Positions 1 through 64,000 of a stretch of 64,000 bases of DNA are shown in pieces. The notes beneath the pieces were generated by a model. It was not told the origin of the DNA. It searched no databases and worked only from the letters and a program-made list of their open reading frames with translations. This stretch comes from an uncultured Butyricicoccus sp. (GTDB lineage: Bacteria; Bacillota; Clostridia; Oscillospirales; Butyricicoccaceae), in contig CALWBL010000006.1 in assembly GCA_944376065.1 (NCBI GenBank), forward strand, positions 1 through 64,000, in the 5' to 3' direction. A program made the position numbers and the translations under genes. Every line of letters starts with the position of its first letter. The stretch's first letter is position 1.

Positions 1-110
1 ATTTGAGTGTCATCAGTTAAAAGGTCAATCCCTCTAAACTGCTGATAAACCTTGTATCCTTGTGCGGGCTGAGTAAATGAGGGGACAGTAATCGGTTCAA
101 GCATCGTCAT
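1..110 (-). CDS. Phage structural protein, 5' end only (possible packaged-DNA stabilisation protein)
   Basis: Only the first ~35 codons are in the window; the gene runs off the left edge. The start overlaps the end of the upstream head-completion gene, and there are two in-frame ATGs (110 and 104); the GGAG just upstream is better spaced for the second. The visible N-terminus ends with FRGIDLL followed by TDDTQ. A '(K/R)GxDL' segment near the N-terminus is common in proteins that follow gp4-like genes in P22-like phages (gp10-type packaged-DNA stabilisation proteins). That resemblance plus the gene order is the only basis for the name; the rest of the gene is needed. Confidence 0.45.
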   Translation of the reverse strand, partial: MTMLEPITVPSFTQPAQGYKVYQQFRGIDLLTDDTQ

Positions 111-483
111 ACCACTCCATTTCTGTTTCAACCGCAGGAGTAATATTACCAAGCATCTCAGTAAATTTGTTGTAAGCTAAAACAGATTCCGCCTTTTTGT
201 CATCGTCAGCTTCTAAAAACTTACTTTGCACAGCATAAGGCATAGCCATTCGGGCTATCTCCTCACAAAATGGAATTTCAAACTGCTCATCTGCCGATTT
301 ACAGATAGGCAGATTTAAAAGTCTATCCTGTCCCCGAATCTTGCGAAATTGATTTTCATAGGGCAAACAGATGTTCATTAAATGATTTAATATAGTTGGA
401 AAAGCATCTTTAATATCCTCATCATCATCTGGAATTTCGTAAACCAGCAAACAGCCTTGTTCATATAGTTCTCTTACAGTCAC
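97..483 (-). CDS. Phage head-completion / head-tail connector protein (gp4-like)
   Basis: A 128-residue acidic protein directly downstream of the major capsid gene. The start is GTG at 483: an AAAGGAGGGG ribosome binding site overlaps the capsid stop codon four bases upstream, whereas the longer frame from 546 would sit inside the capsid gene without a site. No catalytic motif is visible. The predicted fold is mostly helical with an acidic C-terminus ending DDA. Position after the capsid gene in a portal, scaffold, capsid series is where P22-like phages encode the adaptor that closes the portal after packaging. The function is inferred from position and size. Confidence 0.5.
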   Translation of the reverse strand: MTVRELYEQGCLLVYEIPDDDEDIKDAFPTILNHLMNICLPYENQFRKIRGQDRLLNLPICKSADEQFEIPFCEEIARMAMPYAVQSKFLEADDDKKAESVLAYNKFTEMLGNITPAVETEMEWYDDA

Positions 484-496
484 AAAACCCCTCCTT

Positions 497-1555
497 TTAC
501 TTACCTGCAACTTCTTTCTGTACAATTTCAGATGTAAATTTATCACTTATATCCATAGCAACCACACTAACAGTCATATCAGTTGCATCAAATGGAGCTG
601 TATACAGCTCTCGTGTCATTGAAAAACGAGGGTCAGTTCCATCTAATGTATAATAAATTTTCGCACTGTCTGATGATTGTAATGTTACAGCGGTTTTAAC
701 CGAGTCAGTAATAGTTGGCTTAGAAAGTCTGCTTTCAGTTTTAATCAGCGAATAAACGGCATCAGCCTTAGAGCCAAGTACAAACACATCATAAAGCTGT
801 CTTCCTTCAATAACAGCACCATTTATACCAACAGGGTCAGTATGAATTTTAGCGGCATTGATTTTATAAGGGAATGCAACTGCTTGCTCATGCATAGCAG
901 TAAAGAAATGGTTTTCACCAAACATATAATCAGGTATTTCAATTATAGTAAAACCAGCAACTGTACCGATTACACCGGTTGGCAGTTGTTTACCTGCGAG
1001 GTTATCTAAACCGCACCATTCTTTAGAAAGCATAATATCTGGTGTCATAGATGCAGGTATGTAGATAAATCTACCCTCTCTAGGGACACGATGGTTATTA
1101 AACCATGTACGAGCCTTAAAAATTTCGGTTATAATATTTTGAGCAGTCGGCTTTTCATCTATGCAATCGATATGACCATAATTTACGATTTTACCTAAAG
1201 CATACTCATCAGCCATTGGAACGACCTGTTCACGCATCTGCTGACGCAGCCACTGACCGGCTTTGTTAGTTATAGTTTGTTCGCTTTCATCGCCCTTATC
1301 CACCACGCCAGTGAAAGATTTATCTTGACTCATTGTATATTCAATTACTGTGTCCTGTATATCTTTAATCTGACCATAACGGCTTGTACCACTGCGCTGA
1401 TAATCCACAAGAGGGGTTGTATGCAACATATACACTCTCACAGTTTTCGCACCAGTGAAGTCGACTTTAGCTTTACAGTGAGCCTTGACATAGCTGTCAT
1501 GAGTAAATACACTTTCAATTTGTTTTGAGTATTTCGTTGCTAAATTTATAGCCAT
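497..1555 (-). CDS. Phage major capsid protein with C-terminal CHB_HEX_C-like domain
   Basis: 352 residues, preceded by AAAAGGAGA. Residues ~1-265 look like a phage coat protein of the kind found in clostridial P22-like prophages: an N-terminal arm, then segments RQQMREQVVPMADE and YGHIDCIDEKPTAQ and a long beta-rich part. Residues ~270-350 form a separate module containing IYYTLDGTDP, the hallmark of the chitobiase/beta-hexosaminidase C-terminal (CHB_HEX_C) immunoglobulin-like domain. Such Ig-like tails on capsid proteins usually project from the shell as decoration and may bind carbohydrate, but binding here is inference. The gene lies between a small scaffold-like gene and the head-completion gene, consistent with a late head operon. 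Confidence 0.8.
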   Translation of the reverse strand: MAINLATKYSKQIESVFTHDSYVKAHCKAKVDFTGAKTVRVYMLHTTPLVDYQRSGTSRYGQIKDIQDTVIEYTMSQDKSFTGVVDKGDESEQTITNKAGQWLRQQMREQVVPMADEYALGKIVNYGHIDCIDEKPTAQNIITEIFKARTWFNNHRVPREGRFIYIPASMTPDIMLSKEWCGLDNLAGKQLPTGVIGTVAGFTIIEIPDYMFGENHFFTAMHEQAVAFPYKINAAKIHTDPVGINGAVIEGRQLYDVFVLGSKADAVYSLIKTESRLSKPTITDSVKTAVTLQSSDSAKIYYTLDGTDPRFSMTRELYTAPFDATDMTVSVVAMDISDKFTSEIVQKEVAGK

Positions 1556-1585
1556 AATTTAAAATCTCCTTTTAAAATATAATTT

Positions 1586-1921
1586 TCAATTAGAAAGTCC
1601 GCTTATAAAAGCATCCGAATTTATAGCATCGCCTGACAAACCACCTATACTGGTAAGTTTATTTTTTTCATTGGTTTGCATAGCACGAATAATATCTTGC
1701 AGTTGAGCTATTTTATTATTAAGTTCTAATTCCTTTCTTTGGGAGTAAGCAGCAGCAGGTGACATGCCATTTTTAATCATTTGAGCGAGTTCTGGTGTAA
1801 GCTGCTCTTTTGTAAGCTGAGGATTCATTTTGAGCAGTTCTAGCCAAGGTTTAATTAGCTCTTGACATTGCATCATATTGTTTTGAGGTGCAGAACTCAT
1901 ATTTTTGTTTTGTAAATTCAA
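1586..1921 (-). CDS. Small phage protein between portal and capsid (scaffold-like)
   Basis: 111 residues. The start is TTG at 1921, overlapping the portal stop (AATTGA), with AAAGGAG about 10 bases upstream; an ATG seven codons later is an alternative. The protein is hydrophilic, rich in Gln, Asn and Met, with a predicted helical centre (LELNNKIAQLQDIIRAMQ) and no cysteine cluster or enzyme motif. The position between portal and major capsid genes is the usual place for a scaffold protein, and the helical Gln-rich character fits. It is shorter than most scaffolds, so it may instead be a scaffold remnant or a minor head protein. Confidence 0.45.
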   Translation of the reverse strand: MNLQNKNMSSAPQNNMMQCQELIKPWLELLKMNPQLTKEQLTPELAQMIKNGMSPAAAYSQRKELELNNKIAQLQDIIRAMQTNEKNKLTSIGGLSGDAINSDAFISGLSN

Positions 1922-3534
1922 TTTTGGTTCACTCCTTTATTACTATTTTGTTGTGATAAATTTTTTTGTTGACCTCTAAGAGCTTCAATAATTTCCTGTT
2001 TATTAGGTATATAGCTGTTAGGTATTGATTCAAGATATAATACAGGGTCTGGAATCATACCCGCTTGCATTAGCTTGTCCATATTGGTCATAGCAACTAT
2101 TTCAGACCAGTAACTAGCAGCACCAACTTCCACATTTATATCCATAGCACCGATAGAAAGCGTATCAAAATCGAGTAAAACGTCCATTTTCTGTTCGGTT
2201 TGCGAGCCATCGGGCTGAGTTTGCTTTACATTTACGCTAACATTACGCATACCATAGTAAGCACACGCCATATCAACAATAATTCTTATACAGTCCTCAT
2301 TAAATTGCTCAAACATACGCTTTTGAAGTTCAAGCGGTGCATTGCTAGCCTTTTGAGTTGCAAGTATAGCGGAAGTATTATCTGGATTGCTTATGTTGCC
2401 AAGTGCTGTATCTGATGCACCCATGCAGTCTTTCATCATGCTTTGATACATTTCAATGCTGGAGAAAACACCATTAGGCATCTGAACTCCATTTATAGGG
2501 TTTGCAATAACCTCTCTTGGGTCCCCAGTCACACCAATAGCCTTTGACGGGTCGCCGTTCCAACCATTTGGCAATCTGTTAATGTTATAAACGAGTTTTG
2601 GCATAGCTAAATTTTGAGTGTAAGCGCCAATATAAGTAGCCTGTTTATTGATAGCTATTTGAGTTGGTATCATCTCGGTTATAGGGCTTACCCCGTGCAT
2701 ACAGTTATTTCTTTCAATCCAACTAGCCCACGCAAGAGGATAAAGCGTCATATCTGTTTTGGTTTCTGGATAGGTTATAACATCGCCGCAAACCTTCATA
2801 AAATACACGTTTTCTACCATCTCTGGTATGGAAAATATATCTTCTGATACTTCATTTTGAACCTTCCAAAGTCTAGTTAGCTCTGTTACTAGCTCATCAC
2901 TTGTCATTTGTTCCTCACCAACAAACTCAGAACCATAATCTGGTAGTATTTCCTGCCAATTTTTAATGCCGTTTTGTTTTGCCTCTTTTCTAACTTCGCT
3001 TACAGGTCTACGCCTAGCAATAATTATATAAGGCTGTCCCTGTACATCTTGAGAATGTGGGTTTCCAAAGAAAACATTAGTATTCATAATAGGTTCTGCA
3101 ACAATATCCCCTTTTACAAGCTGACCTGTGTTGATTTTAGGATTAAAACTGAAATACATACATAAATCTCCATCAACCACACCATTTCTTAAAACTTTTC
3201 TGTTTTTGGTTTTGATTGCCTGTCGCTCAAATACACGCTCTACAACCGCATCAAGAGCCTGTCCTTCAATGCTCGTTTGGTCATTGGAGTTAAACGGTGT
3301 AATGTTCCATGAGATATCATCAGAAACTACTTGTGACTGAAAAAGCGAAGTAACACGCCTTAAAATATTGAATGTCACTGGCTGAATTTTAGTTGTTTTA
3401 AGTCCGTCCCACTGCTGACCTAAATAAAACTTCTCGTTTTGCCTTACTTGCTCAAAAAGGTTTAAATTTTCTTTAAATTGTTTGCCTTTTGCAAATTCAG
3501 ATTGCACTTTTTGTGCTGAAATATTATCATTCAT
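1918..3534 (-). CDS. Phage portal protein
   Basis: 538 residues, the size expected for a P22-like portal, the dodecameric ring at one vertex through which DNA enters the capsid. Family-like features include the N-terminal WDGLKTTKIQPVTFNILRR region, where the first ~80 residues form the wing/clip entry, an acidic central part, and a long C-terminal helical stretch (crown/barrel) that is rich in Asn and Gln. It starts at ATG 3534, overlapping the preceding small membrane-protein gene by eight bases, and its stop overlaps the following TTG-started gene, so the head genes are translationally packed. Order terminase, portal, scaffold, capsid supports the name. Confidence 0.88.
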   Translation of the reverse strand: MNDNISAQKVQSEFAKGKQFKENLNLFEQVRQNEKFYLGQQWDGLKTTKIQPVTFNILRRVTSLFQSQVVSDDISWNITPFNSNDQTSIEGQALDAVVERVFERQAIKTKNRKVLRNGVVDGDLCMYFSFNPKINTGQLVKGDIVAEPIMNTNVFFGNPHSQDVQGQPYIIIARRRPVSEVRKEAKQNGIKNWQEILPDYGSEFVGEEQMTSDELVTELTRLWKVQNEVSEDIFSIPEMVENVYFMKVCGDVITYPETKTDMTLYPLAWASWIERNNCMHGVSPITEMIPTQIAINKQATYIGAYTQNLAMPKLVYNINRLPNGWNGDPSKAIGVTGDPREVIANPINGVQMPNGVFSSIEMYQSMMKDCMGASDTALGNISNPDNTSAILATQKASNAPLELQKRMFEQFNEDCIRIIVDMACAYYGMRNVSVNVKQTQPDGSQTEQKMDVLLDFDTLSIGAMDINVEVGAASYWSEIVAMTNMDKLMQAGMIPDPVLYLESIPNSYIPNKQEIIEALRGQQKNLSQQNSNKGVNQN

Positions 3535-3757
3535 GATGTTGCTCTCCTGTATACATCATAATTTTTTGCAAATCCGATTGAAAAACATCTTCTTTTATGC
3601 TTGTGTTTTGGGTGTTTTTAGAGTTTTCCTCTCCTTTTTGCTCAAAACGCTCTAAAAAAGATAATCTCTCATTGCATTTTCCGCACTCAAACCCTAGCTT
3701 AAATATGAGTACAGCACCAACCATAATAACCAAGCACTCAAAAGCCGTTAAAATCAT
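3527..3757 (-). CDS. Small single-helix membrane protein between terminase and portal
   Basis: 76 residues from ATG 3757. GGAGG sits six bases upstream, inside the end of the terminase gene; a start at 3781 lacks a good site. Residues 2-23 form one hydrophobic helix (ILTAFECLVIMVGAVLIFKL), followed by FECGKCNERLS, a CxxC pair, then a charged, Asn/Lys/Glu-rich tail. I do not recognise the family. The overlap with both neighbours shows it belongs to the phage late operon. A one-helix protein at this position is unusual in a head module; it could be a small host-directed or lysis-related protein. Confidence 0.55.
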   Translation of the reverse strand: MILTAFECLVIMVGAVLIFKLGFECGKCNERLSFLERFEQKGEENSKNTQNTSIKEDVFQSDLQKIMMYTGEQHHE

Positions 3758-5078
3758 TAAATTCCTCCATTTCATCATCAAAGCTTAGCATATTGGTTTT
3801 GTTATCCAACAAAGGCTCAGCAGGCAGAGGCAAACCATCACAAAAATACCTAAGAGCATCAGGAGCATGGGTTAGCTCATGTGGAGTGTTTGCAATATCA
3901 TTAGGGTTTTTATCATCATGTCTAACAGCAGGCAAGGTGCGAATAAGATTGCGACATGTGTTAAATATCTGAAGTTTAGGTCTATTATTTCCAAAAACAT
4001 CACCTTGAGGTCTAAGGTAACGTTTTACTTCATACCATCCTGCTTCCCTGCCATTAGAAACACGCTCTAAATAAATGCCTAGCTCCGCAAAACGCTGCAT
4101 AACAGATTTACCAGTTTCTTGTCGTCTATTCCAAAGGTCTTTTGGTGCAAAAATACTTGTTATACGTTCAAGCTCATGTTGTTTCATTGCACGTTTTATA
4201 GCTTTTGCCGCATCATCTATGATAAGGTTAGGCTGATAAAGCTCACGATAAACGGTTACATATCCTTGAGTGTCCACGCTGTACCAGTAGCAAGCAAGCA
4301 TGTCTAAACCATAGTCAAGTGACATATAAAGTCTATCACTATCATTTAATTTATGAGGTTTAATTACATGAACTTCGGGTTTAAACTCATCAAAGTAAGC
4401 ACCCTCGTCTAAATTCCAATCACCATATAGCAGAGCTTTTTGGTCTTGTTTAGATAAATTTTTCAATCTTTTGCTGTATTCCGGGTCATTTTTCATCAAA
4501 AACACATTGTCATTAACCTTAGATGGAATAAATATTCTTGAGCCCGCACTGGAGTTATAAACAGTAAGTGGTGGCATAGGGTCTATAAATCTTTCTTTAA
4601 CCCAATGATGACCAACACCACCGGGGTTTGTTGAGCTTTTAACCTGTTTAGGATATCCATTAGTGCCACGAACACGGCTTATAAGATATGTATACATTTC
4701 CTTTGTAAAATGAGTTAATTCATCAAATCGGATTATGTCATATTCAGCCGATTGATATTTATAAACATCTTGTTCGGTGTCACAGTTACCAAATTCGATT
4801 ACAGAGCCGTTTTGAAACTTCCATATATGCCCCGTTGATTGATAAGTAGCTATCTCTCTTGGATATAGTTCAAGACTTGTACGAATAATAGACTTTTCAA
4901 GCTCTGGATATGTACGACGCAAGATAAGCTGTTTGCTTTTTTGATATTTCACAGCGAATAAAAGAGCATCTATAAGCTGTCCATAGCTTTTACCGCCGCC
5001 AGCCGCTCCCCCGAAAAGGACTTCTTGTTCAGTCGCCTGCAAAAACTGCTTTTGTTTTTGCGTAATTTTAATTTCCAT
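3738..5078 (-). CDS. terL: Phage terminase large subunit (packaging ATPase/nuclease)
   Basis: 446 residues. The N-terminal ATPase domain has a Walker A loop at residues 23-31 (GGAAGGGKS) and a Walker B at about 115-120 (IIRFDE), with a coupling-like SSTNPGG segment near residue 150. The C-terminal RNase H-like nuclease domain begins with MSLDYG, giving the first acidic ligand, and has HAPDALRYF near the end for the last one. The enzyme translocates viral DNA into the procapsid and cuts it. The start at 5078 overlaps the end of the small-subunit gene by 11 bases, and the stop region overlaps the small membrane-protein gene. Confidence 0.93.
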   Translation of the reverse strand: MEIKITQKQKQFLQATEQEVLFGGAAGGGKSYGQLIDALLFAVKYQKSKQLILRRTYPELEKSIIRTSLELYPREIATYQSTGHIWKFQNGSVIEFGNCDTEQDVYKYQSAEYDIIRFDELTHFTKEMYTYLISRVRGTNGYPKQVKSSTNPGGVGHHWVKERFIDPMPPLTVYNSSAGSRIFIPSKVNDNVFLMKNDPEYSKRLKNLSKQDQKALLYGDWNLDEGAYFDEFKPEVHVIKPHKLNDSDRLYMSLDYGLDMLACYWYSVDTQGYVTVYRELYQPNLIIDDAAKAIKRAMKQHELERITSIFAPKDLWNRRQETGKSVMQRFAELGIYLERVSNGREAGWYEVKRYLRPQGDVFGNNRPKLQIFNTCRNLIRTLPAVRHDDKNPNDIANTPHELTHAPDALRYFCDGLPLPAEPLLDNKTNMLSFDDEMEEFNDFNGF

Positions 5079-5658
5079 TATCTCCTCCGTTATCTACCAA
5101 ACTGATTTTTATTTCAAATAGTTTTTCTTGGTCGCTCGAATCCTTTTTTTCTTTCCAAATATCTGGTTTATGATTTTTCAACCAAAGCATTTGAGCGGTA
5201 GTGTCTGGGGGAGCATGTTTTTTTGTTATAACTGTTTTTTTACCTGTTTTTTCAGTGTATTCTGTGCGTTCTTCTGTGTAATTATATCCTAATGCCCTTT
5301 TCAACAGAGAATATTCAACTGCACTTGCCAAATCACCTTTTTTAGCATCTTTTTTAAGAGATTCGATAGTTTCCAACATATATTTCTCTAAATTATTATC
5401 ATATGATACTACATTTTCTTTTTTTCGTCTTTGCGTAATATTTCTTGATAAATTTTGACGCTTGCATCTTGTGCTTGCGTCATTTGGCATGTTAAAAAAG
5501 ATTTTAGCAAACTCATCATTATTTTTGCACCAATTAGAGAGTGTACTAACGCTTATCTCCATTTTCTGTACAATCTCCTTTTTAGAAAAACCCTCATCAA
5601 CCCATTTTTTTATTTTCTTGAGGTTATCCTCAGATTGCCAGAAATCAATTTTATTCAG
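5068..5658 (-). CDS. terS: Phage terminase small subunit, apparently CTG-initiated
   Basis: The recognisable frame continues upstream of its first ATG (5562) to a CTG at 5658. The codon before that CTG is a stop (TAG), and AGGAGGTGA lies five bases upstream of it, so no ATG/GTG/TTG can be the start of the full-length protein. From CTG the product is 196 residues and contains a complete N-terminal helix-turn-helix (GFSKKEIVQKMEISVSTLSN), which the ATG 5562 start would cut in half. The small subunit recognises the packaging site and stimulates the large subunit. The gene is first in the late operon and overlaps terL by 11 bases. Confidence 0.75.
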   Translation of the reverse strand: MNKIDFWQSEDNLKKIKKWVDEGFSKKEIVQKMEISVSTLSNWCKNNDEFAKIFFNMPNDASTRCKRQNLSRNITQRRKKENVVSYDNNLEKYMLETIESLKKDAKKGDLASAVEYSLLKRALGYNYTEERTEYTEKTGKKTVITKKHAPPDTTAQMLWLKNHKPDIWKEKKDSSDQEKLFEIKISLVDNGGDNGN

Positions 5659-5731
5659 CTATATCACCTCCTCATACTCTAGCTAAATAAATCAACTCAC
5701 ACCAAATTAACCATCTCCTCACTGCATTTTA

Positions 5732-5816
5732 GCGTAATTTATTTTACGCTTTCGCATTTGATGTTATTATAATATTACGTTATAATTAAAATGTCAAGTA
5801 TTATTTTTACGTTTTT
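5732..5816. promoter_or_regulatory. Repeated TTACG/CGTAA motifs around the phage promoter
   Basis: An inverted pair GCGTAA (5732-5737) and TTACGC (5744-5749) lies just downstream of the phage promoter. Further TTACGT copies occur at 5775-5780, inside the -10/-35 spacer, and at 5811-5816, just upstream of the -35. Spaced copies flanking and overlapping a promoter suggest binding sites for a phage repressor or late activator. No protein is known for it here, so the role is inference. Confidence 0.35.
5769..5797 (-). promoter_or_regulatory. Sigma-A type promoter for the phage late operon
   Basis: On the minus strand TTGACA (5797-5792) is followed after exactly 17 bases by TATTAT (5774-5769). 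It points into the terminase small-subunit gene about 110 bases downstream. The rest of the 5660-6046 interval is very AT-rich and shows no further gene on either strand. Confidence 0.6.
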
Positions 5817-6046
5817 ACATAAAATTATTTTTATAAAAAACATGTGCTTTTTAAACAAGCTGTTTTTGTTATTTTATAGCTATTAAAATCCCATAAATTT
5901 ACTGGTTGTTTGAAAAGTTGCAATTTACAAACAATTTAATAATATAACTAGAAAGTAAACTAATTTTTTAGCTTACTTTTTTGTTTACATTTCTGCATAA
6001 ATATATGTTACAATATAAGCGAAAAATGCATAAAGGAGGGTGTACT

Positions 6047-6463
6047 TTGATAACATATAAACACAAGGTGCAGTATTATGAAACAGACAGAATGGGGATA
6101 ACTCATCACTCCAATTATATCCGTTGGATGGAGGAGGCAAGAACAGATTTTTTGGATAGAATCGGTTTTAATTATGCAGATATGGAATCAAGAGGGCTGT
6201 CTTCACCAGTTATAGGTGTTCAGTGTGATTATAAAGCAAGCACAACGTTTGATGACATAATTGAAATTGAATCCTATGTATTATCCTGCACATCTGCAAA
6301 ATTTATTGTTGGTTATAAGATGACCAAAAATGGAAATCTTGTTTTTACTGGTCAAAGTACTCACTGTTTTATAGATACAAATGGTAAGATTGTAAGATTA
6401 CATAAAGAGCTTCCAGAGCTTTATAATATCCTGTGTGAAAACAAAAAAGCTAACCATTTATAA
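6047..6463 (+). CDS. Acyl-CoA thioesterase, YbgC/4HBT hot-dog family
   Basis: 138 residues from TTG 6047, which has AAAGGAGGG seven bases upstream; the upstream ATG at 5981 has no site. Single hot-dog domain. The motif YYETDRMGITHHSNYIRWME near residue 10 holds the Asp used for catalysis in YbgC-type enzymes and the conserved HxxYxxW-like helix start. It probably hydrolyses short or medium acyl-CoA. It stands alone, transcribed away from the phage module and ended by its own terminator, and marks the first clearly chromosomal gene next to the phage genes. Substrate cannot be read from the sequence. Confidence 0.8.
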   Translation: MITYKHKVQYYETDRMGITHHSNYIRWMEEARTDFLDRIGFNYADMESRGLSSPVIGVQCDYKASTTFDDIIEIESYVLSCTSAKFIVGYKMTKNGNLVFTGQSTHCFIDTNGKIVRLHKELPELYNILCENKKANHL

Positions 6464-6472
6464 AATAAAAAA

Positions 6473-6502
6473 ACACCGTAACGCAATGTTACGGTGTTTT
6501 TT
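6473..6502 (+). terminator. Rho-independent terminator after the thioesterase gene
   Basis: Perfect 10-bp stem ACACCGTAAC / GTTACGGTGT with a 5-base loop, followed by a T run that meets the 3' end of the converging tRNA gene. Confidence 0.85.
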
Positions 6503-6591
6503 GGCGGAGAAAGAGGGATTTGAACCCTCGCGACACTTTCGCGCCCTACTCCCTTAGCAGGGGAGCCCCTTCACCACTTGGGTATTTCTCC
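6502..6591 (-). tRNA. tRNA-Ser (anticodon GCU)
   Basis: On the minus strand a 90-nt class II tRNA with 5' GGAGAAA pairing to 3' TTTCTCC, a G discriminator and an encoded CCA (6504-6502). The anticodon arm is CTCCC-CTGCTAA-GGGAG, giving anticodon GCT. A long variable arm (GCGCGAAAGTGTCGC region) precedes the T arm GAGGG-TTCAAAT-CCCTC. The tRNA-Ser identity follows from the anticodon, the long variable arm and the G discriminator. It reads serine AGC/AGU codons. Confidence 0.96.
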
Positions 6592-6609
6592 AAATATTAA
6601 GTTTATTTA

Positions 6610-6698
6610 TGGCGGAGAGGGTGGGATTCGAACCCACGCGCCCTTTCGGACAAACGGTTTTCAAGACCGCCTCGTTATGACCACTTCGATACCTCTCC
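6610..6698 (-). tRNA. tRNA-Ser (anticodon UGA)
   Basis: Minus strand, 89 nt including the encoded CCA (6612-6610). Acceptor GGAGAGG pairs with CCTCTCC; G discriminator. The anticodon arm GCGGT-CTTGAAA-ACCGT gives anticodon TGA, and the long variable arm is of serine type. It lies 18 bp upstream of the GCU tRNA-Ser, so the two are probably one transcript. tRNA genes are favoured phage integration targets, which is relevant to the phage module 0.9 kb away, but no attachment repeat was identified. Confidence 0.96.
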
Positions 6699-6828
6699 GT
6701 ATCTCCATCTGACAAGCAAATATATTTTAACAAATGCATAATAATATGTCAATAACTTTTTTCATATTTTTGAAAAATATTTTTATATAGCAAACCTTCT
6801 TATACAATAGTAATATAAGCGGCACATG

Positions 6829-7560
6829 TTAGTCACAATTTTGTTCTAAATCATTTATAATTATTTGTCTAACCTTTTCAGGCAATTTATGAATTTCATC
6901 TCTATTCATATCTTTTGTTTCTATTGGCTTGTGTATAGTAACTCTAACATTCGCGCCATTTATAAAAAAATGAGGATTTGCTTCTAGCAGCTTATATGAA
7001 CCATCAATAGTAACTGGAACTATGGGCTTACCTGCTTGAGATGCTATACGAAAAGCACCCGCTTTAAATGCTTTCACAGGACCACCCCTTGACCTAGTGC
7101 CTTCTGGAAATATAGTCAAACTATGCCCCTCTTTTAGCATCTTTGTACCATTTATAATGATTTCTGCACCTGCTCTTATGCTGCTGCGGTTTACAAATAA
7201 ACAATGAAGATGACGCATCCATGTACGCACACCGGGTATGCGATGTAATTCTTGTTTAGCCACTAATCCACGGACATCACCAACCATACTAAGCATTATT
7301 GGTATATCAAAATAACCTTGATGATTAGCCACTACCATATAAGCAGTATCTTTAGGCAAATTTTCTTGACCTGTTACGGTTATCTTGCCACCTGCTAAAT
7401 GGATAAGACGTCTTGCCCAATTTTTCACAAAATGAGCCACAAATTTATCAGCTTTTTGTGGGTTCTTATTTTCAAGAAATGTTATATATCCACTTATAGG
7501 CAATGTTATAAGCAAATAAGCCCAAAAATATGCAAACCAAACGATTGTACGCAAAACCAT
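6829..7560 (-). CDS. plsC: 1-acyl-sn-glycerol-3-phosphate acyltransferase
   Basis: 243 residues. It acylates lysophosphatidic acid to phosphatidic acid at the inner face of the membrane. The N-terminal ~25 residues are a hydrophobic membrane segment (IVWFAYFWAYLLITLPISGY). The acyltransferase signature blocks are present: NHQGYFD (HX4D catalytic pair) at about residue 80, and FPEGTRSRGG at about residue 150, followed by KAFKAGAF and PIVPVTI. Length is normal for the family. GGAGG lies seven bases before ATG 7560. It is separated from the upstream HAD gene by a hairpin terminator, so it is probably transcribed alone. Confidence 0.9.
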   Translation of the reverse strand: MVLRTIVWFAYFWAYLLITLPISGYITFLENKNPQKADKFVAHFVKNWARRLIHLAGGKITVTGQENLPKDTAYMVVANHQGYFDIPIMLSMVGDVRGLVAKQELHRIPGVRTWMRHLHCLFVNRSSIRAGAEIIINGTKMLKEGHSLTIFPEGTRSRGGPVKAFKAGAFRIASQAGKPIVPVTIDGSYKLLEANPHFFINGANVRVTIHKPIETKDMNRDEIHKLPEKVRQIIINDLEQNCD

Positions 7561-7616
7561 TTTGTTTCCTCCAATTTTAATGATGAATATGATTCACCTA
7601 TTTAAAAGTGAAAAAT

Positions 7617-7646
7617 AGCTGCATAGAAAACTTATCCCCATGCAGC
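7617..7646 (-). terminator. Terminator after the thiE-HAD operon
   Basis: On the minus strand GCTGCAT pairs with ATGCAGC across a ~15-base loop, followed by ATTTTTC. It lies between the HAD gene and plsC. Confidence 0.5.
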
Positions 7647-7727
7647 CGTTATTTAACACCGTGTGTATTTTTTATTTTAACCAAAAAAAGTTTATTTTTC
7701 AAGCATTTTTGTGATTTTTTCTCTTTG

Positions 7728-8390
7728 TTAAATATATTTTTCTAAAAATGGCAATAATTCATCAAAGCTGTTTTCTATGACAATATCGCTTGATATATTA
7801 AGCTGAGCTTTTTGGTCTGAATACCATTTTTCTGCTATACCACAAACTATAAATCCGCCTTTTTTAGCAGCAGCAGCCGCATAAGGAGCGTCCTCACATA
7901 CCATACATTCGTTTGGTAAAACTCCCATTTTCTTTGCAACAGTTAAATATATTTTAGGATTTTCTTTGCTGCTGCCTACTTCATCAACAGTTATTATATC
8001 TGTTAAATATTTTCTCATACCTTGATATTCTAAAACTTTTTCTGCTTGATGTTTTGCTGTAAGTGTAGCTACTGACATTTTAATATTTGCATCATATAAT
8101 TTTTGCATAAGGTCCAATGCACCATGTCTTGCTTTGGCAAGTCTTTTATATCTGTCGAGTACAACAGCATCCATATCATCTGACATTTGTTTAGGTGTAA
8201 GAGGTATCTGTTTATATTTGCTGCAAAGATATTCTAAAACTTGAGCCTGGCTCATAGGGTCCATTACAATATAATCTTCTTTTGTAAGTATAACTCCAAA
8301 TCTTGCAACTGATTCTTCTACGACCTTGTCCCAAACTGCCATGGAATCAATAAGGGTTCCGTCCATATCAAAAATAACACCACGAATCAT
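7728..8390 (-). CDS. HAD-superfamily phosphatase, beta-phosphoglucomutase-like
   Basis: 220 residues. Motif I FDMDGTLIDS is at residues 7-16, with the nucleophile and acid/base Asp pair. A cap domain follows (SMAVWDKVVEESVARF onward). Motif II is TLTA (VATLTAKHQAEKVLE), motif III is the Lys of SSKENPKIY, and motif IV is VCEDAPYAAAAA. This is the subfamily I cap type that includes beta-phosphoglucomutases and many small-molecule phosphatases. Its ATG overlaps the thiE stop (ATGA), so the two are cotranslated; a phosphatase acting on thiamine phosphate or a related metabolite is possible but inferred only from that coupling. Confidence 0.8.
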   Translation of the reverse strand: MIRGVIFDMDGTLIDSMAVWDKVVEESVARFGVILTKEDYIVMDPMSQAQVLEYLCSKYKQIPLTPKQMSDDMDAVVLDRYKRLAKARHGALDLMQKLYDANIKMSVATLTAKHQAEKVLEYQGMRKYLTDIITVDEVGSSKENPKIYLTVAKKMGVLPNECMVCEDAPYAAAAAKKGGFIVCGIAEKWYSDQKAQLNISSDIVIENSFDELLPFLEKYI

Positions 8391-9019
8391 TTTTTTGTGA
8401 CCTCTTGAGCAATTTTATAAAGCGCTTGAGCTGCTTTTTTAATATCATTCTGTGCAAATATACCTGAAACAGCACAAATTCCAGAAAGACCAGTGTTTTT
8501 AAGTTTTAATGCATTGCTTTCATCAACTCCACCAATAGCGACAACTGGAATATTAACACACCTGCAAATTTCGCTAAATAATTTTAAATCCATTGGCTTT
8601 GCATCTGTTTTAGTTTTTGAACCAAAAACAGCGCCTGAACCTATATAATCCACACCAGCTTGTTCAGCTTTTTTAGCCTGCTCTGTGGTTTTAGCTGTGG
8701 CACCTATTATAGCATGTTTACCTAGTATCTCTCTAGCTGCTTTAATGTCACCGTCTGACGCACCGAGATGCACACCACACCCCAAGGCCTTAGCCACGGA
8801 AACTTTATCGTTTACAATTAAAGGCACATTATATTTTTGGCATATTATAAGAACTTCTTCTCCTCTTTTTATATATTCATCATCTGAAATATTCTTTTCA
8901 CGAATTTGAACTATAGTAGCACCGCCTAAAATCGCCTGCTCAACAACCTCACCCAAAGAGCGACCAGCAAGCCAAGCTCTATCAGTAATTGCATATAAAA
9001 TTAGAGTTTGCGGGTTCAT
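8387..9019 (-). CDS. thiE: Thiamine-phosphate synthase
   Basis: 210 residues from ATG 9019, which has AAAGGGG about 10 bases upstream; the ATG three codons earlier is too close to the site. TIM-barrel enzyme joining HMP-PP and thiazole phosphate to thiamine phosphate. Family motifs in order: TDRAWLAGRSL, VQIREKN, PLIVNDKVSVAKALG, HLGASDGD, GATAKTTEQAKKAEQAG, DYIGSGAVFGSKTKTDA, PVVAIGGV. All are as expected in active ThiE. No other thi gene is adjacent and no TPP riboswitch is visible in the 55 bases upstream, so the organism may use it in salvage or with thi genes elsewhere. Confidence 0.92.
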   Translation of the reverse strand: MNPQTLILYAITDRAWLAGRSLGEVVEQAILGGATIVQIREKNISDDEYIKRGEEVLIICQKYNVPLIVNDKVSVAKALGCGVHLGASDGDIKAAREILGKHAIIGATAKTTEQAKKAEQAGVDYIGSGAVFGSKTKTDAKPMDLKLFSEICRCVNIPVVAIGGVDESNALKLKNTGLSGICAVSGIFAQNDIKKAAQALYKIAQEVTKK

Positions 9020-9074
9020 TTTTATCATACCCCTTTATACAAAACATAATTTAACATCATAATAACACATAAAT

Positions 9075-9767
9075 TTACAATAGTACAGCCGAACCGACAG
9101 AAATAATTATAGCTGTTATAAGTCCTGCAATACCTATTGCAAGACCGCTCATGGCACCCTCTACTTCTCCGAGTTGTAAAGCTCTTGAAGTACCAACAGC
9201 ATGTGAGGCTGTACCGATTGAAATACCAGTTGCAACAGGGTGTTTAAAACCAAATAATTTAAGGAGAGCTGGGAGGCATACAGCACCTATAATACCGGTT
9301 ATAATAATAGCAAGAGAAGTCACAGCTGTAAGCCCACCTAATGAAGTGCTAAGAGCTACGCCAATAGGAGTAGTAACCGACTTAGGCAGTAATGATTTGA
9401 CTATTTGAGAGTCTAGCCCAAAAAGATTACCCAAAATATAAACACTTGCTATTGAAACAACGGAGCCAACCAAAGCTCCTGCCATAATTGGGAAAAGATA
9501 TTTTTTTAGTGTTTCAAGCTGTCTATAAATTGGAACAGCTAAAGCGATAGTCGCTGGAGTAAGGCAAAGAGTCAGCACTCCCCCGCCCTTGCTATATGTT
9601 TCAAGCGGTATTTTAAAAACAACAAGCACTGCACCTACGATTAAGCAAGATATTAAAAGCGGGTTTGCAAAAGGCGAACCAGTTTTCTCATTTATCCATA
9701 GACCCAATGAGTAAGCTAGCAACGAAAAGGCTAAAAAAGCTATTGGAGAGGTTAAAACCTCATACAT
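9075..9767 (-). CDS. lrgB: LrgB/CidB-family membrane protein
   Basis: 230 residues from ATG 9767, with GGGGAA upstream; the longer frame from 9791 lies inside lrgA. The protein is almost entirely hydrophobic, with about seven to eight membrane helices. Family markers are TGSPFANPLLI and KSVTTPIGVAL, GHAVGT-like ASHAVGTSRAL, and EGAMSGLAIGIAG near the C-terminus. LrgB/CidB proteins work with LrgA/CidA partners; they were first linked to control of murein hydrolase export and in several bacteria to export or uptake of small organic acids such as pyruvate or glycolate. The start overlaps the lrgA stop by eight bases. Confidence 0.88.
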   Translation of the reverse strand: MYEVLTSPIAFLAFSLLAYSLGLWINEKTGSPFANPLLISCLIVGAVLVVFKIPLETYSKGGGVLTLCLTPATIALAVPIYRQLETLKKYLFPIMAGALVGSVVSIASVYILGNLFGLDSQIVKSLLPKSVTTPIGVALSTSLGGLTAVTSLAIIITGIIGAVCLPALLKLFGFKHPVATGISIGTASHAVGTSRALQLGEVEGAMSGLAIGIAGLITAIIISVGSAVLL

Positions 9768-10137
9768 TTTGGTTTTCCCCTTTCTTATCACGATTTTGAA
9801 GAACTAGAATAAAGTGAACAGTTGCAGCAGTTGCAAGCGCTGTTAAAAAAGTTGTTATAACACAAACTGCAATAATAGCCACAAGTTGACTTTTAAGCTG
9901 GTTGTAAAGTTCTAAAATTCCAAGGCTTACAGGCAAAAAGAAAATTGCCATATTTTTAAGAAAGAAATCAGCTGCATGTTCCACCTGACGAGCTTTTATT
10001 AAGCGGCTTGCAAGCAAAATAAGCAATAAAATCATACCTAAAATGTTAGCCGGCAATACCCCACCTATTAAAACGGATATTACCTCACCCAATACACAAA
10101 CAGCCAGTATAATCCCAAGTTCTCTTAGATAATTCAC
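9760..10137 (-). CDS. lrgA: LrgA/CidA-family holin-like membrane protein
   Basis: 125 residues. The start is GTG 10137, with AAGGAGG seven bases upstream; the ATG at 10167 has no site. Four predicted membrane helices: YLRELGIILAVCVLGEVIS, LPANILGMILLLILLA, MAIFFLPVSLGILEL, and AIIAVCVITTFLTALA. The pattern PANILGM followed by FFLPVS is typical of LrgA/CidA. It is cotranscribed with lrgB and forms the usual two-component membrane pair. No LytSR regulator is adjacent. Confidence 0.88.
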   Translation of the reverse strand: MNYLRELGIILAVCVLGEVISVLIGGVLPANILGMILLLILLASRLIKARQVEHAADFFLKNMAIFFLPVSLGILELYNQLKSQLVAIIAVCVITTFLTALATAATVHFILVLQNRDKKGENQNV

Positions 10138-10317
10138 AAATTTTCCTCCTTTTTGCATATATTGCATATGTTTTTATACCATTTCATAGTATACCCCTAT
10201 GTGCTGTATTTGAAAAGGGTTTTTAATATAGCTGTATTGGCAATTTACTTGCATTGCAATTTAAAAAATGTTGTGATAGACTAATATTTACCGAATACTT
10301 TCGGTTAAGGAGTTTTT

Positions 10318-11763
10318 ATGTCAGAAAAAAATACAATGACACGAAATGCAGTTTTATTTCTTCCGGCAAAGATTTTAGAGGGCGTACTTCTTTTAATGAT
10401 GTCCTCACTTTATACGCATATATTCACAGAAGATGCAGCGGGAGCGTTTGGATTTGTCCAGCAAACAATAAATTTTTCATATTTATTAGTTGCTGCATGG
10501 ATGGCAAACGCAAGCACGCGTTATGCAGCCGAAGAATATAAAAAAGATATGGCAAGCGGACTTCTTTCAACAATGACAGCAGTTTATTTAGTCATGGGCG
10601 TTGTAGCAGTTATTGCTTGTACTGGCATAGGTGTATTTTGGAAAAGCAGCAGTTTTATATTTGGAGCTATCATGTTCTGCACATATACTGCATTTACAAT
10701 TTTGATAAACACACTTGTTCAGCTTGATAAAGTAAAGCCAGCAATTTTATTTTCGCTTATTTCAGCCGTATTGAAATTAGCTATTGCCATTATTTTAGTT
10801 GGTGGAAAGAATAATTTCCCAGACCCAACTCCAGCCTTTGTTGCAAATATAGCCGCAGATGGTTTAGGGGCAATCGGTGCAGTTTTCGCCCTGAAAATGC
10901 CAAAAGTTGTGCGATTTAAGTTTGCAAGCAGAGAAATATTAAATAAAATGCTCACTTATGGCGTACCTCTTATGGGAGTTGCACTTTGTTCTGGACTTTT
11001 AACCCTTTTTGATAGATTCTATATATATGGTGTTTTTGGAAATGCCACTGGGGCTATTTATTATTATAACAGCTCTATTCCAAACTCAGTTTTTACTATG
11101 TTATCTGTTGGTGTGCTTAGAGGGGTATATCCAGCAATTTTAAGGGCATGGAATGAGCGAAGTAAAGATGAAGCCAAAATACTGCTTGGTTCGGGTGTAA
11201 GATTATATATGCTTGTAGCCTTTCCAGCAGCGTTTGGACTTGCAGCAGTATCCAATGCATTCTGTTCTGTCTTCTTTGCTGATGGCTATGAGGCTGGTGC
11301 ATCAGTCATAGGCGCAACAGCCTTTGCAATGGTTTTTATGGGTCTTACTGAGTATGCAAATAAGGGTTATGAGCTTGAGCAAGACACAAAGCCTGTTTTA
11401 ACAAACTGCATGATAGCAATGATAGTAAAGATAATTTCCAGTATTGCTTGTGTTCATGCGCTTGGTTTTACGGGTGGTGCAATGGGTTCCCTCATCGCCT
11501 TTGCAACGTATTTTATTTTAACATCTATTAGAGTTCGTAAATATTTTATGTGGCGTGTACCACTTGGCTCATTTATTAGAATTTTGGTTTCAGCTATTCT
11601 TTGTGGTGCAGCAGCTTATTTTTGCACACTTTTACAAGTTCATGAGCTTTTGCGCCTTGTTTTTGCAATAGTCGCAGGTGGTGCTGTCTACACATTCTGT
11701 ATAGTAGCATCTGGAGAGGCAAAAGAAGAAGTTCAGTGGATACTTGCAAAATTAAAAAGATAA
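10318..11763 (+). CDS. Polysaccharide (lipid-linked glycan) flippase, Wzx/MATE-like
   Basis: 481 residues with about 14 predicted membrane helices and few charged residues between them. The N-terminus ARNAVLFLPAKILEGVLLLMM-like region, the helix pair around GAFGFVQQTI, and a C-terminal half with TGGAMGSLIAFATYF match the oligosaccharide flippase (RfbX/PST) group of the MOP superfamily, which moves undecaprenyl-linked sugars across the membrane. AAGGAG lies six bases before ATG 10318. It is monocistronic and ends at a bidirectional terminator shared with the purine operon. A partner glycosyltransferase/CsaB fusion lies ~9 kb away; a functional link is possible but not shown. Confidence 0.8.
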   Translation: MSEKNTMTRNAVLFLPAKILEGVLLLMMSSLYTHIFTEDAAGAFGFVQQTINFSYLLVAAWMANASTRYAAEEYKKDMASGLLSTMTAVYLVMGVVAVIACTGIGVFWKSSSFIFGAIMFCTYTAFTILINTLVQLDKVKPAILFSLISAVLKLAIAIILVGGKNNFPDPTPAFVANIAADGLGAIGAVFALKMPKVVRFKFASREILNKMLTYGVPLMGVALCSGLLTLFDRFYIYGVFGNATGAIYYYNSSIPNSVFTMLSVGVLRGVYPAILRAWNERSKDEAKILLGSGVRLYMLVAFPAAFGLAAVSNAFCSVFFADGYEAGASVIGATAFAMVFMGLTEYANKGYELEQDTKPVLTNCMIAMIVKIISSIACVHALGFTGGAMGSLIAFATYFILTSIRVRKYFMWRVPLGSFIRILVSAILCGAAAYFCTLLQVHELLRLVFAIVAGGAVYTFCIVASGEAKEEVQWILAKLKR

Positions 11764-11768
11764 CCAAA

Positions 11769-11795
11769 AAGCCCGTCGTTTGACGGGCTTTTTTG
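11769..11795. terminator. Bidirectional terminator between flippase and purine operon
   Basis: Perfect stem AAGCCCGTC / GACGGGCTT with a 4-base loop, T-rich on both strands. It serves both converging transcripts. Confidence 0.85.
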
Positions 11796-11797
11796 TT

Positions 11798-12319
11798 TTA
11801 TATCTTGGGAAATAATTCTTGCTCAATAGCTGCCTCAAGTGACACACCTGAGAAACCAACAGCCGCCATTCCATCAACAAAACGGTTGATAGTTGACATA
11901 ATCATAGACATATTATCAGCAAAGAAAGTGATAATATCTTGAAGTTCCTTAGAGCAATCAATCAAAGTATTATGCTTTAAAAATAGCTGTCCAGCCTCCT
12001 CAAAAAGACCAAAATAACCTAAAGCACAAAAATTATTGCAATAGTTGCAAGATGCGCGCAGATGACCAAAATTCTCCTTTGGTGCATTTTGATATAAAGT
12101 CACAAAAAATTGTAACATACCATCATCTTCGCTTGGAAGAGGCAGTGGAATAAAACAACACTCAACAGTAATATCCATTTGAGCCTTTCCTTGTTTAGGC
12201 GGCTCAGCGCGAAGAATCATTGGTGCATTTTCTGGTTTAACAGCCTCCGCCCTAAAACCATTTTGGTTTAAAACATCGGCCATACAAGTTAAAATTTGCT
12301 CTTGTTTTTCTGCTTTCAT
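11798..12319 (-). CDS. Uncharacterised protein at the end of the purine operon (YbjN-like fold possible)
   Basis: 173 residues, soluble, no signal peptide. It begins 21 bases after purD and is the last gene before the terminator. The pattern of an N-terminal helix (ILTCMADVLNQNGF), a central beta-rich part (MDITVECCFIPLPLP, LQFFVTLYQN) and a C-terminal helical part resembles YbjN or secretion-chaperone-like proteins, which bind partner proteins. The centre has a CNYCNNFC cysteine group that could bind a metal. No function can be assigned; linkage to purine synthesis is by operon position only. Confidence 0.6.
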   Translation of the reverse strand: MKAEKQEQILTCMADVLNQNGFRAEAVKPENAPMILRAEPPKQGKAQMDITVECCFIPLPLPSEDDGMLQFFVTLYQNAPKENFGHLRASCNYCNNFCALGYFGLFEEAGQLFLKHNTLIDCSKELQDIITFFADNMSMIMSTINRFVDGMAAVGFSGVSLEAAIEQELFPKI

Positions 12320-12340
12320 ATATTTTTATAATAACTCCTT

Positions 12341-13591
12341 TTATTTCATTCCAATATCTGTACGGAAATGCACACCATCAAAATGAATTTTCTTAACATC
12401 AGCATACGCTTTTTGTATTGCCTCGTCAAGAGTTTTTGCATTAGCAGTGACACCAAGCACGCGACCTCCATTAGTGAGCATACTGCCATCAGATAACTTT
12501 GTGCCTGCATGATAAACCATAGAATCTGTTACATTGTCAAGACCAGTTATTACTTTACCCTTTTCATAGCTTCCTGGATAACCACCAGATGCCATACAAA
12601 CACAGCAGGCAGCATTATCAGACCATTTAATGTCAATATTTTCAAGGGTGTCATCAATAACAGCATTAAATATATCAAAAATATCAGTTTCCAGACGAGA
12701 TAGCACAGCCTGAGTTTCTGGGTCGCCAAAACGAGCATTATATTCAATAACCTTAGGACCCTTAGGTGTGAGCATAAGACCGAAGTATATAACGCCCTTA
12801 AATGTTCTGCCCTCTTTCGCCATAGCGTCAATGGTTGGGCGGAAAATAGTGTCCATACAAGTTTTAGCGATTTCATTGGTATACACTCTTGATGGAGAAA
12901 AAGCACCCATACCACCAGTGTTAGGACCTTTATCATGGTCATAAGCACGTTTATGGTCTTGAGCGGAAGGCATAGTCTTGATTGTCTTGCCATCAGTGAA
13001 AGCCAAAACTGAAACCTCAGGACCAGTCAAAAATTCTTCAATAACAACCCTAGCACCAGCGCTTCCAAAAGCACCGCCGTCCATGGCATCTTTAACCGCA
13101 TTTATAGCATCTTCTTCGGTCATAGCAACAGTAACACCCTTACCAAGAGCTAAGCCATCAGCTTTTACAACAATAGGTGCACCATGTTCTTTGATATATT
13201 CTATAGCCTTAGACGAATCCTCAAAAACAGCGTAGCATGCAGTTGGTATGTTATATTTTTTCATTAAATCTTTAGCAAAAGACTTAGAGCCTTCAATGAT
13301 AGCAGCATTTTTATGCGGACCAAAAGCACGAATACCAGCCTGCTCCATAGCATCAACCATGCCAAGTGCTAGAGGGTCATCAGGAGCAACCATAACCAAA
13401 TCTGGCTTATTTTCCTTAGCGAAAGCCACCATTTTTTCTATGTCAGTTGCAGTTATATCCACACATTCAGCAATACTTGCAATACCACCATTGCCTGGAG
13501 CACACCAAATTTTATCTACTTTTTTACTTTTACTAAGAGCGTGACAGATAGCATGTTCACGACCGCCGCCACCTACAACTAGAACTTTCAT
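12341..13591 (-). CDS. purD: Phosphoribosylamine-glycine ligase
   Basis: 416 residues, full length. It is the second step of de novo purine synthesis, an ATP-grasp ligase forming GAR from PRA and glycine. The N-terminal GGGGREHAI is at residues 7-15. The ATP-grasp domain carries VVKADGLALGKGVTVA and the lid sequence near EEFLTGPEVSVLAFTDG, then QDHKRAYDHDKGPNTGGMGA, and the metal-binding end is EYNARFGDPETQ. AAAAGGAGG lies five bases before ATG 13591. It is separated from purH by a structured 190-bp element, unlike the tight spacing of the other pur genes. Confidence 0.97.
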   Translation of the reverse strand: MKVLVVGGGGREHAICHALSKSKKVDKIWCAPGNGGIASIAECVDITATDIEKMVAFAKENKPDLVMVAPDDPLALGMVDAMEQAGIRAFGPHKNAAIIEGSKSFAKDLMKKYNIPTACYAVFEDSSKAIEYIKEHGAPIVVKADGLALGKGVTVAMTEEDAINAVKDAMDGGAFGSAGARVVIEEFLTGPEVSVLAFTDGKTIKTMPSAQDHKRAYDHDKGPNTGGMGAFSPSRVYTNEIAKTCMDTIFRPTIDAMAKEGRTFKGVIYFGLMLTPKGPKVIEYNARFGDPETQAVLSRLETDIFDIFNAVIDDTLENIDIKWSDNAACCVCMASGGYPGSYEKGKVITGLDNVTDSMVYHAGTKLSDGSMLTNGGRVLGVTANAKTLDEAIQKAYADVKKIHFDGVHFRTDIGMK

Positions 13592-13601
13592 AAATTACCT
13601 C

Positions 13602-13783
13602 CTTTTTTATGGGGTTTTGCCCCAAACTCTAGAAACCTTTTAAAAAAGGTTTTATCTAAAACTCAAAGTTTCCGTCCACGCTTTTAAAATAGTGGCGGAG
13701 GACCAAAGGCGAAGTCTCTGGTCTTTTTCGCAGCAAGCGAAATTCTAAAGCGTGCCGCAGATTTGTGCGACACGCTGAAATTT
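13602..13783 (-). other. Five-hairpin intergenic element between purH and purD
   Basis: Read on the minus strand, a compact non-coding stretch holds five consecutive hairpins. Their plus-strand positions are 13750-13775 (10-bp stem), 13726-13742 (TTTCGC/GCGAAA), 13701-13723 (8-bp stem), 13633-13652 (AAACCTTTT/AAAAGGTTT, perfect 9 bp) and 13611-13623 (GGGG/CCCC). Two stems contain one non-Watson-Crick pair, and in both it is G-U only if the minus strand is the RNA; on the plus strand it is A-C. This fits an RNA structure transcribed within the operon, or a dispersed structured repeat inserted in this orientation. No open reading frame is seen in it. Confidence 0.6.
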
Positions 13784-13784
13784 T

Positions 13785-14957
13785 TTAGTGATGGAATAGA
13801 CGCATTCCTGTAAAGCTCATAACCATATTATATTTATTTGCAGTCATAATTACATGGTCATCACGAATAGAGCCGCCTGGCTGAACAATATATTCTGCTC
13901 CAGATTTTCTGGCACGTTCAACATTATCACCGAATGGGAAGAATGCATCAGAGCCAACTGTCACGCCCGTGTTTTTAGCAATCCAAGCCTTTTTCTCCTC
14001 TGGCGTAAGGATTTCAGGTTTAACTTTGAATGTCTGCTCCCAAACGCCCTCTGCAAGGATATCTTCATACTCATCAGAGATATATAAATCTATTGCATTA
14101 TCTCTATCTGGTCTGCGGATACCATCAACAAACTGTAAACCTAAAACTTTAGGGTGCTGACGTAAGAACCAGTTATCAGCCTTACCACCTGCAAGACGTG
14201 TACAATGTATACGGCTTTGCTGACCTGCACCCACTCCGATAGTCTGACCATTTTTAACATAGCAAACCGAGTTAGACTGGGTGTATTTTAGAGTAATAAG
14301 CGCAACAATCATATCAAGAGCTACTGTATCTGTTAAATTTTTGTTATCTGTTACAATATTATTTAGTAAATCTTTGGTGATTTTAAAATCATTATAGCCC
14401 TGTTCGAATGTAACGCCAAAAACATCCCGCTGCTCAATAGGCTTAGGCTGATAATTTTCATCAATTTTAATTACATTATAGCTGCCTTTGCGCTTTCTTT
14501 TAAGTATTTCAATGGCCTCATCGGTGAAGTCTGGTGCAATAATGCCATCAGAAACTTCATTTAAAAGGAGGTTTGCGGTATCAGCATCACATGTATCACT
14601 CAAAGCCACAAAATCTCCATAAGAACAGAGACGGTCAGCACCTCTTGCACGAGCATAAGCTGAAGCAATAGGTGAAAGATTTTCAGCCTCTATAAAATAC
14701 ATCTGTTTTTCTATTTCGGTCAGAGGATAGCCTAGAGCCGCACCCGCTGGGGATACATGCTTAAAAGATGCAGCGGCTGCATGACCAGTAGCCTCCTTGA
14801 GCTGTCTGACTAATTGATAGGCGTTAAAGGCATCTAGGAAATTTATATAACCAGGTTTACCATTTAAAACCTCTATCGGAAGCTCACCCTCAGTCATAAA
14901 AATACGAGAAGGCTTTTGGTTTGGGTTGCAACCATATTTAAGAGTTAATTCGTTCAT
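13785..14957 (-). CDS. purH: AICAR formyltransferase, stand-alone (PurH transformylase domain)
   Basis: 390 residues. It transfers the formyl group of 10-formyl-THF to AICAR to make FAICAR, the penultimate purine step. Only the transformylase half of the usual ~510-residue bifunctional PurH is present. The catalytic Lys-His is in FKHVSPAGAALG at about residue 66, and SDAFFPFGDNVERA and QPGGSIRDD near the C-terminus are the other family blocks. The N-terminal IMP cyclohydrolase domain is missing, and its activity is supplied by the neighbouring PurO-type gene 9 bases upstream. The start ATG 14957 has AAGGTGA upstream. Confidence 0.93.
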   Translation of the reverse strand: MNELTLKYGCNPNQKPSRIFMTEGELPIEVLNGKPGYINFLDAFNAYQLVRQLKEATGHAAAASFKHVSPAGAALGYPLTEIEKQMYFIEAENLSPIASAYARARGADRLCSYGDFVALSDTCDADTANLLLNEVSDGIIAPDFTDEAIEILKRKRKGSYNVIKIDENYQPKPIEQRDVFGVTFEQGYNDFKITKDLLNNIVTDNKNLTDTVALDMIVALITLKYTQSNSVCYVKNGQTIGVGAGQQSRIHCTRLAGGKADNWFLRQHPKVLGLQFVDGIRRPDRDNAIDLYISDEYEDILAEGVWEQTFKVKPEILTPEEKKAWIAKNTGVTVGSDAFFPFGDNVERARKSGAEYIVQPGGSIRDDHVIMTANKYNMVMSFTGMRLFHH

Positions 14958-14966
14958 AAATTCACC

Positions 14967-15683
14967 TTACTTCTGGTATTTATTCTTGATAATAGTTTCA
15001 GTTTCCCCTGTTTCAAGGTCAATATAACGGACAAATAGGGAAATCTTGTTTATTTCATTCATCGACTCCCAGAGCATATTTGCAAAATCGGTGATATCAT
15101 AATCAATTTCAATACATTTAGGCTCACCTCTAAATGGTGGCAGTGGGTCACCATCACACATATAAGTATGAATAAAATGACCAAGACCAGCGACTGGCTT
15201 ATCATACTCATAAAAGAAACGTTTGTTTGCTGCACGGTCAGATGTGAAGTTCTTTAAGATAGAAATATCATAAGAACCGTCCTCATTTACAACAGCAGAA
15301 ATACGAGAAGTATAATTTGGAGCATCTGGCTCAAACTGACGAGTGCGTAAAGCCTCAATATAGCTTTTACCCTGCTTTAAGTATTCACAGATTGTGTCTG
15401 TCTGGTCGCCGTTAGTAACAACAGTTTTGCCCTGACAAACGCGAACAGGGTGATAAATAATAAGTGATGGGTCGGTCATTTTAGACTCATCAAAAGCCTG
15501 TGTACGTATACCGTCCTCAGTTTCAACAAAAACACGATTACGGCTATTTTCTGAGCGACCCATAATAAAGTAAGCTATAACATTCTTTTTGTTATCCTTA
15601 GTTCTGCCTAGGATTATACCACGACCTGGATAAGCATTGCTTTGCAGCTCCTCCTCGATATTGTATACAAAATTACGAAACAT
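14967..15683 (-). CDS. purO: IMP cyclohydrolase, archaeal PurO type
   Basis: 238 residues. It closes FAICAR to IMP, the last step. The N-terminal YPGRGIILGRTKDNKK and the block MGRSENSRNRVFVE at about residues 42-55 are the hallmarks of the IMP_cyclohyd family first found in methanogens, unrelated to the bacterial PurH N-domain. Position between purN and the stand-alone AICAR formyltransferase gene confirms the role. Several clostridial genomes carry this split arrangement. GAGG lies about eight bases before ATG 15683. Confidence 0.92.
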   Translation of the reverse strand: MFRNFVYNIEEELQSNAYPGRGIILGRTKDNKKNVIAYFIMGRSENSRNRVFVETEDGIRTQAFDESKMTDPSLIIYHPVRVCQGKTVVTNGDQTDTICEYLKQGKSYIEALRTRQFEPDAPNYTSRISAVVNEDGSYDISILKNFTSDRAANKRFFYEYDKPVAGLGHFIHTYMCDGDPLPPFRGEPKCIEIDYDITDFANMLWESMNEINKISLFVRYIDLETGETETIIKNKYQK

Positions 15684-15701
15684 AAAATAAAACCTCTTTT
15701 C

Positions 15702-16331
15702 TTAGTTTTCAGGCAAGATTCTAACTGTTTGACCGTCTATTTGCAAACGATTTTCACAAAATAGTGACACAGCCCGAGGAAGGATATGCCATTCCGCCTG
15801 CTCCATAACACGTCTTTGCAAAATTTCTGGAGTATCATCTGGCATAACTTCAACAGCCTTTTGTAAAATTATAGCACCACCATCGACTATTTCGGAAACA
15901 AAATGTACAGTTGCACCTGTTACTTTTACACCCTTAGCAAGTGCTGCCTTATGCACGTGAAGACCATAAAATCCTTCTCCGCAGAAAGACGGAATAAGTG
16001 ACGGGTGAACATTTATAATTTTGTTTTCCCATTTCTTGCAAAAAGATTCGGGCAGAACAGTCATGAAGCCTGCAAGTACTACTAAGTCTATTTTAATCTG
16101 ACAAAGCATTGTGTCAAGTGCTGCGCCATAAAATTCTGTTGTTTCATAATCTTTTCGTTTTAAGATATATGACGGAATAAATGCTTTTTTAGCACGTTCT
16201 AGAGCATAAGCATCAGGATTAGAAGAAATCACAGCGGCAATAGTGCCGCCATGAATATCTCCGTTTTGCTCTGCGTCAATAAGTGCCTGTAAATTTGTTC
16301 CGCCGCCTGAAACCAATACAGCTATATTCAC
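15702..16331 (-). CDS. purN: Phosphoribosylglycinamide formyltransferase
   Basis: 209 residues with a GTG start at 16331 and GAGG about 10 bases upstream. It formylates GAR to FGAR using 10-formyl-THF. The family pattern is complete: VLVSGGGTNLQALIDA at the N-terminus, LAGFMTVLPESF, then INVHPSLIPSFCGEGFYGLHVHKAAL, whose Asn and His are catalytic, and VTGATVHFVSEIVDGGAIILQ with the catalytic Asp. It is located between purM and purO with spacings of 13 and 18 bases. Confidence 0.96.
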   Translation of the reverse strand: MNIAVLVSGGGTNLQALIDAEQNGDIHGGTIAAVISSNPDAYALERAKKAFIPSYILKRKDYETTEFYGAALDTMLCQIKIDLVVLAGFMTVLPESFCKKWENKIINVHPSLIPSFCGEGFYGLHVHKAALAKGVKVTGATVHFVSEIVDGGAIILQKAVEVMPDDTPEILQRRVMEQAEWHILPRAVSLFCENRLQIDGQTVRILPEN

Positions 16332-16344
16332 AGTTAAAAACCTC

Positions 16345-17382
16345 TTAAACTAAAGTAATACCTTTTTCGCCTGTTGTGATTTCGCCCATAATATAAGCGG
16401 TTTCACCAGTTTCATTTAAAGCTTTGATAGCCTTATCAGCATCACTGGCACTAACAGCGACCATAAGACCAATGCCCATATTAAATGTGTTATACATATC
16501 ACGCTCTGGAATATTTCCAGCTTTTGCAATAACATCAAAAATAGGCAGTACAGGAGCGGCACTCTTGCGGATAACCGCGTGAGTGTTATCCCCCAACATA
16601 CGAGGTATATTTTCATAGAAACCGCCGCCTGTAATATGACTGATGGCTTTAACATCAGCACTAGCAATAAGATTTTGAATTGCCTTTACATAAATCTTAG
16701 TTGGGGTTAAAAGTTCTTCACCAAGGGTTTTTCCTAGCTCTTCTATATATTTCTTTACAGAGTTTTCATCAATGCCAAGAGTTTTACGAACAAGGGAATA
16801 ACCATTTGAGTGTACACCAGAAGATGCAACACCAATTAAAACATCGCCTGCAATCAGTCTGCTGCCATCAATCATTTTTTTCTTATCAACCATACCAACG
16901 GAGAAACCTGCAACATCATATTCATCTTCTGGATAAAAACCAGGCATCTCGGCAGTTTCTCCGCCGATTAAAGCACAACCCGCTTGACGGCAACCCTCAG
17001 TAACACCAGAAACAATGCTTGCCACACGCTCAGGAATATTTTTACCCACAGCGATATAATCAAGGAAAAACAAAGGCTTTGCACCACAGCAAGCGATATC
17101 ATTTACACACATAGCAACCGCATCAATACCAATAGTATCATGCTTATCCATTAAAAAAGCTAGCTTTAGTTTAGTTCCCACACCATCAGTGCCAGATACC
17201 AAAACAGGCTCTTCCATGCCCTTAAAATCCGGCTGGAACAGACCACCAAAACCGCCAAGGCTGCCAATAACCCCTGGAATGAAAGTGCTTTCAACCATGG
17301 GTTTTATAAGTTTTACAGATTCATATCCAGCAACAACGTCTACGCCTGCTGCCTTGTAGCTTTCTGAACGGCTCTCACTCAT
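16345..17382 (-). CDS. purM: Phosphoribosylformylglycinamidine cyclo-ligase (AIR synthetase)
   Basis: 345 residues, normal length. It converts FGAM to AIR with ATP. The motifs [13 protein letters not shown] near residue 65, [46 protein letters not shown], and [15 protein letters not shown] are all present and in order. The start ATG overlaps the purF stop by four bases (ATGA), so translation is coupled. Confidence 0.97.
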
Positions 17383-18842
17383 AATTCAATCTCACTTTCA
17401 AACATATTTTTGTCCACTTGATTTGGAACTTGCATAGGATACTCACCAGTAAAACACGCATCGCAGAAACCTAGCTTACAATTTAATGCAATACGTCTTG
17501 TAGCCTCAACAGATAAGAAACCTAAGCTATCAACGCCGATAATCTCACGCATTTCTTCAACAGTGCGCTCATGTGCTAATAACTGAGTACGCTCTGGAAT
17601 ATCAGTTCCAAAGAAACAAGGGTGACGGAAAGGCGGAGCAGAAATTCGCATATGTACTTCTTTAGCTCCTGCATCACGAACAAGTTTTACAAGTCTTGCA
17701 CATGTTGTACCGCGGACAATAGAGTCATCAACCATAATAACGCGCTTACCATTTACAGCCTCTCTAAGAGCGTTTAACTTGAGACGAACCGAGCGTTCAC
17801 GCTTAGATTGTCCGGGCTGAATAAAAGTTCTGCCAATATAACGGTTTTTGATAAGACCTACACCATAAGGGATACCAGAGCATTTAGCATAGCCAATAGC
17901 GGCGGGGATACCAGAATCTGGCACACCAATAACAACATCAGCACCTACTGGATGTTCAATAGACAGATATTTACCAGCCTCTTGACGAGCAAGTTCAACA
18001 GATGCACCATCGATTACAGAATCAGGACGAGCAAAGTAAATATATTCAAATACACAAGCAGCAGATTTGCATTTAATTTCACTGTGCAGTGAACGAATTT
18101 CACCGTTTTCAACGATAACAATTTCACCTGGCTCAATATCACGCACAAACTGAGCACCCAGAGCATCTAATGCACACGATTCAGATGCAAAAATTATAGC
18201 TCCATCTGATGTTTTACCCATACAAAGCGGACGCATACCACGAGGGTCACGAGCTGCAATCAGCTTACGAGGTGACATAATACATAGGGAGTATGCACCT
18301 TGAACCACTTTCATGGTATTAAGCACAGCCTCCTCAATAGAGCCACACTTTAGACGCTCACGAACTATAGTATAAACTAAAACTTCGGTATCTGATGTTG
18401 AGCGGAAAATACCACCAGTGGTTTCGATTTCCTTGCGAAGCTCACCAGCATTAACCAAGTTGCCATTATGTGCAACTGCAAGATTACCCTTAATATGAGT
18501 AATAGAAAGAGGCTGGGCATTTTCACGATGTGGGTCGCCTGTTGTGGAATAACGAACATGACCGATAGCCATTTGACCTGCCATGCTATCAAGAATTTGC
18601 TGGTCAAAAACGTCATTTACAAGACCAATATCCTTATGGCACCTGATAACGCCGCGGTTATTTACCGCAATGCCGCAAGCCTCTTGACCTCTGTGCTGAA
18701 GTGCAAAAAGAGCAGTGTAAGCCTCATGAGCAGGACTTAAATTACAGCCTTCGGGAATATAGATACCAAATACACCACATTCCTCATGCACAGCATCAGA
18801 ATCAAATGGGGTGTTATTAAGTTTTTTCATTTTATATTTCAT
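17379..18842 (-). CDS. purF: Amidophosphoribosyltransferase
   Basis: 487 residues. It is the first committed enzyme of purine synthesis: PRPP plus glutamine to PRA. A ~21-residue propeptide ends before Cys22 (EECGVFGIY), the N-terminal nucleophile exposed after processing, as in the Bacillus-type enzyme. Glutaminase motifs include [10 protein letters not shown] and [10 protein letters not shown]. The phosphoribosyltransferase PRPP loop is [13 protein letters not shown]. The C-terminus [18 protein letters not shown] has cysteines for a 4Fe-4S cluster of the oxygen-sensitive type. The gene is between purC and purM and overlaps purM by four bases. Confidence 0.97.
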
Positions 18843-18869
18843 AATATTTAAAATATCCTCTTTTAATAG

Positions 18870-19580
18870 TTACTTACCTGTTAAACGGCGAAGGATTTCT
18901 TCATAAGCCTCCTCAACATTTCCAAGGTCACGACGGAAACGGTCTTTGTCGAGTTTCTCGCCTGTGTCTTTATCCCACAAACGGCAGGTATCCGGAGAGA
19001 TTTCATCGGCTAAAATAATAGTTCCATCGTCCAGCTTGCCAAACTCAAGTTTAAAATCAACCAATGTTACATTTAAAGTATCAAAATAAGCCTTCATAAC
19101 TTCATTTACCTTAAATGCCATCTTCTTAATTGTTTCGATTTCCTCAGCAGTAGCAAGTTTAAGAGCCATAGCATGGTAATCGTTAATCAGTGGGTCGCCG
19201 AGGTCATCATTTTTATATGAAAACTCAACAGTTGGCTGCTCGAAAACAATACCTTCATCAACACCATAACGCTTAGCGAAAGAGCCGGCGGAGATATTAC
19301 GAATAATAACCTCAAGTGGAACAATGGTAACCTTTTTAACAACGGTTTCACGCTCGGAAAGCTGCTCAACAAAGTGGGTAGAAACACCCTGCTTTTCAAG
19401 CAGCTGGAACATATGGTTGCTCATGATATTATTGATAGCACCCTTACCAGCGATAGTGCCTTTTTTCTCACCATTAAAAGCGGTTGCATCGTCCTTATAA
19501 TCTACAATATATAAATTCGCGTCGTCGGTTGCGAAGACTTTCTTTGCCTTTCCCTCGTATAACTGCTCTAGCTTTTGCAT
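18870..19580 (-). CDS. purC: SAICAR synthetase
   Basis: 236 residues from ATG 19580; GGAG lies 10 bases before it, and the ATG three codons upstream is too close to the site. It ligates CAIR with aspartate using ATP. The N-terminal [10 protein letters not shown], then [21 protein letters not shown]-type [15 protein letters not shown] with the conserved Arg, LVDFKLEFG, and [15 protein letters not shown] are all diagnostic. Located between purE and purF. Confidence 0.96.
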
Positions 19581-19612
19581 TTTAAACATTCTCCTTTTGA
19601 TATATATTTAAA

Positions 19613-20107
19613 TTAGGCTTGATATTCAGCCTTAATTTTAGCGTCCTTAGCACAAACTTCATCAGCCATATCTTTTTTAAACTGCTCCAACTTTTGTGCA
19701 AGAGCATCATCAGACAGAGCTATCATTTGAGCTGCTAAAATTGCAGCGTTTTCCGCACCATCAATAGCAACACAAGCTACTGGAATACCTTTGGGCATCT
19801 GAACCATAGAAAGCAAACTATCCATACCACCCATAACACTTGTACCCATAGGCACACCAATAACAGGTAAAGTTGTATAAGCTGCAAGCACACCTCCAAG
19901 ATGAGCAGCCTTGCCAGCGGCAGCGATAATAACGCCGAAACCATCATTTTTTGCATTTTTTGCAAGGGTTTCCGCTGCCAGCGGGGTACGATGTGCAGAA
20001 ACGATACGCACTTCAAACGGAATTTCAAATGTTTTAAGTTTGTCTATACATTTGCTCATAACTTTCAAATCACTATCAGAACCCATTACAATACATACCT
20101 TTTTCAT
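19613..20107 (-). CDS. purE: N5-carboxyaminoimidazole ribonucleotide mutase (class I PurE)
   Basis: 164 residues, first structural gene of the operon. It converts N5-CAIR to CAIR. Motif GSDSDLKVM at residues 9-17 and VRIVSAHRTP near residue 37 (catalytic His) are class I signatures; the GKAAHLGGVLAAYTTLPVIGVP segment follows. Class I enzymes normally need PurK, which is not in this operon, so purK should be elsewhere or the organism relies on high CO2. GGAGG lies nine bases before ATG 20107. The leader upstream carries a short ORF and a terminator. Confidence 0.95.
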   Translation of the reverse strand: MKKVCIVMGSDSDLKVMSKCIDKLKTFEIPFEVRIVSAHRTPLAAETLAKNAKNDGFGVIIAAAGKAAHLGGVLAAYTTLPVIGVPMGTSVMGGMDSLLSMVQMPKGIPVACVAIDGAENAAILAAQMIALSDDALAQKLEQFKKDMADEVCAKDAKIKAEYQA

Positions 20108-20143
20108 TGCGAAAATCCTCCAAAACCTAAAATATACTGGTTG

Positions 20144-20183
20144 ACCAAAAAATAAATGCAGGATACAACTGTACCCTGCATTT
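20144..20183 (-). terminator. Terminator/attenuator in the purE leader
   Basis: On the minus strand AAATGCAGG (20183-20175) pairs with CCTGCATTT (20162-20154) across a 12-base loop and is followed by ATTTTTTGG. It lies after the promoter and before purE, so transcription of the whole operon must pass it. Its 5' arm begins three bases after the stop codon of a 27-codon leader ORF. Confidence 0.7.
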
Positions 20184-20186
20184 TGG

Positions 20187-20270
20187 TTATTTGGTTATAA
20201 AAATGCCTGCAAAAGTGCCATGCTTGTAAACATATGTCTGGCTTAGTAAAAAAACGCCTGAACCGAGCAT
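20187..20270 (-). CDS. 27-codon leader ORF upstream of purE
   Basis: ATG 20270 with an AAGGAGG site seven bases upstream opens a 27-residue frame starting MLGSGVFLLSQTY and ending GIFITK, with its TAA at 20189-20187. It starts roughly 40 bases after the predicted promoter and stops immediately before the terminator stem. TGCAGG inside the ORF (20211-20206) repeats part of the terminator's 5' arm and could pair with its 3' arm instead. The ribosome at the stop codon would cover the terminator stem, so translation would favour read-through. The peptide is hydrophobic and has no run of a single amino acid. Function as an attenuator is inference. Confidence 0.55.
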   Translation of the reverse strand: MLGSGVFLLSQTYVYKHGTFAGIFITK

Positions 20271-20313
20271 GATAATGCCTCCTTATGCAGTCAATGTGTT
20301 ATCCATATCCTTT

Positions 20314-20342
20314 ATTTTATCTAGTAATGTTTATTGTTTCAA
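20314..20342 (-). promoter_or_regulatory. Promoter of the purine operon
   Basis: Minus strand TTGAAA (20342-20337), exactly 17 bases, then TAAAAT (20319-20314). It drives the leader ORF, the terminator and purE to the 173-residue gene. No G-box purine-riboswitch core was found in the short leader. The stretch from 20343 to 20419 holds no further feature that I can see. Confidence 0.65.
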
Positions 20343-20419
20343 GCATTTTTATTTGTGTTTTCAAAAATCGTATACTTGCCCAAAAGGAAAGGGGCAATTA
20401 TCACAAGGTTTGTCGTGTT

Positions 20420-22663
20420 CTACTCTTGTCTTTCATATTTTTCTAGTAATTCACATGCAGAGTCGACGTTTTGGCGTTCACGTTTTCTAAGCATCTCGGC
20501 TGTTTGGCGCACTTCATCATCTAAAGCACCAGACACACATTCATCAATGAGCGGTAAAAGCTTGTCAGCCGTTACATCACTAAGCTGTATACAGGTTCGA
20601 CTTCCAATATATTTAAGAAATCCATCTACTTTTATATCGTAGCTCATTCCGATGACAGGAACACCAGCAGCAGCTGAAAACATAAGCGAATGAAGTCTTA
20701 TACCAATAACAGTTTTCATGCGAGCTAGAATACCGATAGTAGTTTCAATAGATTGGCGTTTTGTGACAATATAGTATGGACATTTTAGTTTGCTTCCTAT
20801 CTGCTCTGCGGGCTCTAGGTCTGCTGGATATTCAATAGGCACAAAAAGCGGAATAAGCTCATACTTTTTATAAGCGTATTCAGAAGCCTTAACGATTTCG
20901 TCCATTACATCGTCAAGACCTTTCCATTTTCTAATGCCCAGACCTATATAGTTTTTGTCAAGCGGTATATTACATTCTTCAAACGCTTGATTTACAAGCA
21001 AATCACTTGCAGGCTTTAGTATAATAGTAGGGTCAGCAGAAAGTCTGATATCTGGCTTTACAATGCCCATGCTGTTTAGTTCTCCACGGGATAAATCATC
21101 ACGCAAAGTTATAATATCAACCGAGCGGTTTATAGTTTTAGTTGCATATTTTCTATTGCTTGGCTTATTTATTGGACCAATACCACAACCATACATTATT
21201 ACCTTACAGCCCATACGTTTTGCTTGGTCTAATGTTAGAAGATAGTATCTTAACGAGCGAGTTGAGGTCACGTCCTGCATAAGACTTCCCCCACCATTTA
21301 TATATAGTGCAGATTTATGGAGCCTTCTGAGAATCTGGTCAATTCTAAATGTATAAACGGCATCCGTACGGTAAACAAGTTTTGTTTCAAGGGGTCTCCT
21401 TGACATTACCGTTATTCTACGGTCTGGGTCAATTTCACGCATTTCTTGAACTATTGCCTTTAGTATTGCGTCATCGCCTGAATTACCCTTGCCATAAGCA
21501 CCACAGATAACGATTTCATCACGTTTACATTTTTTGGCACGTTTAAATCGTCTTATTACCAGCTCATAATTTTCAAGCTGTGTTTTACACATAGCTCTAA
21601 GAGAAAATTGACAATCTGCTTTTTCATAAAGGCGTTTTGAAAATAGTTCACGTTTTTCCTTACTTTGTGCAAAAGACAAAATATATTTTGTCAAAGATTG
21701 TATATCCTTTGGTTTAAATATAAATCCGTTTTCACCGCTGTCTATAAGCTCGCTCATTCCGCCAACATCAGAACAGATTGTTGCGCAGCCTTCTCTCACG
21801 CCCTCAAGAATAGAATAAGGAAAAGTTTCAGATACTGATGTTAGCAAATTTATATCCATTGAGGCGAAAAACTTGTCCATTGAAGTAACCCAGCCGCAAA
21901 ATGTAACTCTATCCGCGATACCAAGGGTTTGTGAAAGTTTTTTCAGTGCTTTTTCGTCCTCGCCGTCGCCTGCTAAAAACAGCCTTAAATTAGGTTGCTC
22001 TTTCACCGCTCCTGCAAAGCCACGAATACATGTAAAAATATCTTTTACCGCTGTAAGTCTTGCAGCAATACCACAAAGCACATCATCTGGTGCTATATCT
22101 ACGCCCCATTGCTCTTTTATATACGATATTCTATCAAAATTTTTTATGGGGTCTTTAAAATCCATACCATTATATATAACACACATTTTTTGCGGGTCAA
22201 ATCCGCGTGTTATAAGCGTGCGCGCCATTCTGTCGGCAACCGGCTGATAAAAGTCCATAAATCTGAGTGCTATTGCATTTAAAGTGCCATAAGTGTATTG
22301 TTTTAATGCATTTTCCATATAATCCAAACGATAATCTGAATGTACAGTTGTCATAAGCGGCAGACTATGTTTTTTTGCTCTAACCATTGCACCGACAAGG
22401 TTGGCTTTTGAGCCATGACAATGCATGATTTCGGGTTTAAATTCTTCTATCAGTTTAAGCACCTTATTTCTGCATGTATAAGGATTTACATATTGGAACA
22501 CTTTAACATTAAGCCCCCGTGAGATAGCCTCTCTTGGAAAATCTCCATCACGAAAGCTAACCAGACACACATCATTTTCCTTGCTTAGTGCCTGCACAAG
22601 CGTCATGATATGGGTTTTAGCTCCTCCGACATCGCCTCCGCCCATCATCTGTAATATTCGCAT
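20420..22663 (-). CDS. csaB: Fusion: GT4 glycosyltransferase + CsaB polysaccharide pyruvyl transferase
   Basis: 747 residues, two enzymes in one chain. Residues ~1-375 are a GT-B fold glycosyltransferase: glycine-rich start MMGGGDVGGAKTHIMTL, then GDGEDEKAL and the donor-binding E-x7-E in SETFPYSILEG. From ~385 the chain restarts as CsaB: IVICGAYGKGNSGDDAIL, YINGGGSLMQDVTS, GCGIGPI, and IGIRLHSLMFSAAAGVPVIG near the end. CsaB adds a pyruvate ketal to secondary cell-wall polymer, which anchors SLH-domain proteins. In most species it is a separate ~360-residue protein. GGAGG lies five bases before ATG 22663. It is transcribed alone, divergently from sdaAB. Confidence 0.9.
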   Translation of the reverse strand: MRILQMMGGGDVGGAKTHIMTLVQALSKENDVCLVSFRDGDFPREAISRGLNVKVFQYVNPYTCRNKVLKLIEEFKPEIMHCHGSKANLVGAMVRAKKHSLPLMTTVHSDYRLDYMENALKQYTYGTLNAIALRFMDFYQPVADRMARTLITRGFDPQKMCVIYNGMDFKDPIKNFDRISYIKEQWGVDIAPDDVLCGIAARLTAVKDIFTCIRGFAGAVKEQPNLRLFLAGDGEDEKALKKLSQTLGIADRVTFCGWVTSMDKFFASMDINLLTSVSETFPYSILEGVREGCATICSDVGGMSELIDSGENGFIFKPKDIQSLTKYILSFAQSKEKRELFSKRLYEKADCQFSLRAMCKTQLENYELVIRRFKRAKKCKRDEIVICGAYGKGNSGDDAILKAIVQEMREIDPDRRITVMSRRPLETKLVYRTDAVYTFRIDQILRRLHKSALYINGGGSLMQDVTSTRSLRYYLLTLDQAKRMGCKVIMYGCGIGPINKPSNRKYATKTINRSVDIITLRDDLSRGELNSMGIVKPDIRLSADPTIILKPASDLLVNQAFEECNIPLDKNYIGLGIRKWKGLDDVMDEIVKASEYAYKKYELIPLFVPIEYPADLEPAEQIGSKLKCPYYIVTKRQSIETTIGILARMKTVIGIRLHSLMFSAAAGVPVIGMSYDIKVDGFLKYIGSRTCIQLSDVTADKLLPLIDECVSGALDDEVRQTAEMLRKRERQNVDSACELLEKYERQE

Positions 22664-22771
22664 TATATTCCTCCATCTGTATTCCCTGTCAGATACAGTT
22701 TATTTTCAAGGTCTACCTTATATTATACACGCTTTCCCCTATTCGGTACAATAGAAAGCATATAAAATAGT

Positions 22772-22800
22772 TTGCTTTTACAATTAAAAAACGATATTAT
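22772..22800 (+). promoter_or_regulatory. Promoter of the sdaAB-sdaAA operon
   Basis: TTGCTT (22772-22777), 17 bases, TATTAT (22795-22800), about 30 bases before the start of sdaAB. Confidence 0.55.
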
Positions 22801-22829
22801 AAATTCATATATGGAAAGGACGGCATAAT

Positions 22830-23492
22830 TTGATGAATGTTTTTGATATAATTGGACCTGTTATGATAGGACCATCTAGTTCACATACAGCCGGTGCTGT
22901 AAGACTTGGCAGAGTTGCGTGGAAAATCCTTGGTCAAAAAGCTGTTAAAGCTGATATAGTGCTTTCTGGCTCATTTGCGCAGACATATAAAGGTCATGGC
23001 ACGGATAAAGCTATTATTGCTGGAATAATGGGAATGCATTCACATGATGAGCGAATCCGAAATGCTTTAACGCTTGCCAAAGAAAATTGTTTAAATTTTA
23101 ATTTTAGCCTTATGGATATTCCAGATTCGCACCCAAACACAGCAAGAATTACTTTAACTGGTGAAAATGGTGCTAGCTGCACTATTCAAGGCTCCAGCAT
23201 TGGCGGAGGAAACATACTTGTCACTGAAATCAACTCACTTGAGGTTTCATTTACTGGGCAATATAACACACTTTTGGTACTGCATCATGATAAACCGGGT
23301 ACCATTGCAGCGGTTACAAACTTTATGGCATATTCTGGTCTAAATATTGGAAATTTCAGGCTTTCACGTCCTAAAAAAGGCGGCGAAGCTGTTATGACGA
23401 TTGAAGTAGATGGAGAAGTACCTGATTATTTAATACAAAATCTTCAGATTTTGCCTAATATAATAAATGTAATACTGATTAAAGCTGTTTAA
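22830..23492 (+). CDS. sdaAB: L-serine ammonia-lyase, iron-sulfur-dependent, beta subunit
   Basis: 220 residues. TTG 22830 or the next codon ATG 22833 is the start; AAAGGA lies nine bases before the TTG. Residues 1-75 carry the FDIIGPVMIGPSSSHTAGA motif of the serine dehydratase beta domain; the C-terminal ~75 residues are an ACT domain (TLLVLHHDKPGTIAAVTNFMAY), a possible serine-binding regulatory site. With the alpha subunit it deaminates L-serine to pyruvate and ammonia. The two-gene form is typical of anaerobic Firmicutes. It is followed 13 bases later by sdaAA. Confidence 0.95.
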   Translation: MMNVFDIIGPVMIGPSSSHTAGAVRLGRVAWKILGQKAVKADIVLSGSFAQTYKGHGTDKAIIAGIMGMHSHDERIRNALTLAKENCLNFNFSLMDIPDSHPNTARITLTGENGASCTIQGSSIGGGNILVTEINSLEVSFTGQYNTLLVLHHDKPGTIAAVTNFMAYSGLNIGNFRLSRPKKGGEAVMTIEVDGEVPDYLIQNLQILPNIINVILIKAV

Positions 23493-23505
23493 GAGGTGTA
23501 AATAA

Positions 23506-24384
23506 ATGTTATCCTACAAAAGCATAGATGAACTTTGCAGAAAAGCCACTGAAGAAAAGAAGAAAATTTCAGAAATTGTTTTAAGCGATGAGGCTTTACA
23601 AATGGAACAAAGTGAAGATGAGCTTTTCAGCAGAATGGCTGAAAATTTTAAAATAATGTGTGAGGCTGTAAATGCTGGAAAGCAGCCTGATTTACGCTCT
23701 GCATCTGGTCTTACAGGTGGAGATGCAGCAAAAATGGAAAAATATTCACAAACGGGCGGTTTATGTGGAAGTTTCTTAAATTTAGCTATTATGAGAGCCA
23801 TTGCTGTATCAGAATATAATGCCGCTATGGGTAAAATTGTGGCAGCACCTACTGCTGGCTCCTGCGGAATTTTGCCTGCATGCATAATCTCCATGTTAGA
23901 TGCAGGAAAATGTGACAAAAAACAAGCTATAATGAGCTTATTCACCGCTGGAGCGTTTGGTATGGTCATAGCACAAAACGCAAGTGTTGCTGGTGCTGAG
24001 GGTGGTTGTCAAGCAGAATGTGGTTCAGCAAGTGCAATGGCAGCGGCTGTGCTTGTGGAGCTTTATGGCGGAACACCTGTTCAGTCTGCCCATGCATGTG
24101 CTATGGCAATAAAGAATCAATTAGGGTTAGTATGTGACCCTGTTGCAGGGCTTGTAGAAATCCCATGTATAAAGCGAAATGTATCTGGCACAATGATTGC
24201 GTTTTCATCTGCTGAAATGGCCCTTGCAGGCATTGAAAGCAAGATTCCCGCTGATGAATGTATAATTGCAATGAAACAGGTAGGAGCATCACTTCCATGC
24301 TCACTTAGAGAAACGTCCAATGGTGGTCTTGCAATAACTCCAACAGGGATTAAACTCAAGGAGCAAGTTTTTGGCAGTAAATAA
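23506..24384 (+). CDS. sdaAA: L-serine ammonia-lyase, iron-sulfur-dependent, alpha subunit
   Basis: 292 residues. It holds the catalytic 4Fe-4S cluster; conserved cysteines occur in TAGSCGILPAC, EGGCQAECGSASAM and VCDPVAGLVEIPCIKRN. The N-terminus is a helical arm and the C-terminal end carries LRETSNGGLAITPTG. AAGAGGTG is seven bases before ATG 23506. Cotranscribed with sdaAB. The enzyme is expected to be oxygen-sensitive. Confidence 0.95.
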   Translation: MLSYKSIDELCRKATEEKKKISEIVLSDEALQMEQSEDELFSRMAENFKIMCEAVNAGKQPDLRSASGLTGGDAAKMEKYSQTGGLCGSFLNLAIMRAIAVSEYNAAMGKIVAAPTAGSCGILPACIISMLDAGKCDKKQAIMSLFTAGAFGMVIAQNASVAGAEGGCQAECGSASAMAAAVLVELYGGTPVQSAHACAMAIKNQLGLVCDPVAGLVEIPCIKRNVSGTMIAFSSAEMALAGIESKIPADECIIAMKQVGASLPCSLRETSNGGLAITPTGIKLKEQVFGSK

Positions 24385-24465
24385 TTTTTAATTTTTTAAG
24401 TATAAGCTTTTTAAAAATGGTGATACTATGCTTGTACCCCAAAGGGAGAAAGGCAGGTGAACACC

Positions 24466-24582
24466 ATGTCAAAGAAGAATGACTCACAAAACCAGAAAAA
24501 TGGTATGACTTCTCAGAACAAGAAGAACGGCACCTCTGCACAGAATCAGCAGTCTAATGACGCTATGAATAAGTGTGACTAA
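24466..24582 (+). CDS. 38-residue Asn/Gln/Lys-rich small protein
   Basis: ATG 24466 with AGGCAGGTGA five bases upstream; GTG 24457, with AAAGGGAGAAAGG upstream, would add three residues. The product is built almost wholly of Lys, Asn, Gln, Ser and Met: two imperfect copies of a QNxKNG(T/M)(S)xQN unit (QNQKNGMTSQN and QNKKNGTSAQN) and a C-terminal CD. It is hydrophilic and probably disordered. Clostridia encode similar Asn/Gln-rich miniproteins of unknown role; comparison with small spore proteins is tempting but has no motif behind it. The codons (CAG, AAG, AAC, TCT) differ from the neighbouring genes, resembling a strongly expressed gene. A terminator follows. Confidence 0.65.
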   Translation: MSKKNDSQNQKNGMTSQNKKNGTSAQNQQSNDAMNKCD

Positions 24583-24626
24583 TTTTTTAAAATCGGCTGT
24601 CCAATAGGGTGGCAAAAGAGCAGAAA

Positions 24627-24669
24627 AGCACCGAATCTGTGAATCAAATCGCAAACTCGGTGCTTTTTT
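24627..24669 (+). terminator. Terminator after the 38-residue gene
   Basis: Stem AGCACCGA / TCGGTGCT with a 22-base loop followed by TTTTTC. Confidence 0.65.
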
Positions 24670-24674
24670 CATTT

Positions 24675-25088
24675 TTAAATGGTAAAATCATTAGAAATTA
24701 TGCCATAAAGCTCATTTAATCTTTCATAGCGTTTTTTAAGATATAGCCACCCAAAAAGAGCCTCCAAAGCAGTTGCATGCGAATACTCTGCCCTAGATGC
24801 CGCTTTTGGCACTCCATGTAGTTTTGTATTTCTTGCCCTACGGAAAATATCTTGTTCCTCTTCATTTAGTATAGGCATAATTTTCTGTGCCGCCTGATAC
24901 TGAGCAGATGCACGAACTAATGATACCGTTTTAGTATGCAAACCTTTGGCTGTTTGCATACCATGGCAAACAAGATATGAACGAGTCATTATTTCATAAA
25001 CAGCATCTCCAATATGTGCAAGCCCTAATGATGAAACCTGCAAAAGCTCAGCATCTGACATTTGTGGGTGTAAAAAATCTGTATTCAT
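24675..25088 (-). CDS. mrnC: Mini-ribonuclease III
   Basis: 137 residues. It consists only of an RNase III catalytic domain, without the double-stranded-RNA-binding domain. In Firmicutes it trims 23S rRNA precursor ends. Catalytic block LGLAHIGDAVYEIMTRSYLV with the conserved Asp is near residue 25; the second acidic site is in ATALEALFGWLYL near residue 115. Gene is single, convergent with the 38-residue gene upstream. AAGGGG lies eight bases before ATG 25088. Confidence 0.92.
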   Translation of the reverse strand: MNTDFLHPQMSDAELLQVSSLGLAHIGDAVYEIMTRSYLVCHGMQTAKGLHTKTVSLVRASAQYQAAQKIMPILNEEEQDIFRRARNTKLHGVPKAASRAEYSHATALEALFGWLYLKKRYERLNELYGIISNDFTI

Positions 25089-25224
25089 TTAGAAACCCCT
25101 TAAATTTTTCAAATTATTTCTTTAAATATATAATATCATATTTTAGATATGGTGTATATATGGTACAATAAGCGAGTAATAAAGTCTGGAAATTATATTT
25201 TCCATTGTTAGGAGGTTTAATTTT

Positions 25225-26970
25225 ATGAAAACAAGTACACTAATCAAGCGGTTTGCGCCATATTTCAAGCCATACCGTCATGTGCTATTATTTGATTTAT
25301 TCTGTGCAGGTCTTACATCAGCTTGTGATATAGTTCTTCCCCTGCTTGTGCGTTCGCTTGCACAAAAAGGCATTGATGATTTATCCGGTATGACTGCCCA
25401 ATTTGTTTTAAAACTTGCCGGAATATATCTGCTTCTTAGAATAATAGATGTTGCTGCAACATATTTTATGGCAAATATTGGTCATATTATGGGTGCTAGA
25501 ATAGAAACAGATATGAGAGCAGCACTTTTCACCCATTTGCAAAAGCTATCTTTTAGATATTATGCAGATACAAAAGTTGGTCAGTTAATGGCTAGAATAA
25601 CATCAGATTTATTTGATGTTACAGAATTTGCCCACCACTGCCCAGAGGAATTTTTTATCGCTGGACTGAAAATTTTTATATCTTTTATAATTCTTTGCAC
25701 CATAAATATACCGCTTACTCTGATTATCTTTATAATTGTTCCATTTATGATTTATTTTTCCGCAAAATTCAACCATAAAATGCGAGCAACATTTAGAAAA
25801 AACCGTGTTCAAGTAGGCGAAATAAATGCACAAGTAGAAGACAGCTTGCTTGGAATCAGAGTTGTAAAATCTTTTACTGGTGAACAGATGGAAATTGATA
25901 AGTTTAAAAAAGGCAATGATGATTGGTTTGAAATAAAACAGGAAAACTATCGTTTAATGGGTACATTTAGCGCCACAAACCGAGCATTTGATGGACTTTT
26001 ATATCTTGCAGTTATACTTGCTGGTGGATTTTTTGTGCTTAACAGCATAATAACTCCAGCTGATTTTATGGCATATATACTTTATATTTCCACACTTATG
26101 GCTACAATCCGAAGAATTGTAGAGTTTGCCGAACAATTTCAGCGTGGACTTACTGGCATAGATAGATTTTTTGAAATTATGGACGTTGAGCCTGATGTTT
26201 CTGACCGCAAAGATGCAAAGCCTTTGAAAAATGTAAAGGGCGAAATAGAGCTGAAAAATGTATCCTTTGCATATGCTGATGACCCAGACACTGAGGTTTT
26301 GGAAAATGTGAATTTAACCATACACGCAGGGCAAAATGTTGCACTTGTAGGACCAAGTGGCGGTGGTAAATCTACAATATGTAATCTTATTCCAAGATTT
26401 TATGATGTAACTGGTGGCAGTGTTACTATTGACGGAGTTGATGTTCGCACAGTTAAGCAGGCAGATTTAAGAAAACAAATTGGCATGGTTCAACAAGATG
26501 TTTATCTGTTTTCTGGTACTATTTACGAGAATATTCTTTATGGCAGACCTGATGCCACTAAGGAAGATGTTATAGAGGCTGCAAAGCAAGCTGGAGCACA
26601 TGATTTTATAATGAAAACCCCGGATGGATATAATACATTTGTTGGTGAACGAGGTGTAAGGCTTTCAGGTGGACAAAAGCAGCGCATATCTATCGCACGA
26701 GTATTTTTAAAAAATCCGCCAATACTCATACTTGACGAAGCTACATCTGCACTTGATAATGAATCCGAAAGACTGGTACAAGAAAGCCTTAGCAGATTAA
26801 GCCACGGAAGAACAGTTTTAACCATTGCCCACAGGCTTTCAACTGTAAGAGCTGCGGATTTAATTGTTGTTTTAACTGAAAATGGTATATCCGAAAAAGG
26901 TACACACGAAGAACTGATGAAAAAAGATGGTGTATATGCAGGTCTTTGTCGTTTAGCCGAAGGATTTTAG
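25225..26970 (+). CDS. ABC exporter, fused membrane and ATPase domains
   Basis: 581 residues, the standard half-transporter layout. Residues ~15-310 are a six-helix type-1 exporter domain; residues ~340-580 are the ATPase with Walker A GPSGGGKST, Q-loop region QQDVYLF, signature LSGGQKQR and Walker B ILILDEATSALD. It probably works as a homodimer exporting lipid or drug-like molecules; the substrate is not identifiable. AGGAGG is eight bases before ATG 25225. A CmpB-like membrane protein gene follows 13 bases later. Confidence 0.9.
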   Translation: MKTSTLIKRFAPYFKPYRHVLLFDLFCAGLTSACDIVLPLLVRSLAQKGIDDLSGMTAQFVLKLAGIYLLLRIIDVAATYFMANIGHIMGARIETDMRAALFTHLQKLSFRYYADTKVGQLMARITSDLFDVTEFAHHCPEEFFIAGLKIFISFIILCTINIPLTLIIFIIVPFMIYFSAKFNHKMRATFRKNRVQVGEINAQVEDSLLGIRVVKSFTGEQMEIDKFKKGNDDWFEIKQENYRLMGTFSATNRAFDGLLYLAVILAGGFFVLNSIITPADFMAYILYISTLMATIRRIVEFAEQFQRGLTGIDRFFEIMDVEPDVSDRKDAKPLKNVKGEIELKNVSFAYADDPDTEVLENVNLTIHAGQNVALVGPSGGGKSTICNLIPRFYDVTGGSVTIDGVDVRTVKQADLRKQIGMVQQDVYLFSGTIYENILYGRPDATKEDVIEAAKQAGAHDFIMKTPDGYNTFVGERGVRLSGGQKQRISIARVFLKNPPILILDEATSALDNESERLVQESLSRLSHGRTVLTIAHRLSTVRAADLIVVLTENGISEKGTHEELMKKDGVYAGLCRLAEGF

Positions 26971-26983
26971 GAGGATTTATTAA

Positions 26984-27811
26984 ATGCATGATTATAGTTT
27001 TATTCAGTGGTTACTGATATTTTATATATATGCATTTGCCGGTTGGATTTTTGAATGTTGTGTTGTATCTATTCAGCAAAAGCACCCTGTAAACCGTGGA
27101 TTTTTACGTGGACCGATGCTGCCTATTTATGGTTTTGGGGCGATTATTATGCTTTATACTGCATTGCCGCTTAATGGTAACCCTATAAAAGTTTATTTTG
27201 CTGGTTTGGTCGTTGCAACCATATTTGAATATGTCGTTGGTGTTTTAATGGAGGCTATTTTTCATGTAAAGTATTGGGACTATTCTGAGCATAGGTTTCA
27301 ATTTCAGGGAAGAATATGCCTTCAGTCCTCGCTTGCATGGGGCGTACTTAGTGTGCTGTTAATATTTGTGTTTCAGCCGCCTATTAACTCTTTATTGGAA
27401 CAATTTACAACTATTCCGCTTTTATTTACTGTTATCATTTTAAGTGTGTATTTTGTAACCGATGTTGTTGCATCTGTAAAGACAGCATTCGATTTAAGCA
27501 AGAGCCTTGCAGAACTTGACAAAATGCGCATTGAAGTGCGTAGAATGCGTAAAGTGCTTGCGGACCAAGCAGAACAAAAACGTGATGAACTTTCTACATT
27601 TGTTCATCAGGGACGAAGTCAGCTCAGTGACTCCGCCGAACAAGGTATAGAGCAGCTTAAAAAAGCCATTGCTTTAGCCGAGCAGAAAATAGATAAAACG
27701 GTGGAGCAAATGCACTTCTTACGAAAAAGTATGATAAAAGGCAATCCTACTCTTAAATCAACAAAATTTGATGAAACTCTACAGTATCTAAGAAAACGTC
27801 TGCGCAAATAA
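26984..27811 (+). CDS. Putative ABC-transporter type IV membrane protein (CmpB family)
   Basis: 275 residues. Residues ~8-170 form about five membrane helices with the family motif YAFAGWIFECCVVSIQQK near residue 13 and RGFLRGPMLPIYGFGAI, and YWDYS plus FQFQGRICLQSS further on. Residues ~175-275 are a charged, soluble, probably coiled-coil tail, longer than in most members. The family is annotated as a permease of unknown cargo. It follows the ABC exporter 13 bases downstream and shares its terminator, so the two may act together. Confidence 0.82.
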   Translation: MHDYSFIQWLLIFYIYAFAGWIFECCVVSIQQKHPVNRGFLRGPMLPIYGFGAIIMLYTALPLNGNPIKVYFAGLVVATIFEYVVGVLMEAIFHVKYWDYSEHRFQFQGRICLQSSLAWGVLSVLLIFVFQPPINSLLEQFTTIPLLFTVIILSVYFVTDVVASVKTAFDLSKSLAELDKMRIEVRRMRKVLADQAEQKRDELSTFVHQGRSQLSDSAEQGIEQLKKAIALAEQKIDKTVEQMHFLRKSMIKGNPTLKSTKFDETLQYLRKRLRK

Positions 27812-27814
27812 AAT

Positions 27815-27855
27815 TAGCAAACCCGGCAGCTCACAAAAAAGCTGTCGGGTTTGCT
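27815..27855 (+). terminator. Terminator after the ABC exporter operon
   Basis: 16-bp stem AGCAAACCCGGCAGCT / AGCTGTCGGGTTTGCT with one wobble and an ~8-base loop. Confidence 0.7.
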
Positions 27856-28018
27856 TTATAGGGGAAAACCAAAGGTTGATAAAGCCGTTGAATTACTTAT
27901 TTTTTCATTATATACGATATGCATACTCCTGTGAATATGCTATAATATACAAAAAATATATTTGTTTTTCTACAACTAAATAATAATTACTTAATAATAT
28001 AGAAAAGAGGTGTAATAG

Positions 28019-28999
28019 ATGCGAAAATTTCTTAAAATTTTAACTCTTTTTATGACTATATTCTGTCTTTGCGGCTGTGAAAACATAATAAATCTGCAAA
28101 GTTACCATAAAATTAAAATCGGTATGAGCATTTCATCAAATAGCACTTTTTTAGAAAGTGTTTGCCAAGCTGCACAAAAAGCCGCTTTACAAAATGATGC
28201 ACAGCTTGAAATCGTTTCAGAGGATAATGACCCAAAAAAACAAGCACTACAAATAAAAACATGGGCAGAAGATGGATATGCTGCTGCTATTGTTGTTTTA
28301 TGTGATGATACTACTGCACAAGATATACTTGATAATGCTGGTGTTATGCCTATTGTGTTTGTAAATCGTTGCCCAGCCGACCATTCTGTTTTACAAAGCA
28401 AACAAAATGTAATATATATAGGCGGCAGAGAAAGCGATGCTGGAAGATTACAAGGCGAATTTTTAAGTGATTATTTCCTTTCATTAAATAATACTGCACC
28501 AACAATAGCTATTATAACTGGCGATGATAATAACTATGCCTCAAGTATAAGGATAGATTCTGCAAAAGATGCTATGTCTGAGGCAGGTTTAATGCCATTT
28601 TATGTATATGAAAGCTCTGGTGGTTGGGACAAAAACAAAACTCAAACCGATTTTGCTCAGTTTTTAAAAGATAAACCTGTAATAGATGCTGTTTTAGCTG
28701 CTAATGATGACATGGCTATTGGTGCGGCTGATGCACTCGCTCAAGCTGGTTATGCTCTTTCTGAAATTCCAATAGTAGGGATTGATGCAACCTATCAAGG
28801 TAGAGCAGCCGTTAGAGATGGCAGGATAGATTTTACTGTATATCAAGACCCAGAAAAACAGGGCGCCGGTGCAATAAATGAAATTATGGATATGCTTGGT
28901 GGTCAACCGCCAAATGTTGATAATGACAGCATACAGTGGCAAGAATATGTACCCGTTACCACTGCTAATATAGACCAGCTTTTCCCTGATGATCGTTAA
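28019..28999 (+). CDS. Sugar-type periplasmic-binding lipoprotein
   Basis: 326 residues. Signal peptide and lipobox LCGC put the lipidated Cys at residue 20. The mature part is a type-1 periplasmic binding fold (Peripla_BP_4): KIGMSIS at the start, PIVFVNRCP, AAIVVLCDD, IYIGGRESDAGRLQGEFL, VDAVLAANDDMAIGAADAL, and PIVGIDATYQGRAAVRDG. No ABC permease or ATPase is nearby; instead it is followed 18 bases later by the FHA-FtsW gene. It may therefore sense an extracellular sugar or wall fragment for the division/elongation machinery rather than feed a transporter. AAGAGGTG precedes ATG 28019. Confidence 0.85.
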   Translation: MRKFLKILTLFMTIFCLCGCENIINLQSYHKIKIGMSISSNSTFLESVCQAAQKAALQNDAQLEIVSEDNDPKKQALQIKTWAEDGYAAAIVVLCDDTTAQDILDNAGVMPIVFVNRCPADHSVLQSKQNVIYIGGRESDAGRLQGEFLSDYFLSLNNTAPTIAIITGDDNNYASSIRIDSAKDAMSEAGLMPFYVYESSGGWDKNKTQTDFAQFLKDKPVIDAVLAANDDMAIGAADALAQAGYALSEIPIVGIDATYQGRAAVRDGRIDFTVYQDPEKQGAGAINEIMDMLGGQPPNVDNDSIQWQEYVPVTTANIDQLFPDDR

Positions 29000-29017
29000 A
29001 TAACATGGAGGAAATCA

Positions 29018-30844
29018 ATGCAAACTATTACAAATGCACTTCAAACTGTTCTTGATTCAATAACAAGTGCGGCCGCACAATATCCTATGCTTGGCATATG
29101 GTATACAACAGTTATTCGCTTTGTTTTGCCTGTGCTTGCACTGCTTATTCTTTTAACTGTTATTCGTTCGCTTTTAACCGTTCCACATATACCAGAAACT
29201 TGGGCTTATATAAGTCTGCCAAATGGTGATAGAATGCCCCTCACCCACTGGGAAAATCTAATTGGCAGAGCCAAAAATAATGATATTATTTTAAGCTATC
29301 CATCTATCTCCCGAACTCATGCGGCAATAAATCGAAATGACAAAGGTGAATGGACGCTTTACGACTTGGACTCGACTGGCGGGACGACTGTAAATGGCTA
29401 TATAGTGGACGGTGATGCTATACTTGAAGAAGGTGATGTAGTTTCATTCGGCGGCGTTGAAACCGTATTTTTACCGCTTACAGTCAGCGAAAAACGCAGT
29501 CAGCGTCAAATAAGAGCTGAGGAAACACGCCCTGTATCTCCCTGGGGTCTTCTTGTGCTTTTAACCATGTTTCAGGTTTTCACAGCCATTCAGCTAATTG
29601 TAAGCATGGGTGAAAAGGCTACTGTAAATATCCCGCTTGTGTTTTTGGGTATAACAGCTACAATGTGGATTTATTGCTTGACCTTTAGGGCAATGCGTCG
29701 TGTGGGCTTTGAAATGGAGCTCATTGCCTTTTTCCTTTGTACACTTGGCTTATCTGTCACAGCCTCAACAAACCCCGATGATTTACTTAAAATATTCTTA
29801 ACCATGCTTGGCGGTTTGTTTGGCTTTATGGCGCTATGCTTTATTTTAAGAAATCTTGAAACAGCACAAAAAATACGCTGGATAATGGCTGCTGGTGCAA
29901 TAGGTTTGCTTGCAATAACACTTGTTGCAGGCACCGGTGCTTATGGTGCTAAGCTTTGGCTAAAACTTGGTCCTATTTCCATTCAGCCATCAGAAATTGC
30001 AAAAATCTGCTATATCTTTGCTGGTGCGGCGACCCTTGACCGACTGTTTAAAAAGCGAAATCTAACACTTTTCATTGTGCTTACTGGTATGTGTGGCGGT
30101 TGTCTTGCACTTATGAATGACTTTGGTACAGCACTTATTTTCTTTGTAACATTTTTGGTAATTGCTTTTATGCGCTCTGGTGACTGGGCAACCCTTGCAC
30201 TTATCTGCTCTGGCTGTGGTATTGGCGGAATGATGCTTTTAAAACTTAAAGCCCATGTTGCCGCACGTTTTGCTGTTTGGGGACACGCTTGGGAACATGC
30301 ATCTGATTCTGGTTTCCAGCAAGTTCGTACTATGTCGGCTTCTGCATCTGGTGGTCTTATAGGTGTTGGTGCTGGCAATGGCTGGCTTAAAAATGTATTT
30401 GCTGCTGATACTGACCTTGTATTTGGCATGCTCTGTGAAGAATTTGGTTTTATTATAGCTCTACTTGCTATCTTTTGTATAATAACCCTTGCAGTCTTTT
30501 CTGTTCGTGCTTGTAGGGCTGGTCGTTCCAGTTTTTATACAATCGCTGCTTGTGCGGCATCATCTATGATGGTGGTTCAGACCTGTTTAAATGTATTTGG
30601 TGCAGTGGACATTCTGCCTCTTACTGGTGTTACATTCCCATTTGTATCAAATGGCGGTTCAGCTATGCTTTCAGCCTGGGGACTTCTTGCGTTTTTAAAG
30701 GCAACTGATACTAGACAAAATGCAAGCTTTGCTGTAAAACTTCCTAGCCGAAAAGAGTTGAAGCACGAAGATGAAATAGATAATTACACCGATTATACTG
30801 GCGATTATGATGACTACACGGAGGACGATTATGAGAAAGATTGA
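29018..30844 (+). CDS. FHA domain fused to FtsW/RodA-type SEDS glycan polymerase
   Basis: 608 residues. An N-terminal membrane helix (~25-50) is followed by an FHA domain at about residues 70-150 with the phospho-threonine-binding pattern LIGRAKNNDI, PSISRTHA and DLDSTGGTTVNG. Residues ~175-575 hold about ten membrane helices of a SEDS polymerase, with KLGPISIQPSEIAKI and DTDLVFGMLCEEFGF carrying the conserved acidic residues, and PLTGVTFPFVSNGGSAML. The C-terminal tail is acidic with repeated DYDD/NYTDYT segments. SEDS proteins polymerise lipid II with a partner PBP; an FHA domain suggests Ser/Thr-kinase control. The end overlaps the PBP gene by 14 bases. Confidence 0.93.
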   Translation: MQTITNALQTVLDSITSAAAQYPMLGIWYTTVIRFVLPVLALLILLTVIRSLLTVPHIPETWAYISLPNGDRMPLTHWENLIGRAKNNDIILSYPSISRTHAAINRNDKGEWTLYDLDSTGGTTVNGYIVDGDAILEEGDVVSFGGVETVFLPLTVSEKRSQRQIRAEETRPVSPWGLLVLLTMFQVFTAIQLIVSMGEKATVNIPLVFLGITATMWIYCLTFRAMRRVGFEMELIAFFLCTLGLSVTASTNPDDLLKIFLTMLGGLFGFMALCFILRNLETAQKIRWIMAAGAIGLLAITLVAGTGAYGAKLWLKLGPISIQPSEIAKICYIFAGAATLDRLFKKRNLTLFIVLTGMCGGCLALMNDFGTALIFFVTFLVIAFMRSGDWATLALICSGCGIGGMMLLKLKAHVAARFAVWGHAWEHASDSGFQQVRTMSASASGGLIGVGAGNGWLKNVFAADTDLVFGMLCEEFGFIIALLAIFCIITLAVFSVRACRAGRSSFYTIAACAASSMMVVQTCLNVFGAVDILPLTGVTFPFVSNGGSAMLSAWGLLAFLKATDTRQNASFAVKLPSRKELKHEDEIDNYTDYTGDYDDYTEDDYEKD

Positions 30845-32177
30845 AAGACGAGCTATGATTTGTCTTATCTTAGCATTTGGTCTGTTTATAGGTATATGCA
30901 CTTTCGGTTATCGTTTTGTGCGTTATGGTGGTGAGTGGGCATCTTTTCCTGCAAACAAGCACTTATATACAAGCACCGGCACTATAACAGACAGAGATGG
31001 AGATGTGCTTTCCAGTGCTGGCGACTCAGGGCGAACCTATTACCCAGATGAAACTGTTAGGAAAGCTACACTTCATGCTGTTGGCGATGAACAAGGAAAT
31101 ATAGGTACAGGTGCCATTCACGCATTTTCAGATAAACTGTCTGGTTATAATATACTTACTGGCAGTACATCACCATTTTCTGGTGAAAAAACGCTATCTC
31201 TGACCATTGATGCGGCTTTTAATGTTACAGCATATAAGGCTTTAGGCGGTCATAAAGGCACTGTAGGCGTTTATGATTATACAACTGGTGAAATCCTCTG
31301 TATGGTATCAACTCCAACATATGACCCAGAAAATCCACCACAAAACATGGATAGTGATGAGTATGATGGTGCATATGTGAACCGTTTTCTTTCTTCTGCT
31401 ATTGTACCAGGTTCAATTTTTAAGATTGTCACCTTAAATGCAGCCTTAGAAAATATATCTGATATATATGATAGAACATGGACTTGTACTGGCAGCACAA
31501 CGGTAGGCGGTATTGAAATAACCTGCCCTCACGCACATGGAACGCTTGATATTCAATCAGCATTTGCAAACTCATGTAATGGTGTTTTTGGTTTACTTGC
31601 CGCTGAAGTAGGCGGAGATACAATGCAAAAATATGTTGATTCTGCTGGTCTTACTTCCAGCATTTCAGTTGATGGGATAAACACAGCCAAAGGTACATTC
31701 TCCTTTGTAGGTGAGGACTCTGGTCAAGTGGCATGGTCTGGTGTAGGTCAAGGCAAAGACGCTTTAAATCCTTGCACAATGATGACCTATATGGGGGCTA
31801 TTGCGTCTAATGGCAGTGCAGCCGTTCCTAAACTTATTAAATCGGTTGAAGGTTCTATTATTCCTGCTATTTCCACCAATAAAAAAACTGGTAATCTTAT
31901 AAACTCAAGCACCGCACAGGCAATACATGCAATGATGCGTAATAATGTTGAACAAACTTATGGTGCAAGCCGTTTTCCAGATGGCACTTGTGCAAAATCT
32001 GGCACTGCTGAAGTAGGTGGAGGACTTACACCAAATGCATGGTTTGCTGGTTTTATTGATGACCCTGCACACCCATACGCATTTATTGTGCTGGTTGAAA
32101 ATGGCGGTGGCGGTTCGAGCGTCGCTGGTGAAGTTGCAAGTCAGGTTTTAAATGCAATAGTAGAAAAAATGGGATAA
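30831..32177 (+). CDS. Class B penicillin-binding protein, PbpA-like transpeptidase
   Basis: 448 residues from ATG 30831; GGAGG lies seven bases upstream inside the end of the SEDS gene, while ATG 30807 has no site. Short cytoplasmic start, a membrane helix at ~8-30 (MICLILAFGLFIGICTFGY), a small pedestal with ITDRDGDVLSS, then the transpeptidase. Catalytic motifs: SxxK in VPGSIFKIVTL, SxN in FANSCNGVFG, and KSG in CAKSGTAEVGG. Size and architecture match actinobacterial PbpA, the RodA partner. Coupling by overlap to the FHA-SEDS gene makes the two a polymerase/crosslinker pair. Confidence 0.92.
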   Translation: MRKIERRAMICLILAFGLFIGICTFGYRFVRYGGEWASFPANKHLYTSTGTITDRDGDVLSSAGDSGRTYYPDETVRKATLHAVGDEQGNIGTGAIHAFSDKLSGYNILTGSTSPFSGEKTLSLTIDAAFNVTAYKALGGHKGTVGVYDYTTGEILCMVSTPTYDPENPPQNMDSDEYDGAYVNRFLSSAIVPGSIFKIVTLNAALENISDIYDRTWTCTGSTTVGGIEITCPHAHGTLDIQSAFANSCNGVFGLLAAEVGGDTMQKYVDSAGLTSSISVDGINTAKGTFSFVGEDSGQVAWSGVGQGKDALNPCTMMTYMGAIASNGSAAVPKLIKSVEGSIIPAISTNKKTGNLINSSTAQAIHAMMRNNVEQTYGASRFPDGTCAKSGTAEVGGGLTPNAWFAGFIDDPAHPYAFIVLVENGGGGSSVAGEVASQVLNAIVEKMG

Positions 32178-32179
32178 AC

Positions 32180-32216
32180 AAAACCTCTAGCTAAAGCTAG
32201 AGGTTTTGTTTTTTTA
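32180..32216. terminator. Bidirectional terminator, PBP operon versus GTPase operon
   Basis: Perfect 12-bp stem AAAACCTCTAGC / GCTAGAGGTTTT with a 4-base loop, T-rich on both strands. Confidence 0.85.
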
Positions 32217-33161
32217 ATTAAAATATACTATTTCTTCTTTTGGTGGGTTTGCTTTCTCAAGCTGCATAAGTGTTAAAACTGGACCTGCTCCCTTATACTG
32301 CGCAAGCTCCTCAATGTGGATTTTAGCTTTAATATTATACCATGCCTTATTCTCAATTTTTCCGAATTTATCTCCTGCATAGCAAGCAAAACCTAAAAAT
32401 GCTATATCATCAGCACAACAAACCATACCATGTCTGCCTGGAACAATCCATCCCTTTGGAAGTTGGTCTGTTACAAGCACATGAGCCTTAAATTTAACAA
32501 TTTTTCCATCATATTTATCTGGTTCGCTGCTTGCATCTATATACCACAGACCAAAATCCTCGTCAGAAATATCAATTTCATCTGCATCTAAATCAAATGG
32601 CATTACCATATTATCACGATAATCTTCAGAATTTCCATCAACATCATCAAGGAAAATTGTAGCTCGTGGATTCATCGCCCTAATATTTCGGCTATGAAGA
32701 TAATCCTTATCTTTTTGAGTACATCTATTAAACACTATTAAATCGGCATTTGTTATATGCTCAAACATTCTTTGACCTAAATTTGCAGAATAAAGCTCAA
32801 AAGTCGCGCCGTTTATAGCTGCAACAACCTGATAAAGCTCCCAATCTGCCGGCATACATTCGTCGACGAACCCAGCTAAATCCCACATACCGTTTAGCTC
32901 TACCATAATTCTATCCGGCTTGTGTTCATTTACAGCCTTTTTCAGTGCCGGAATGGTCACTTGGTCATTATCTTCAAAAGCTACAAGTGACGAATTACAT
33001 TTCTTTAAAAAATCCTCATCAAATTCTTCAATACCTTCTTCAAGCTGAACAATAAGAGTTTTTTCATTTTCTGTGAAGTTTGGGTCTGATAAAACTTCTT
33101 TTATAAATGTTGTCTTACCGCCCTCTAACAGACCAGTAAAAATATATACAGAAATACCCAA
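32214..33161 (-). CDS. G3E (CobW-like) GTPase with C-terminal YcgQ/DUF1980-like domain
   Basis: 315 residues with a TTG start at 33161; GGAGG is eight bases upstream, directly after the preceding stop. Residues ~1-190 are a G3E P-loop domain: TGLLEGGKTTF near residue 9 (Walker A) and VELNGMWDL. The CxCC metal-relay motif of CobW proteins is absent. The C-terminal ~110 residues, with VPGRHGMVCCADDIAFLGFAC, match the conserved core of the DUF1980/YcgQ family, in which a CC pair follows an Arg-x-Met. In other Firmicutes YcgQ/YcgR accompany such GTPases as separate genes. Here they are fused. It is probably involved in metal handling. Confidence 0.78.
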   Translation of the reverse strand: MGISVYIFTGLLEGGKTTFIKEVLSDPNFTENEKTLIVQLEEGIEEFDEDFLKKCNSSLVAFEDNDQVTIPALKKAVNEHKPDRIMVELNGMWDLAGFVDECMPADWELYQVVAAINGATFELYSANLGQRMFEHITNADLIVFNRCTQKDKDYLHSRNIRAMNPRATIFLDDVDGNSEDYRDNMVMPFDLDADEIDISDEDFGLWYIDASSEPDKYDGKIVKFKAHVLVTDQLPKGWIVPGRHGMVCCADDIAFLGFACYAGDKFGKIENKAWYNIKAKIHIEELAQYKGAGPVLTLMQLEKANPPKEEIVYFN

Positions 33162-33177
33162 TATTTTCGCCTCCAAA

Positions 33178-34263
33178 TTAAACGCCAAAAATTTCAGCTA
33201 AACGTTCCTCGTCAAGTTCTGCACCAATAATGCAAAGTCTACCTGTGTAATCAGCAGCACCATAGCGTATTTCGGGCGCTCCTGGAACATAATCAAAGTG
33301 TAACCATGTTGTAGAGTCTGTACAAGGCACTATACCCTTTGCACGAAGTACAGTTCCAAGAGTTATATCTCCAAGGGCGTTTAAGCAGTCCTTTAGCTGT
33401 TGTTCGGTGAATTTTTTAGGAGTTTCAATGCCCCAGCTCTGGAACACTTCATCTGCATGGTGATGATGGTGGTGTTCATGGTTGTGATGGTGGTGTCCAC
33501 AAGAGCAGGTTTCGCCATGCTCATGGTGATGATGACCATGGTGATGGTGGTGTCCGCAAGAACAGGTTTCGTCATGCTCATGGTGATGATGCTCGTGATT
33601 ATGTGAGCAGTCACAGTGTTCATCATGTTCATGATGCATTTGCTCCAGCATTTGCTGAGCTAGTGTATGGCTATCCTCCATAACACTCAAAAGCTGCTGA
33701 CCTGTAAGGCTATCCCAAGGGGTTGTTACAATCTTCGCCTTTGGATTATGGTGCTGCAATGTATGCACACACTCGGCCAACTTTTCTTCCTTTAAATTCT
33801 GTGTACGTGATAGGAAAATCGCTCCTGCATTTTCAATCTGATTTAAGAAGAACTCTCCAAAGTTTTTAGAATACATTTTATATTTAACAGCATCAGCAAC
33901 GGTAACAAAGCTATTAAGCACAACTGGCTCATGTTCTGCAACGTCCTTAACAGCCTTTATAACATCGGACAGCTTGCCAACTCCTGAAGGCTCAATAATA
34001 ATTCTATCTGGGTGATACTTTTGTATAACTTCGGTCAATGCCTTGCCAAAATCTCCAACAAGAGAACAGCAGATACAACCAGAATTCATTTCTGTAATCT
34101 CAATACCAGCATCTTTCAAAAAACCGCCATCAATACCGATTTCACCAAATTCATTTTCAATAAGCACGATTTTTTGACCATTTAATGCCTCACCAATCAG
34201 CTTTTTAATAAGTGTTGTTTTACCAGCACCAAGAAAACCGGAGATAATATCAATTTTTGTCAT
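33178..34263 (-). CDS. G3E (CobW/ZNG1-like) metal-chaperone GTPase with His-rich insert
   Basis: 361 residues. GTPase motifs: GFLGAGKTTLIKKL at residues ~8-21 and the metal-binding CxCC in SGCICCSLVGD near residue 63. From about residue 208 to 272 lies a very His-rich insert with repeated HxH, CDC and CSC pairs (units such as ETCSCGHHHHH), ideal for binding Zn, Ni or Co. The C-terminal CobW_C domain runs from ~290 to 361. GTP-driven zinc delivery is the known role of ZNG1-type relatives; the metal here is not certain. A DtxR-type operator upstream suggests metal control. Confidence 0.9.
   Translation of the reverse strand: MTKIDIISGFLGAGKTTLIKKLIGEALNGQKIVLIENEFGEIGIDGGFLKDAGIEITEMNSGCICCSLVGDFGKALTEVIQKYHPDRIIIEPSGVGKLSDVIKAVKDVAEHEPVVLNSFVTVADAVKYKMYSKNFGEFFLNQIENAGAIFLSRTQNLKEEKLAECVHTLQHHNPKAKIVTTPWDSLTGQQLLSVMEDSHTLAQQMLEQMHHEHDEHCDCSHNHEHHHHEHDETCSCGHHHHHGHHHHEHGETCSCGHHHHNHEHHHHHHADEVFQSWGIETPKKFTEQQLKDCLNALGDITLGTVLRAKGIVPCTDSTTWLHFDYVPGAPEIRYGAADYTGRLCIIGAELDEERLAEIFGV
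33450..33640. repeat. Low-complexity repeat encoding the His-rich metal-binding insert
   Basis: Plus strand is dominated by catggt/gatgat/tggtg units, with two near-copies of a ~57-bp block that encode ETCSCGHHHH. It is a coding repeat within the G3E GTPase gene, prone to length variation by slippage. Confidence 0.7.
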
Positions 34264-34289
34264 TTTAAATTAACTTCCTTCCTATTTAT

Positions 34290-34302
34290 AGCGTTTAACG
34301 CT
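34290..34302. promoter_or_regulatory. 13-bp palindrome beside the DtxR-type box
   Basis: Perfect palindrome AGCGTT-T-AACGCT between the DtxR-like box and the GTPase start; a TATAAA follows it on the minus strand, so it lies at or near the promoter spacer. Possibly a second operator. Confidence 0.35.
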
Positions 34303-34321
34303 TTTAGTTAGTCTAACCTAA
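34303..34321. promoter_or_regulatory. DtxR/IdeR-type metal-responsive operator
   Basis: Minus strand TTAGGTTAGACTAACTAAA matches the IdeR/DtxR consensus TTAGGTTAGSCTAACCTAA at 16 of 19 positions. It lies ~45 bases upstream of the His-rich GTPase. It predicts repression of the two-GTPase operon by a metal-bound DtxR-family regulator (Fe or Mn). Confidence 0.6.
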
Positions 34322-34386
34322 CATTTATCATACAACTACTAAGGGGTAAATTTCAATCCCCCTAAGTAAACTTTATATGAATTTTT

Positions 34387-35382
34387 TTATATATTAGCCT
34401 TGAAACAATCAGGCAAGATTAAATCCTTATTTGGTATTTTATCCCATGAAAATGTTTTTATAAGCTCATTGAGCGAAATATCTTCTGGTTTTTCTATAAG
34501 CCCTGCGGAACAAGCTAAGATTCCAATCAGTTTTTCTGGTTTCATATATTTTCTAATTTTGCTTAAATCTAAATCTTTATCTCTTTTGCTAAGTCGTCTG
34601 CCATCATGTGCAACCAAAAGCGGCATATGATAAAATTTAGGTGGTTTAAACCCCAATTCATTATGCAGCCAAATTTGTCTTGCGGTTGAACCTATAAGGT
34701 CATTTCCTCTTACAACTTCATTTATACCCATAAGCCCGTCATCAACAGTTACTGCAAGCTGATATGCAAATACACCATCAGAGCGTTTTATGATAAAATC
34801 TCCACACTCAATGGTTAAATTTTCTGTATACTTTCCAATACAGCCATCTATAAATGTCATTTTTTTATCTGGAACGGCTAAACGCATAGCGGGCTTACGT
34901 TCTTTTTGCTTTCGCTCATTGTCGGTTAAATTTTTACAAGTTCCAGCGTAAATAATTCTGCCGTCTGACAGATGTGGTGCTGATGCTGCATGAAGTTCTG
35001 AACAGGAACAATAACAAGGATAAACCAATGCTTTATTTTTAAGAAAACGCTCAAAACATTCATAAATTTGTGTCCGTTCGCTTTGATATATGGAATTTAT
35101 AATATCTTTATGAATTTTTAAAAGCTCGGTTTTGATTTGCTCATTTTCGGGAAAAATAAATTTTGGATTATCAAACTTAATACCCAACCAGTCTAAATCA
35201 TCAAAAATTTGTTCAGCATTGCTTCTTGGACAGCGAAGAGTATCTAAATCTTCTATTCTAATTATATAATGCCCACCCTGACTTTTAGCACTTAGATATC
35301 CAAGCATGGCGCAAAGCACATTTCCAAGGTGCATTCTTCCACTTGGCGAAGGTGCAAATCTACCTATGATTTTTAAGCTCAT
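34387..35382 (-). CDS. gluQ: Glutamyl-Q tRNA(Asp) synthetase
   Basis: 331 residues. It is a truncated glutamyl-tRNA synthetase paralogue that attaches glutamate to queuosine in tRNA-Asp. The HIGH-like motif is in GRFAPSPSGRMHLGNVL (residues 7-23), the zinc site CYCSCSELH follows near residue 119, and the KMSKS-like RLSKRDKD is near residue 265. The anticodon-binding domain is missing, which separates it from GltX. The DUF1836 gene is just five bases upstream, so they are one operon. Confidence 0.9.
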   Translation of the reverse strand: MSLKIIGRFAPSPSGRMHLGNVLCAMLGYLSAKSQGGHYIIRIEDLDTLRCPRSNAEQIFDDLDWLGIKFDNPKFIFPENEQIKTELLKIHKDIINSIYQSERTQIYECFERFLKNKALVYPCYCSCSELHAASAPHLSDGRIIYAGTCKNLTDNERKQKERKPAMRLAVPDKKMTFIDGCIGKYTENLTIECGDFIIKRSDGVFAYQLAVTVDDGLMGINEVVRGNDLIGSTARQIWLHNELGFKPPKFYHMPLLVAHDGRRLSKRDKDLDLSKIRKYMKPEKLIGILACSAGLIEKPEDISLNELIKTFSWDKIPNKDLILPDCFKANI

Positions 35383-35387
35383 GTCAT

Positions 35388-35915
35388 TTAACCTTCTAAA
35401 GAGTTGTTTTCATCTATTATACTTTCAGCAAGTCTACGCATATAAGTTGAAACAGCAGAAAGGGCTAAGCATAAACTCAGACGTTTTTCTGGCTCATTCA
35501 AGTCAACATGCATATTTTGTGCAATTTGTTCTGGTATACTTTTCCTCATTCTATCTTTCATTTCTAAATAACTGCTCCAACAACTCTCAAAATTGACATC
35601 ATCACGACCAGTTAACTGCTTTACATCAGAAAGAGCCAACATTTGCTTGAGCTGATAAACACAAAGCATTTGCATAATATGCTGATAAGTATATTTTTTA
35701 CCTTTAACTGGCAAAATCAGCTTTTCTTTAGAATAGTTATTTATCATTGTTTTTGTGAAAAGTTTTTCATCTTCATCACGTTTATTGTCTGAAAGACCAT
35801 CATTTATAAGTGTTAAGACTTGGTCCATATACAAATCAATAGATGGAATTTGATTTGGGGTTAAATCGTTATCTGAAAAAACCTCTCGCATTATTTGCTC
35901 TAATTCTTTCACCAT
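35388..35915 (-). CDS. DUF1836-family protein
   Basis: 175 residues from ATG 35915; AGGAG is six bases upstream, and the longer frame from 35963 has no site. Contains a helical region with KLILPVKGKKYTYQHIMQ at residues ~65-82, resembling the N-terminal MerR-like DNA-binding part described for DUF1836 proteins of Firmicutes, and a C-terminal helical region ending in SLEG. Role unknown; a regulator is a reasonable guess. Stop lies five bases before gluQ. Confidence 0.7.
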   Translation of the reverse strand: MVKELEQIMREVFSDNDLTPNQIPSIDLYMDQVLTLINDGLSDNKRDEDEKLFTKTMINNYSKEKLILPVKGKKYTYQHIMQMLCVYQLKQMLALSDVKQLTGRDDVNFESCWSSYLEMKDRMRKSIPEQIAQNMHVDLNEPEKRLSLCLALSAVSTYMRRLAESIIDENNSLEG

Positions 35916-35970
35916 GTTCACTCCTGTCCATATTATTTTAAGTGATATATAATACTTTTTCAAGTGGTTA

Positions 35971-35998
35971 TTGTATTTTGCAAAAATCGTGTTATAAT
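35971..35998 (+). promoter_or_regulatory. Promoter of the hemolysin III gene
   Basis: TTGTAT (35971-35976), 16 bases, TATAAT (35993-35998), about 40 bases before the start at 36040. Confidence 0.5.
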
Positions 35999-36039
35999 AT
36001 GTGTAACATAGTATTAAAAACTATATGGAGGTGTTTTCT

Positions 36040-36687
36040 ATGCCACATACCTTTCTTCATGCAAGAGAGCCGTTTTCCAGTTACTCTCACTTCATTGGTG
36101 CAGTTTTATCAGGTTTAGGTCTTGCAAGTATGATTTTGAAAATGATTTTGCAAGGCTCGGATATATTGACATTTATTTCGGTTTGCCTATTTTGTATTTC
36201 ACTTATTGCATTATATTCTGCAAGCAGTATATATCATTTCTCTTTGAGGGGTGAAAATGTAATAAAACTGCTAAAAAAACTAGACCATAGTATGATTTAT
36301 GTGCTTATTGCTGGAAGTTATACCCCAATCGTATTAAGATTTATGGAAAGACCAAAGGCTTTTTATTTTCTTGGTGTTATATGGGCAATAGCACTTGCTG
36401 GAATTGCAATAAAACTTTTATGGATTGATGCTCCCCGTTTTTTAGGAACAATTTTATATCTGCTTTTAGGTTGGGCGATAGTGACTGATTTTGGCATTGT
36501 GCTGTCAATGCCCATTAAAGCCATATGGCTGCTTGCTATTGGCGGAATTTGCTACACAATCGGTGGAATCATATATATTATTAAAAAACCTAACTTTGGA
36601 AAACTTGGTTTTCATGAGTTATTTCATTTATTTGTTCTTGCTGGTAGCCTATCCCATTATTTTATGGTGTTTTTCTTTGTAATATAA
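36040..36687 (+). CDS. Hemolysin III / PAQR-family membrane protein
   Basis: 215 residues from ATG 36040; GGAGG lies eight bases upstream, and ATG 36025 overlaps it. Seven predicted membrane helices. The N-terminal REPFSSYSHFIGAVLSG, SASSIYHFS near residue 65, KLDHSMIYVLIAGSYTP with the conserved Asp-His, and HELFHLFVLAGSLSHYF at the end carry the metal-binding His/Asp set of the PAQR/HlyIII family. The hemolysin name is historical; bacterial members may be ceramidase-like or lipid-homeostasis hydrolases. It is monocistronic, with a terminator. Confidence 0.88.
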   Translation: MPHTFLHAREPFSSYSHFIGAVLSGLGLASMILKMILQGSDILTFISVCLFCISLIALYSASSIYHFSLRGENVIKLLKKLDHSMIYVLIAGSYTPIVLRFMERPKAFYFLGVIWAIALAGIAIKLLWIDAPRFLGTILYLLLGWAIVTDFGIVLSMPIKAIWLLAIGGICYTIGGIIYIIKKPNFGKLGFHELFHLFVLAGSLSHYFMVFFFVI

Positions 36688-36689
36688 CA

Positions 36690-36715
36690 AAAAGCTCGCT
36701 AATTAGCGAGCTTTT
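36690..36715. terminator. Bidirectional terminator, hemolysin III versus hydrogenase
   Basis: Perfect 11-bp stem AAAAGCTCGCT / AGCGAGCTTTT with loop AATT. Confidence 0.85.
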
Positions 36716-36722
36716 AATTTTT

Positions 36723-38165
36723 TTACATATCCACTTTATAATTTTTAATTGCGTCTGCAACGCCTTCCTTATCGCTCTTTTTGCCGTATTGGTCAACCTT
36801 TACCTTGCTCTTTAGTTCGTGCACCAGACTGCCTGCACCGCTCACGCAACCACCAACACAAGCCATGCCTTCGATAAAGTTTTTGTCCAATTTACCTGCT
36901 TTGGCCTTTAAAAGTGCCATTTTACATTCTTCAATACCGCTGCAAACTTCAGCCTTAACTTCAAATGGAAGCTCTCTCTCTTTTGCAACCTGAAGAACAG
37001 CCTCTGTAAGACCGCCAGAACGACCAAACACACGACCAAAATAAGATGCGTCATTTACAGATGTTTCGTCCATTGCAGTAAGGTCAATCTCCTTAGCGTC
37101 AATCATTGCCTGAAATTCTTCAAAAGTAATTACACAGTCTATCCACATATCCACAGTTGGCTTGAATTTTTCTTCCTTTTTAGCTGTGCAAGGGCCAATG
37201 AAAATTGTCTTAATCGGGGTTTCAGAATTTTCCTTAATAAAACGACCAATTTCAGCCATTGGGGAAAGGTTGTGTGAAATATGCTCTGCCATAGCTGGAA
37301 CATGCTTTTGAATATAAGACACAAATGCAGGGCAACAAGAAGAGGTTAAAAAGCCCTTCTCTGCAAGCTCCTGAGCCTCCTTATCTGCAACCATATCCGC
37401 ACCCATAGCTGCCTCTACTACATAATCAAAACCAAGTCTCCGAATACCAGTAGCAACCTGAGCCAATGAACAGTTATCAAACTGTGCAGCGATTGCAGGA
37501 GCTATAATTGCAGCAACCTTGTAATTTTGCTCACCAAATGCGTCTTTTGCATTTTTGATTATATTTATAGCATCAACCATAAATGATTTATCTTCAATAG
37601 CACCAAATGGGCAAGCGGACGCACAAGCACCACAAGAAATACATTTATCTGGGTTGATTTCAGCCTTTTTTTCTTCATTCATAGATATAGCATTGATTTT
37701 ACAGCTGCGCTCACAAGGGCGAACATGCTCAACAATCGCACCATAAGGGCAAACCCTTGCACAGCGACCACATTCGATACATGTATCAAGGTCGATTTCA
37801 GCCTTGCCCTTGGTGTTCTTTTTTATAGCATCTTTAGGGCAATTTTTAATACAACGCTGAGAGATGCATCCACGGCATGACTCTGACACAGTATAGCGTT
37901 CAACTGGACATTCATCACATGCAATTTGAATAACCTCAATAATGTTAGGGTTGCGACGGTCACCACCCATAGCTAAACGAACACGCTCTTGTGCTATTGC
38001 ACGTTCCTTATAGATGCAGCAACGCATAGTAGCCTTCGGGCCTGGAGATATAATCTGCGGAATTTCATAGTATGAATCCATTAGATTGCCCTCATAAGCA
38101 CGAATTGCAACTTCTTTCAAAACTCTGTACTTGAGCAGTTGAACATCTGTTTCAAAATTTCTCAT
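36723..38165 (-). CDS. Monomeric [FeFe]-hydrogenase, group B type
   Basis: 480 residues. N-terminal part to ~200 holds several CxxCxxCxxxC ferredoxin motifs, including CIECGRCARVCPYG and CISCGACASACPFG, plus extra cysteines CDECPVERYTVSESCRGC. The H-cluster motifs follow: TSSCCPAFVSY (P1), GPCTAKKEE (P2), and EGMACVGGCVSG (P3). Unlike bidirectional group A enzymes it has the ferredoxin-rich N-terminus of group B, found mainly in gut Clostridia. It probably reduces protons with ferredoxin electrons, or acts as a sensor; the direction is not visible. Maturation genes hydEFG are not in the window. Confidence 0.88.
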   Translation of the reverse strand: MRNFETDVQLLKYRVLKEVAIRAYEGNLMDSYYEIPQIISPGPKATMRCCIYKERAIAQERVRLAMGGDRRNPNIIEVIQIACDECPVERYTVSESCRGCISQRCIKNCPKDAIKKNTKGKAEIDLDTCIECGRCARVCPYGAIVEHVRPCERSCKINAISMNEEKKAEINPDKCISCGACASACPFGAIEDKSFMVDAINIIKNAKDAFGEQNYKVAAIIAPAIAAQFDNCSLAQVATGIRRLGFDYVVEAAMGADMVADKEAQELAEKGFLTSSCCPAFVSYIQKHVPAMAEHISHNLSPMAEIGRFIKENSETPIKTIFIGPCTAKKEEKFKPTVDMWIDCVITFEEFQAMIDAKEIDLTAMDETSVNDASYFGRVFGRSGGLTEAVLQVAKERELPFEVKAEVCSGIEECKMALLKAKAGKLDKNFIEGMACVGGCVSGAGSLVHELKSKVKVDQYGKKSDKEGVADAIKNYKVDM

Positions 38166-38275
38166 ATTTAGACTTCTCCAATCTCTCTTATTAGCTTTTC
38201 TAATTTGAGTACATATTGTAAGCTATATAATATAAATCCGATTATTTTTGGATTTAATTTCAATCATCTAATCTT

Positions 38276-38833
38276 TTATGCCTTGTTTTTATACATTTCC
38301 ACGCCCTGCTTATAAAGGTTTCCACCTTCGCAGTCCATAGAAACAATAGCAGTAAATCCTTCAACTGTAAGACGCTTTACTGATTCACAACCGAGTTCTT
38401 CATAGGCTATAACCTCAACGTCTTTAATAGAGTCAGCTTTCACTGCACCGGCTCCACCTATTGCAACCATATATACACCGCCGTTACGTTTCATAGCGTC
38501 TACAACTGGCTGAGTTCTTACGCCCTTGCCTATCATACAGCAAAGACCAGCATCGAGCAACTTTGGTGAATAAGGGTCCATTCTGCCCGAAGTTGTTGGA
38601 CCGACAGAACCTATAACCTGACCTGGCTTTGCTGGTGTTGGACCTGCATAATAAATTGCTGCACCATTTAGGTCAAAAGGCAAATCCTCACCCTTTTCCA
38701 TAGCCTCGGTGATACGTTTATGTGCGGCATCTCGTGCGGTATATAATGTACCAGTTAGTGTAACTGTATCACCTGCTCTTAACTTTGGGGCAATTTGTTT
38801 TAGTTCATCTGTTCTTATGTCATAATGTGCCAT
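38276..38833 (-). CDS. Fumarate hydratase class I / L(+)-tartrate dehydratase beta subunit
   Basis: 185 residues from ATG 38833; GGAGG is six bases upstream, and the longer frame overlaps the previous gene. Motifs GDTVTLTGTLYTARDAAHKR, YYAGPTPA, GSVGPTTSGRMDPY, IGKG, and VAIGGAGAV match the Fe-S hydro-lyase beta domain, the swivel domain that completes the class I fumarase site. The alpha subunit that carries the 4Fe-4S cluster is not adjacent; the upstream neighbour is a DivIVA-like gene. The alpha gene must be elsewhere, or this is an orphan. Confidence 0.88.
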   Translation of the reverse strand: MAHYDIRTDELKQIAPKLRAGDTVTLTGTLYTARDAAHKRITEAMEKGEDLPFDLNGAAIYYAGPTPAKPGQVIGSVGPTTSGRMDPYSPKLLDAGLCCMIGKGVRTQPVVDAMKRNGGVYMVAIGGAGAVKADSIKDVEVIAYEELGCESVKRLTVEGFTAIVSMDCEGGNLYKQGVEMYKNKA

Positions 38834-38834
38834 A

Positions 38835-39602
38835 TCATACCTCCGCTTTTCTAATATTGCTAAGCATATCATTTAAAGCATGGTTTTTATTATTTTCCTG
38901 CTTTGGTTCATCGAGCTGATTTATTATTTCATCTGTGCGTCGTTTTATATCTTCCATAGCTGATTGTGTTTTTCTCAGGGTTTGACAATATTCATGACGA
39001 GTTTTTTCCATTTGGGATTTTATGCTCTCTGCCTTTTGCTCTGCCTCATAAACAATATGCTGTGCTTTCTTTTGTGCTTTTTGCTCAATCTCCTCAGCTC
39101 TTTTGTGTGCATTAAGCTCGATATCTGCAATATACGCACGGTCTTTATCGAACTGTCGTGCTTTTTGTTCAAGTTCATTTACCCTATTAGATAGTGTATT
39201 TTTCTGATTTTCAAGCTCCTGATATTTACCTTTAAATTCCTTAAATTTATCGAGCATTTCATTATATAGTTTGTTTTGCTCGACTGTTTCTTTATCAGCT
39301 AGCTTTACAAGGTTATCTCTATCAAATATTTCTGCTTTTAATTCATCTATTTTGGCTGTCATCTTTGAAATACGCTCTAAAAGCTCTGCATTTTTTTGTG
39401 TGAGCTTTGTGTTTTCCTCACGCAAACTTTCGGTTTGTTCTTTTTGCTGTTCGAGCCGCTCAGTAAGGTCATCATTTATTTTATTTAATTCATCAATTTG
39501 CTTTGCATTGTCTTGTGCTTGCTTTGTTATGTAACCTAACACATCATCACGTTGAAATCCACCAACAAGAGCAGTTCTAAAACCCATATCTGCGTCGTTC
39601 AT
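38835..39602 (-). CDS. DivIVA-like coiled-coil protein
   Basis: 255 residues. N-terminal FRTALVGGFQRDDVLGYI resembles the lipid-binding start of DivIVA/GpsB proteins (a G-F-x(5)-V-x-x-Y core). Residues ~30-235 are almost uninterrupted coiled coil rich in Glu, Lys and Gln. No membrane segment. Such proteins mark curved membranes at poles or septum. The stop precedes the fumarase-beta gene start by one base, giving tight coupling to an unrelated enzyme gene, probably incidental. GGAAGGTGG lies near ATG 39602. Confidence 0.75.
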   Translation of the reverse strand: MNDADMGFRTALVGGFQRDDVLGYITKQAQDNAKQIDELNKINDDLTERLEQQKEQTESLREENTKLTQKNAELLERISKMTAKIDELKAEIFDRDNLVKLADKETVEQNKLYNEMLDKFKEFKGKYQELENQKNTLSNRVNELEQKARQFDKDRAYIADIELNAHKRAEEIEQKAQKKAQHIVYEAEQKAESIKSQMEKTRHEYCQTLRKTQSAMEDIKRRTDEIINQLDEPKQENNKNHALNDMLSNIRKAEV

Positions 39603-39781
39603 GTGAAAGCCACCTTCCCAAATGTTTGTTTATTTTCTGTCAAACCTATTATAACAATGCTATGACAAAAACACAATAGATAACAATAGATAAAAGTGTT
39701 AAATTACATTGCATTTCTTGTGCATACGTGCTATATTTAAAATTAAATGTAATATAACCGTAAATGAAGGGGAGATACCAA

Positions 39782-40984
39782 ATGTTAAGCGTAAATGACT
39801 TCCAAGCAGCAGAAAAAAGACTGAGCAGCGTGATTCATACAATCGAGCTGTCGTCTTCCAAGACATTTTCTGAAATGACTGGTGCAGAAGTTTATTTAAA
39901 ATATGAAAACCAGCAAAAAACAGGCTCTTTTAAGGTTCGTGGTGCATATAACAAAATTATGAAACGTTATGAAGAAGGCGGGCTGACAGCGGTTGTTGCA
40001 TCATCTGCTGGCAACCATGCACAAGGCGTTGCATTTGCTGCATCAAGAATCGGCGTTCCTGCCACTATTGTTATGCCACGCTCCACACCAATCGCAAAAG
40101 TATCTGCAACCGAAGGATATGGTGCTAAAGTAGTTCTTCATGGTGCAATTTATGATGAGGCTTATGCAAAGGCTTGCGAAATTGTCGAAAAAGAGGGAGC
40201 AGAGTTTATTCATCCATTTGATGATGAAGATGTAATGGCTGGTCAAGGCACTATTGCTCTGGAAATACTTTCTGATTTGCCTACTGTTGATATGATTTTT
40301 GTTCCTGCTGGTGGTGGCGGACTTATCTCTGGTATTTCAGCTTGCATAAAACAGATTAACCCTAGAATCCAAATTATTGGTGTACAAGCTCAGGGGGCAA
40401 ACTCCATTGTGACCTCGTTCCATAAGGACAAAATAACTCCTGCCGCTTCTGTTCACACCATAGCAGACGGCATCGCAGTTAAGACACCAGGCACAAAAAC
40501 TATGGAATATATCAATCAATATGTTGATAAGTTTGTTACTGTAACAGATTCTGAAATTTCTTCTGCTATTTTGCTGCTTCTTGAGCGTTGCAAGCAAGTT
40601 GTTGAACCATCTGGTGCAGCAGCTCTTGCAGCAGTGCTAAACCACAAAATTGACATTAAGGGCAAAAAAGTATGTTGTGTGCTTTCTGGTGGTAATATTG
40701 ACGTGTCATTTATACATAAAGTTGTAGAGCGTGGTCTTATCACTCGCGGCAGACATATGAAGTTTTCTACTATTATGCCTGATGCCCCTGGTTCTCTTGA
40801 AAGATTTGCACATATTGTGGCAGAGCAAAATGCAAATGTAATTCTATTTAATCACGACCGTGTACAAGCTGACCTTGATATCGGCGATGCTATTATTCAT
40901 GTTGTATGTGAAGTTGGCGGAACAGAACATGGAAAACGACTTCTTGACAAACTTCGCAAAGAAGGCTATACAATTCTCCCATAA
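39782..40984 (+). CDS. ilvA: Threonine ammonia-lyase
   Basis: 400 residues from ATG 39782; AAGGGGAG is six bases upstream. PLP enzyme turning threonine into 2-oxobutanoate. The PLP Lys is in YENQQKTGSFKVRGAYN near residue 52; SSAGNHAQGVAFAA, FVPAGGGGLISGI and CVLSGGNIDVSFI are the other family blocks. A single C-terminal ACT domain (~325-400) matches the short, TdcB-like or single-ACT form rather than long biosynthetic IlvA. It is monocistronic, with a terminator 9 bases after the stop. Confidence 0.93.
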   Translation: MLSVNDFQAAEKRLSSVIHTIELSSSKTFSEMTGAEVYLKYENQQKTGSFKVRGAYNKIMKRYEEGGLTAVVASSAGNHAQGVAFAASRIGVPATIVMPRSTPIAKVSATEGYGAKVVLHGAIYDEAYAKACEIVEKEGAEFIHPFDDEDVMAGQGTIALEILSDLPTVDMIFVPAGGGGLISGISACIKQINPRIQIIGVQAQGANSIVTSFHKDKITPAASVHTIADGIAVKTPGTKTMEYINQYVDKFVTVTDSEISSAILLLLERCKQVVEPSGAAALAAVLNHKIDIKGKKVCCVLSGGNIDVSFIHKVVERGLITRGRHMKFSTIMPDAPGSLERFAHIVAEQNANVILFNHDRVQADLDIGDAIIHVVCEVGGTEHGKRLLDKLRKEGYTILP

Positions 40985-40992
40985 AAACACTT

Positions 40993-41021
40993 AGGCAAGC
41001 CGAGCTTTTCGGCTTGCCTTT
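40993..41021 (+). terminator. Terminator after ilvA
   Basis: Perfect 11-bp stem AGGCAAGCCGA / TCGGCTTGCCT with a 5-base loop and following T/A tail. Confidence 0.75.
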
Positions 41022-41053
41022 AATAATAAACCTATACTTTATAATCTATATAC

Positions 41054-41082
41054 TTGACGCTATATAAAAAGATTGATATAAT
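41054..41082 (+). promoter_or_regulatory. Near-consensus promoter of the CoA-transferase gene
   Basis: TTGACG (41054-41059), exactly 17 bases, TATAAT (41077-41082). It predicts a start at about 41090, which excludes upstream starts and supports ATG 41129. Confidence 0.75.
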
Positions 41083-41128
41083 ATTAACAAATAGGCTTTT
41101 GTCTAAAATTCGAGGAGGTTGTTTAATC

Positions 41129-42469
41129 ATGGATTATAAAGCACTTTACAGCCAAAAACTTACAACTGCTGACAAAGCAGTCGAATGTGTTAAAGATGGC
41201 GATTGGGTCGATTTCGGCTGGTGTGTGAGCACACCTGATGCTTTGGACACTGCGATGGCAAAGCGTCTGCCTGAAATGAAGGATGTAAATTTCAGAGGCG
41301 GTATTCTGCTACAAGTTCCAGAAATTTATAAAATTGAAAACCCAGCAGAACACATGACTTGGAATTCTTGGCATATGTCTGGTATTGAGCGTAAGTTTAT
41401 TGCAACTGGTGCTGGCTTTTATGGTGCTATCCGTTATTCCGAGCTGCCACGCTACTATCGTGAAAATATCGGTCATGTAAATGTAGCTATGATGCAAGTA
41501 GCTCCTATGGACAACCATGGTTACTTTAGCTTTGGTCCACAAGCATCTCATTTGCGTGCTGCGTGTGATGTAGCAGATATTATCATTGTTGAGGTTAACC
41601 AGAATATGCCTCGTTGTCTTGGCGGCATGGAGGATTGTATCCATATTTCTGAGGTTGATATGATTGTTGAAGGCAACAATCCAGCCATGCGTGAACTTGG
41701 CTCTGCAGCCGCAACCGATGTTGATAAGAAAGTTGCTGAACTTATCGTTGAAGAAATTCCAAATGGTGCTTGTTTACAGCTTGGTATAGGCGGTATGCCT
41801 AATGCCGTTGGTTCTCTTATTGCAGAATCCGACCTTAAAGACCTTGGTGTACATACCGAAATGTATGTTGATGCATTTGTTGATATAACAATGGCTGGTA
41901 AGATTAACGGCTCAAGAAAAACCATTGACCGTGGCAGACAGGCTTTTGCTTTCGCTGCTGGTACTCAAAAGCTATATGACTTCCTAAATGATAACCCACA
42001 GTGTGCATCCATGCCAGTGGATTACACAAATGATGTGCGTGTTATCTCTCAAATTGATAATTTTATATCCATTAACAATGCTGTAGATATTGACCTGTTT
42101 GGTCAGGTAAACTCTGAGTCTGCTGGTCTTAAACAAATTTCTGGAGCTGGCGGACAGCTTGATTTTGTAATGGGTGCATACCTTTCCAAGGGTGGTAAGA
42201 GCTTTATCTGTCTGTCATCTACCTTTAAGCAGAAAGATGGCTCTGTTGCATCTCGTATTCGTCCAACACTTACTGAAGGTTCTATTGTAACAGATACCCG
42301 TGCAAATACTCACTTTGTTGTTACTGAATATGGTAAAGTTTGCCTCAAGGGCCTAAGCTCTTGGCAGCGTGCAGAAGCTCTTATTTCTATCGCTCACCCT
42401 GATTTCCGTGAGCAACTTATTGCTGATGCTCAAAAGATGAATATTTGGAAACGCTCTAACAAACGATAA
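41129..42469 (+). CDS. but: Butyryl-CoA:acetate CoA-transferase (or 4-hydroxybutyrate CoA-transferase)
   Basis: 446 residues from ATG 41129 with GAGGAGG 10 bases upstream. Acetyl-CoA hydrolase/transferase family. Motifs: [61 protein letters not shown] and [17 protein letters not shown], the last bearing the catalytic Glu that forms the glutamyl-CoA intermediate. Length and block set fit the But enzymes of gut butyrate producers, which finish butyrate synthesis by exchanging CoA with acetate. The closely related 4-hydroxybutyrate transferase cannot be excluded by eye. The bcd-etfBA operon 13 kb downstream supports the butyrate role. Confidence 0.8.
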
Positions 42470-42483
42470 ACTTTGTTTTCTAT

Positions 42484-42517
42484 CCCCTATCCATATAACT
42501 TATGGTGGGGGATTTTT
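42484..42517 (+). terminator. Terminator after the CoA-transferase gene
   Basis: Imperfect stem CCCCTATCCATA / TATGGTGGGG followed by ATTTTT. Confidence 0.6.
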
Positions 42518-42658
42518 AATTTAAGTATTTATATACGCACAAGTGTTCGTTTTTTCGTCATTTCTCTATGGAAATCCTATAATATTTGTGGTATGCTTAT
42601 TATGCAATATTATTAAATATTGATTTTTTATTTTTTGCCACCAGATGAGGTGATTTTT

Positions 42659-45199
42659 TTGGCACAAGATGGACGTAAATCCACAAATAAAACTGCTCCA
42701 AAAAGAGCGAAAAAAAGCAAACCGCTTGAACTAAATATAGAGTATTCATTGCCTCGCCCTGTGTGGGGCATTATATATGGCGTTCTTGGTGTGTTTTCCT
42801 TACTGGTTGTTTTTGGTCTTGACGGCGCACTTTTAAAGCTGACCCGCTCGTTTATAGGCGGCCTCATAGGCTATGGGCTTTATATGCTCCCGGTCGCACT
42901 TTTTGTGCTTTCAGCACTGCTTATATCTCAAAGAAAAGGTCCTGTACGGCTTAGAGCCAGTGCAGTTGCACTTTTTCCATTATTTTTATCCGCTCTTATA
43001 CACTCACTTTTAAACGGTTCAAATTTTCCACCAAAAAATACTTCTGTGTTTTCCGCACTTGTCACTAGCGGTTCTGAAATTAAATCAGGTGGTTTGATTG
43101 CAGGTGGTCTTTCCCATTTGCTTTCATGGGCTTTTTCATCAGTTGGCGGATTTTTACTTTGTCTTATACTTTTAATAGCAAATATAATGCTTATCTTTAA
43201 AATAACTCCACAAAGCATATATGACGCACTACGCCCTATCGAATATGAATATGAGGACGAAGAAGAACGCATAAAATATGAATCCCCAACCGTTTTACCA
43301 AATGTTCATGAGTTTGCCGCCGCTAAAAAGGCTAAACGTAATGCTAAACGTGCATCATTTGATATACAACTAGATGACGAAGAAGAAAACCAGTCCGATT
43401 CTGCTATATTGCCAATTTCTGTGTCTAAAAATGAGACTGAACCCGAACCAATTATGGATTTTTCAGCAGATGAAATAATAGCAGAGCACAAAGATAGCGT
43501 TTCCCATACAAATGATGACCCATTTGATGATATTCTCTCACTTTTAAATAATAATCCTAAAGATAAACCTGAAACGATTTCAGACGAGCCTTTGCCGCTT
43601 GACGAAAAAAATATGTCCAAATCAGAACTTAAAAAACATGAGGAAATGGAACAAGCTAAAATGGCAGCACAAATGGACGCAAACCAAAACGCTCCTCTGC
43701 CTGTTTATAGTTATCCACAGCTTGATTTATTAAATCCACCTAAAAAATCTGTAAATAACAACTATCAAGCTGAGCTTACCGAATATAGTCATCGCCTTAT
43801 TGATACTTTGCAATCATTTAATATTGAGGCTCAAATAGTTGGCATTGTCCGTGGACCTACTGTAACCCGCTTTGAAGTTACAATACCACCCGGAACAAAA
43901 TTCAGCCGTATAACCGGACTTTCTGATGATATAGCCCTCTCTCTCGGTGCAATGTCCGTGCGTATTGCACCCATTCCAGAAAAAGTTGCCATTGGTATTG
44001 AGGTTCCTAATAAAACTAATACAATGGTTCCTATTTATGAAGTTTTGGACTCTGACGCATTTAAAAACAATAAAAGCCATGTAGCTTTCTGCGTAGGTAA
44101 AGATATAACTGGTGCTCCGGTTGTCGGAAATATTGGCAAGATGCCTCACCTTCTTATCGCTGGTACCACTGGTTCCGGTAAGTCAGTGTGTGTAAACTCT
44201 ATGCTTATTTCCCTTCTTTATAAATCAACCCCTGAGGAAGTAAGGCTCATTATGATTGACCCTAAAATGGTTGAACTTGGAAACTACAACGGAATACCAC
44301 ATCTTCTTATCCCTGTTGTTACCGACCCTAGAAAAGCTGCTGGAGCTTTAAATTGGGCAGTTGGCGAAATGGAACGCAGATATAAAGTCTTTGCTGACAA
44401 TCAGGTTAGAAAATTGGAAGATTATAATGAACTTATGAATAAAAAACGTAATCAGGCTGAGAATGAAGAAGGTACTTCGACCGATAGTTTCCAGCCGCTA
44501 CCCGAAATTGTTATTGTAATTGATGAGCTTGCTGACCTTATGATGGTTGCTGCAAAAGAAGTAGAAACCTCCATTTGTCGTATAGCACAAAAGGCACGTG
44601 CTGCGGGAATGTATTTAATTGTTGCAACACAAAGACCTTCTGCTGATGTTATAACTGGTATAATGAAAGCAAATATCCCTTCACGTATTGCGTTTGCAGT
44701 TGCAAGCCAAATTGAAAGCCGTATTATTCTTGATACAACTGGTGCGGAAAAACTGATTGGTAAGGGCGATATGCTTTATGCCCCACTTGGAGAGGGTAAA
44801 CCTCAGCGTATACAAGGCTGTTTCATTTCAAATGATGAAATTGAAAATGTAATCGAATTTATCAAATCTACTGGCTGTGCTGAATATAATGAGGAGATAC
44901 TGGAGCATATTGAAAAATCTGCTGAGGCCTCTGAAAATGCTTCCAGCGGCGGCTCTGGTGGTGTTTCTGGTGATGAAGATGAAATGCTTATGGATGCTAT
45001 CGAAATTGTTGTCGATTGTGGTCAGGCATCTGTATCTATGCTGCAAAGACGCTTAAAACTTGGCTATGCCCGTGCTGCTCGTATTGTTGACCAGATGGAA
45101 GAACGCGGCATTGTAGGGCCATTTGAAGGCTCTAAACCACGTCAAATACTCATTTCAAAAGATGACTGGAAAGAAATGAAATTGCGCCGTCAATTATAA
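42659..45199 (+). CDS. ftsK: DNA translocase FtsK/SpoIIIE
   Basis: 846 residues. TTG 42659 is the start, with GAGGTGA six bases upstream; the ATG at 42620 has no site. An N-terminal four-helix membrane domain (~50-190, e.g. [21 protein letters not shown]) anchors it at the septum; an acidic linker (~200-390) follows. The RecA-like motor has Walker [10 protein letters not shown], Walker [15 protein letters not shown], and [12 protein letters not shown]. The gamma winged-helix (~770-846, [23 protein letters not shown]-like) reads KOPS/SRS polarity sites. Moves chromosome ends into daughter cell or spore. Confidence 0.95.
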
Positions 45200-45253
45200 G
45201 ATATATTTTTAATATATTTAAAATATATTATATTTCAAGGAGGTTATTTTTGT

Positions 45254-45754
45254 ATGAAAAAAATCGAACTTTCTACCCTATCTTTTAACCCATTTTTCAA
45301 AATTCGTGACCAATGGGCTTTGGTTGCCTGTGGAAACAAGGAAAACTTCAATATGATGACTGTTAGTTGGGGTGGTATGGGTGAACTATGGTTTAAAGAA
45401 GTTACAACTATATATGTTCGTAAAAGCCGACTCACCCACGAATTTATGGAAAACAATGATTATTACACACTTATTTTCCTAAAAGATGGCAATAAATCAG
45501 CTATGCAAACCCTTGGCACAAAATCAGGAAGAGATATGAACAAAATGACCGACTCCGGTTTAACCCCTGTATTTACCGAAGAAGGCTGCCCAACATTTGC
45601 AGAGGCTGAACTTACTCTGGTTTGCCGTAAGCTTTATCATGGGGATTTACCTCGTGAAAACTTCATTGATGATGCTTTGTTTGAGAAATGTTATCCAACA
45701 AGAGATATACACACAATGTACGTTGGCGAAATCGTTGCAGCATATGCTGACTAG
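45254..45754 (+). CDS. Flavin reductase-like (FMN-binding split barrel) protein
   Basis: 166 residues. Split-barrel fold inferred from WALVACGNKENFNMMTVSWGGMGELW at the N-terminus (FMN-binding TxxW-like block), IYVRKSRLTHEFMENN and a KSGRD loop. Family members reduce FMN with NAD(P)H or bind flavin; the clostridial subgroup is largely uncharacterised. AGGAGG lies eight bases before ATG 45254. The gene is separated from ftsK by 54 bases and ended by a terminator, so it may be cotranscribed with ftsK. Confidence 0.8.
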   Translation: MKKIELSTLSFNPFFKIRDQWALVACGNKENFNMMTVSWGGMGELWFKEVTTIYVRKSRLTHEFMENNDYYTLIFLKDGNKSAMQTLGTKSGRDMNKMTDSGLTPVFTEEGCPTFAEAELTLVCRKLYHGDLPRENFIDDALFEKCYPTRDIHTMYVGEIVAAYAD

Positions 45755-45775
45755 AAAACAAAAAAACTTATCTTT

Positions 45776-45806
45776 CCCCTGTATTTTCCAATACAGGGGA
45801 TTTTAT
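45776..45806 (+). terminator. Terminator after the flavin reductase gene
   Basis: Perfect 10-bp stem CCCCTGTATT / AATACAGGGG followed by ATTTTATTT. Confidence 0.8.
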
Positions 45807-45864
45807 TTAATTAAATGTTTTATATTTGTAGCATAAATGTAATATTTCACTTTGCTTGCATCAC

Positions 45865-45893
45865 TTGCCTATATATACTTAAATAGGTATAAT
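45865..45893 (+). promoter_or_regulatory. Promoter of the WG-repeat/SLH protein gene
   Basis: TTGCCT (45865-45870), exactly 17 bases, TATAAT (45888-45893), about 60 bases before ATG 45962. Confidence 0.65.
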
Positions 45894-45961
45894 AGATGAT
45901 AGGTTTAATATGTATATTTTGTATTTCTAGCAAAATATTTTGACATGGAGGAAATATTAAA

Positions 45962-48229
45962 ATGAAAAAATACCTTCTGTCGTTACTGTTTGCAGCTATG
46001 GTTTTTGTTGTGCCAGCGCAAGCCGCTCATTTATTTCCGGTCAAGCAGCCTTTTAACAATACATCTCTTTGGGCATATATGGACGAAAGCGGCTCACTTG
46101 CAACCTCTTTCCAATATTCCAATGCATCAGCCTTTAATGAGCAAGGTCTTGCAACTGTTACAGATATATATGGCTTTGTTTCTGTAATAAACGACCAACT
46201 AGAAACCATTATCACACCTCAAACAGCACCGATTTCTGTCGATTTTGGTACAGACATGATAGCTTTTAGATATAAGGACAGCTCTGTATATTTTAATCTT
46301 GATGGCACATCTGTTGGAACTTTCCCTGTAACATCAGGATTCTTTTCTGAAGGTTTAATACCAGCACAAAAAGATGGTCTTTGGGGTTATTTAAACTTAA
46401 ATGGTGAATTTGAAGTTGAGCCAATTTATAAGAGTGCTGGCAATTTTGAAGGCAGTTATGCTGTAGTACAATTAAGTGACCTAAACTGCTACGGCATTTT
46501 AAATAAAAAAGATTATATGGTCTGCCTTTTACCAGAAAATATTGGGGTTAAATATTTAAGAATTTGGAACGAGGATATTATTATTGCATCAAATTCCGAG
46601 CGTTTCGCCCTATATTCTCTTTCAACTGGCGAATTTTTAAGTGATTTCATATATCAGGAAATCACCGAGTTTGAAAATGGCTATGCTATTGCCCGAATGA
46701 ACAATATGTGGGGTATTATAGACACAAGCGGCAGACAAGCCGTTGCTTTTGAATACTATGATTTATCCTATATGGGTGATGGTCTTTACTCTGCACGTGG
46801 CAACTCTACCCCGACTGGCACTTGCTCGATAATTGATACATCTGGCAACCTTGTTTATCGTACTGATGTTTATGCTGGCGGATTTAATAATGTTTCTTAT
46901 GGGGTTTTTTGGCATGGAACTTTAAGCAATCAAATTCTGTTTCTATCAAAAAACGGCAGTTTTTTAAGCAGTTTTGAAAATGCCGAAAATCCTGAAATTT
47001 TAACAGAGAAGGTTGCAAAAATAACTGTTGGTGGAAAAATACAATATGTAAATATCAAAACAGGCAATATAATCTATATACCCGAACGCGAATTTTCATT
47101 TGATTATTTTAAAGTAAGCACAGCAACCTATGAAAAATATCTTGGTGTTGATAATAATGGCAATGATAACGAATGGGTTTTAACATATCCTGTCATTTAT
47201 GGCATGTCAAATAAAGTGGTTCAAGATAAAATAAACTCTCAAATTCAATCATTTTTCATGGAAGGACCAGCAATGCCACTTGTTGACCAATCGCTTACAG
47301 GCTCATTTGGCATATCTCAGGTTGGTAGACTTCTTATTGTTTGGGCTGACTGCGTATATGGCACAGGCAACGGAAGTGCCATTTGGAATGACAGCATAAC
47401 TATTGACCTTTCCGATGGTACACAATATAATTTGTTGACAGATTTATTTAATAATAATTATACTGATATTATTCGCGGACTTTTGCCTAAGGAAATCCCT
47501 ATTTACATGTTTAGTTCTCCTAGGGTTACTTCTAACGGGATTAGCTTTTTCTACAATCTATCGCAAGATAACAAGTCCGAACGCTATTCTCCATCAAGTA
47601 CAGAATATAACCTGCCATATAGCTCTTTAAAAAAAGCTATACAAACCGATAGTGAATGTTATCAGGCTCTGCTTGGAAATGGCATGGAAGATATAAACCA
47701 ATATATTGATTATTCCGATGTACCAGAAAGCCATTGGGCATATAACGCCATTAAACAAGTTACAAAAGTTGAACTTATGCAGGGTGACAGCAATAACTTT
47801 TCACCAGATAAAACCATAACAGGCGTTGAAGCTGCATCTGTTATGGTGCGTTTGCTAAAAATCGACACAAGCACTATTTTAGTACCTGATGGTTCGCCTT
47901 GGTACTATAAAGAAGTTACTGCTGCTAAAAATAATGGTATCTTAGACGGCATTTCTGAAGAAACTCTCACAAAAAATATAACCCGTGCTGATACTATGCA
48001 AATAATTATGAATATGCTTTCATCAGAAGAACTAGAACCTATGACCGATGAAGAAATAACTGAAACACTTTCTTCTTTCTCTGATTATGAACAAATTCCT
48101 GATGAAAGAAAAGCAGCAGCAGCTATATGTGTAAGCCAAAAATTTATTGTTGGAAGTGATGGACTTATAAGTCCTAATGATACACTTACACGAGCTCAAT
48201 TTGCACAAATCCTAAGCAATATGCTTTGA
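45962..48229 (+). CDS. Secreted S-layer-type protein: WG repeats, DUF3298-like domain, three SLH domains
   Basis: 755 residues. Signal peptide 1-21 ends AQA-A. Residues ~25-375 carry at least three WG (KWG) beta repeats: LWAYMDESGSL, LWGYLNLNGEF and MWGIIDTSGRQ. Residues ~390-570 look like a DUF3298/DUF4163-type domain (EWVLTYPVIYG, SITIDLSDGTQYNL). The last ~180 residues are three S-layer homology domains: YSDVPESHWAYNAI, PWYYKEVTAAKNNGI, and TRAQFAQIL. SLH domains bind pyruvylated secondary cell-wall polymer, so it should sit on the wall outside. The CsaB enzyme that would make that ligand is encoded in this window. GGAGG precedes ATG 45962. Confidence 0.9.
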   Translation: MKKYLLSLLFAAMVFVVPAQAAHLFPVKQPFNNTSLWAYMDESGSLATSFQYSNASAFNEQGLATVTDIYGFVSVINDQLETIITPQTAPISVDFGTDMIAFRYKDSSVYFNLDGTSVGTFPVTSGFFSEGLIPAQKDGLWGYLNLNGEFEVEPIYKSAGNFEGSYAVVQLSDLNCYGILNKKDYMVCLLPENIGVKYLRIWNEDIIIASNSERFALYSLSTGEFLSDFIYQEITEFENGYAIARMNNMWGIIDTSGRQAVAFEYYDLSYMGDGLYSARGNSTPTGTCSIIDTSGNLVYRTDVYAGGFNNVSYGVFWHGTLSNQILFLSKNGSFLSSFENAENPEILTEKVAKITVGGKIQYVNIKTGNIIYIPEREFSFDYFKVSTATYEKYLGVDNNGNDNEWVLTYPVIYGMSNKVVQDKINSQIQSFFMEGPAMPLVDQSLTGSFGISQVGRLLIVWADCVYGTGNGSAIWNDSITIDLSDGTQYNLLTDLFNNNYTDIIRGLLPKEIPIYMFSSPRVTSNGISFFYNLSQDNKSERYSPSSTEYNLPYSSLKKAIQTDSECYQALLGNGMEDINQYIDYSDVPESHWAYNAIKQVTKVELMQGDSNNFSPDKTITGVEAASVMVRLLKIDTSTILVPDGSPWYYKEVTAAKNNGILDGISEETLTKNITRADTMQIIMNMLSSEELEPMTDEEITETLSSFSDYEQIPDERKAAAAICVSQKFIVGSDGLISPNDTLTRAQFAQILSNML

Positions 48230-48253
48230 GATATGGTTTTTCCTTAAAAAGCG

Positions 48254-48286
48254 AAAAGGAGTCCACAAAGGACTCCTTTTTGTTTT
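48254..48286. terminator. Bidirectional terminator, SLH gene versus prfA
   Basis: Perfect 11-bp stem AAAAGGAGTCC / GGACTCCTTTT with loop ACAAA. Confidence 0.85.
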
Positions 48287-49346
48287 AGTTTTCTTGTGCT
48301 TGTAGCTTTTCAGCCGCATCAGCCGAAAGCAATGCATCAATTATATCATCTAAATCTCCATCCATAAACTGACCTAATTTATAAAGTGTGAGCTTTATTC
48401 TATGATCAGATACACGATTTTCTGGGAAATTATATGTTCTAATGCGTTCTGCTCTATCACCAGTACCCACTTGGCTTTTTCTATCAGCTGCAATAGCTGC
48501 ATTTTGGCGTTCAAGTTCTGCCTCATAAAGTCTAGTTCTAAGCACTCTCATTGCTTTATCGCGGTTTTTGTGCTGACTTCGCTCATCTTGGCACTCTACA
48601 ACCATACCAGTTGGTAAATGTGTGATACGAATGGCAGATTCTGTTTTGTTAATGTGCTGTCCACCTGCACCTGATGCCCTAAATGTATCTATTTTAAGGT
48701 CTGATGGATTTATTTGAAAATCGACTTCTTCAGCCTCTGGCAGAACCGCAACTGTTACTGTAGATGTGTGAACTCTTCCTTGACTTTCGGTTTCCGGCAC
48801 ACGCTGAACCCTATGAACTCCTGATTCAAACTTCATTCTTGAATATACATGGTCGCCCGAAATCTGGAAAACAACCTCTTTACAGCCACCAAGTTCGGTT
48901 TCATTTATGCTCAACTGCTCTACCTTCCAACCACGTTTTTCTGCATACATAGAATACATTCTATATAGTGAGTGTGCGAAAAGTGCTGATTCCTCACCAC
49001 CTGCACCACCGCGAATTTCCACCATGATATTCTTATCATCATTTGGGTCTTTTGGCAGCATTAAAATTTTGAGCTCCTGCTCTAGTCTTTCAATATCTTC
49101 TTTAGCCTGTTTTAATTCTTCTTGTGCAAGCTCACGCATTTCTGGGTCGTTAATCATTTCCTCTGCATCACTTAACATTTTTTGTGCATTTAGATATTCT
49201 CTTGCAGCTGTAACTATTGGCTCCATGTCCCCACGCTCTTTAAGCAGTTTTGCCGCCTGCTCAGGGTTATCATATAGATTAGGGGCAGAAAGTCTAGCCT
49301 CTATTTCTTCAAACCTGTGAATAACACCATTTAATTTTTCATTCAT
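48285..49346 (-). CDS. prfA: Peptide chain release factor 1
   Basis: 353 residues. It releases nascent peptides at UAA and UAG. The GGQ catalytic loop is in [18 protein letters not shown] near residue 225, and the RF1 recognition loop contains the P(A/E)T-type motif region just before it, with [14 protein letters not shown]-terminal coiled helical domain ([15 protein letters not shown]). The C-terminal end has [22 protein letters not shown] lies seven bases before ATG 49346. Its terminator is shared with the SLH gene; it follows the YARHG gene by 19 bases and may be in one operon with it. Confidence 0.96.
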
Positions 49347-49365
49347 TATAAATTATCCTCTTTAT

Positions 49366-50394
49366 TTATGATATCCAGCCTTTTTCACGCTCATATAGTA
49401 TTATTGTATCTACATTTTGGCGTTCAAGTTTTGTAAATTCGCTTTCAGTGAATGTTTCATCTGGTTTATACCAGTCAAATTGCTTAAAAAATTCTGACCA
49501 GTTTTCATTTATAAAGATATAACCATGACGAGCAAATGCCTCATTTTTAATTATCTCTATCTCCTTTTGAGTTAATCGGTCAAGGTCATCAGTAGATATT
49601 GCAAATTTATCTAATGGCCAAAATTGCTGTGAGTTGTTTTTAATCTCAAATATATCATTTGTTGTTCTGGTTCCGCTTGATGATGAATAGAATAGATATG
49701 CATTATCATTAGTAATATATGTGTTTGTATTCTTTTCTGAGTCTGGTGGAAGGATATTGGTTGGAATTGCATCATATTGTTTACCGTCCATTATTATGCG
49801 AAGTTTTCTGCCGCTCAATGCGACAAGTTCTACCTCTTTTTCATCAAACTCAATAGTTACCCTTTCCTCACCAATGTGTATTTCGCCATATGACTTCCAA
49901 ACTTCATCATCTTTACGCATTGTGCATTTCATCTCATCGCCGTCGAGCTCAAGCGAAAACGTATAACCCCCAGCCGACCAGTTGCCATTATATATAGCCC
50001 AATCGCTTGTCGTAATAATCTGCTGCTTTGGTGGCTCTTTATCCTCATAAGATGATGCATCAAATGACGATGCTGGTTCTAATTTAACAAGTCCGTTCTG
50101 CTCTTGTCTGCCAAGCCATGGTTTAAAATGGAATATTGCAACTAACAAAACCAGACAAAACAATACCACTGCACCTGCAATTATAGCAATTAAACTGGTT
50201 TTTGGCTTTGGAGATGCAGGAACGGCTGGAACTATTTTTTCCGTAAGATTCTGTTTTTGTATCCTTTGAGTGTTATTTAGCCTAATACGTTCGGTATTTT
50301 CCCTTGTGAACTGTGTTTTATCAAACTGTTTGCCGCAGTTTGAACATCTTTTTGCGTTATCTGAATTTTGCTTTCCACAATGACCACAAAACAC
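49366..50394 (-). CDS. Zinc-ribbon, single-helix membrane protein with C-terminal YARHG domain
   Basis: 342 residues from GTG 50394; AAGGAGG is seven bases upstream, and the ATG at 50424 has none. N-terminal zinc ribbon FCGHCGKQ...RCSNCGKQF (residues ~2-25), then a polar linker, a membrane helix at ~75-97 (SLIAIIAGAVVLFCLVLLVAIF), an extracytoplasmic beta-rich part, and a YARHG domain (~280-335; NEAFARHGYIFINENWSEFF). YARHG domains are found on the outside of Firmicutes and are thought to bind wall components. The zinc ribbon faces the cytoplasm. I do not know the function. Confidence 0.8.
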   Translation of the reverse strand: MFCGHCGKQNSDNAKRCSNCGKQFDKTQFTRENTERIRLNNTQRIQKQNLTEKIVPAVPASPKPKTSLIAIIAGAVVLFCLVLLVAIFHFKPWLGRQEQNGLVKLEPASSFDASSYEDKEPPKQQIITTSDWAIYNGNWSAGGYTFSLELDGDEMKCTMRKDDEVWKSYGEIHIGEERVTIEFDEKEVELVALSGRKLRIIMDGKQYDAIPTNILPPDSEKNTNTYITNDNAYLFYSSSSGTRTTNDIFEIKNNSQQFWPLDKFAISTDDLDRLTQKEIEIIKNEAFARHGYIFINENWSEFFKQFDWYKPDETFTESEFTKLERQNVDTIILYEREKGWIS

Positions 50395-50617
50395 CTCTCT
50401 GCCTCCTTTCTCAGTTTTATGCAAACAGGTTATTATTTCTCTAAGATTTTACAAGCTATCACCTATAATGCTCTATTAGTATATCAAAATTCAAACCCCA
50501 TGAAAAGCAATTTTTATTTTTTTAACCAAATTGGAATCTATTGTTTGCATAATATTGTAGTTTTCTGCAATATTTTGAACATTTTTATCGAACATTTAAA
50601 CTGTTTTCAAGCATAAC

Positions 50618-50653
50618 AATGGCGTGTTCACATAAATTTGTAAACACGCCATT
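50618..50653 (-). terminator. Hairpin terminator after trxA
   Basis: Perfect 11-bp stem AATGGCGTGTT / AACACGCCATT just past the trxA stop; the T tract on the minus strand is weak. Confidence 0.5.
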
Positions 50654-50660
50654 TTGGAAT

Positions 50661-50969
50661 TTACTTTATCATTTGCAAAATATTTTCTTTGCTCTGGACT
50701 CCAACAGTTTGATTTTCTACCTTGCCGTCTCTGATAAAAACTAATGTTGGTATGCTCATAACACCAAACTGAGCAGCAAGTTCTTGTTGCTCATCAACAT
50801 TTATTTTGCCAACTTTTACCTCTGTTTGTTCGCTTGCGATTTCGTCGACAATCGGTGAAAGCATACGACATGGTCCACACCATGCTGCCCAGAAGTCTAT
50901 AAGCACTGGTTTATCTGACTCTAATACTTCTTTCTGAAAATTTTCTTTTGTAATATTGATTACATTCAT
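50661..50969 (-). CDS. trxA: Thioredoxin
   Basis: 102 residues from ATG 50969; AAAAGGAG lies eight bases upstream and the longer frame overlaps nadE. Active site WCGPC at residues 30-34, preceded by IDFWAA, and cis-Pro in MSIPTLVF near residue 73. Normal length for bacterial thioredoxin. It follows nadE by 16 bases and is probably in one transcript with it. Confidence 0.95.
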   Translation of the reverse strand: MNVINITKENFQKEVLESDKPVLIDFWAAWCGPCRMLSPIVDEIASEQTEVKVGKINVDEQQELAAQFGVMSIPTLVFIRDGKVENQTVGVQSKENILQMIK

Positions 50970-50985
50970 TTTTAAAAACTCCTTT

Positions 50986-52893
50986 TTATAGATTTTCTGC
51001 CTCACTAAGCCATAATTCACTTACTGCATCAGATGGCATACGCCAATCGCCACGAGGAGAAAGGGTGACAGAGCCAACTTTTGGACCATCTGGCAGACAT
51101 GAACGCTTAAATTGCTGCATAAAGAACCTTCGAATAAATGTTATAAGCCATTTTTTAATAGTTTCATCGTCATAAACGCCATCAAATGAATATCTTGCAA
51201 TTCTAAAGATTTTGCGCGGTCTGAAACCTAAACGCACCATATAATATAAGAAAAAGTCGTGCAGTTCATATGGCCCAACCAATTCTTCGGTTTTTTGACT
51301 GATTTCACCGTTTTCTGGTGGCAAAAGCTCTGGCGATACTGGTGTATCAAGCACATCTTGCAGTGTTTTTTGCAGCTCACCCGTAACTTTTGATGCCTCA
51401 TAGGCGGTTAGATACCTAACAAGCGTTTTTGGAATTGACGCATTTACTCCATACATTGACATATGGTCGCCATTATAAGTTGCCCAGCCAAGAGCAAGCT
51501 CGGATAAATCGCCCGTACCTATAACCATACCGCCCATTTTATTGGCTAAATCCATTAAAACAAGCGTTCTGGTTCTTGCCTGAGCATTTTCAAATGTTAC
51601 ATCATGATTATCCCATGAGTGACCTATATCTAAAAAATGCTGATTTACTGCCGCTTTTATATCAACTGTATGAAGCGTTGCGCCATAACACTCAGCAAGC
51701 CTTAATGCATTAGATTTTGTTCTTGTTGTCGTGCCAAAACATGGCATTGTAACTGCATGTATTCCCTTTCTATCAATTCCGAGCATATCAAACGCATGAA
51801 CAGTTACTATAAGTGCTAAAGTTGAATCCAATCCACCTGAAAGACCTATAACTGCTGTTTTACAACGTGTATGTTGCATACGTGTTGCAAGTCCCTTTGC
51901 CTGCATTGTTATGATTTCCTCACATCGACTATCGAGTTCATTTTTATTTTTAGGCACAAATGGTGTCTGTGCAAAAGTTCTTGTTAGTCTTGTGTCGCGA
52001 TTTGGAATTTCAAACTCTATTTCAATGCATAAGTTATGATTATTTTCAAATGTGTTCATTCTTCTTCGTTCATGCATTAAACGAGATAAATCAAGCTCAG
52101 AATAAATAATACCGGTTGTAAACAGTTTGCTTTCTGCTAAAACTTCACCATTTTCTGCAATGAAATCATGCCCAGAAAAGATTAAATCCTGTGTAGATTC
52201 TCCCATGCCTGCATCAGCATATAAATAACCGCATAGAAGTCTAGCTGAGTGGCTGGAAACAAGTTGTTTTCTGTACTGTGCCTTACCTATTGTTTCATCT
52301 GATGCAGATGGATTTACAATAACAGTTGCTCCTGCGCTTACCAAAGTCACACTTGGCGGACAAGTTACCCATAAATCTTCACAAATCTCGCAACCGATAA
52401 CAAGTTCTGGAAAGTTAAGGCATTTAAACAGTAAATTTTCGCCAAAAGTGGTTTGCTGACCGCAAATATTAACGCTTACAGGCTTTATGTTTTTACCAGA
52501 AGTAAAATGTCTTGCCTCATAAAATTCACTATAATTTGGTATATTTATTTTTGGCACAAGACCTAAAATTTTGCCCCTGTTTATAATCGCTGCCACATTA
52601 TATAATGCACCTTTAAATCTAAACGGCAAACCAACAACCATAATAACTGAATGATATGATGACGCTTTTAAAATACGAGAAAGAGCATTTTCAGCACCAT
52701 TTAAAAGTGAATCTTGCAAAAATAAATCTCCACAAGTATAAGCTGTTATACAAAGCTCTGGAAAAACTATAAGTGCAGTGCCATTTTCTGCCGCCTCCTC
52801 GGTCATAGATATAATGCGCGAGGCGTTATAATCACAATCTGCAACACGCACCTTTGGTGTTGCAACCGCAACTTTTAAAAATCCGTCTTTCAT
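50986..52893 (-). CDS. nadE: Glutamine-dependent NAD+ synthetase
   Basis: 635 residues from ATG 52893; GGAGG is 11 bases upstream. The N-terminal nitrilase-type glutaminase domain (~1-290) has Glu in VFPELCITAYTCGDL, Lys in LVPKINIPNYSEF and Cys in IGCEICEDLWV. The C-terminal synthetase domain (~310-600) has the P-loop SGGLDSTLALIV and later GTGDLSELALGW. It makes NAD+ from deamido-NAD, glutamine and ATP, producing its own ammonia through an internal channel. Length is that of the long bacterial form. Confidence 0.95.
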   Translation of the reverse strand: MKDGFLKVAVATPKVRVADCDYNASRIISMTEEAAENGTALIVFPELCITAYTCGDLFLQDSLLNGAENALSRILKASSYHSVIMVVGLPFRFKGALYNVAAIINRGKILGLVPKINIPNYSEFYEARHFTSGKNIKPVSVNICGQQTTFGENLLFKCLNFPELVIGCEICEDLWVTCPPSVTLVSAGATVIVNPSASDETIGKAQYRKQLVSSHSARLLCGYLYADAGMGESTQDLIFSGHDFIAENGEVLAESKLFTTGIIYSELDLSRLMHERRRMNTFENNHNLCIEIEFEIPNRDTRLTRTFAQTPFVPKNKNELDSRCEEIITMQAKGLATRMQHTRCKTAVIGLSGGLDSTLALIVTVHAFDMLGIDRKGIHAVTMPCFGTTTRTKSNALRLAECYGATLHTVDIKAAVNQHFLDIGHSWDNHDVTFENAQARTRTLVLMDLANKMGGMVIGTGDLSELALGWATYNGDHMSMYGVNASIPKTLVRYLTAYEASKVTGELQKTLQDVLDTPVSPELLPPENGEISQKTEELVGPYELHDFFLYYMVRLGFRPRKIFRIARYSFDGVYDDETIKKWLITFIRRFFMQQFKRSCLPDGPKVGSVTLSPRGDWRMPSDAVSELWLSEAENL

Positions 52894-53017
52894 AAAACAA
52901 AAGACCTCCGAAAACAAATTTGAATCTGCTCTTATATTATAATATTATTTGCAAGTCTCTGCAACAATAAACCATATAAATTTAGGTCTGGAGAGCTTTT
53001 CTCCAGACCTATGTTTT

Positions 53018-53890
53018 TTACTCTAAATTCAATTTTTTAGACAGTATTCTTTCTGTTATAACAAAGAACACCACCAGTTGTATCACTGATGCCATGATAG
53101 AAAAAACCATCAGACCATGTAAAAAGACTTCTCCCGCATTTATAAGCATATATGCTGTGTTTTCAATCATAATGATACCAAAAACACTTAAAAAGCCAGC
53201 TATAAAACTTAAAATCATTGAAATTGCAATATATGCCACAACTGACATAAGTATTCTGTTCTTTTTTGCAAGATGTCCTATTGCCATGGAAGCATAAATC
53301 TGATAAAGCGATGCAAGAGAGCCAACAATAGCTAAAATGATAAACTCAAAAACGTAAACTCCCCACATAGGAACAGAGTTATTTAGTTGAGTAAAAAGTA
53401 TACTCCAATTTTTAAAGCTAAAAAGCTCTGTTAACATTCGTAGAGGATACGGCGTTGAACCAAGTAGCATTATAAATATAGAAATACATGATACTATGCA
53501 GCTTAAAGCGGACATAACAAATGCTGTTATCCCTTTTGCTGTGATAAGTTGCCATGGTTTTACTGGTAATGTAAACATCAAATAGCCTTCATCACACAAA
53601 AGACCTTTATAAAACCTTTGCAAAATTATAACAACTGTAAGTACAAAAAGCGCAACCATCACAGCAAAATATGCAAGTGACATAACAAATGTAAATATTC
53701 GCTGCAATTGGTATGGGAAATTCATTTCCACTGCCCACTGCACTGCCCAATTACCATAATAACGACCATAGTCAACATTCATAGCTAATGAAATAGACGC
53801 TATAATAGAAACTGCTATAACTGCAATATAAATAGGAATAAGAGTGCGGCCTATTGACCTAAACTCATATTTACACAACTTTTTTAGCAT
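53018..53890 (-). CDS. ABC transporter permease (ABC-2 type)
   Basis: 290 residues with six predicted membrane helices. N-terminal LCKYEFRSIGRTLIPIYIA (residues 4-22) is the typical start of YtrC/ABC-2 permeases, with later TLPVKPWQLITAKGITAFV coupling-helix block near residue 100. It pairs with the ATPase encoded 20 bases upstream under a YtrA-type regulator. Substrate unknown; YtrABCDEF-like systems respond to wall-active peptides or acetoin in other Firmicutes. A hairpin at 52983-53011 lies just past the stop, with a weak T tract. Confidence 0.82.
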   Translation of the reverse strand: MLKKLCKYEFRSIGRTLIPIYIAVIAVSIIASISLAMNVDYGRYYGNWAVQWAVEMNFPYQLQRIFTFVMSLAYFAVMVALFVLTVVIILQRFYKGLLCDEGYLMFTLPVKPWQLITAKGITAFVMSALSCIVSCISIFIMLLGSTPYPLRMLTELFSFKNWSILFTQLNNSVPMWGVYVFEFIILAIVGSLASLYQIYASMAIGHLAKKNRILMSVVAYIAISMILSFIAGFLSVFGIIMIENTAYMLINAGEVFLHGLMVFSIMASVIQLVVFFVITERILSKKLNLE

Positions 53891-53909
53891 AACTTACACA
53901 CCCCTTTTA

Positions 53910-54617
53910 TCACACACCGTATGCGAAAATCTCTCTAAAGAGCTGGTCTACTGATTTACCCTCTTGCTCCCTGATACTATCAACCGTATCATGTCTAACA
54001 ACATTACCATTTTGAAGAAAAATTGCCTCATCTAATACCCTTTCAATATCCGAAATTAAATGAGTTGATATAATTACTGTCCCTTCTTCATTATAATTTG
54101 TGAGAATAGTGTTTAAAATAAAATCTCTTGCTGCTGGGTCCACTCCGGCGATAGGCTCATCAAGCAAATATAGCTTTGCTTTGCGGCTCATAATCATTGC
54201 AAGCTGAATCTTCTCTTTTGTGCCTTTGCTCATTGTTTTAATTTTATCATTTGGAGCAATGCCCAGTGCGGATAACATTTCCATAGCTTTATTTCTATCA
54301 AAATCGCTATAAAAATCTGAGAAGAACTCCATTAAATCACAGGCTTTGAACCAATCTGCAATAAACATACGGTCTGGCAGATAGGAAATTACACTTTTTG
54401 TTTGCGTTCCAACATTTTGACCATCAACCGTTAGCATTCCGCTTGTGGGTTGTAAAAGACCGCATAACAGCTTTATAAATGTTGTTTTTCCAGAGCCGTT
54501 TGGTCCTAGCAAACCCACAATTTTTCCCGAACCTATTTCGAGATTTACATTATTGAGCGCTGTTGTTTGCTGATATACTTTTGTCAGCGACCTTGCAGAA
54601 ACAAGTATATTACTCAT
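53910..54617 (-). CDS. ABC transporter ATP-binding protein (YtrB-like)
   Basis: 235 residues from ATG 54617; GGGAGTG is about eight bases upstream. Walker A GPNGSGKTT near residue 35, signature MSKGTKEKIQLAM, Walker B LYLLDEPIAGVDP near residue 150, and the H-loop ISTHLISDIERV. YtrB/CcmA-type drug ABC ATPase paired with a permease 20 bases downstream and following the GntR regulator with a short overlap. Genes are ordered regulator, ATPase, permease. Confidence 0.9.
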   Translation of the reverse strand: MSNILVSARSLTKVYQQTTALNNVNLEIGSGKIVGLLGPNGSGKTTFIKLLCGLLQPTSGMLTVDGQNVGTQTKSVISYLPDRMFIADWFKACDLMEFFSDFYSDFDRNKAMEMLSALGIAPNDKIKTMSKGTKEKIQLAMIMSRKAKLYLLDEPIAGVDPAARDFILNTILTNYNEEGTVIISTHLISDIERVLDEAIFLQNGNVVRHDTVDSIREQEGKSVDQLFREIFAYGV

Positions 54618-54622
54618 AATTT

Positions 54623-54979
54623 TCACTCCCATTTACCCATTAACTGTTTTATATCCTCTTCTGTGTATCCCAATGCTTTCATCGACTGCATAAACTCATT
54701 TATTCGCTCTAAGGCGAGTTTATTACGTTTTTCAGATATAAGATGCATATCCTCTGTTACTATTCTTCCAGCTGTACGCCTAGTTTCAATAAGCCCTTGA
54801 TTTTCAAGCTCTGACATAGCTCTTTGAACGGTATTCGGGTTTACTCCTGCCTTAGCGGCCAACGCTCTTACAGATGGCAAAGCCGAACCAGGTTCATAAA
54901 TGCCGGATATAATTTCAAGCGTTATTTGTTCAGAAAGCTGTAGCCATATAGGTCTGTCATTTGAAAATTTCCATGCCAT
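54623..54979 (-). CDS. GntR-family regulator, YtrA subfamily
   Basis: 118 residues from ATG 54979; GGAGG is eight bases upstream; the frame from 55009 has no site. Winged helix at ~10-75 with PIWLQLSEQITLEIISG, GSALPSVRALAAKAGVNPNT and VQRAMSELENQGLIETRR, then a short helical dimerisation tail, the YtrA layout without an effector-binding domain. First gene of the operon; a perfect 38-bp palindrome upstream is its likely operator, so the operon should be self-repressed and induced by the ABC cargo or antibiotic stress. Confidence 0.9.
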   Translation of the reverse strand: MAWKFSNDRPIWLQLSEQITLEIISGIYEPGSALPSVRALAAKAGVNPNTVQRAMSELENQGLIETRRTAGRIVTEDMHLISEKRNKLALERINEFMQSMKALGYTEEDIKQLMGKWE

Positions 54980-55011
54980 GGATTTATCCTCCCTTCTAAG
55001 TTGTTTCACTA

Positions 55012-55049
55012 TTGTATTATTGTATTAAGTATGTAATACAATAATACAA
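55012..55049. promoter_or_regulatory. 38-bp perfect inverted repeat, operator of the YtrA-type operon
   Basis: Arms TTGTATTATTGTATTA (55012-55027) and TAATACAATAATACAA (55034-55049) with a 6-base spacer; every position matches. Each arm itself repeats TTGTATTA. It lies 33 bases upstream of the regulator start and overlaps where its promoter must be. Interval 55050-55229 is AT-rich and shows no other feature. Confidence 0.8.
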
Positions 55050-55229
55050 CTATTACCCATAATTGTCAATACTATATTTTAAGTGATAATTTATGAATTT
55101 TGACTATGATTTTCTTTTATATGCAGTTTTATTTATTAACATTACACATTTTAGTTTAAAATGATAGATTATATCGCTTTTTACAGTGTTTAATTTGTGT
55201 GAACCATTGCAAAATAAGCCGTTAAATTC

Positions 55230-55257
55230 TTGACAAAGTCTGCTGATTCGTTATAAT
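55230..55257 (+). promoter_or_regulatory. Consensus promoter of the bcd-etfBA operon
   Basis: TTGACA (55230-55235), 16 bases, TATAAT (55252-55257); both hexamers are perfect. Transcription should start near 55264, about 190 bases before bcd. Confidence 0.8.
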
Positions 55258-55263
55258 AATAAT

Positions 55264-55453
55264 CATGGACACCAAAAAGAAAGTCCGAAATACTAGGTTG
55301 CTTTATAGTGGGATTACAAGGACTTCACCAGTTTTTTTGAGAAGAAGGGTGAGCCCATAGCTGGGTAAATTGCCGGCGGCTTACTATAAAGAAAGCTCGA
55401 CCGGTGTATTTAAAGCAATTTTTGATTGAATATTTTTTGGGAGGTTTCACAGC
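55264..55453 (+). promoter_or_regulatory. Structured ~190-nt leader of bcd-etfBA
   Basis: Outer stem CTTTATAGT (55301-55309) with ACTATAAAG (55383-55391), 9 bp perfect. Inside it lie TTCACC (55324-55329) with GGGTGA (55348-55353), and CCCA-TAGC-TGGG (55354-55365). A GGAC/GTCC pair (55267-55270, 55283-55286) lies before the outer stem. I see no match to common riboswitch cores that I can name. It may bind a ligand, be a stability element for a highly expressed mRNA, or be an unrecognised family. GGGAGG precedes ATG 55454. Confidence 0.55.
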
Positions 55454-56599
55454 ATGGATTTTAGGCTTACAAAAGAGCAGGAAATGATGCAAAAGCTCTG
55501 CCGTGAGTTTGCGGTAAACGAGATTGAGCCAATCGCAGCAGAAATCGACGAGCAAGAACGCTATCCGTTTGAGACCGTTGAAAAGCTGCGTAAGTATGGT
55601 ATGATGGGTATTCAGTACCCTAAGGAACTGGGCGGCTCCGGCGGAGACACTATTTGCTACTCTATCGCTATTGAAGAAGCATCTAAGTTCTGTGGTACTA
55701 CTGGTTGTATTATCTCTGCACACGCTACTCTGGGTGCTTGGCCAATCTTTAAGTTTGGTACCCCAGAGCAGAAAGAAAAGTGGCTGCGTCCTCTGATTGA
55801 TGGCACTAAGACTGGTGCTTTTGGTCTGACTGAGCCAAATGCCGGCACTGATGCGTCTGCTCAACAGACAACAGCAGAAAAGCTGGAAGATGGAAGCTGG
55901 CTTGTTAACGGTTCTAAGGTATTTATCACCGGCGGCGGTGTTGCTGACACTTATGTTATCTTTGCAATGACCGACAAAACTAAGGGCAACCATGGCATTT
56001 CTGCTTTTATAGTTGATAAAGATGATGCTGGTTTCTCTATTGGTAAAATTGAACATAAGATGGGTATTCGTGGTTCTCAAACCTCTGAGCTTATCTTTGA
56101 AGATATGGTTCTTCCAGCAGACCGTCTGCTTGGCAAAGAAAATGGCGGATTTAAAATCGCTATGATGACTCTTGATGGCGGTCGTATCGGTATCGCATCT
56201 CAGGCTCTTGGTATTGCTCAGGGTGCTCTTGATAAGGCTGTTCAGTACATGAAGGAACGTGTACAGTTCGGCAAGAGCCTTGACAAGTTCCAAGGTCTGC
56301 AGTGGATGGTAGCTGATATGGCTACTAAGATTGAGGCTGCTCGCCTGCTCGTTCGTCGTGCCGCTTTCAATAAGGACAATGGTCTGCCATACACTAAGGA
56401 AGCTGCAATGGCTAAGCTGTTCGCCGCTGAAACTGCTATGGAAGTTACTACCAAGTGCGTACAAATCTATGGTGGTTACGGTTATATCCGTGAATATCCA
56501 ATGGAGCGTATGATGCGTGACGCTAAAATCACTGAAATCTACGAAGGCACTTCAGAAGTACAGCGTATGGTTATCGCTGGTCAGATTTTCAAGAAGTAA
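55454..56599 (+). CDS. bcd: Butyryl-CoA dehydrogenase (short-chain acyl-CoA dehydrogenase)
   Basis: 381 residues. It reduces crotonyl-CoA to butyryl-CoA. N-terminal FRLTKEQEMMQKLCREFA, then FGLTEPNAGTDAS (FAD contact), VFITGGG, MGIRGSQTSELIFEDM, KFQGLQWMVADMATKIEAARLLV, and YGGYGYIREYPMERMMRDAKI before the catalytic Glu364 in EIYEGTSEVQ. It is first in the operon with etfB and etfA, which forms the electron-bifurcating Bcd/Etf complex coupling NADH oxidation to ferredoxin reduction. Codon use is strongly biased (CGT, CTG, GGT), a sign of high expression. Confidence 0.93.
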   Translation: MDFRLTKEQEMMQKLCREFAVNEIEPIAAEIDEQERYPFETVEKLRKYGMMGIQYPKELGGSGGDTICYSIAIEEASKFCGTTGCIISAHATLGAWPIFKFGTPEQKEKWLRPLIDGTKTGAFGLTEPNAGTDASAQQTTAEKLEDGSWLVNGSKVFITGGGVADTYVIFAMTDKTKGNHGISAFIVDKDDAGFSIGKIEHKMGIRGSQTSELIFEDMVLPADRLLGKENGGFKIAMMTLDGGRIGIASQALGIAQGALDKAVQYMKERVQFGKSLDKFQGLQWMVADMATKIEAARLLVRRAAFNKDNGLPYTKEAAMAKLFAAETAMEVTTKCVQIYGGYGYIREYPMERMMRDAKITEIYEGTSEVQRMVIAGQIFKK

Positions 56600-56619
56600 T
56601 CGAGGAGGAAAGGTAAATC

Positions 56620-57420
56620 ATGAAAGTTATCGTTTGTGTAAAGCAGGTTCCTGATACCTCCGGTAAGGTTGCAGTTAATCCAGACGGCACTCTTAACCGT
56701 GCATCTATGGCAACCATTATTAATCCGGACGACAAAAACGCAGTTGAAGCTGCTCTGACTTTAAAAGACAATACCGGCTGTGAAGTTGTTGTTGTAACAA
56801 TGGGACCACCACCAGCAGAAGGTATGCTCCGTGAGCTTATCGCTATGGGCGCTGACCGTGGCGTTCTGGTTTCTGGTCGTGAGTTCGGCGGTTCTGATAC
56901 ATTTGCTACATCTCAAATTCTAGCTGCTGCTATTAAGAAGATTGGTCTTGAAGCTGATGACATCGTTCTGTGTGGTCGTCAGGCTATCGACGGTGATACC
57001 GCTCAGGTAGGTTCTCAGATTGCTGAAAAGCTGGATATTCCACAGATTTCTTACGCTGCTGATATCAAGGTTGAAGGCACTAAGGTTACCGTCAAGCGTA
57101 TGCTTGAAGATGGTCATATGACCATTGAAACTCAGACCCCATGTCTGGTTACATGTATCAAGGAGCTTAACGAGCCTCGTTATATGTCCGTTGGCGGCAT
57201 TTTCGATTGCTACAAGAAGCCTGTTGATGTATATGATTACAACACTCTAAAGGACGATCCGCTGATTGAAGTTGATACAATCGGTCTAAAGGGTTCTCCA
57301 ACAAATATCTTTAAGTCTTTCACTCCTCCACAGAAGGGCGTTGGCCGTATGCTGGAAGGTGCAGACAAGAACACTTGTGCTGAGCTGGCTGCAGAGCTGC
57401 TTAAAAAGCACATTATCTAA
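56620..57420 (+). CDS. etfB: Electron transfer flavoprotein, beta subunit
   Basis: 266 residues. VKQVPDTS near residue 7, then VVTMGPPPAEGMLRELIAMGAD at about 55-76, DIVLCGRQAIDGDTAQVGSQIAE with the flavin-binding DxTxQ pattern, and a C-terminal PPQKGVGRMLEG arm. In bifurcating Etfs the beta subunit holds the NADH-oxidising FAD. AGGAGGAAAG precedes ATG 56620, 20 bases after the bcd stop. Codon bias matches bcd. Confidence 0.95.
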   Translation: MKVIVCVKQVPDTSGKVAVNPDGTLNRASMATIINPDDKNAVEAALTLKDNTGCEVVVVTMGPPPAEGMLRELIAMGADRGVLVSGREFGGSDTFATSQILAAAIKKIGLEADDIVLCGRQAIDGDTAQVGSQIAEKLDIPQISYAADIKVEGTKVTVKRMLEDGHMTIETQTPCLVTCIKELNEPRYMSVGGIFDCYKKPVDVYDYNTLKDDPLIEVDTIGLKGSPTNIFKSFTPPQKGVGRMLEGADKNTCAELAAELLKKHII

Positions 57421-57439
57421 TTGAAAGGAGAACATACAA

Positions 57440-58555
57440 ATGGCTGAATTTAATAACACAAACCTGGCTGATTTTTCTGGCGTATGGGTATTCTGTGAGC
57501 AGCGTCAGGGTGAGCTCCAGCCAACTGTGCTTGAGCTGATTTCTGAGGCTCGTAAGCTGGCTGACGACATGGGCGTTGAAGTTTGCGGTCTTCTGCTTGG
57601 CGGTAAGGGCGTAGGCGAAAAGATGGCAAAGGAACTCGGTGCTTATGGTGCTGATAAGGTTATCGTTTGCGAAGATGACAAGCTTGAAACTTTCACCACT
57701 GATGCTTATGCAAAGGTTATCTGTGACACTGTTATGGATAGGAAACCTGAGATTATGTTAATCGCTGCTACCAACATCGGTCGTGACCTTGGTCCACGTT
57801 GTGCTGCTCGTCTGCACACTGGTCTTACTGCTGACTGTACACATCTTGATGTAGATGTTGAAAAGTATGTTTCATTCCTGAAGGAGTCCTCCACCCTGCC
57901 ACAAGCTCAGCTTGACGCTTTAAACCGTGAAGACCGTAACCTCAAGATGACTCGTCCTGCATTTGGTGGTCACTTGATGGCTACTATTATCTGCCCTCGT
58001 TTCCGTCCTCAAATGGCTACTGTTCGTCCAGGCGTTCTGAAGAAGGGCGAATACAACGAGGCTAAGGCTAATGCAGTTGTTGTTGAAAACATTGCTGCTA
58101 ACCTCACTGATGCTGATATCAAGACTAAGGTAACAGAAATCGTTAAGGAAGCTAAGGAAATGGTTGACCTTACTGGTGCTGAAGTTATTGTATCTGTTGG
58201 TCGTGGTATTTCCAAGGACGTTGAAGGCGGTATCAATCTAGCTAAACAGCTAGCTGATGAGCTTGGCGGTATTGTTGCTGGTTCTCGTGCTGCTGTTGAT
58301 GCTGGCTGGCTGACTGCTGACCATCAGGTAGGTCAGACCGGTAAGACTGTACGCCCTCGTCTCTACATCGCTCTTGGCATCTCTGGCGCTATCCAACATA
58401 AGGCTGGTATGCAGGATTCTGAGTGCATAGTGGCTGTAAACAAGGCTGATGCTGCCCCAATCTTTGAATGTGCTGATTATGGTATCTGTGGCGACCTGTT
58501 TAAGGTTGTTCCTCTGATGATTGACGCTATTAAGGAAGCTAAGGCATCTAAGTAA
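57440..58555 (+). CDS. etfA: Electron transfer flavoprotein, alpha subunit
   Basis: 371 residues. N-terminal domain with VWVFCEQRQGELQPTVLELI, then the C-terminal FAD domain with IVSVGRGI-type VIVSVGRGIS, AGSRAAVDAGWL, QVGQTGKTVRPRLYIALGISGAIQH and KADAAPIFECADYGICGDL. The two halves give the bifurcating domain movement. AAGGAGAA lies before ATG 57440. It ends in a strong terminator; no crt, hbd or thl gene is adjacent, unlike the bcs operon of many Clostridia. Confidence 0.95.
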   Translation: MAEFNNTNLADFSGVWVFCEQRQGELQPTVLELISEARKLADDMGVEVCGLLLGGKGVGEKMAKELGAYGADKVIVCEDDKLETFTTDAYAKVICDTVMDRKPEIMLIAATNIGRDLGPRCAARLHTGLTADCTHLDVDVEKYVSFLKESSTLPQAQLDALNREDRNLKMTRPAFGGHLMATIICPRFRPQMATVRPGVLKKGEYNEAKANAVVVENIAANLTDADIKTKVTEIVKEAKEMVDLTGAEVIVSVGRGISKDVEGGINLAKQLADELGGIVAGSRAAVDAGWLTADHQVGQTGKTVRPRLYIALGISGAIQHKAGMQDSECIVAVNKADAAPIFECADYGICGDLFKVVPLMIDAIKEAKASK

Positions 58556-58570
58556 GTCTAACATAATAAA

Positions 58571-58606
58571 AAACGCTCGTTTCATTTTGAAACGAGCGTT
58601 TTTTAT
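58571..58606 (+). terminator. Terminator after the bcd-etfBA operon
   Basis: Perfect 13-bp stem AAACGCTCGTTTC / GAAACGAGCGTTT with loop ATTTT and following T run. Confidence 0.9.
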
Positions 58607-58730
58607 TATTTGAAAAATTTTTTTAAATTCAGTGAACCAAACCACTAGTTAATTACTCTTATATATGTGATGCATCAAATAAGACAAATGGTAGACGTAC
58701 CGAAAATGCTGCAAAAGGAGACGATGCAGA

Positions 58731-59288
58731 ATGGAAGATGAAATTATTGTAAAAAGATTGCAGAATGGCGACCGTTCTGCATTTGATGAACTATATAATA
58801 TGTATAAAAATGAGGCCCTGCGAACTTCTTTTCTTATTACGGGAAACCTTATGGACAGCGAAGATGTTGTTCAGCAAGCATTTGTACAATGTTATCAAAC
58901 CATAAATCAGCTTAAAGATGCAAAATGTTTTAAAGGTTGGTTTTTTCGGATTTTGACAAGAATAGCATGGCAAAGTAATAGATATAAGCGCAAGGTTCAA
59001 CCAGTTGATGAATTTTTTGATGATGCCCAAATTTCTGAGGAATCTGCACTTGATACCGTTCTTCGCAATGAGCAAAGTCGCTTGCTGTATTCATATGTTC
59101 AAAGACTTGAAGAAAAACAAAAAACTGTCATTATTTTATACTATTATAATCAAATGTCAATAAAAGAAATAGCAAAAATTTTATCTTGCAGAGAAGGCAC
59201 GGTCAAATCAAGACTTTTTGCAGCAAGACGAAATTTACAAAAAAACATTGATTGCGCACATTCAGAAAAGGAGGGCGTTTTATTATGA
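58731..59288 (+). CDS. ECF-type RNA polymerase sigma factor
   Basis: 185 residues. Region 2 spans ~10-80 (RSAFDELYNMYKNEALRTSFLITGN, SEDVVQQAFVQCYQTINQL); region 4 spans ~120-175 (EKQKTVIILYYYNQMSIKEIAKILSC, EGTVKSRLFAARRNLQ). No region 3, as in ECF factors. AAAAGGAGA precedes ATG 58731. Its stop overlaps the downstream membrane protein start (TTATGA), so it is coupled to a likely anti-sigma. I could not identify a target promoter upstream. Confidence 0.92.
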   Translation: MEDEIIVKRLQNGDRSAFDELYNMYKNEALRTSFLITGNLMDSEDVVQQAFVQCYQTINQLKDAKCFKGWFFRILTRIAWQSNRYKRKVQPVDEFFDDAQISEESALDTVLRNEQSRLLYSYVQRLEEKQKTVIILYYYNQMSIKEIAKILSCREGTVKSRLFAARRNLQKNIDCAHSEKEGVLL

Positions 59289-60040
59289 CAGATTTTGAAC
59301 TTGATAATGAACTTCGTAAAACCCTACATGAGTGTATAGAGCATTTACAAGCAGATGACCTTATGAAAGAAAGGATTGATTTTATGATTCAGCAACCAAA
59401 AAGAAAAAATACATGGAAAAGAATATGTGTTGGAATTATCGCTGCTGCATGTCTTGCAACGGTTGGCGCTGTGGCAAGGGGGCAAATTGCAGGACTTATA
59501 AGCAGCACCGACCTTACGAAGCAAATTTATAGCATAAGTGAGCTTAACGATGACGCTGACAAGATTTCTGGTAAAATTTCACTTCCTGATAAATTAAATG
59601 GATATGATTTCACCAGTGGCAATATTCAAAATGTTAATAAAGTTGACAACAGTATGAATAAAATCGGTGAATATTCGGAATTATATGCTCAATACGGTGA
59701 TTTAACCGTAACAGTTCACAAATACGATGCTGAAATCGATGAAGTCGAATATCCTTTACAGCAAGGTCAAAACCCTCAAAGCAAGGATATAAACGGAGTC
59801 AGTGTTTCTTATCGCACGGATAAATATTTGTTTGTACCAGCCGATTATAAGTTAACAGATGAAGAAAAACAAATGCAAGAAAACAACGAAATCGTTATAT
59901 CATATGGCAGTGACAGCCGTGAAGAGCAAGTTTTTACATCTGTTTCATGGGAACAAGATGGTTTGGTTTATAGTGTATTCACTTTTAGTGATGTAACTTC
60001 TGAAAATATGTTTGATGCTGCAAAACAAATTATTTCATAA
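59285..60040 (+). CDS. Membrane anti-sigma factor-like protein with DUF4367
   Basis: 251 residues from ATG 59285, overlapping the sigma stop (ATGA), with AGGAGG 10 bases upstream. The cytoplasmic N-terminus (~1-50) is charged; one membrane helix at ~50-70 (RICVGIIAAACLATVGAVA) is followed by an extracytoplasmic region ending in a DUF4367-like domain (~140-250, VSYRTDKYLFVPADYKL, EEQVFTSVSWEQDGLVYSVF). Translational coupling and topology suggest it holds the ECF sigma factor until an outside signal arrives; this is inference, as no canonical zinc anti-sigma motif is present. Confidence 0.78.
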   Translation: MTDFELDNELRKTLHECIEHLQADDLMKERIDFMIQQPKRKNTWKRICVGIIAAACLATVGAVARGQIAGLISSTDLTKQIYSISELNDDADKISGKISLPDKLNGYDFTSGNIQNVNKVDNSMNKIGEYSELYAQYGDLTVTVHKYDAEIDEVEYPLQQGQNPQSKDINGVSVSYRTDKYLFVPADYKLTDEEKQMQENNEIVISYGSDSREEQVFTSVSWEQDGLVYSVFTFSDVTSENMFDAAKQIIS

Positions 60041-60100
60041 ATATTTTAAAAGTCCGCAAAAGGTGTGCTTATCATAGTCACAATATTAACTGTAATTAAG

Positions 60101-60133
60101 AAAAGACCGCGTTTTCAGCGCGGCCTTTTCTTT
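60101..60133. terminator. Bidirectional terminator, ECF operon versus trehalose operon
   Basis: Stem AAAAGACCGCG / CGCGGCCTTTT with a 7-base loop; T-rich on both strands. Confidence 0.75.
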
Positions 60134-60142
60134 TCATAATGG

Positions 60143-61792
60143 TTATTTTGTGCGGTACAGCACAAGCGACTCATATGGCCGCAGATGCAGCCTAGTCTGT
60201 ACGCTGCTATCCGAATAGTTGGACAGCAGGCAGGTGAATCCTGTAAGGTCAACTGGGCAATTCCAGTCAACTTCTTTGCGGTAGAAGTTATTGATAACGA
60301 CCAGTTCTTCACTGTCCGTGCGTCGGGTATAGGCCAATACGGACAGATGCGCCATATCGAGCGGTGCAAAGTCGCCATTTGCGATTACATCATACTGCTT
60401 GCGCAGCGCAATAAGCTTTTGGTAGTGTGCGAAAACCGAATCTGGGTCATCCACCTGACTGGTCACGTTGATTGTTTTATAGTTGGGGTTCATGCCTATC
60501 CACGGTTCAGCAGTGGAAAATCCACCTCCCTCGCTCGCATCCCACTGCATCGGGGTGCGGCTGTTGTCGCGCGAGTGGACACGCAGAATGTCATATGCAC
60601 TATCCTCATGCAGACCACGGTCGCGCAAGATGTTGAAATGATTTATGCTCTCGACATCGCGGTACTGGTCGAGCGATGTAAAGCCTGGGTTGGTCATGCC
60701 TATCTCCTCGCCCTGATAAATATAAGGCGTGCCACGCAAACAGTGGATTACTGTACCCAACATCTTGGCTGAGGGCTTCCAATATTCTCCCTCATCACCA
60801 AAGCGCGAGACCACGCGCGGCTGGTCATGGTTGCACCAGAACACCGCGTTCCATGCGTTGTGGTCGCTCATACCAGTCTGCCATGAAAACAGAATATCCT
60901 TGAGTCTTTGGAAGTCAAACGGAACAAGCACCCACTTCTCGTTTCCTACAAAGTCCACCTTTAGGTGATGGAACGAGAATACCATACTAAGCTCACCAGT
61001 CTCTGCTCCCGCATATTTATAGCAGTTTTCCATAGATGTACTCGACATTTCTCCAACGGTCAGGAACTCCGCGTCTGAGCCAAAAGTCGTCTTATTAAGC
61101 TCACGCAGAAACTCGTGCACACGTGGACCGTCCGTATAGAAACGGCGGCCGTCTCCCTTATCATCTGATTCGTATGAACCCTTGCTTATCAGGTTCACTA
61201 CGTCGAACCGGAAGCCTTTAGCGCCTTTATCCATCCAGAAACGTATGACGTTCTGCAACTCCTTACGCACGCACGGGTTCTCCCAGTTGAGGTCAGCCTG
61301 TGTGCGGTCGAATAGGTGCAGGTACCACTTGCCCTTGGCAGGCACATACTCCCACGCATTACCGCCAAACTTGCTCTCCCAGTTGTTTGGGGGAGTGCCG
61401 TCTGGGCCACCATCGCGCCAGATGTAGTAATCCTCATAATCGGGGTCTCCCGCAAGCGCCTTTTGGAACCACTCGTGTTCTGTCGAGGTGTGGTTAAACA
61501 CCATATCAAGCATCAGACGGATGCCACGCTTTTCCGCTTCACTGGAAAGCTCTTCGAAATCTGCCATTGTACCAAATCGCGGGTCAACCGCACAGTAGTC
61601 GGCTATGTCATAGCCGTTGTCGCGCTGGGGCGATACAAAAAATGGGTTGAGCCAGATATAATCCACGCCCAGCTTTTGCAGATAATCCAGCTTGGCGATA
61701 ACTCCGCGCAAATCGCCCACGCCGTCGCCATTTGTGTCATAAAAGGACTTAAAATAGCACTGATAGACAACACTTTTGTGAAAATCAGTCAT
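60143..61792 (-). CDS. treC: Alpha,alpha-phosphotrehalase (trehalose-6-phosphate hydrolase, GH13)
   Basis: 549 residues. GH13 barrel: DTNGDGVGDLRG calcium-loop, LDMVFNHTS region, nucleophile Asp in GFRFDVVNLISKG near residue 200, general acid Glu in LTVGEMSSTS near 255, and CNHDQPRVVSRF with the third acidic residue near 330. It splits imported trehalose-6-phosphate into glucose and glucose-6-phosphate. Gene is 18 bases downstream of the PTS gene. Relatives include oligo-1,6-glucosidases, but the PTS partner fixes the role. Base composition is clearly GC-richer than neighbours. Confidence 0.9.
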   Translation of the reverse strand: MTDFHKSVVYQCYFKSFYDTNGDGVGDLRGVIAKLDYLQKLGVDYIWLNPFFVSPQRDNGYDIADYCAVDPRFGTMADFEELSSEAEKRGIRLMLDMVFNHTSTEHEWFQKALAGDPDYEDYYIWRDGGPDGTPPNNWESKFGGNAWEYVPAKGKWYLHLFDRTQADLNWENPCVRKELQNVIRFWMDKGAKGFRFDVVNLISKGSYESDDKGDGRRFYTDGPRVHEFLRELNKTTFGSDAEFLTVGEMSSTSMENCYKYAGAETGELSMVFSFHHLKVDFVGNEKWVLVPFDFQRLKDILFSWQTGMSDHNAWNAVFWCNHDQPRVVSRFGDEGEYWKPSAKMLGTVIHCLRGTPYIYQGEEIGMTNPGFTSLDQYRDVESINHFNILRDRGLHEDSAYDILRVHSRDNSRTPMQWDASEGGGFSTAEPWIGMNPNYKTINVTSQVDDPDSVFAHYQKLIALRKQYDVIANGDFAPLDMAHLSVLAYTRRTDSEELVVINNFYRKEVDWNCPVDLTGFTCLLSNYSDSSVQTRLHLRPYESLVLYRTK

Positions 61793-61810
61793 TGTTACTC
61801 CCTCCTGGGT

Positions 61811-63781
61811 TTATTCAAGTACTGCAGCGACTGTTTCGCTGTGTTTTACGTCGATGCCCGTATTGAAATTCATTTTCTTGTGGCCAGATGGCTCAGTGAC
61901 AACAAGCACGGTCGTCTTAGGATGTCCCGCCGCCGCAATTTTATCGGGCGAGAATGTAATAAGCTTGTCGCCCGCCTTCACATGGTCGCCCTCGTAGACG
62001 AACAGGGTAAAGCCGTCGCCGTTCATGTCCACAGTGTCGATGCCGATGTGTATGAGCAGTTCGGTGCCGTCGGCTAGTGCAAGGCCACAGGCATGGCGGC
62101 TGTCCTCCATTACGATGGAGACATCTGCGTCAGTCGGGGCGTAAATCGTGTCGCCGGACGGCTCAAACGCCATGCCTTCGCCCATCACACCCTGCGAGAA
62201 CACCTCATCTGGCACCTCAGAAAGTGGCAAGGTTCGGCCATCGCAAATCGCCTTGAGCTCTACAAGGCACGGTGCAGCCGCCTGCATGGATTGCTGCGCT
62301 TGAACTGCTGCTAGATTATCCGGTTCTGCAACAGTGTTGGTATGCTTGGGTTCAAATATGCGCTCCTCTTTTGCTAGCTTGCGGCTGCCAATGATAAAGG
62401 TCAGAACAAACGGCACAACTATAGCAACCGCCATAGCGAGCAGAAAGTTGAGCCAGTATTCTGGATAGATGGACAGTATTCCCGGCAGGCCGCCCACACC
62501 AATGCTAATGGCGGTGACGTTAGTTCCGATTGAGATAATCGCAGCGCACGCCGAACCTATCATACCACAGACCAGCGGGAATCCATACTTCATGTTGACA
62601 CCGAACAGAGCAGGCTCAGTAACGCCCAGATAGCAGGAAATACATGCTGGAATATTGACCTGCTGTGCACGCTCATTGCGCTTTTGCAAGATTGACATAG
62701 CTAGCACTGCTGAACCCTGTGCGATGTTTGACAGCGCTATCATTGGCCAGAGGTTAGTGCCATCATAAGTGTTGACAAGCTGAGAGTCTATGGCATTGGT
62801 CATATGGTGCAGACCAGTCATAACGATTGGTGCATAAAACAGACCGAACAGTGCGGCAAACAGCAGCTTAAAGCTAGAGTTTAGACCCATGTTAACAATG
62901 TTTGCGATAAAGTCTCCAATCTGCCAACCGATTGGGCCTACGACTGTGTGCGCAATCAACACTGCGGGAACGAGCGCACAGAACGGCACAACCACCATGC
63001 TGATGACCTCGGGACAAATCTTTTTAAAGAATTTCTCTAAGTAGACCAGCACAAAGCCCGCTAGAATCGCCGCGACAACCTGACCTTGATAGCCGATCAT
63101 CTGCACCTGAGCAAAGCCGAAATCCCATACTGGGATATCGGCCGCTGCAGTCGTGGCGACCGAAAAGCCGTTTAACAGCTGAGGTGAAATCAGTGTCAGA
63201 CCTAGGACGATACCAAGAATCTGTGTCGTACCCATCTTTTTGGTGATTGACCATGTGATGCCGACTGGGAGGAAGTGGAAGATTGCCTCACCAATCAGCC
63301 ACAGGAAGCTGTACATGCCTGCCCAAAACTGGGACACATCCGCCAGCGACTGGGTACGGCCATTCAGCAGGTCAACCTCACCAATGATATTGCGGAATCC
63401 AAGTACCAGACCGCCACAAATCAATGCAGGGATAATCGGGGCGAAGATTTCGCCTAGTGCACCCATGATACGCTGCAGCGGATTCTGATTGGTTTTTGCG
63501 GCACTCTTGACCGCGTCCTTGCTTACGCCCTCAATGCCCGCATATTTGGTAAATTCCTGATAGAAATTGGCCACATCGTTTCCGATAATGACCTGATACT
63601 GCCCCGCCTGAGTGAACGTACCTTTGACTGAAGGGATATTTTCGATTGCTTTCTCGTTCGCCTTTTTGGGGTCAACCAGCACAAAGCGCATGCGCGTCAT
63701 GCAGTGCGACACCGCTTGGATGTTAGCCTTTCCGCCAATCTGCTCGAACAATGCCTTGACATCTTCTTGGTATTTAGCCAT
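61811..63781 (-). CDS. treB: Trehalose PTS transporter, IIBCA fused
   Basis: 656 residues from ATG 63781 with GGGAGGA seven bases upstream. Residues 1-80 are IIB with phospho-Cys27 in SHCMTRMRF; residues ~110-470 are the IIC membrane channel (about 10 helices); residues ~495-656 are a IIA-Glc domain with phospho-His in LIHIGIDTV near residue 578. The family is glucose/glucoside type; trehalose is assigned from the coupled TreC and the TreR-like operator. Fusion of IIA avoids needing a separate Crr. Its GC content is higher than the rest of the window. Confidence 0.88.
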   Translation of the reverse strand: MAKYQEDVKALFEQIGGKANIQAVSHCMTRMRFVLVDPKKANEKAIENIPSVKGTFTQAGQYQVIIGNDVANFYQEFTKYAGIEGVSKDAVKSAAKTNQNPLQRIMGALGEIFAPIIPALICGGLVLGFRNIIGEVDLLNGRTQSLADVSQFWAGMYSFLWLIGEAIFHFLPVGITWSITKKMGTTQILGIVLGLTLISPQLLNGFSVATTAAADIPVWDFGFAQVQMIGYQGQVVAAILAGFVLVYLEKFFKKICPEVISMVVVPFCALVPAVLIAHTVVGPIGWQIGDFIANIVNMGLNSSFKLLFAALFGLFYAPIVMTGLHHMTNAIDSQLVNTYDGTNLWPMIALSNIAQGSAVLAMSILQKRNERAQQVNIPACISCYLGVTEPALFGVNMKYGFPLVCGMIGSACAAIISIGTNVTAISIGVGGLPGILSIYPEYWLNFLLAMAVAIVVPFVLTFIIGSRKLAKEERIFEPKHTNTVAEPDNLAAVQAQQSMQAAAPCLVELKAICDGRTLPLSEVPDEVFSQGVMGEGMAFEPSGDTIYAPTDADVSIVMEDSRHACGLALADGTELLIHIGIDTVDMNGDGFTLFVYEGDHVKAGDKLITFSPDKIAAAGHPKTTVLVVTEPSGHKKMNFNTGIDVKHSETVAAVLE

Positions 63782-63812
63782 GCTTGTTCCTCCCATACAT
63801 TTTTATGTATCA

Positions 63813-63830
63813 AACTTGTTTAAACAAGTT
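63813..63830. promoter_or_regulatory. TreR-like operator
   Basis: Perfect 18-bp palindrome AACTTGTTTAAACAAGTT between promoter and treB. Similar to the TTGT-x4-ACAA operators of GntR-family TreR in Firmicutes. A treR gene is not in the window and may be beyond 64000. Confidence 0.65.
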
Positions 63831-63843
63831 ATCTTCTGAAGAT

Positions 63844-63872
63844 ATAGTATCTCTTTTACATGGCGAAAGCAA
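63844..63872 (-). promoter_or_regulatory. Promoter of the trehalose operon
   Basis: Minus strand TTGCTT (63872-63867), 17 bases, TACTAT (63849-63844); the operator lies just downstream, where bound repressor would block elongation. I see no gene or clear motif in 63873-64000. Confidence 0.6.
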
Positions 63873-64000
63873 GGTTATTCTTAAACAAAAATCTGTACGA
63901 TTTTTTGGCGGTTTTGACTGCCACTTATCCACTTTAAGCAAACGGTTCGTAAACCTTGTCCTATTAGGCTTAACAAAAACCGAAACTTGTCTGAACCGAG

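Follow-up and report, generated by a model that had tools for sequence, protein, structure and literature searches.

A putative purine-responsive, translation-coupled attenuator in the purE leaders of Oscillospirales

The purE leader in the window

The DNA analyzed here (the window, a stretch of 64,000 nucleotides) comes from a Butyricicoccus-like genome, its nearest purE loci being those of Butyricicoccus MAGs that are 95–96% identical. The first gene of the operon, named purE from its presumed product (164 aa; 19613..20107, minus strand), has homologues throughout the order and is followed by three ORFs that we take, from their sequences, to be purC, purF and purM. A Shine-Dalgarno (SD) sequence of purE, GGAGG, was recognized by reading at 20117..20121 (minus strand). 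Between purE and the upstream ORF, which is glycosyltransferase/pyruvyl-transferase-like (20420-22663), lies a gap of 312 nt that holds a promoter, a strong SD sequence, a leader ORF of 27 codons and a terminator, all on the minus strand and in the order described in the original prediction. The promoter (20314..20342) combines a -35 hexamer TTGAAA (20342-20337), a 17-nt spacer and a -10 hexamer TAAAAT (20319-20314); both hexamers are kept in the alignment of relatives, as GCTTGAAAC...GATAaAAT, and a promoter scan by itself is at the level of chance (9 found vs 7.7 expected). The leader ORF (20187..20270), which encodes MLGSGVFLLSQTYVYKHGTFAGIFITK, starts with an ATG at 20270, 7 nt downstream of the SD sequence AAGGAGG (20278..20284), a site that scores high in nearly all relatives. 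Its stop codon, TAA (20187..20189), had been predicted to touch the 5' arm of the terminator; it is indeed adjacent, ending 3 nt before the stem, and makes no contact with it. The intrinsic terminator hairpin (20154..20183) has 13 pairs and a loop of 4, could be extended by CCAAAA/TTTTGG pairing and is followed by ATTTTTT (20153-20147).

In a covariance-model search, no Rfam family matched the window leader at the gathering threshold, the purine (RF00167) and ZTP (RF01750) riboswitches included, in line with the original prediction, which saw no G-box riboswitch core. The best sub-threshold match, L20_leader (24.4 bits vs the 58.7 needed), was rejected as the identity of the leader, being a generic terminator match. 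Upstream of the promoter, at about 20366-20400 (minus strand), a box TTTTGGGCAAGTnnAnGATTTTT is conserved in Butyricicoccus (L002, L003, L006, L009); related TTTGGGCA...GTACGA...TTT forms occur in Agathobaculum and others, some of them with a TCGTACGA palindrome. This box is possibly an operator for a purine repressor.

Distribution of the leader layout and of riboswitches at purE

Loci of purE were collected from the relatives and from the whole order and oriented, giving 184 distinct upstream regions, and the layout was defined as an SD-led ORF of 10–45 codons with its stop at the terminator stem. Such an ORF is present in 94 of the 119 terminator-bearing, non-ZTP Oscillospirales regions, a count in which related sequences are not independent, whereas dinucleotide shuffles of the upstream sequence yield 10.4 on average and at most 17. 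The leader ORF of the prediction is conserved across relatives, and the layout appears, with peptides that are unrelated to one another, in several Oscillospirales families. None of 12 purE leaders with a ZTP riboswitch has it, and upstream of other purine and pyrimidine genes in the window's own family it was seen once in 88 cases (guaB 0/30, purA 0/28, pyrB/OTC 1/30). Among other orders of the class, an ORF at the terminator was found in 3 of 28 and the pause-like motif described below in none, which suggests that the device is for the most part restricted to Oscillospirales. Two related purE upstream regions from another order (L321, L328) have an ORF with the end PGHLRPDYEWLIPxL; a TGCAG-type terminator follows after 6 nt, and there is no pause motif. 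The ORF is intact in the close relatives of one MAG (L014), but in this MAG a single-base difference alters the leader frame and no stop codon falls at the terminator any longer; the GGGATTTTTGCAG motif of this leader is unchanged.

The ZTP core was recognized by pattern in 14 of the 184 regions, and several of these were confirmed with Rfam. A ZTP riboswitch with a terminator lies directly 5' of purE in other Oscillospirales families (L165, L176, L178, L182, L188, L189, L197, L199, L204, L211, L213); within the window's own family it was encountered once, by pattern (L214). The terminators of ZTP leaders (L188, L197, L203, L213 and others) have common GGGCAGTCCT/GGGCACACT stems, whereas those of the leader-ORF type are CAGG-based. 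Few genomes of the order, 26 of 147, have a purine riboswitch, and one such riboswitch is located 5' of purE (L194). Given this scarcity, and since families of the same order have the ZTP riboswitch at the same place, the leader ORF device appears to be a functional substitute for a riboswitch at purE. Many lineages of Oscillospirales have neither.

Peptide, RNA pairing and a pause-like motif in the leader ORF

The leader peptides comprise 89 distinct sequences of 14–39 residues, in which reading disclosed no repeated regulatory codon. Pairwise dN/dS values of the leader ORFs range from 0.3 to 3 and point consistently neither to constraint nor to a frame. As an RNA, the ORF does not fold (mean folding z 0.08). 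The second copy of TGCAGG that had been proposed as an alternative partner for the 3' arm of the terminator is real (20211-20206); as a partner, it is a chance occurrence, since pairing of the ORF with this arm is not above that of shuffled ORFs (duplex mean z -0.20) and since TGCAGG is kept in a relative (L011) whose terminator arm lacks it. Neither the folding nor the duplex tests of the ORF found an antiterminator.

A protein-level motif search returned G-x-x-A near the C-terminus (log-likelihood 158 vs 89–95 for shuffled peptides), with the underlying codons GGC NNN NNT GC(A/G), of whose 40 cases 34 have T as the third base and 38 end in a purine. A conserved peptide was rejected, as this weak signal is accounted for by a nucleotide motif with fixed synonymous positions. 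The unbiased nucleotide motif search gave GG-N6-TGC-R with a log-likelihood of 208, compared with 65–75 for shuffles, and in all three reading frames (36/19/4). Because the synonymous positions are fixed and the nucleotide search finds the motif in three frames, the conserved element is, judging by the sequences, the nucleotide motif, and a role for the peptide as such is not supported.

In its GG-N6-TGY-R form, the motif occurs at 67 sites in 72 leaders, compared with 9.75 ± 2.8 in shuffles, while sites with a pyrimidine at +1 stay at chance (9 vs 9.66 expected). Its density is 10.7 per kb in leaders vs 0.78 in purE coding sequence and reaches a maximum, 25 per kb, 16–30 nt upstream of the 3' end of the stop codon; there are one to three copies in the last third of the ORF, with two or three in many leaders. 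Within a divergent subset of 45 leaders under 65% identical, a spacing scan peaks at 6 (38 sites vs 5.8 expected), and the base at +1 is A in 22 cases (2.4 expected), G in 16 (3.1), C in 4 (2.7) and T in 3 (3.3). The strict motif is absent from 17 of the 45, of which 9 have a relaxed form and 8 have neither. Some coding influence on the motif remains, because in-frame copies are over-represented (26 of the 38 sites).

The spacing of the motif is that of the published elemental pause of RNA polymerase (G-11 G-10, T-3 G-2 Y-1, +1), the consensus of which has been given as G-10/Y-1 G+1 (PMC12288461), as G-10 with TGC-1 G+1 (PMC4457086) and as G-11 G-10/Y-1 G+1 (PMC7707468). Two further preferences, -9 C and -8 A, lie outside this consensus. 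The purine at +1 may simply follow from the preference for G+1 that is already known, although in these leaders A outnumbers G; the restriction of this position to purines hints at an NTP-responsive pause or readthrough. The window motif, GGCACTTTTGC followed by A (20208..20219, minus strand), is kept in congeners and has G-11 at 20219, G-10 at 20218, T-3 at 20211, G-2 at 20210, C-1 at 20209 and A+1 at 20208. The predicted TGCAGG copy overlaps it, an identity that could not be recognized from one sequence. At one place in the congener alignment stand GGCACTTTTGCA, GGCCTTCGTGCA and GGCACGCGTGTA, encoding GTFA, GLRA and GTRV. A degenerate second copy, GGCATTTTTATA (20196..20207, minus strand), is complete in the aligned leaders of L006 and L009 as GGCATTTTTGCA, and a further match, GGTACAGTTGTA (20175-20164, minus strand), falls inside the loop and 3' arm of the terminator, unchanged in L002 and L003 and degenerate in L006 and L009. 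A second pause at GGTACAGTTGTA could lengthen the time available for the decision.

Proposed mechanism and alternative explanations

Translation-coupled attenuation of the purine operon, as originally predicted, is still the best reading of the leader, because the ORF ends at the terminator, is conserved and is accompanied by no known riboswitch; the pairing of TGCAGG and a role for the peptide find no support. Specifically, we propose, with a probability of roughly 0.55, that the element in the window is a transcription–translation-coupled attenuator that acts on the operon for de novo purine synthesis and senses purine NTPs, a counterpart of the pyrBI and pyrE attenuators. More tentatively, and at somewhat less than even odds, the same device may operate across the order in Gram-positives classed as uncoupled. 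The polymerase would then be the sensor, through elemental pauses that need A or G as the next nucleotide, the switch would be the ribosome on a leader ORF whose sequence does not matter, and the device would hold the place that the ZTP riboswitch has in related families.

In the median, 71 nt separate the start codon from the putative pause site and 19 nt the pause site from the stem. The distance from the end of the stop codon to the predicted release point varies little (median 41 nt; 5–95%, 34–51) and is roughly that at which a ribosome would follow immediately on the polymerase. Polymerase would be held at the pause, and meanwhile a ribosome would bind the leader and catch up. Escape would require ATP or GTP, since a purine has to be incorporated next. 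If these are low, escape would be slow and the ribosome would follow close behind, standing at the stop codon while the polymerase makes the terminator; given the distances between pause, stop and release point, it would cover the 5' arm when the polymerase is at the T tract, and transcription would read through into purE. With plentiful purine NTPs the polymerase would depart early, the ribosome would lag or be released, the hairpin would form and transcription would stop. The sign of the feedback would be right, a slow pause leading to readthrough and a fast one to termination, and the leader peptide itself would have no function. Bacillota have been assigned to the bacteria with runaway transcription (PMC13323073); coupling therefore cannot be taken for granted and would have to come about through the pause. 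Under runaway transcription, termination would be the default and the pause necessary.

The same anatomy could serve a sensor that is the ribosome itself, responding to GTP/ppGpp, to the supply of formyl-Met or to the general rate of translation, any of which would settle whether it arrives at the stop codon in time, with a pause that only synchronizes the two machineries, as the pause sites in the trp and his leaders do. We consider this unlikely, even though it accounts equally for the placement of the pause and the stop and would fit the presence, at the same place in related families, of the ZTP riboswitch, which reports a shortage of 10-formyl-THF, the source for formyl-Met and also a cofactor of the purine pathway. 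Mere synchronization does not require that C and T be strictly excluded from +1, where A is even commoner than G, and in a system with no antiterminator poor initiation would lower expression, which is the wrong sign for a response to folate shortage. An arrest peptide, whose ligand would stall the ribosome near the stop codon via the nascent chain and so block the terminator, is improbable: G-x-x-A did also emerge from the protein-level search, and the ends AGIFAHK, SGIGAHK and SGIIAYF, each followed by the stop codon, resemble one another, but the nucleotide pattern, which recurs out of frame, accounts for G-x-x-A, and the spread of dN/dS speaks against a conserved peptide in one frame.

We see equally little likelihood that the motif is a DNA operator, or an RNA site bound by a repressor or antiterminator protein, to which the ORF would be secondary. 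The C at -9 and A at -8 do make a weak dyad, GCA-N4-TGC, in which both inner pairs are possible at 18 of the 38 sites; however, conservation is much stronger in the right half than in the left, G...A/G and never G...C stands at the outer pair, the dyad fades in out-of-frame sites, and the end of the ORF at the terminator would be left without explanation. A small hairpin or dimer operator at GCA-N4-TGC was rejected, as the element is asymmetric and not extended. Classical leader-peptide attenuation, by alternative hairpins or by amino-acid-sensing codons, has the TGCAGG repeat in its favor and is nonetheless very improbable, in view of the unfolded ORF, of pairing with the terminator that shows no excess, of a repeat that is not conserved as a partner and of the lack of a repeated regulatory codon in the 89 peptides.

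Comparison with known systems

Attenuation that senses NTPs through the distance between polymerase and ribosome is known for pyrimidines in enteric bacteria; to our knowledge it has no purine counterpart, and our search of the open-access literature found none. The layout suggests that the cell reads its purine supply from the closeness of the ribosome to RNA polymerase, as E. coli does with pyrimidines. If this is true, Butyricicoccus, Agathobaculum, Flavonifractor and their relatives, which are common in the gut, would control purine synthesis by the polymerase–ribosome distance, comparative genomics would have a case of elemental pause sites selected for regulation, and coupling would be made locally in bacteria thought to be uncoupled.

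With the trp and his attenuators, the window leader shares an ORF, a terminator and a synchronizing pause, here putative, but it has no regulatory codons and no antiterminator pairing. The ZMP/ZTP riboswitch (pfl, RF01750) occupies the same place 5' of purE in other families of the order, likewise with a terminator; there, an RNA aptamer senses ZMP/ZTP and no leader ORF is present, whereas the window leader has no aptamer. In Bacillus subtilis, the tlrB (yxjB) leader combines NusG-dependent pausing with translation of a leader peptide (PMC6851288, PMC12288461). It differs in that an antibiotic stalls the ribosome and in that the pause is a T-rich NusG site rather than GG-N6-TGY-R. The pyrBI and pyrE attenuators of E. 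coli sense UTP by coupled transcription–translation attenuation. They have in common with the purE leaders a short leader ORF, translated in the pyr systems and recognized here by its SD sequence in 94 of 119 leaders from sequence alone, and a terminator within reach of the ribosome; in pyrE, the upstream ORF rph likewise ends just before the terminator. In the pyr systems NTP-sensitive pausing of the polymerase and the proximity of the ribosome decide the fate of the terminator, for which the enriched consensus motif provides putative equivalents of pause and sensing; the irrelevance of the peptide sequence and the lack of an antiterminator hairpin are common to both, as found here by sequence tests. 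The differences are the discrete consensus elemental pause with A or G at +1, as opposed to U-rich pausing, the occurrence in Oscillospirales, within a phylum (Bacillota) classed as uncoupled, and the operon itself, which is for purines in the window and for pyrimidines in the pyr systems.
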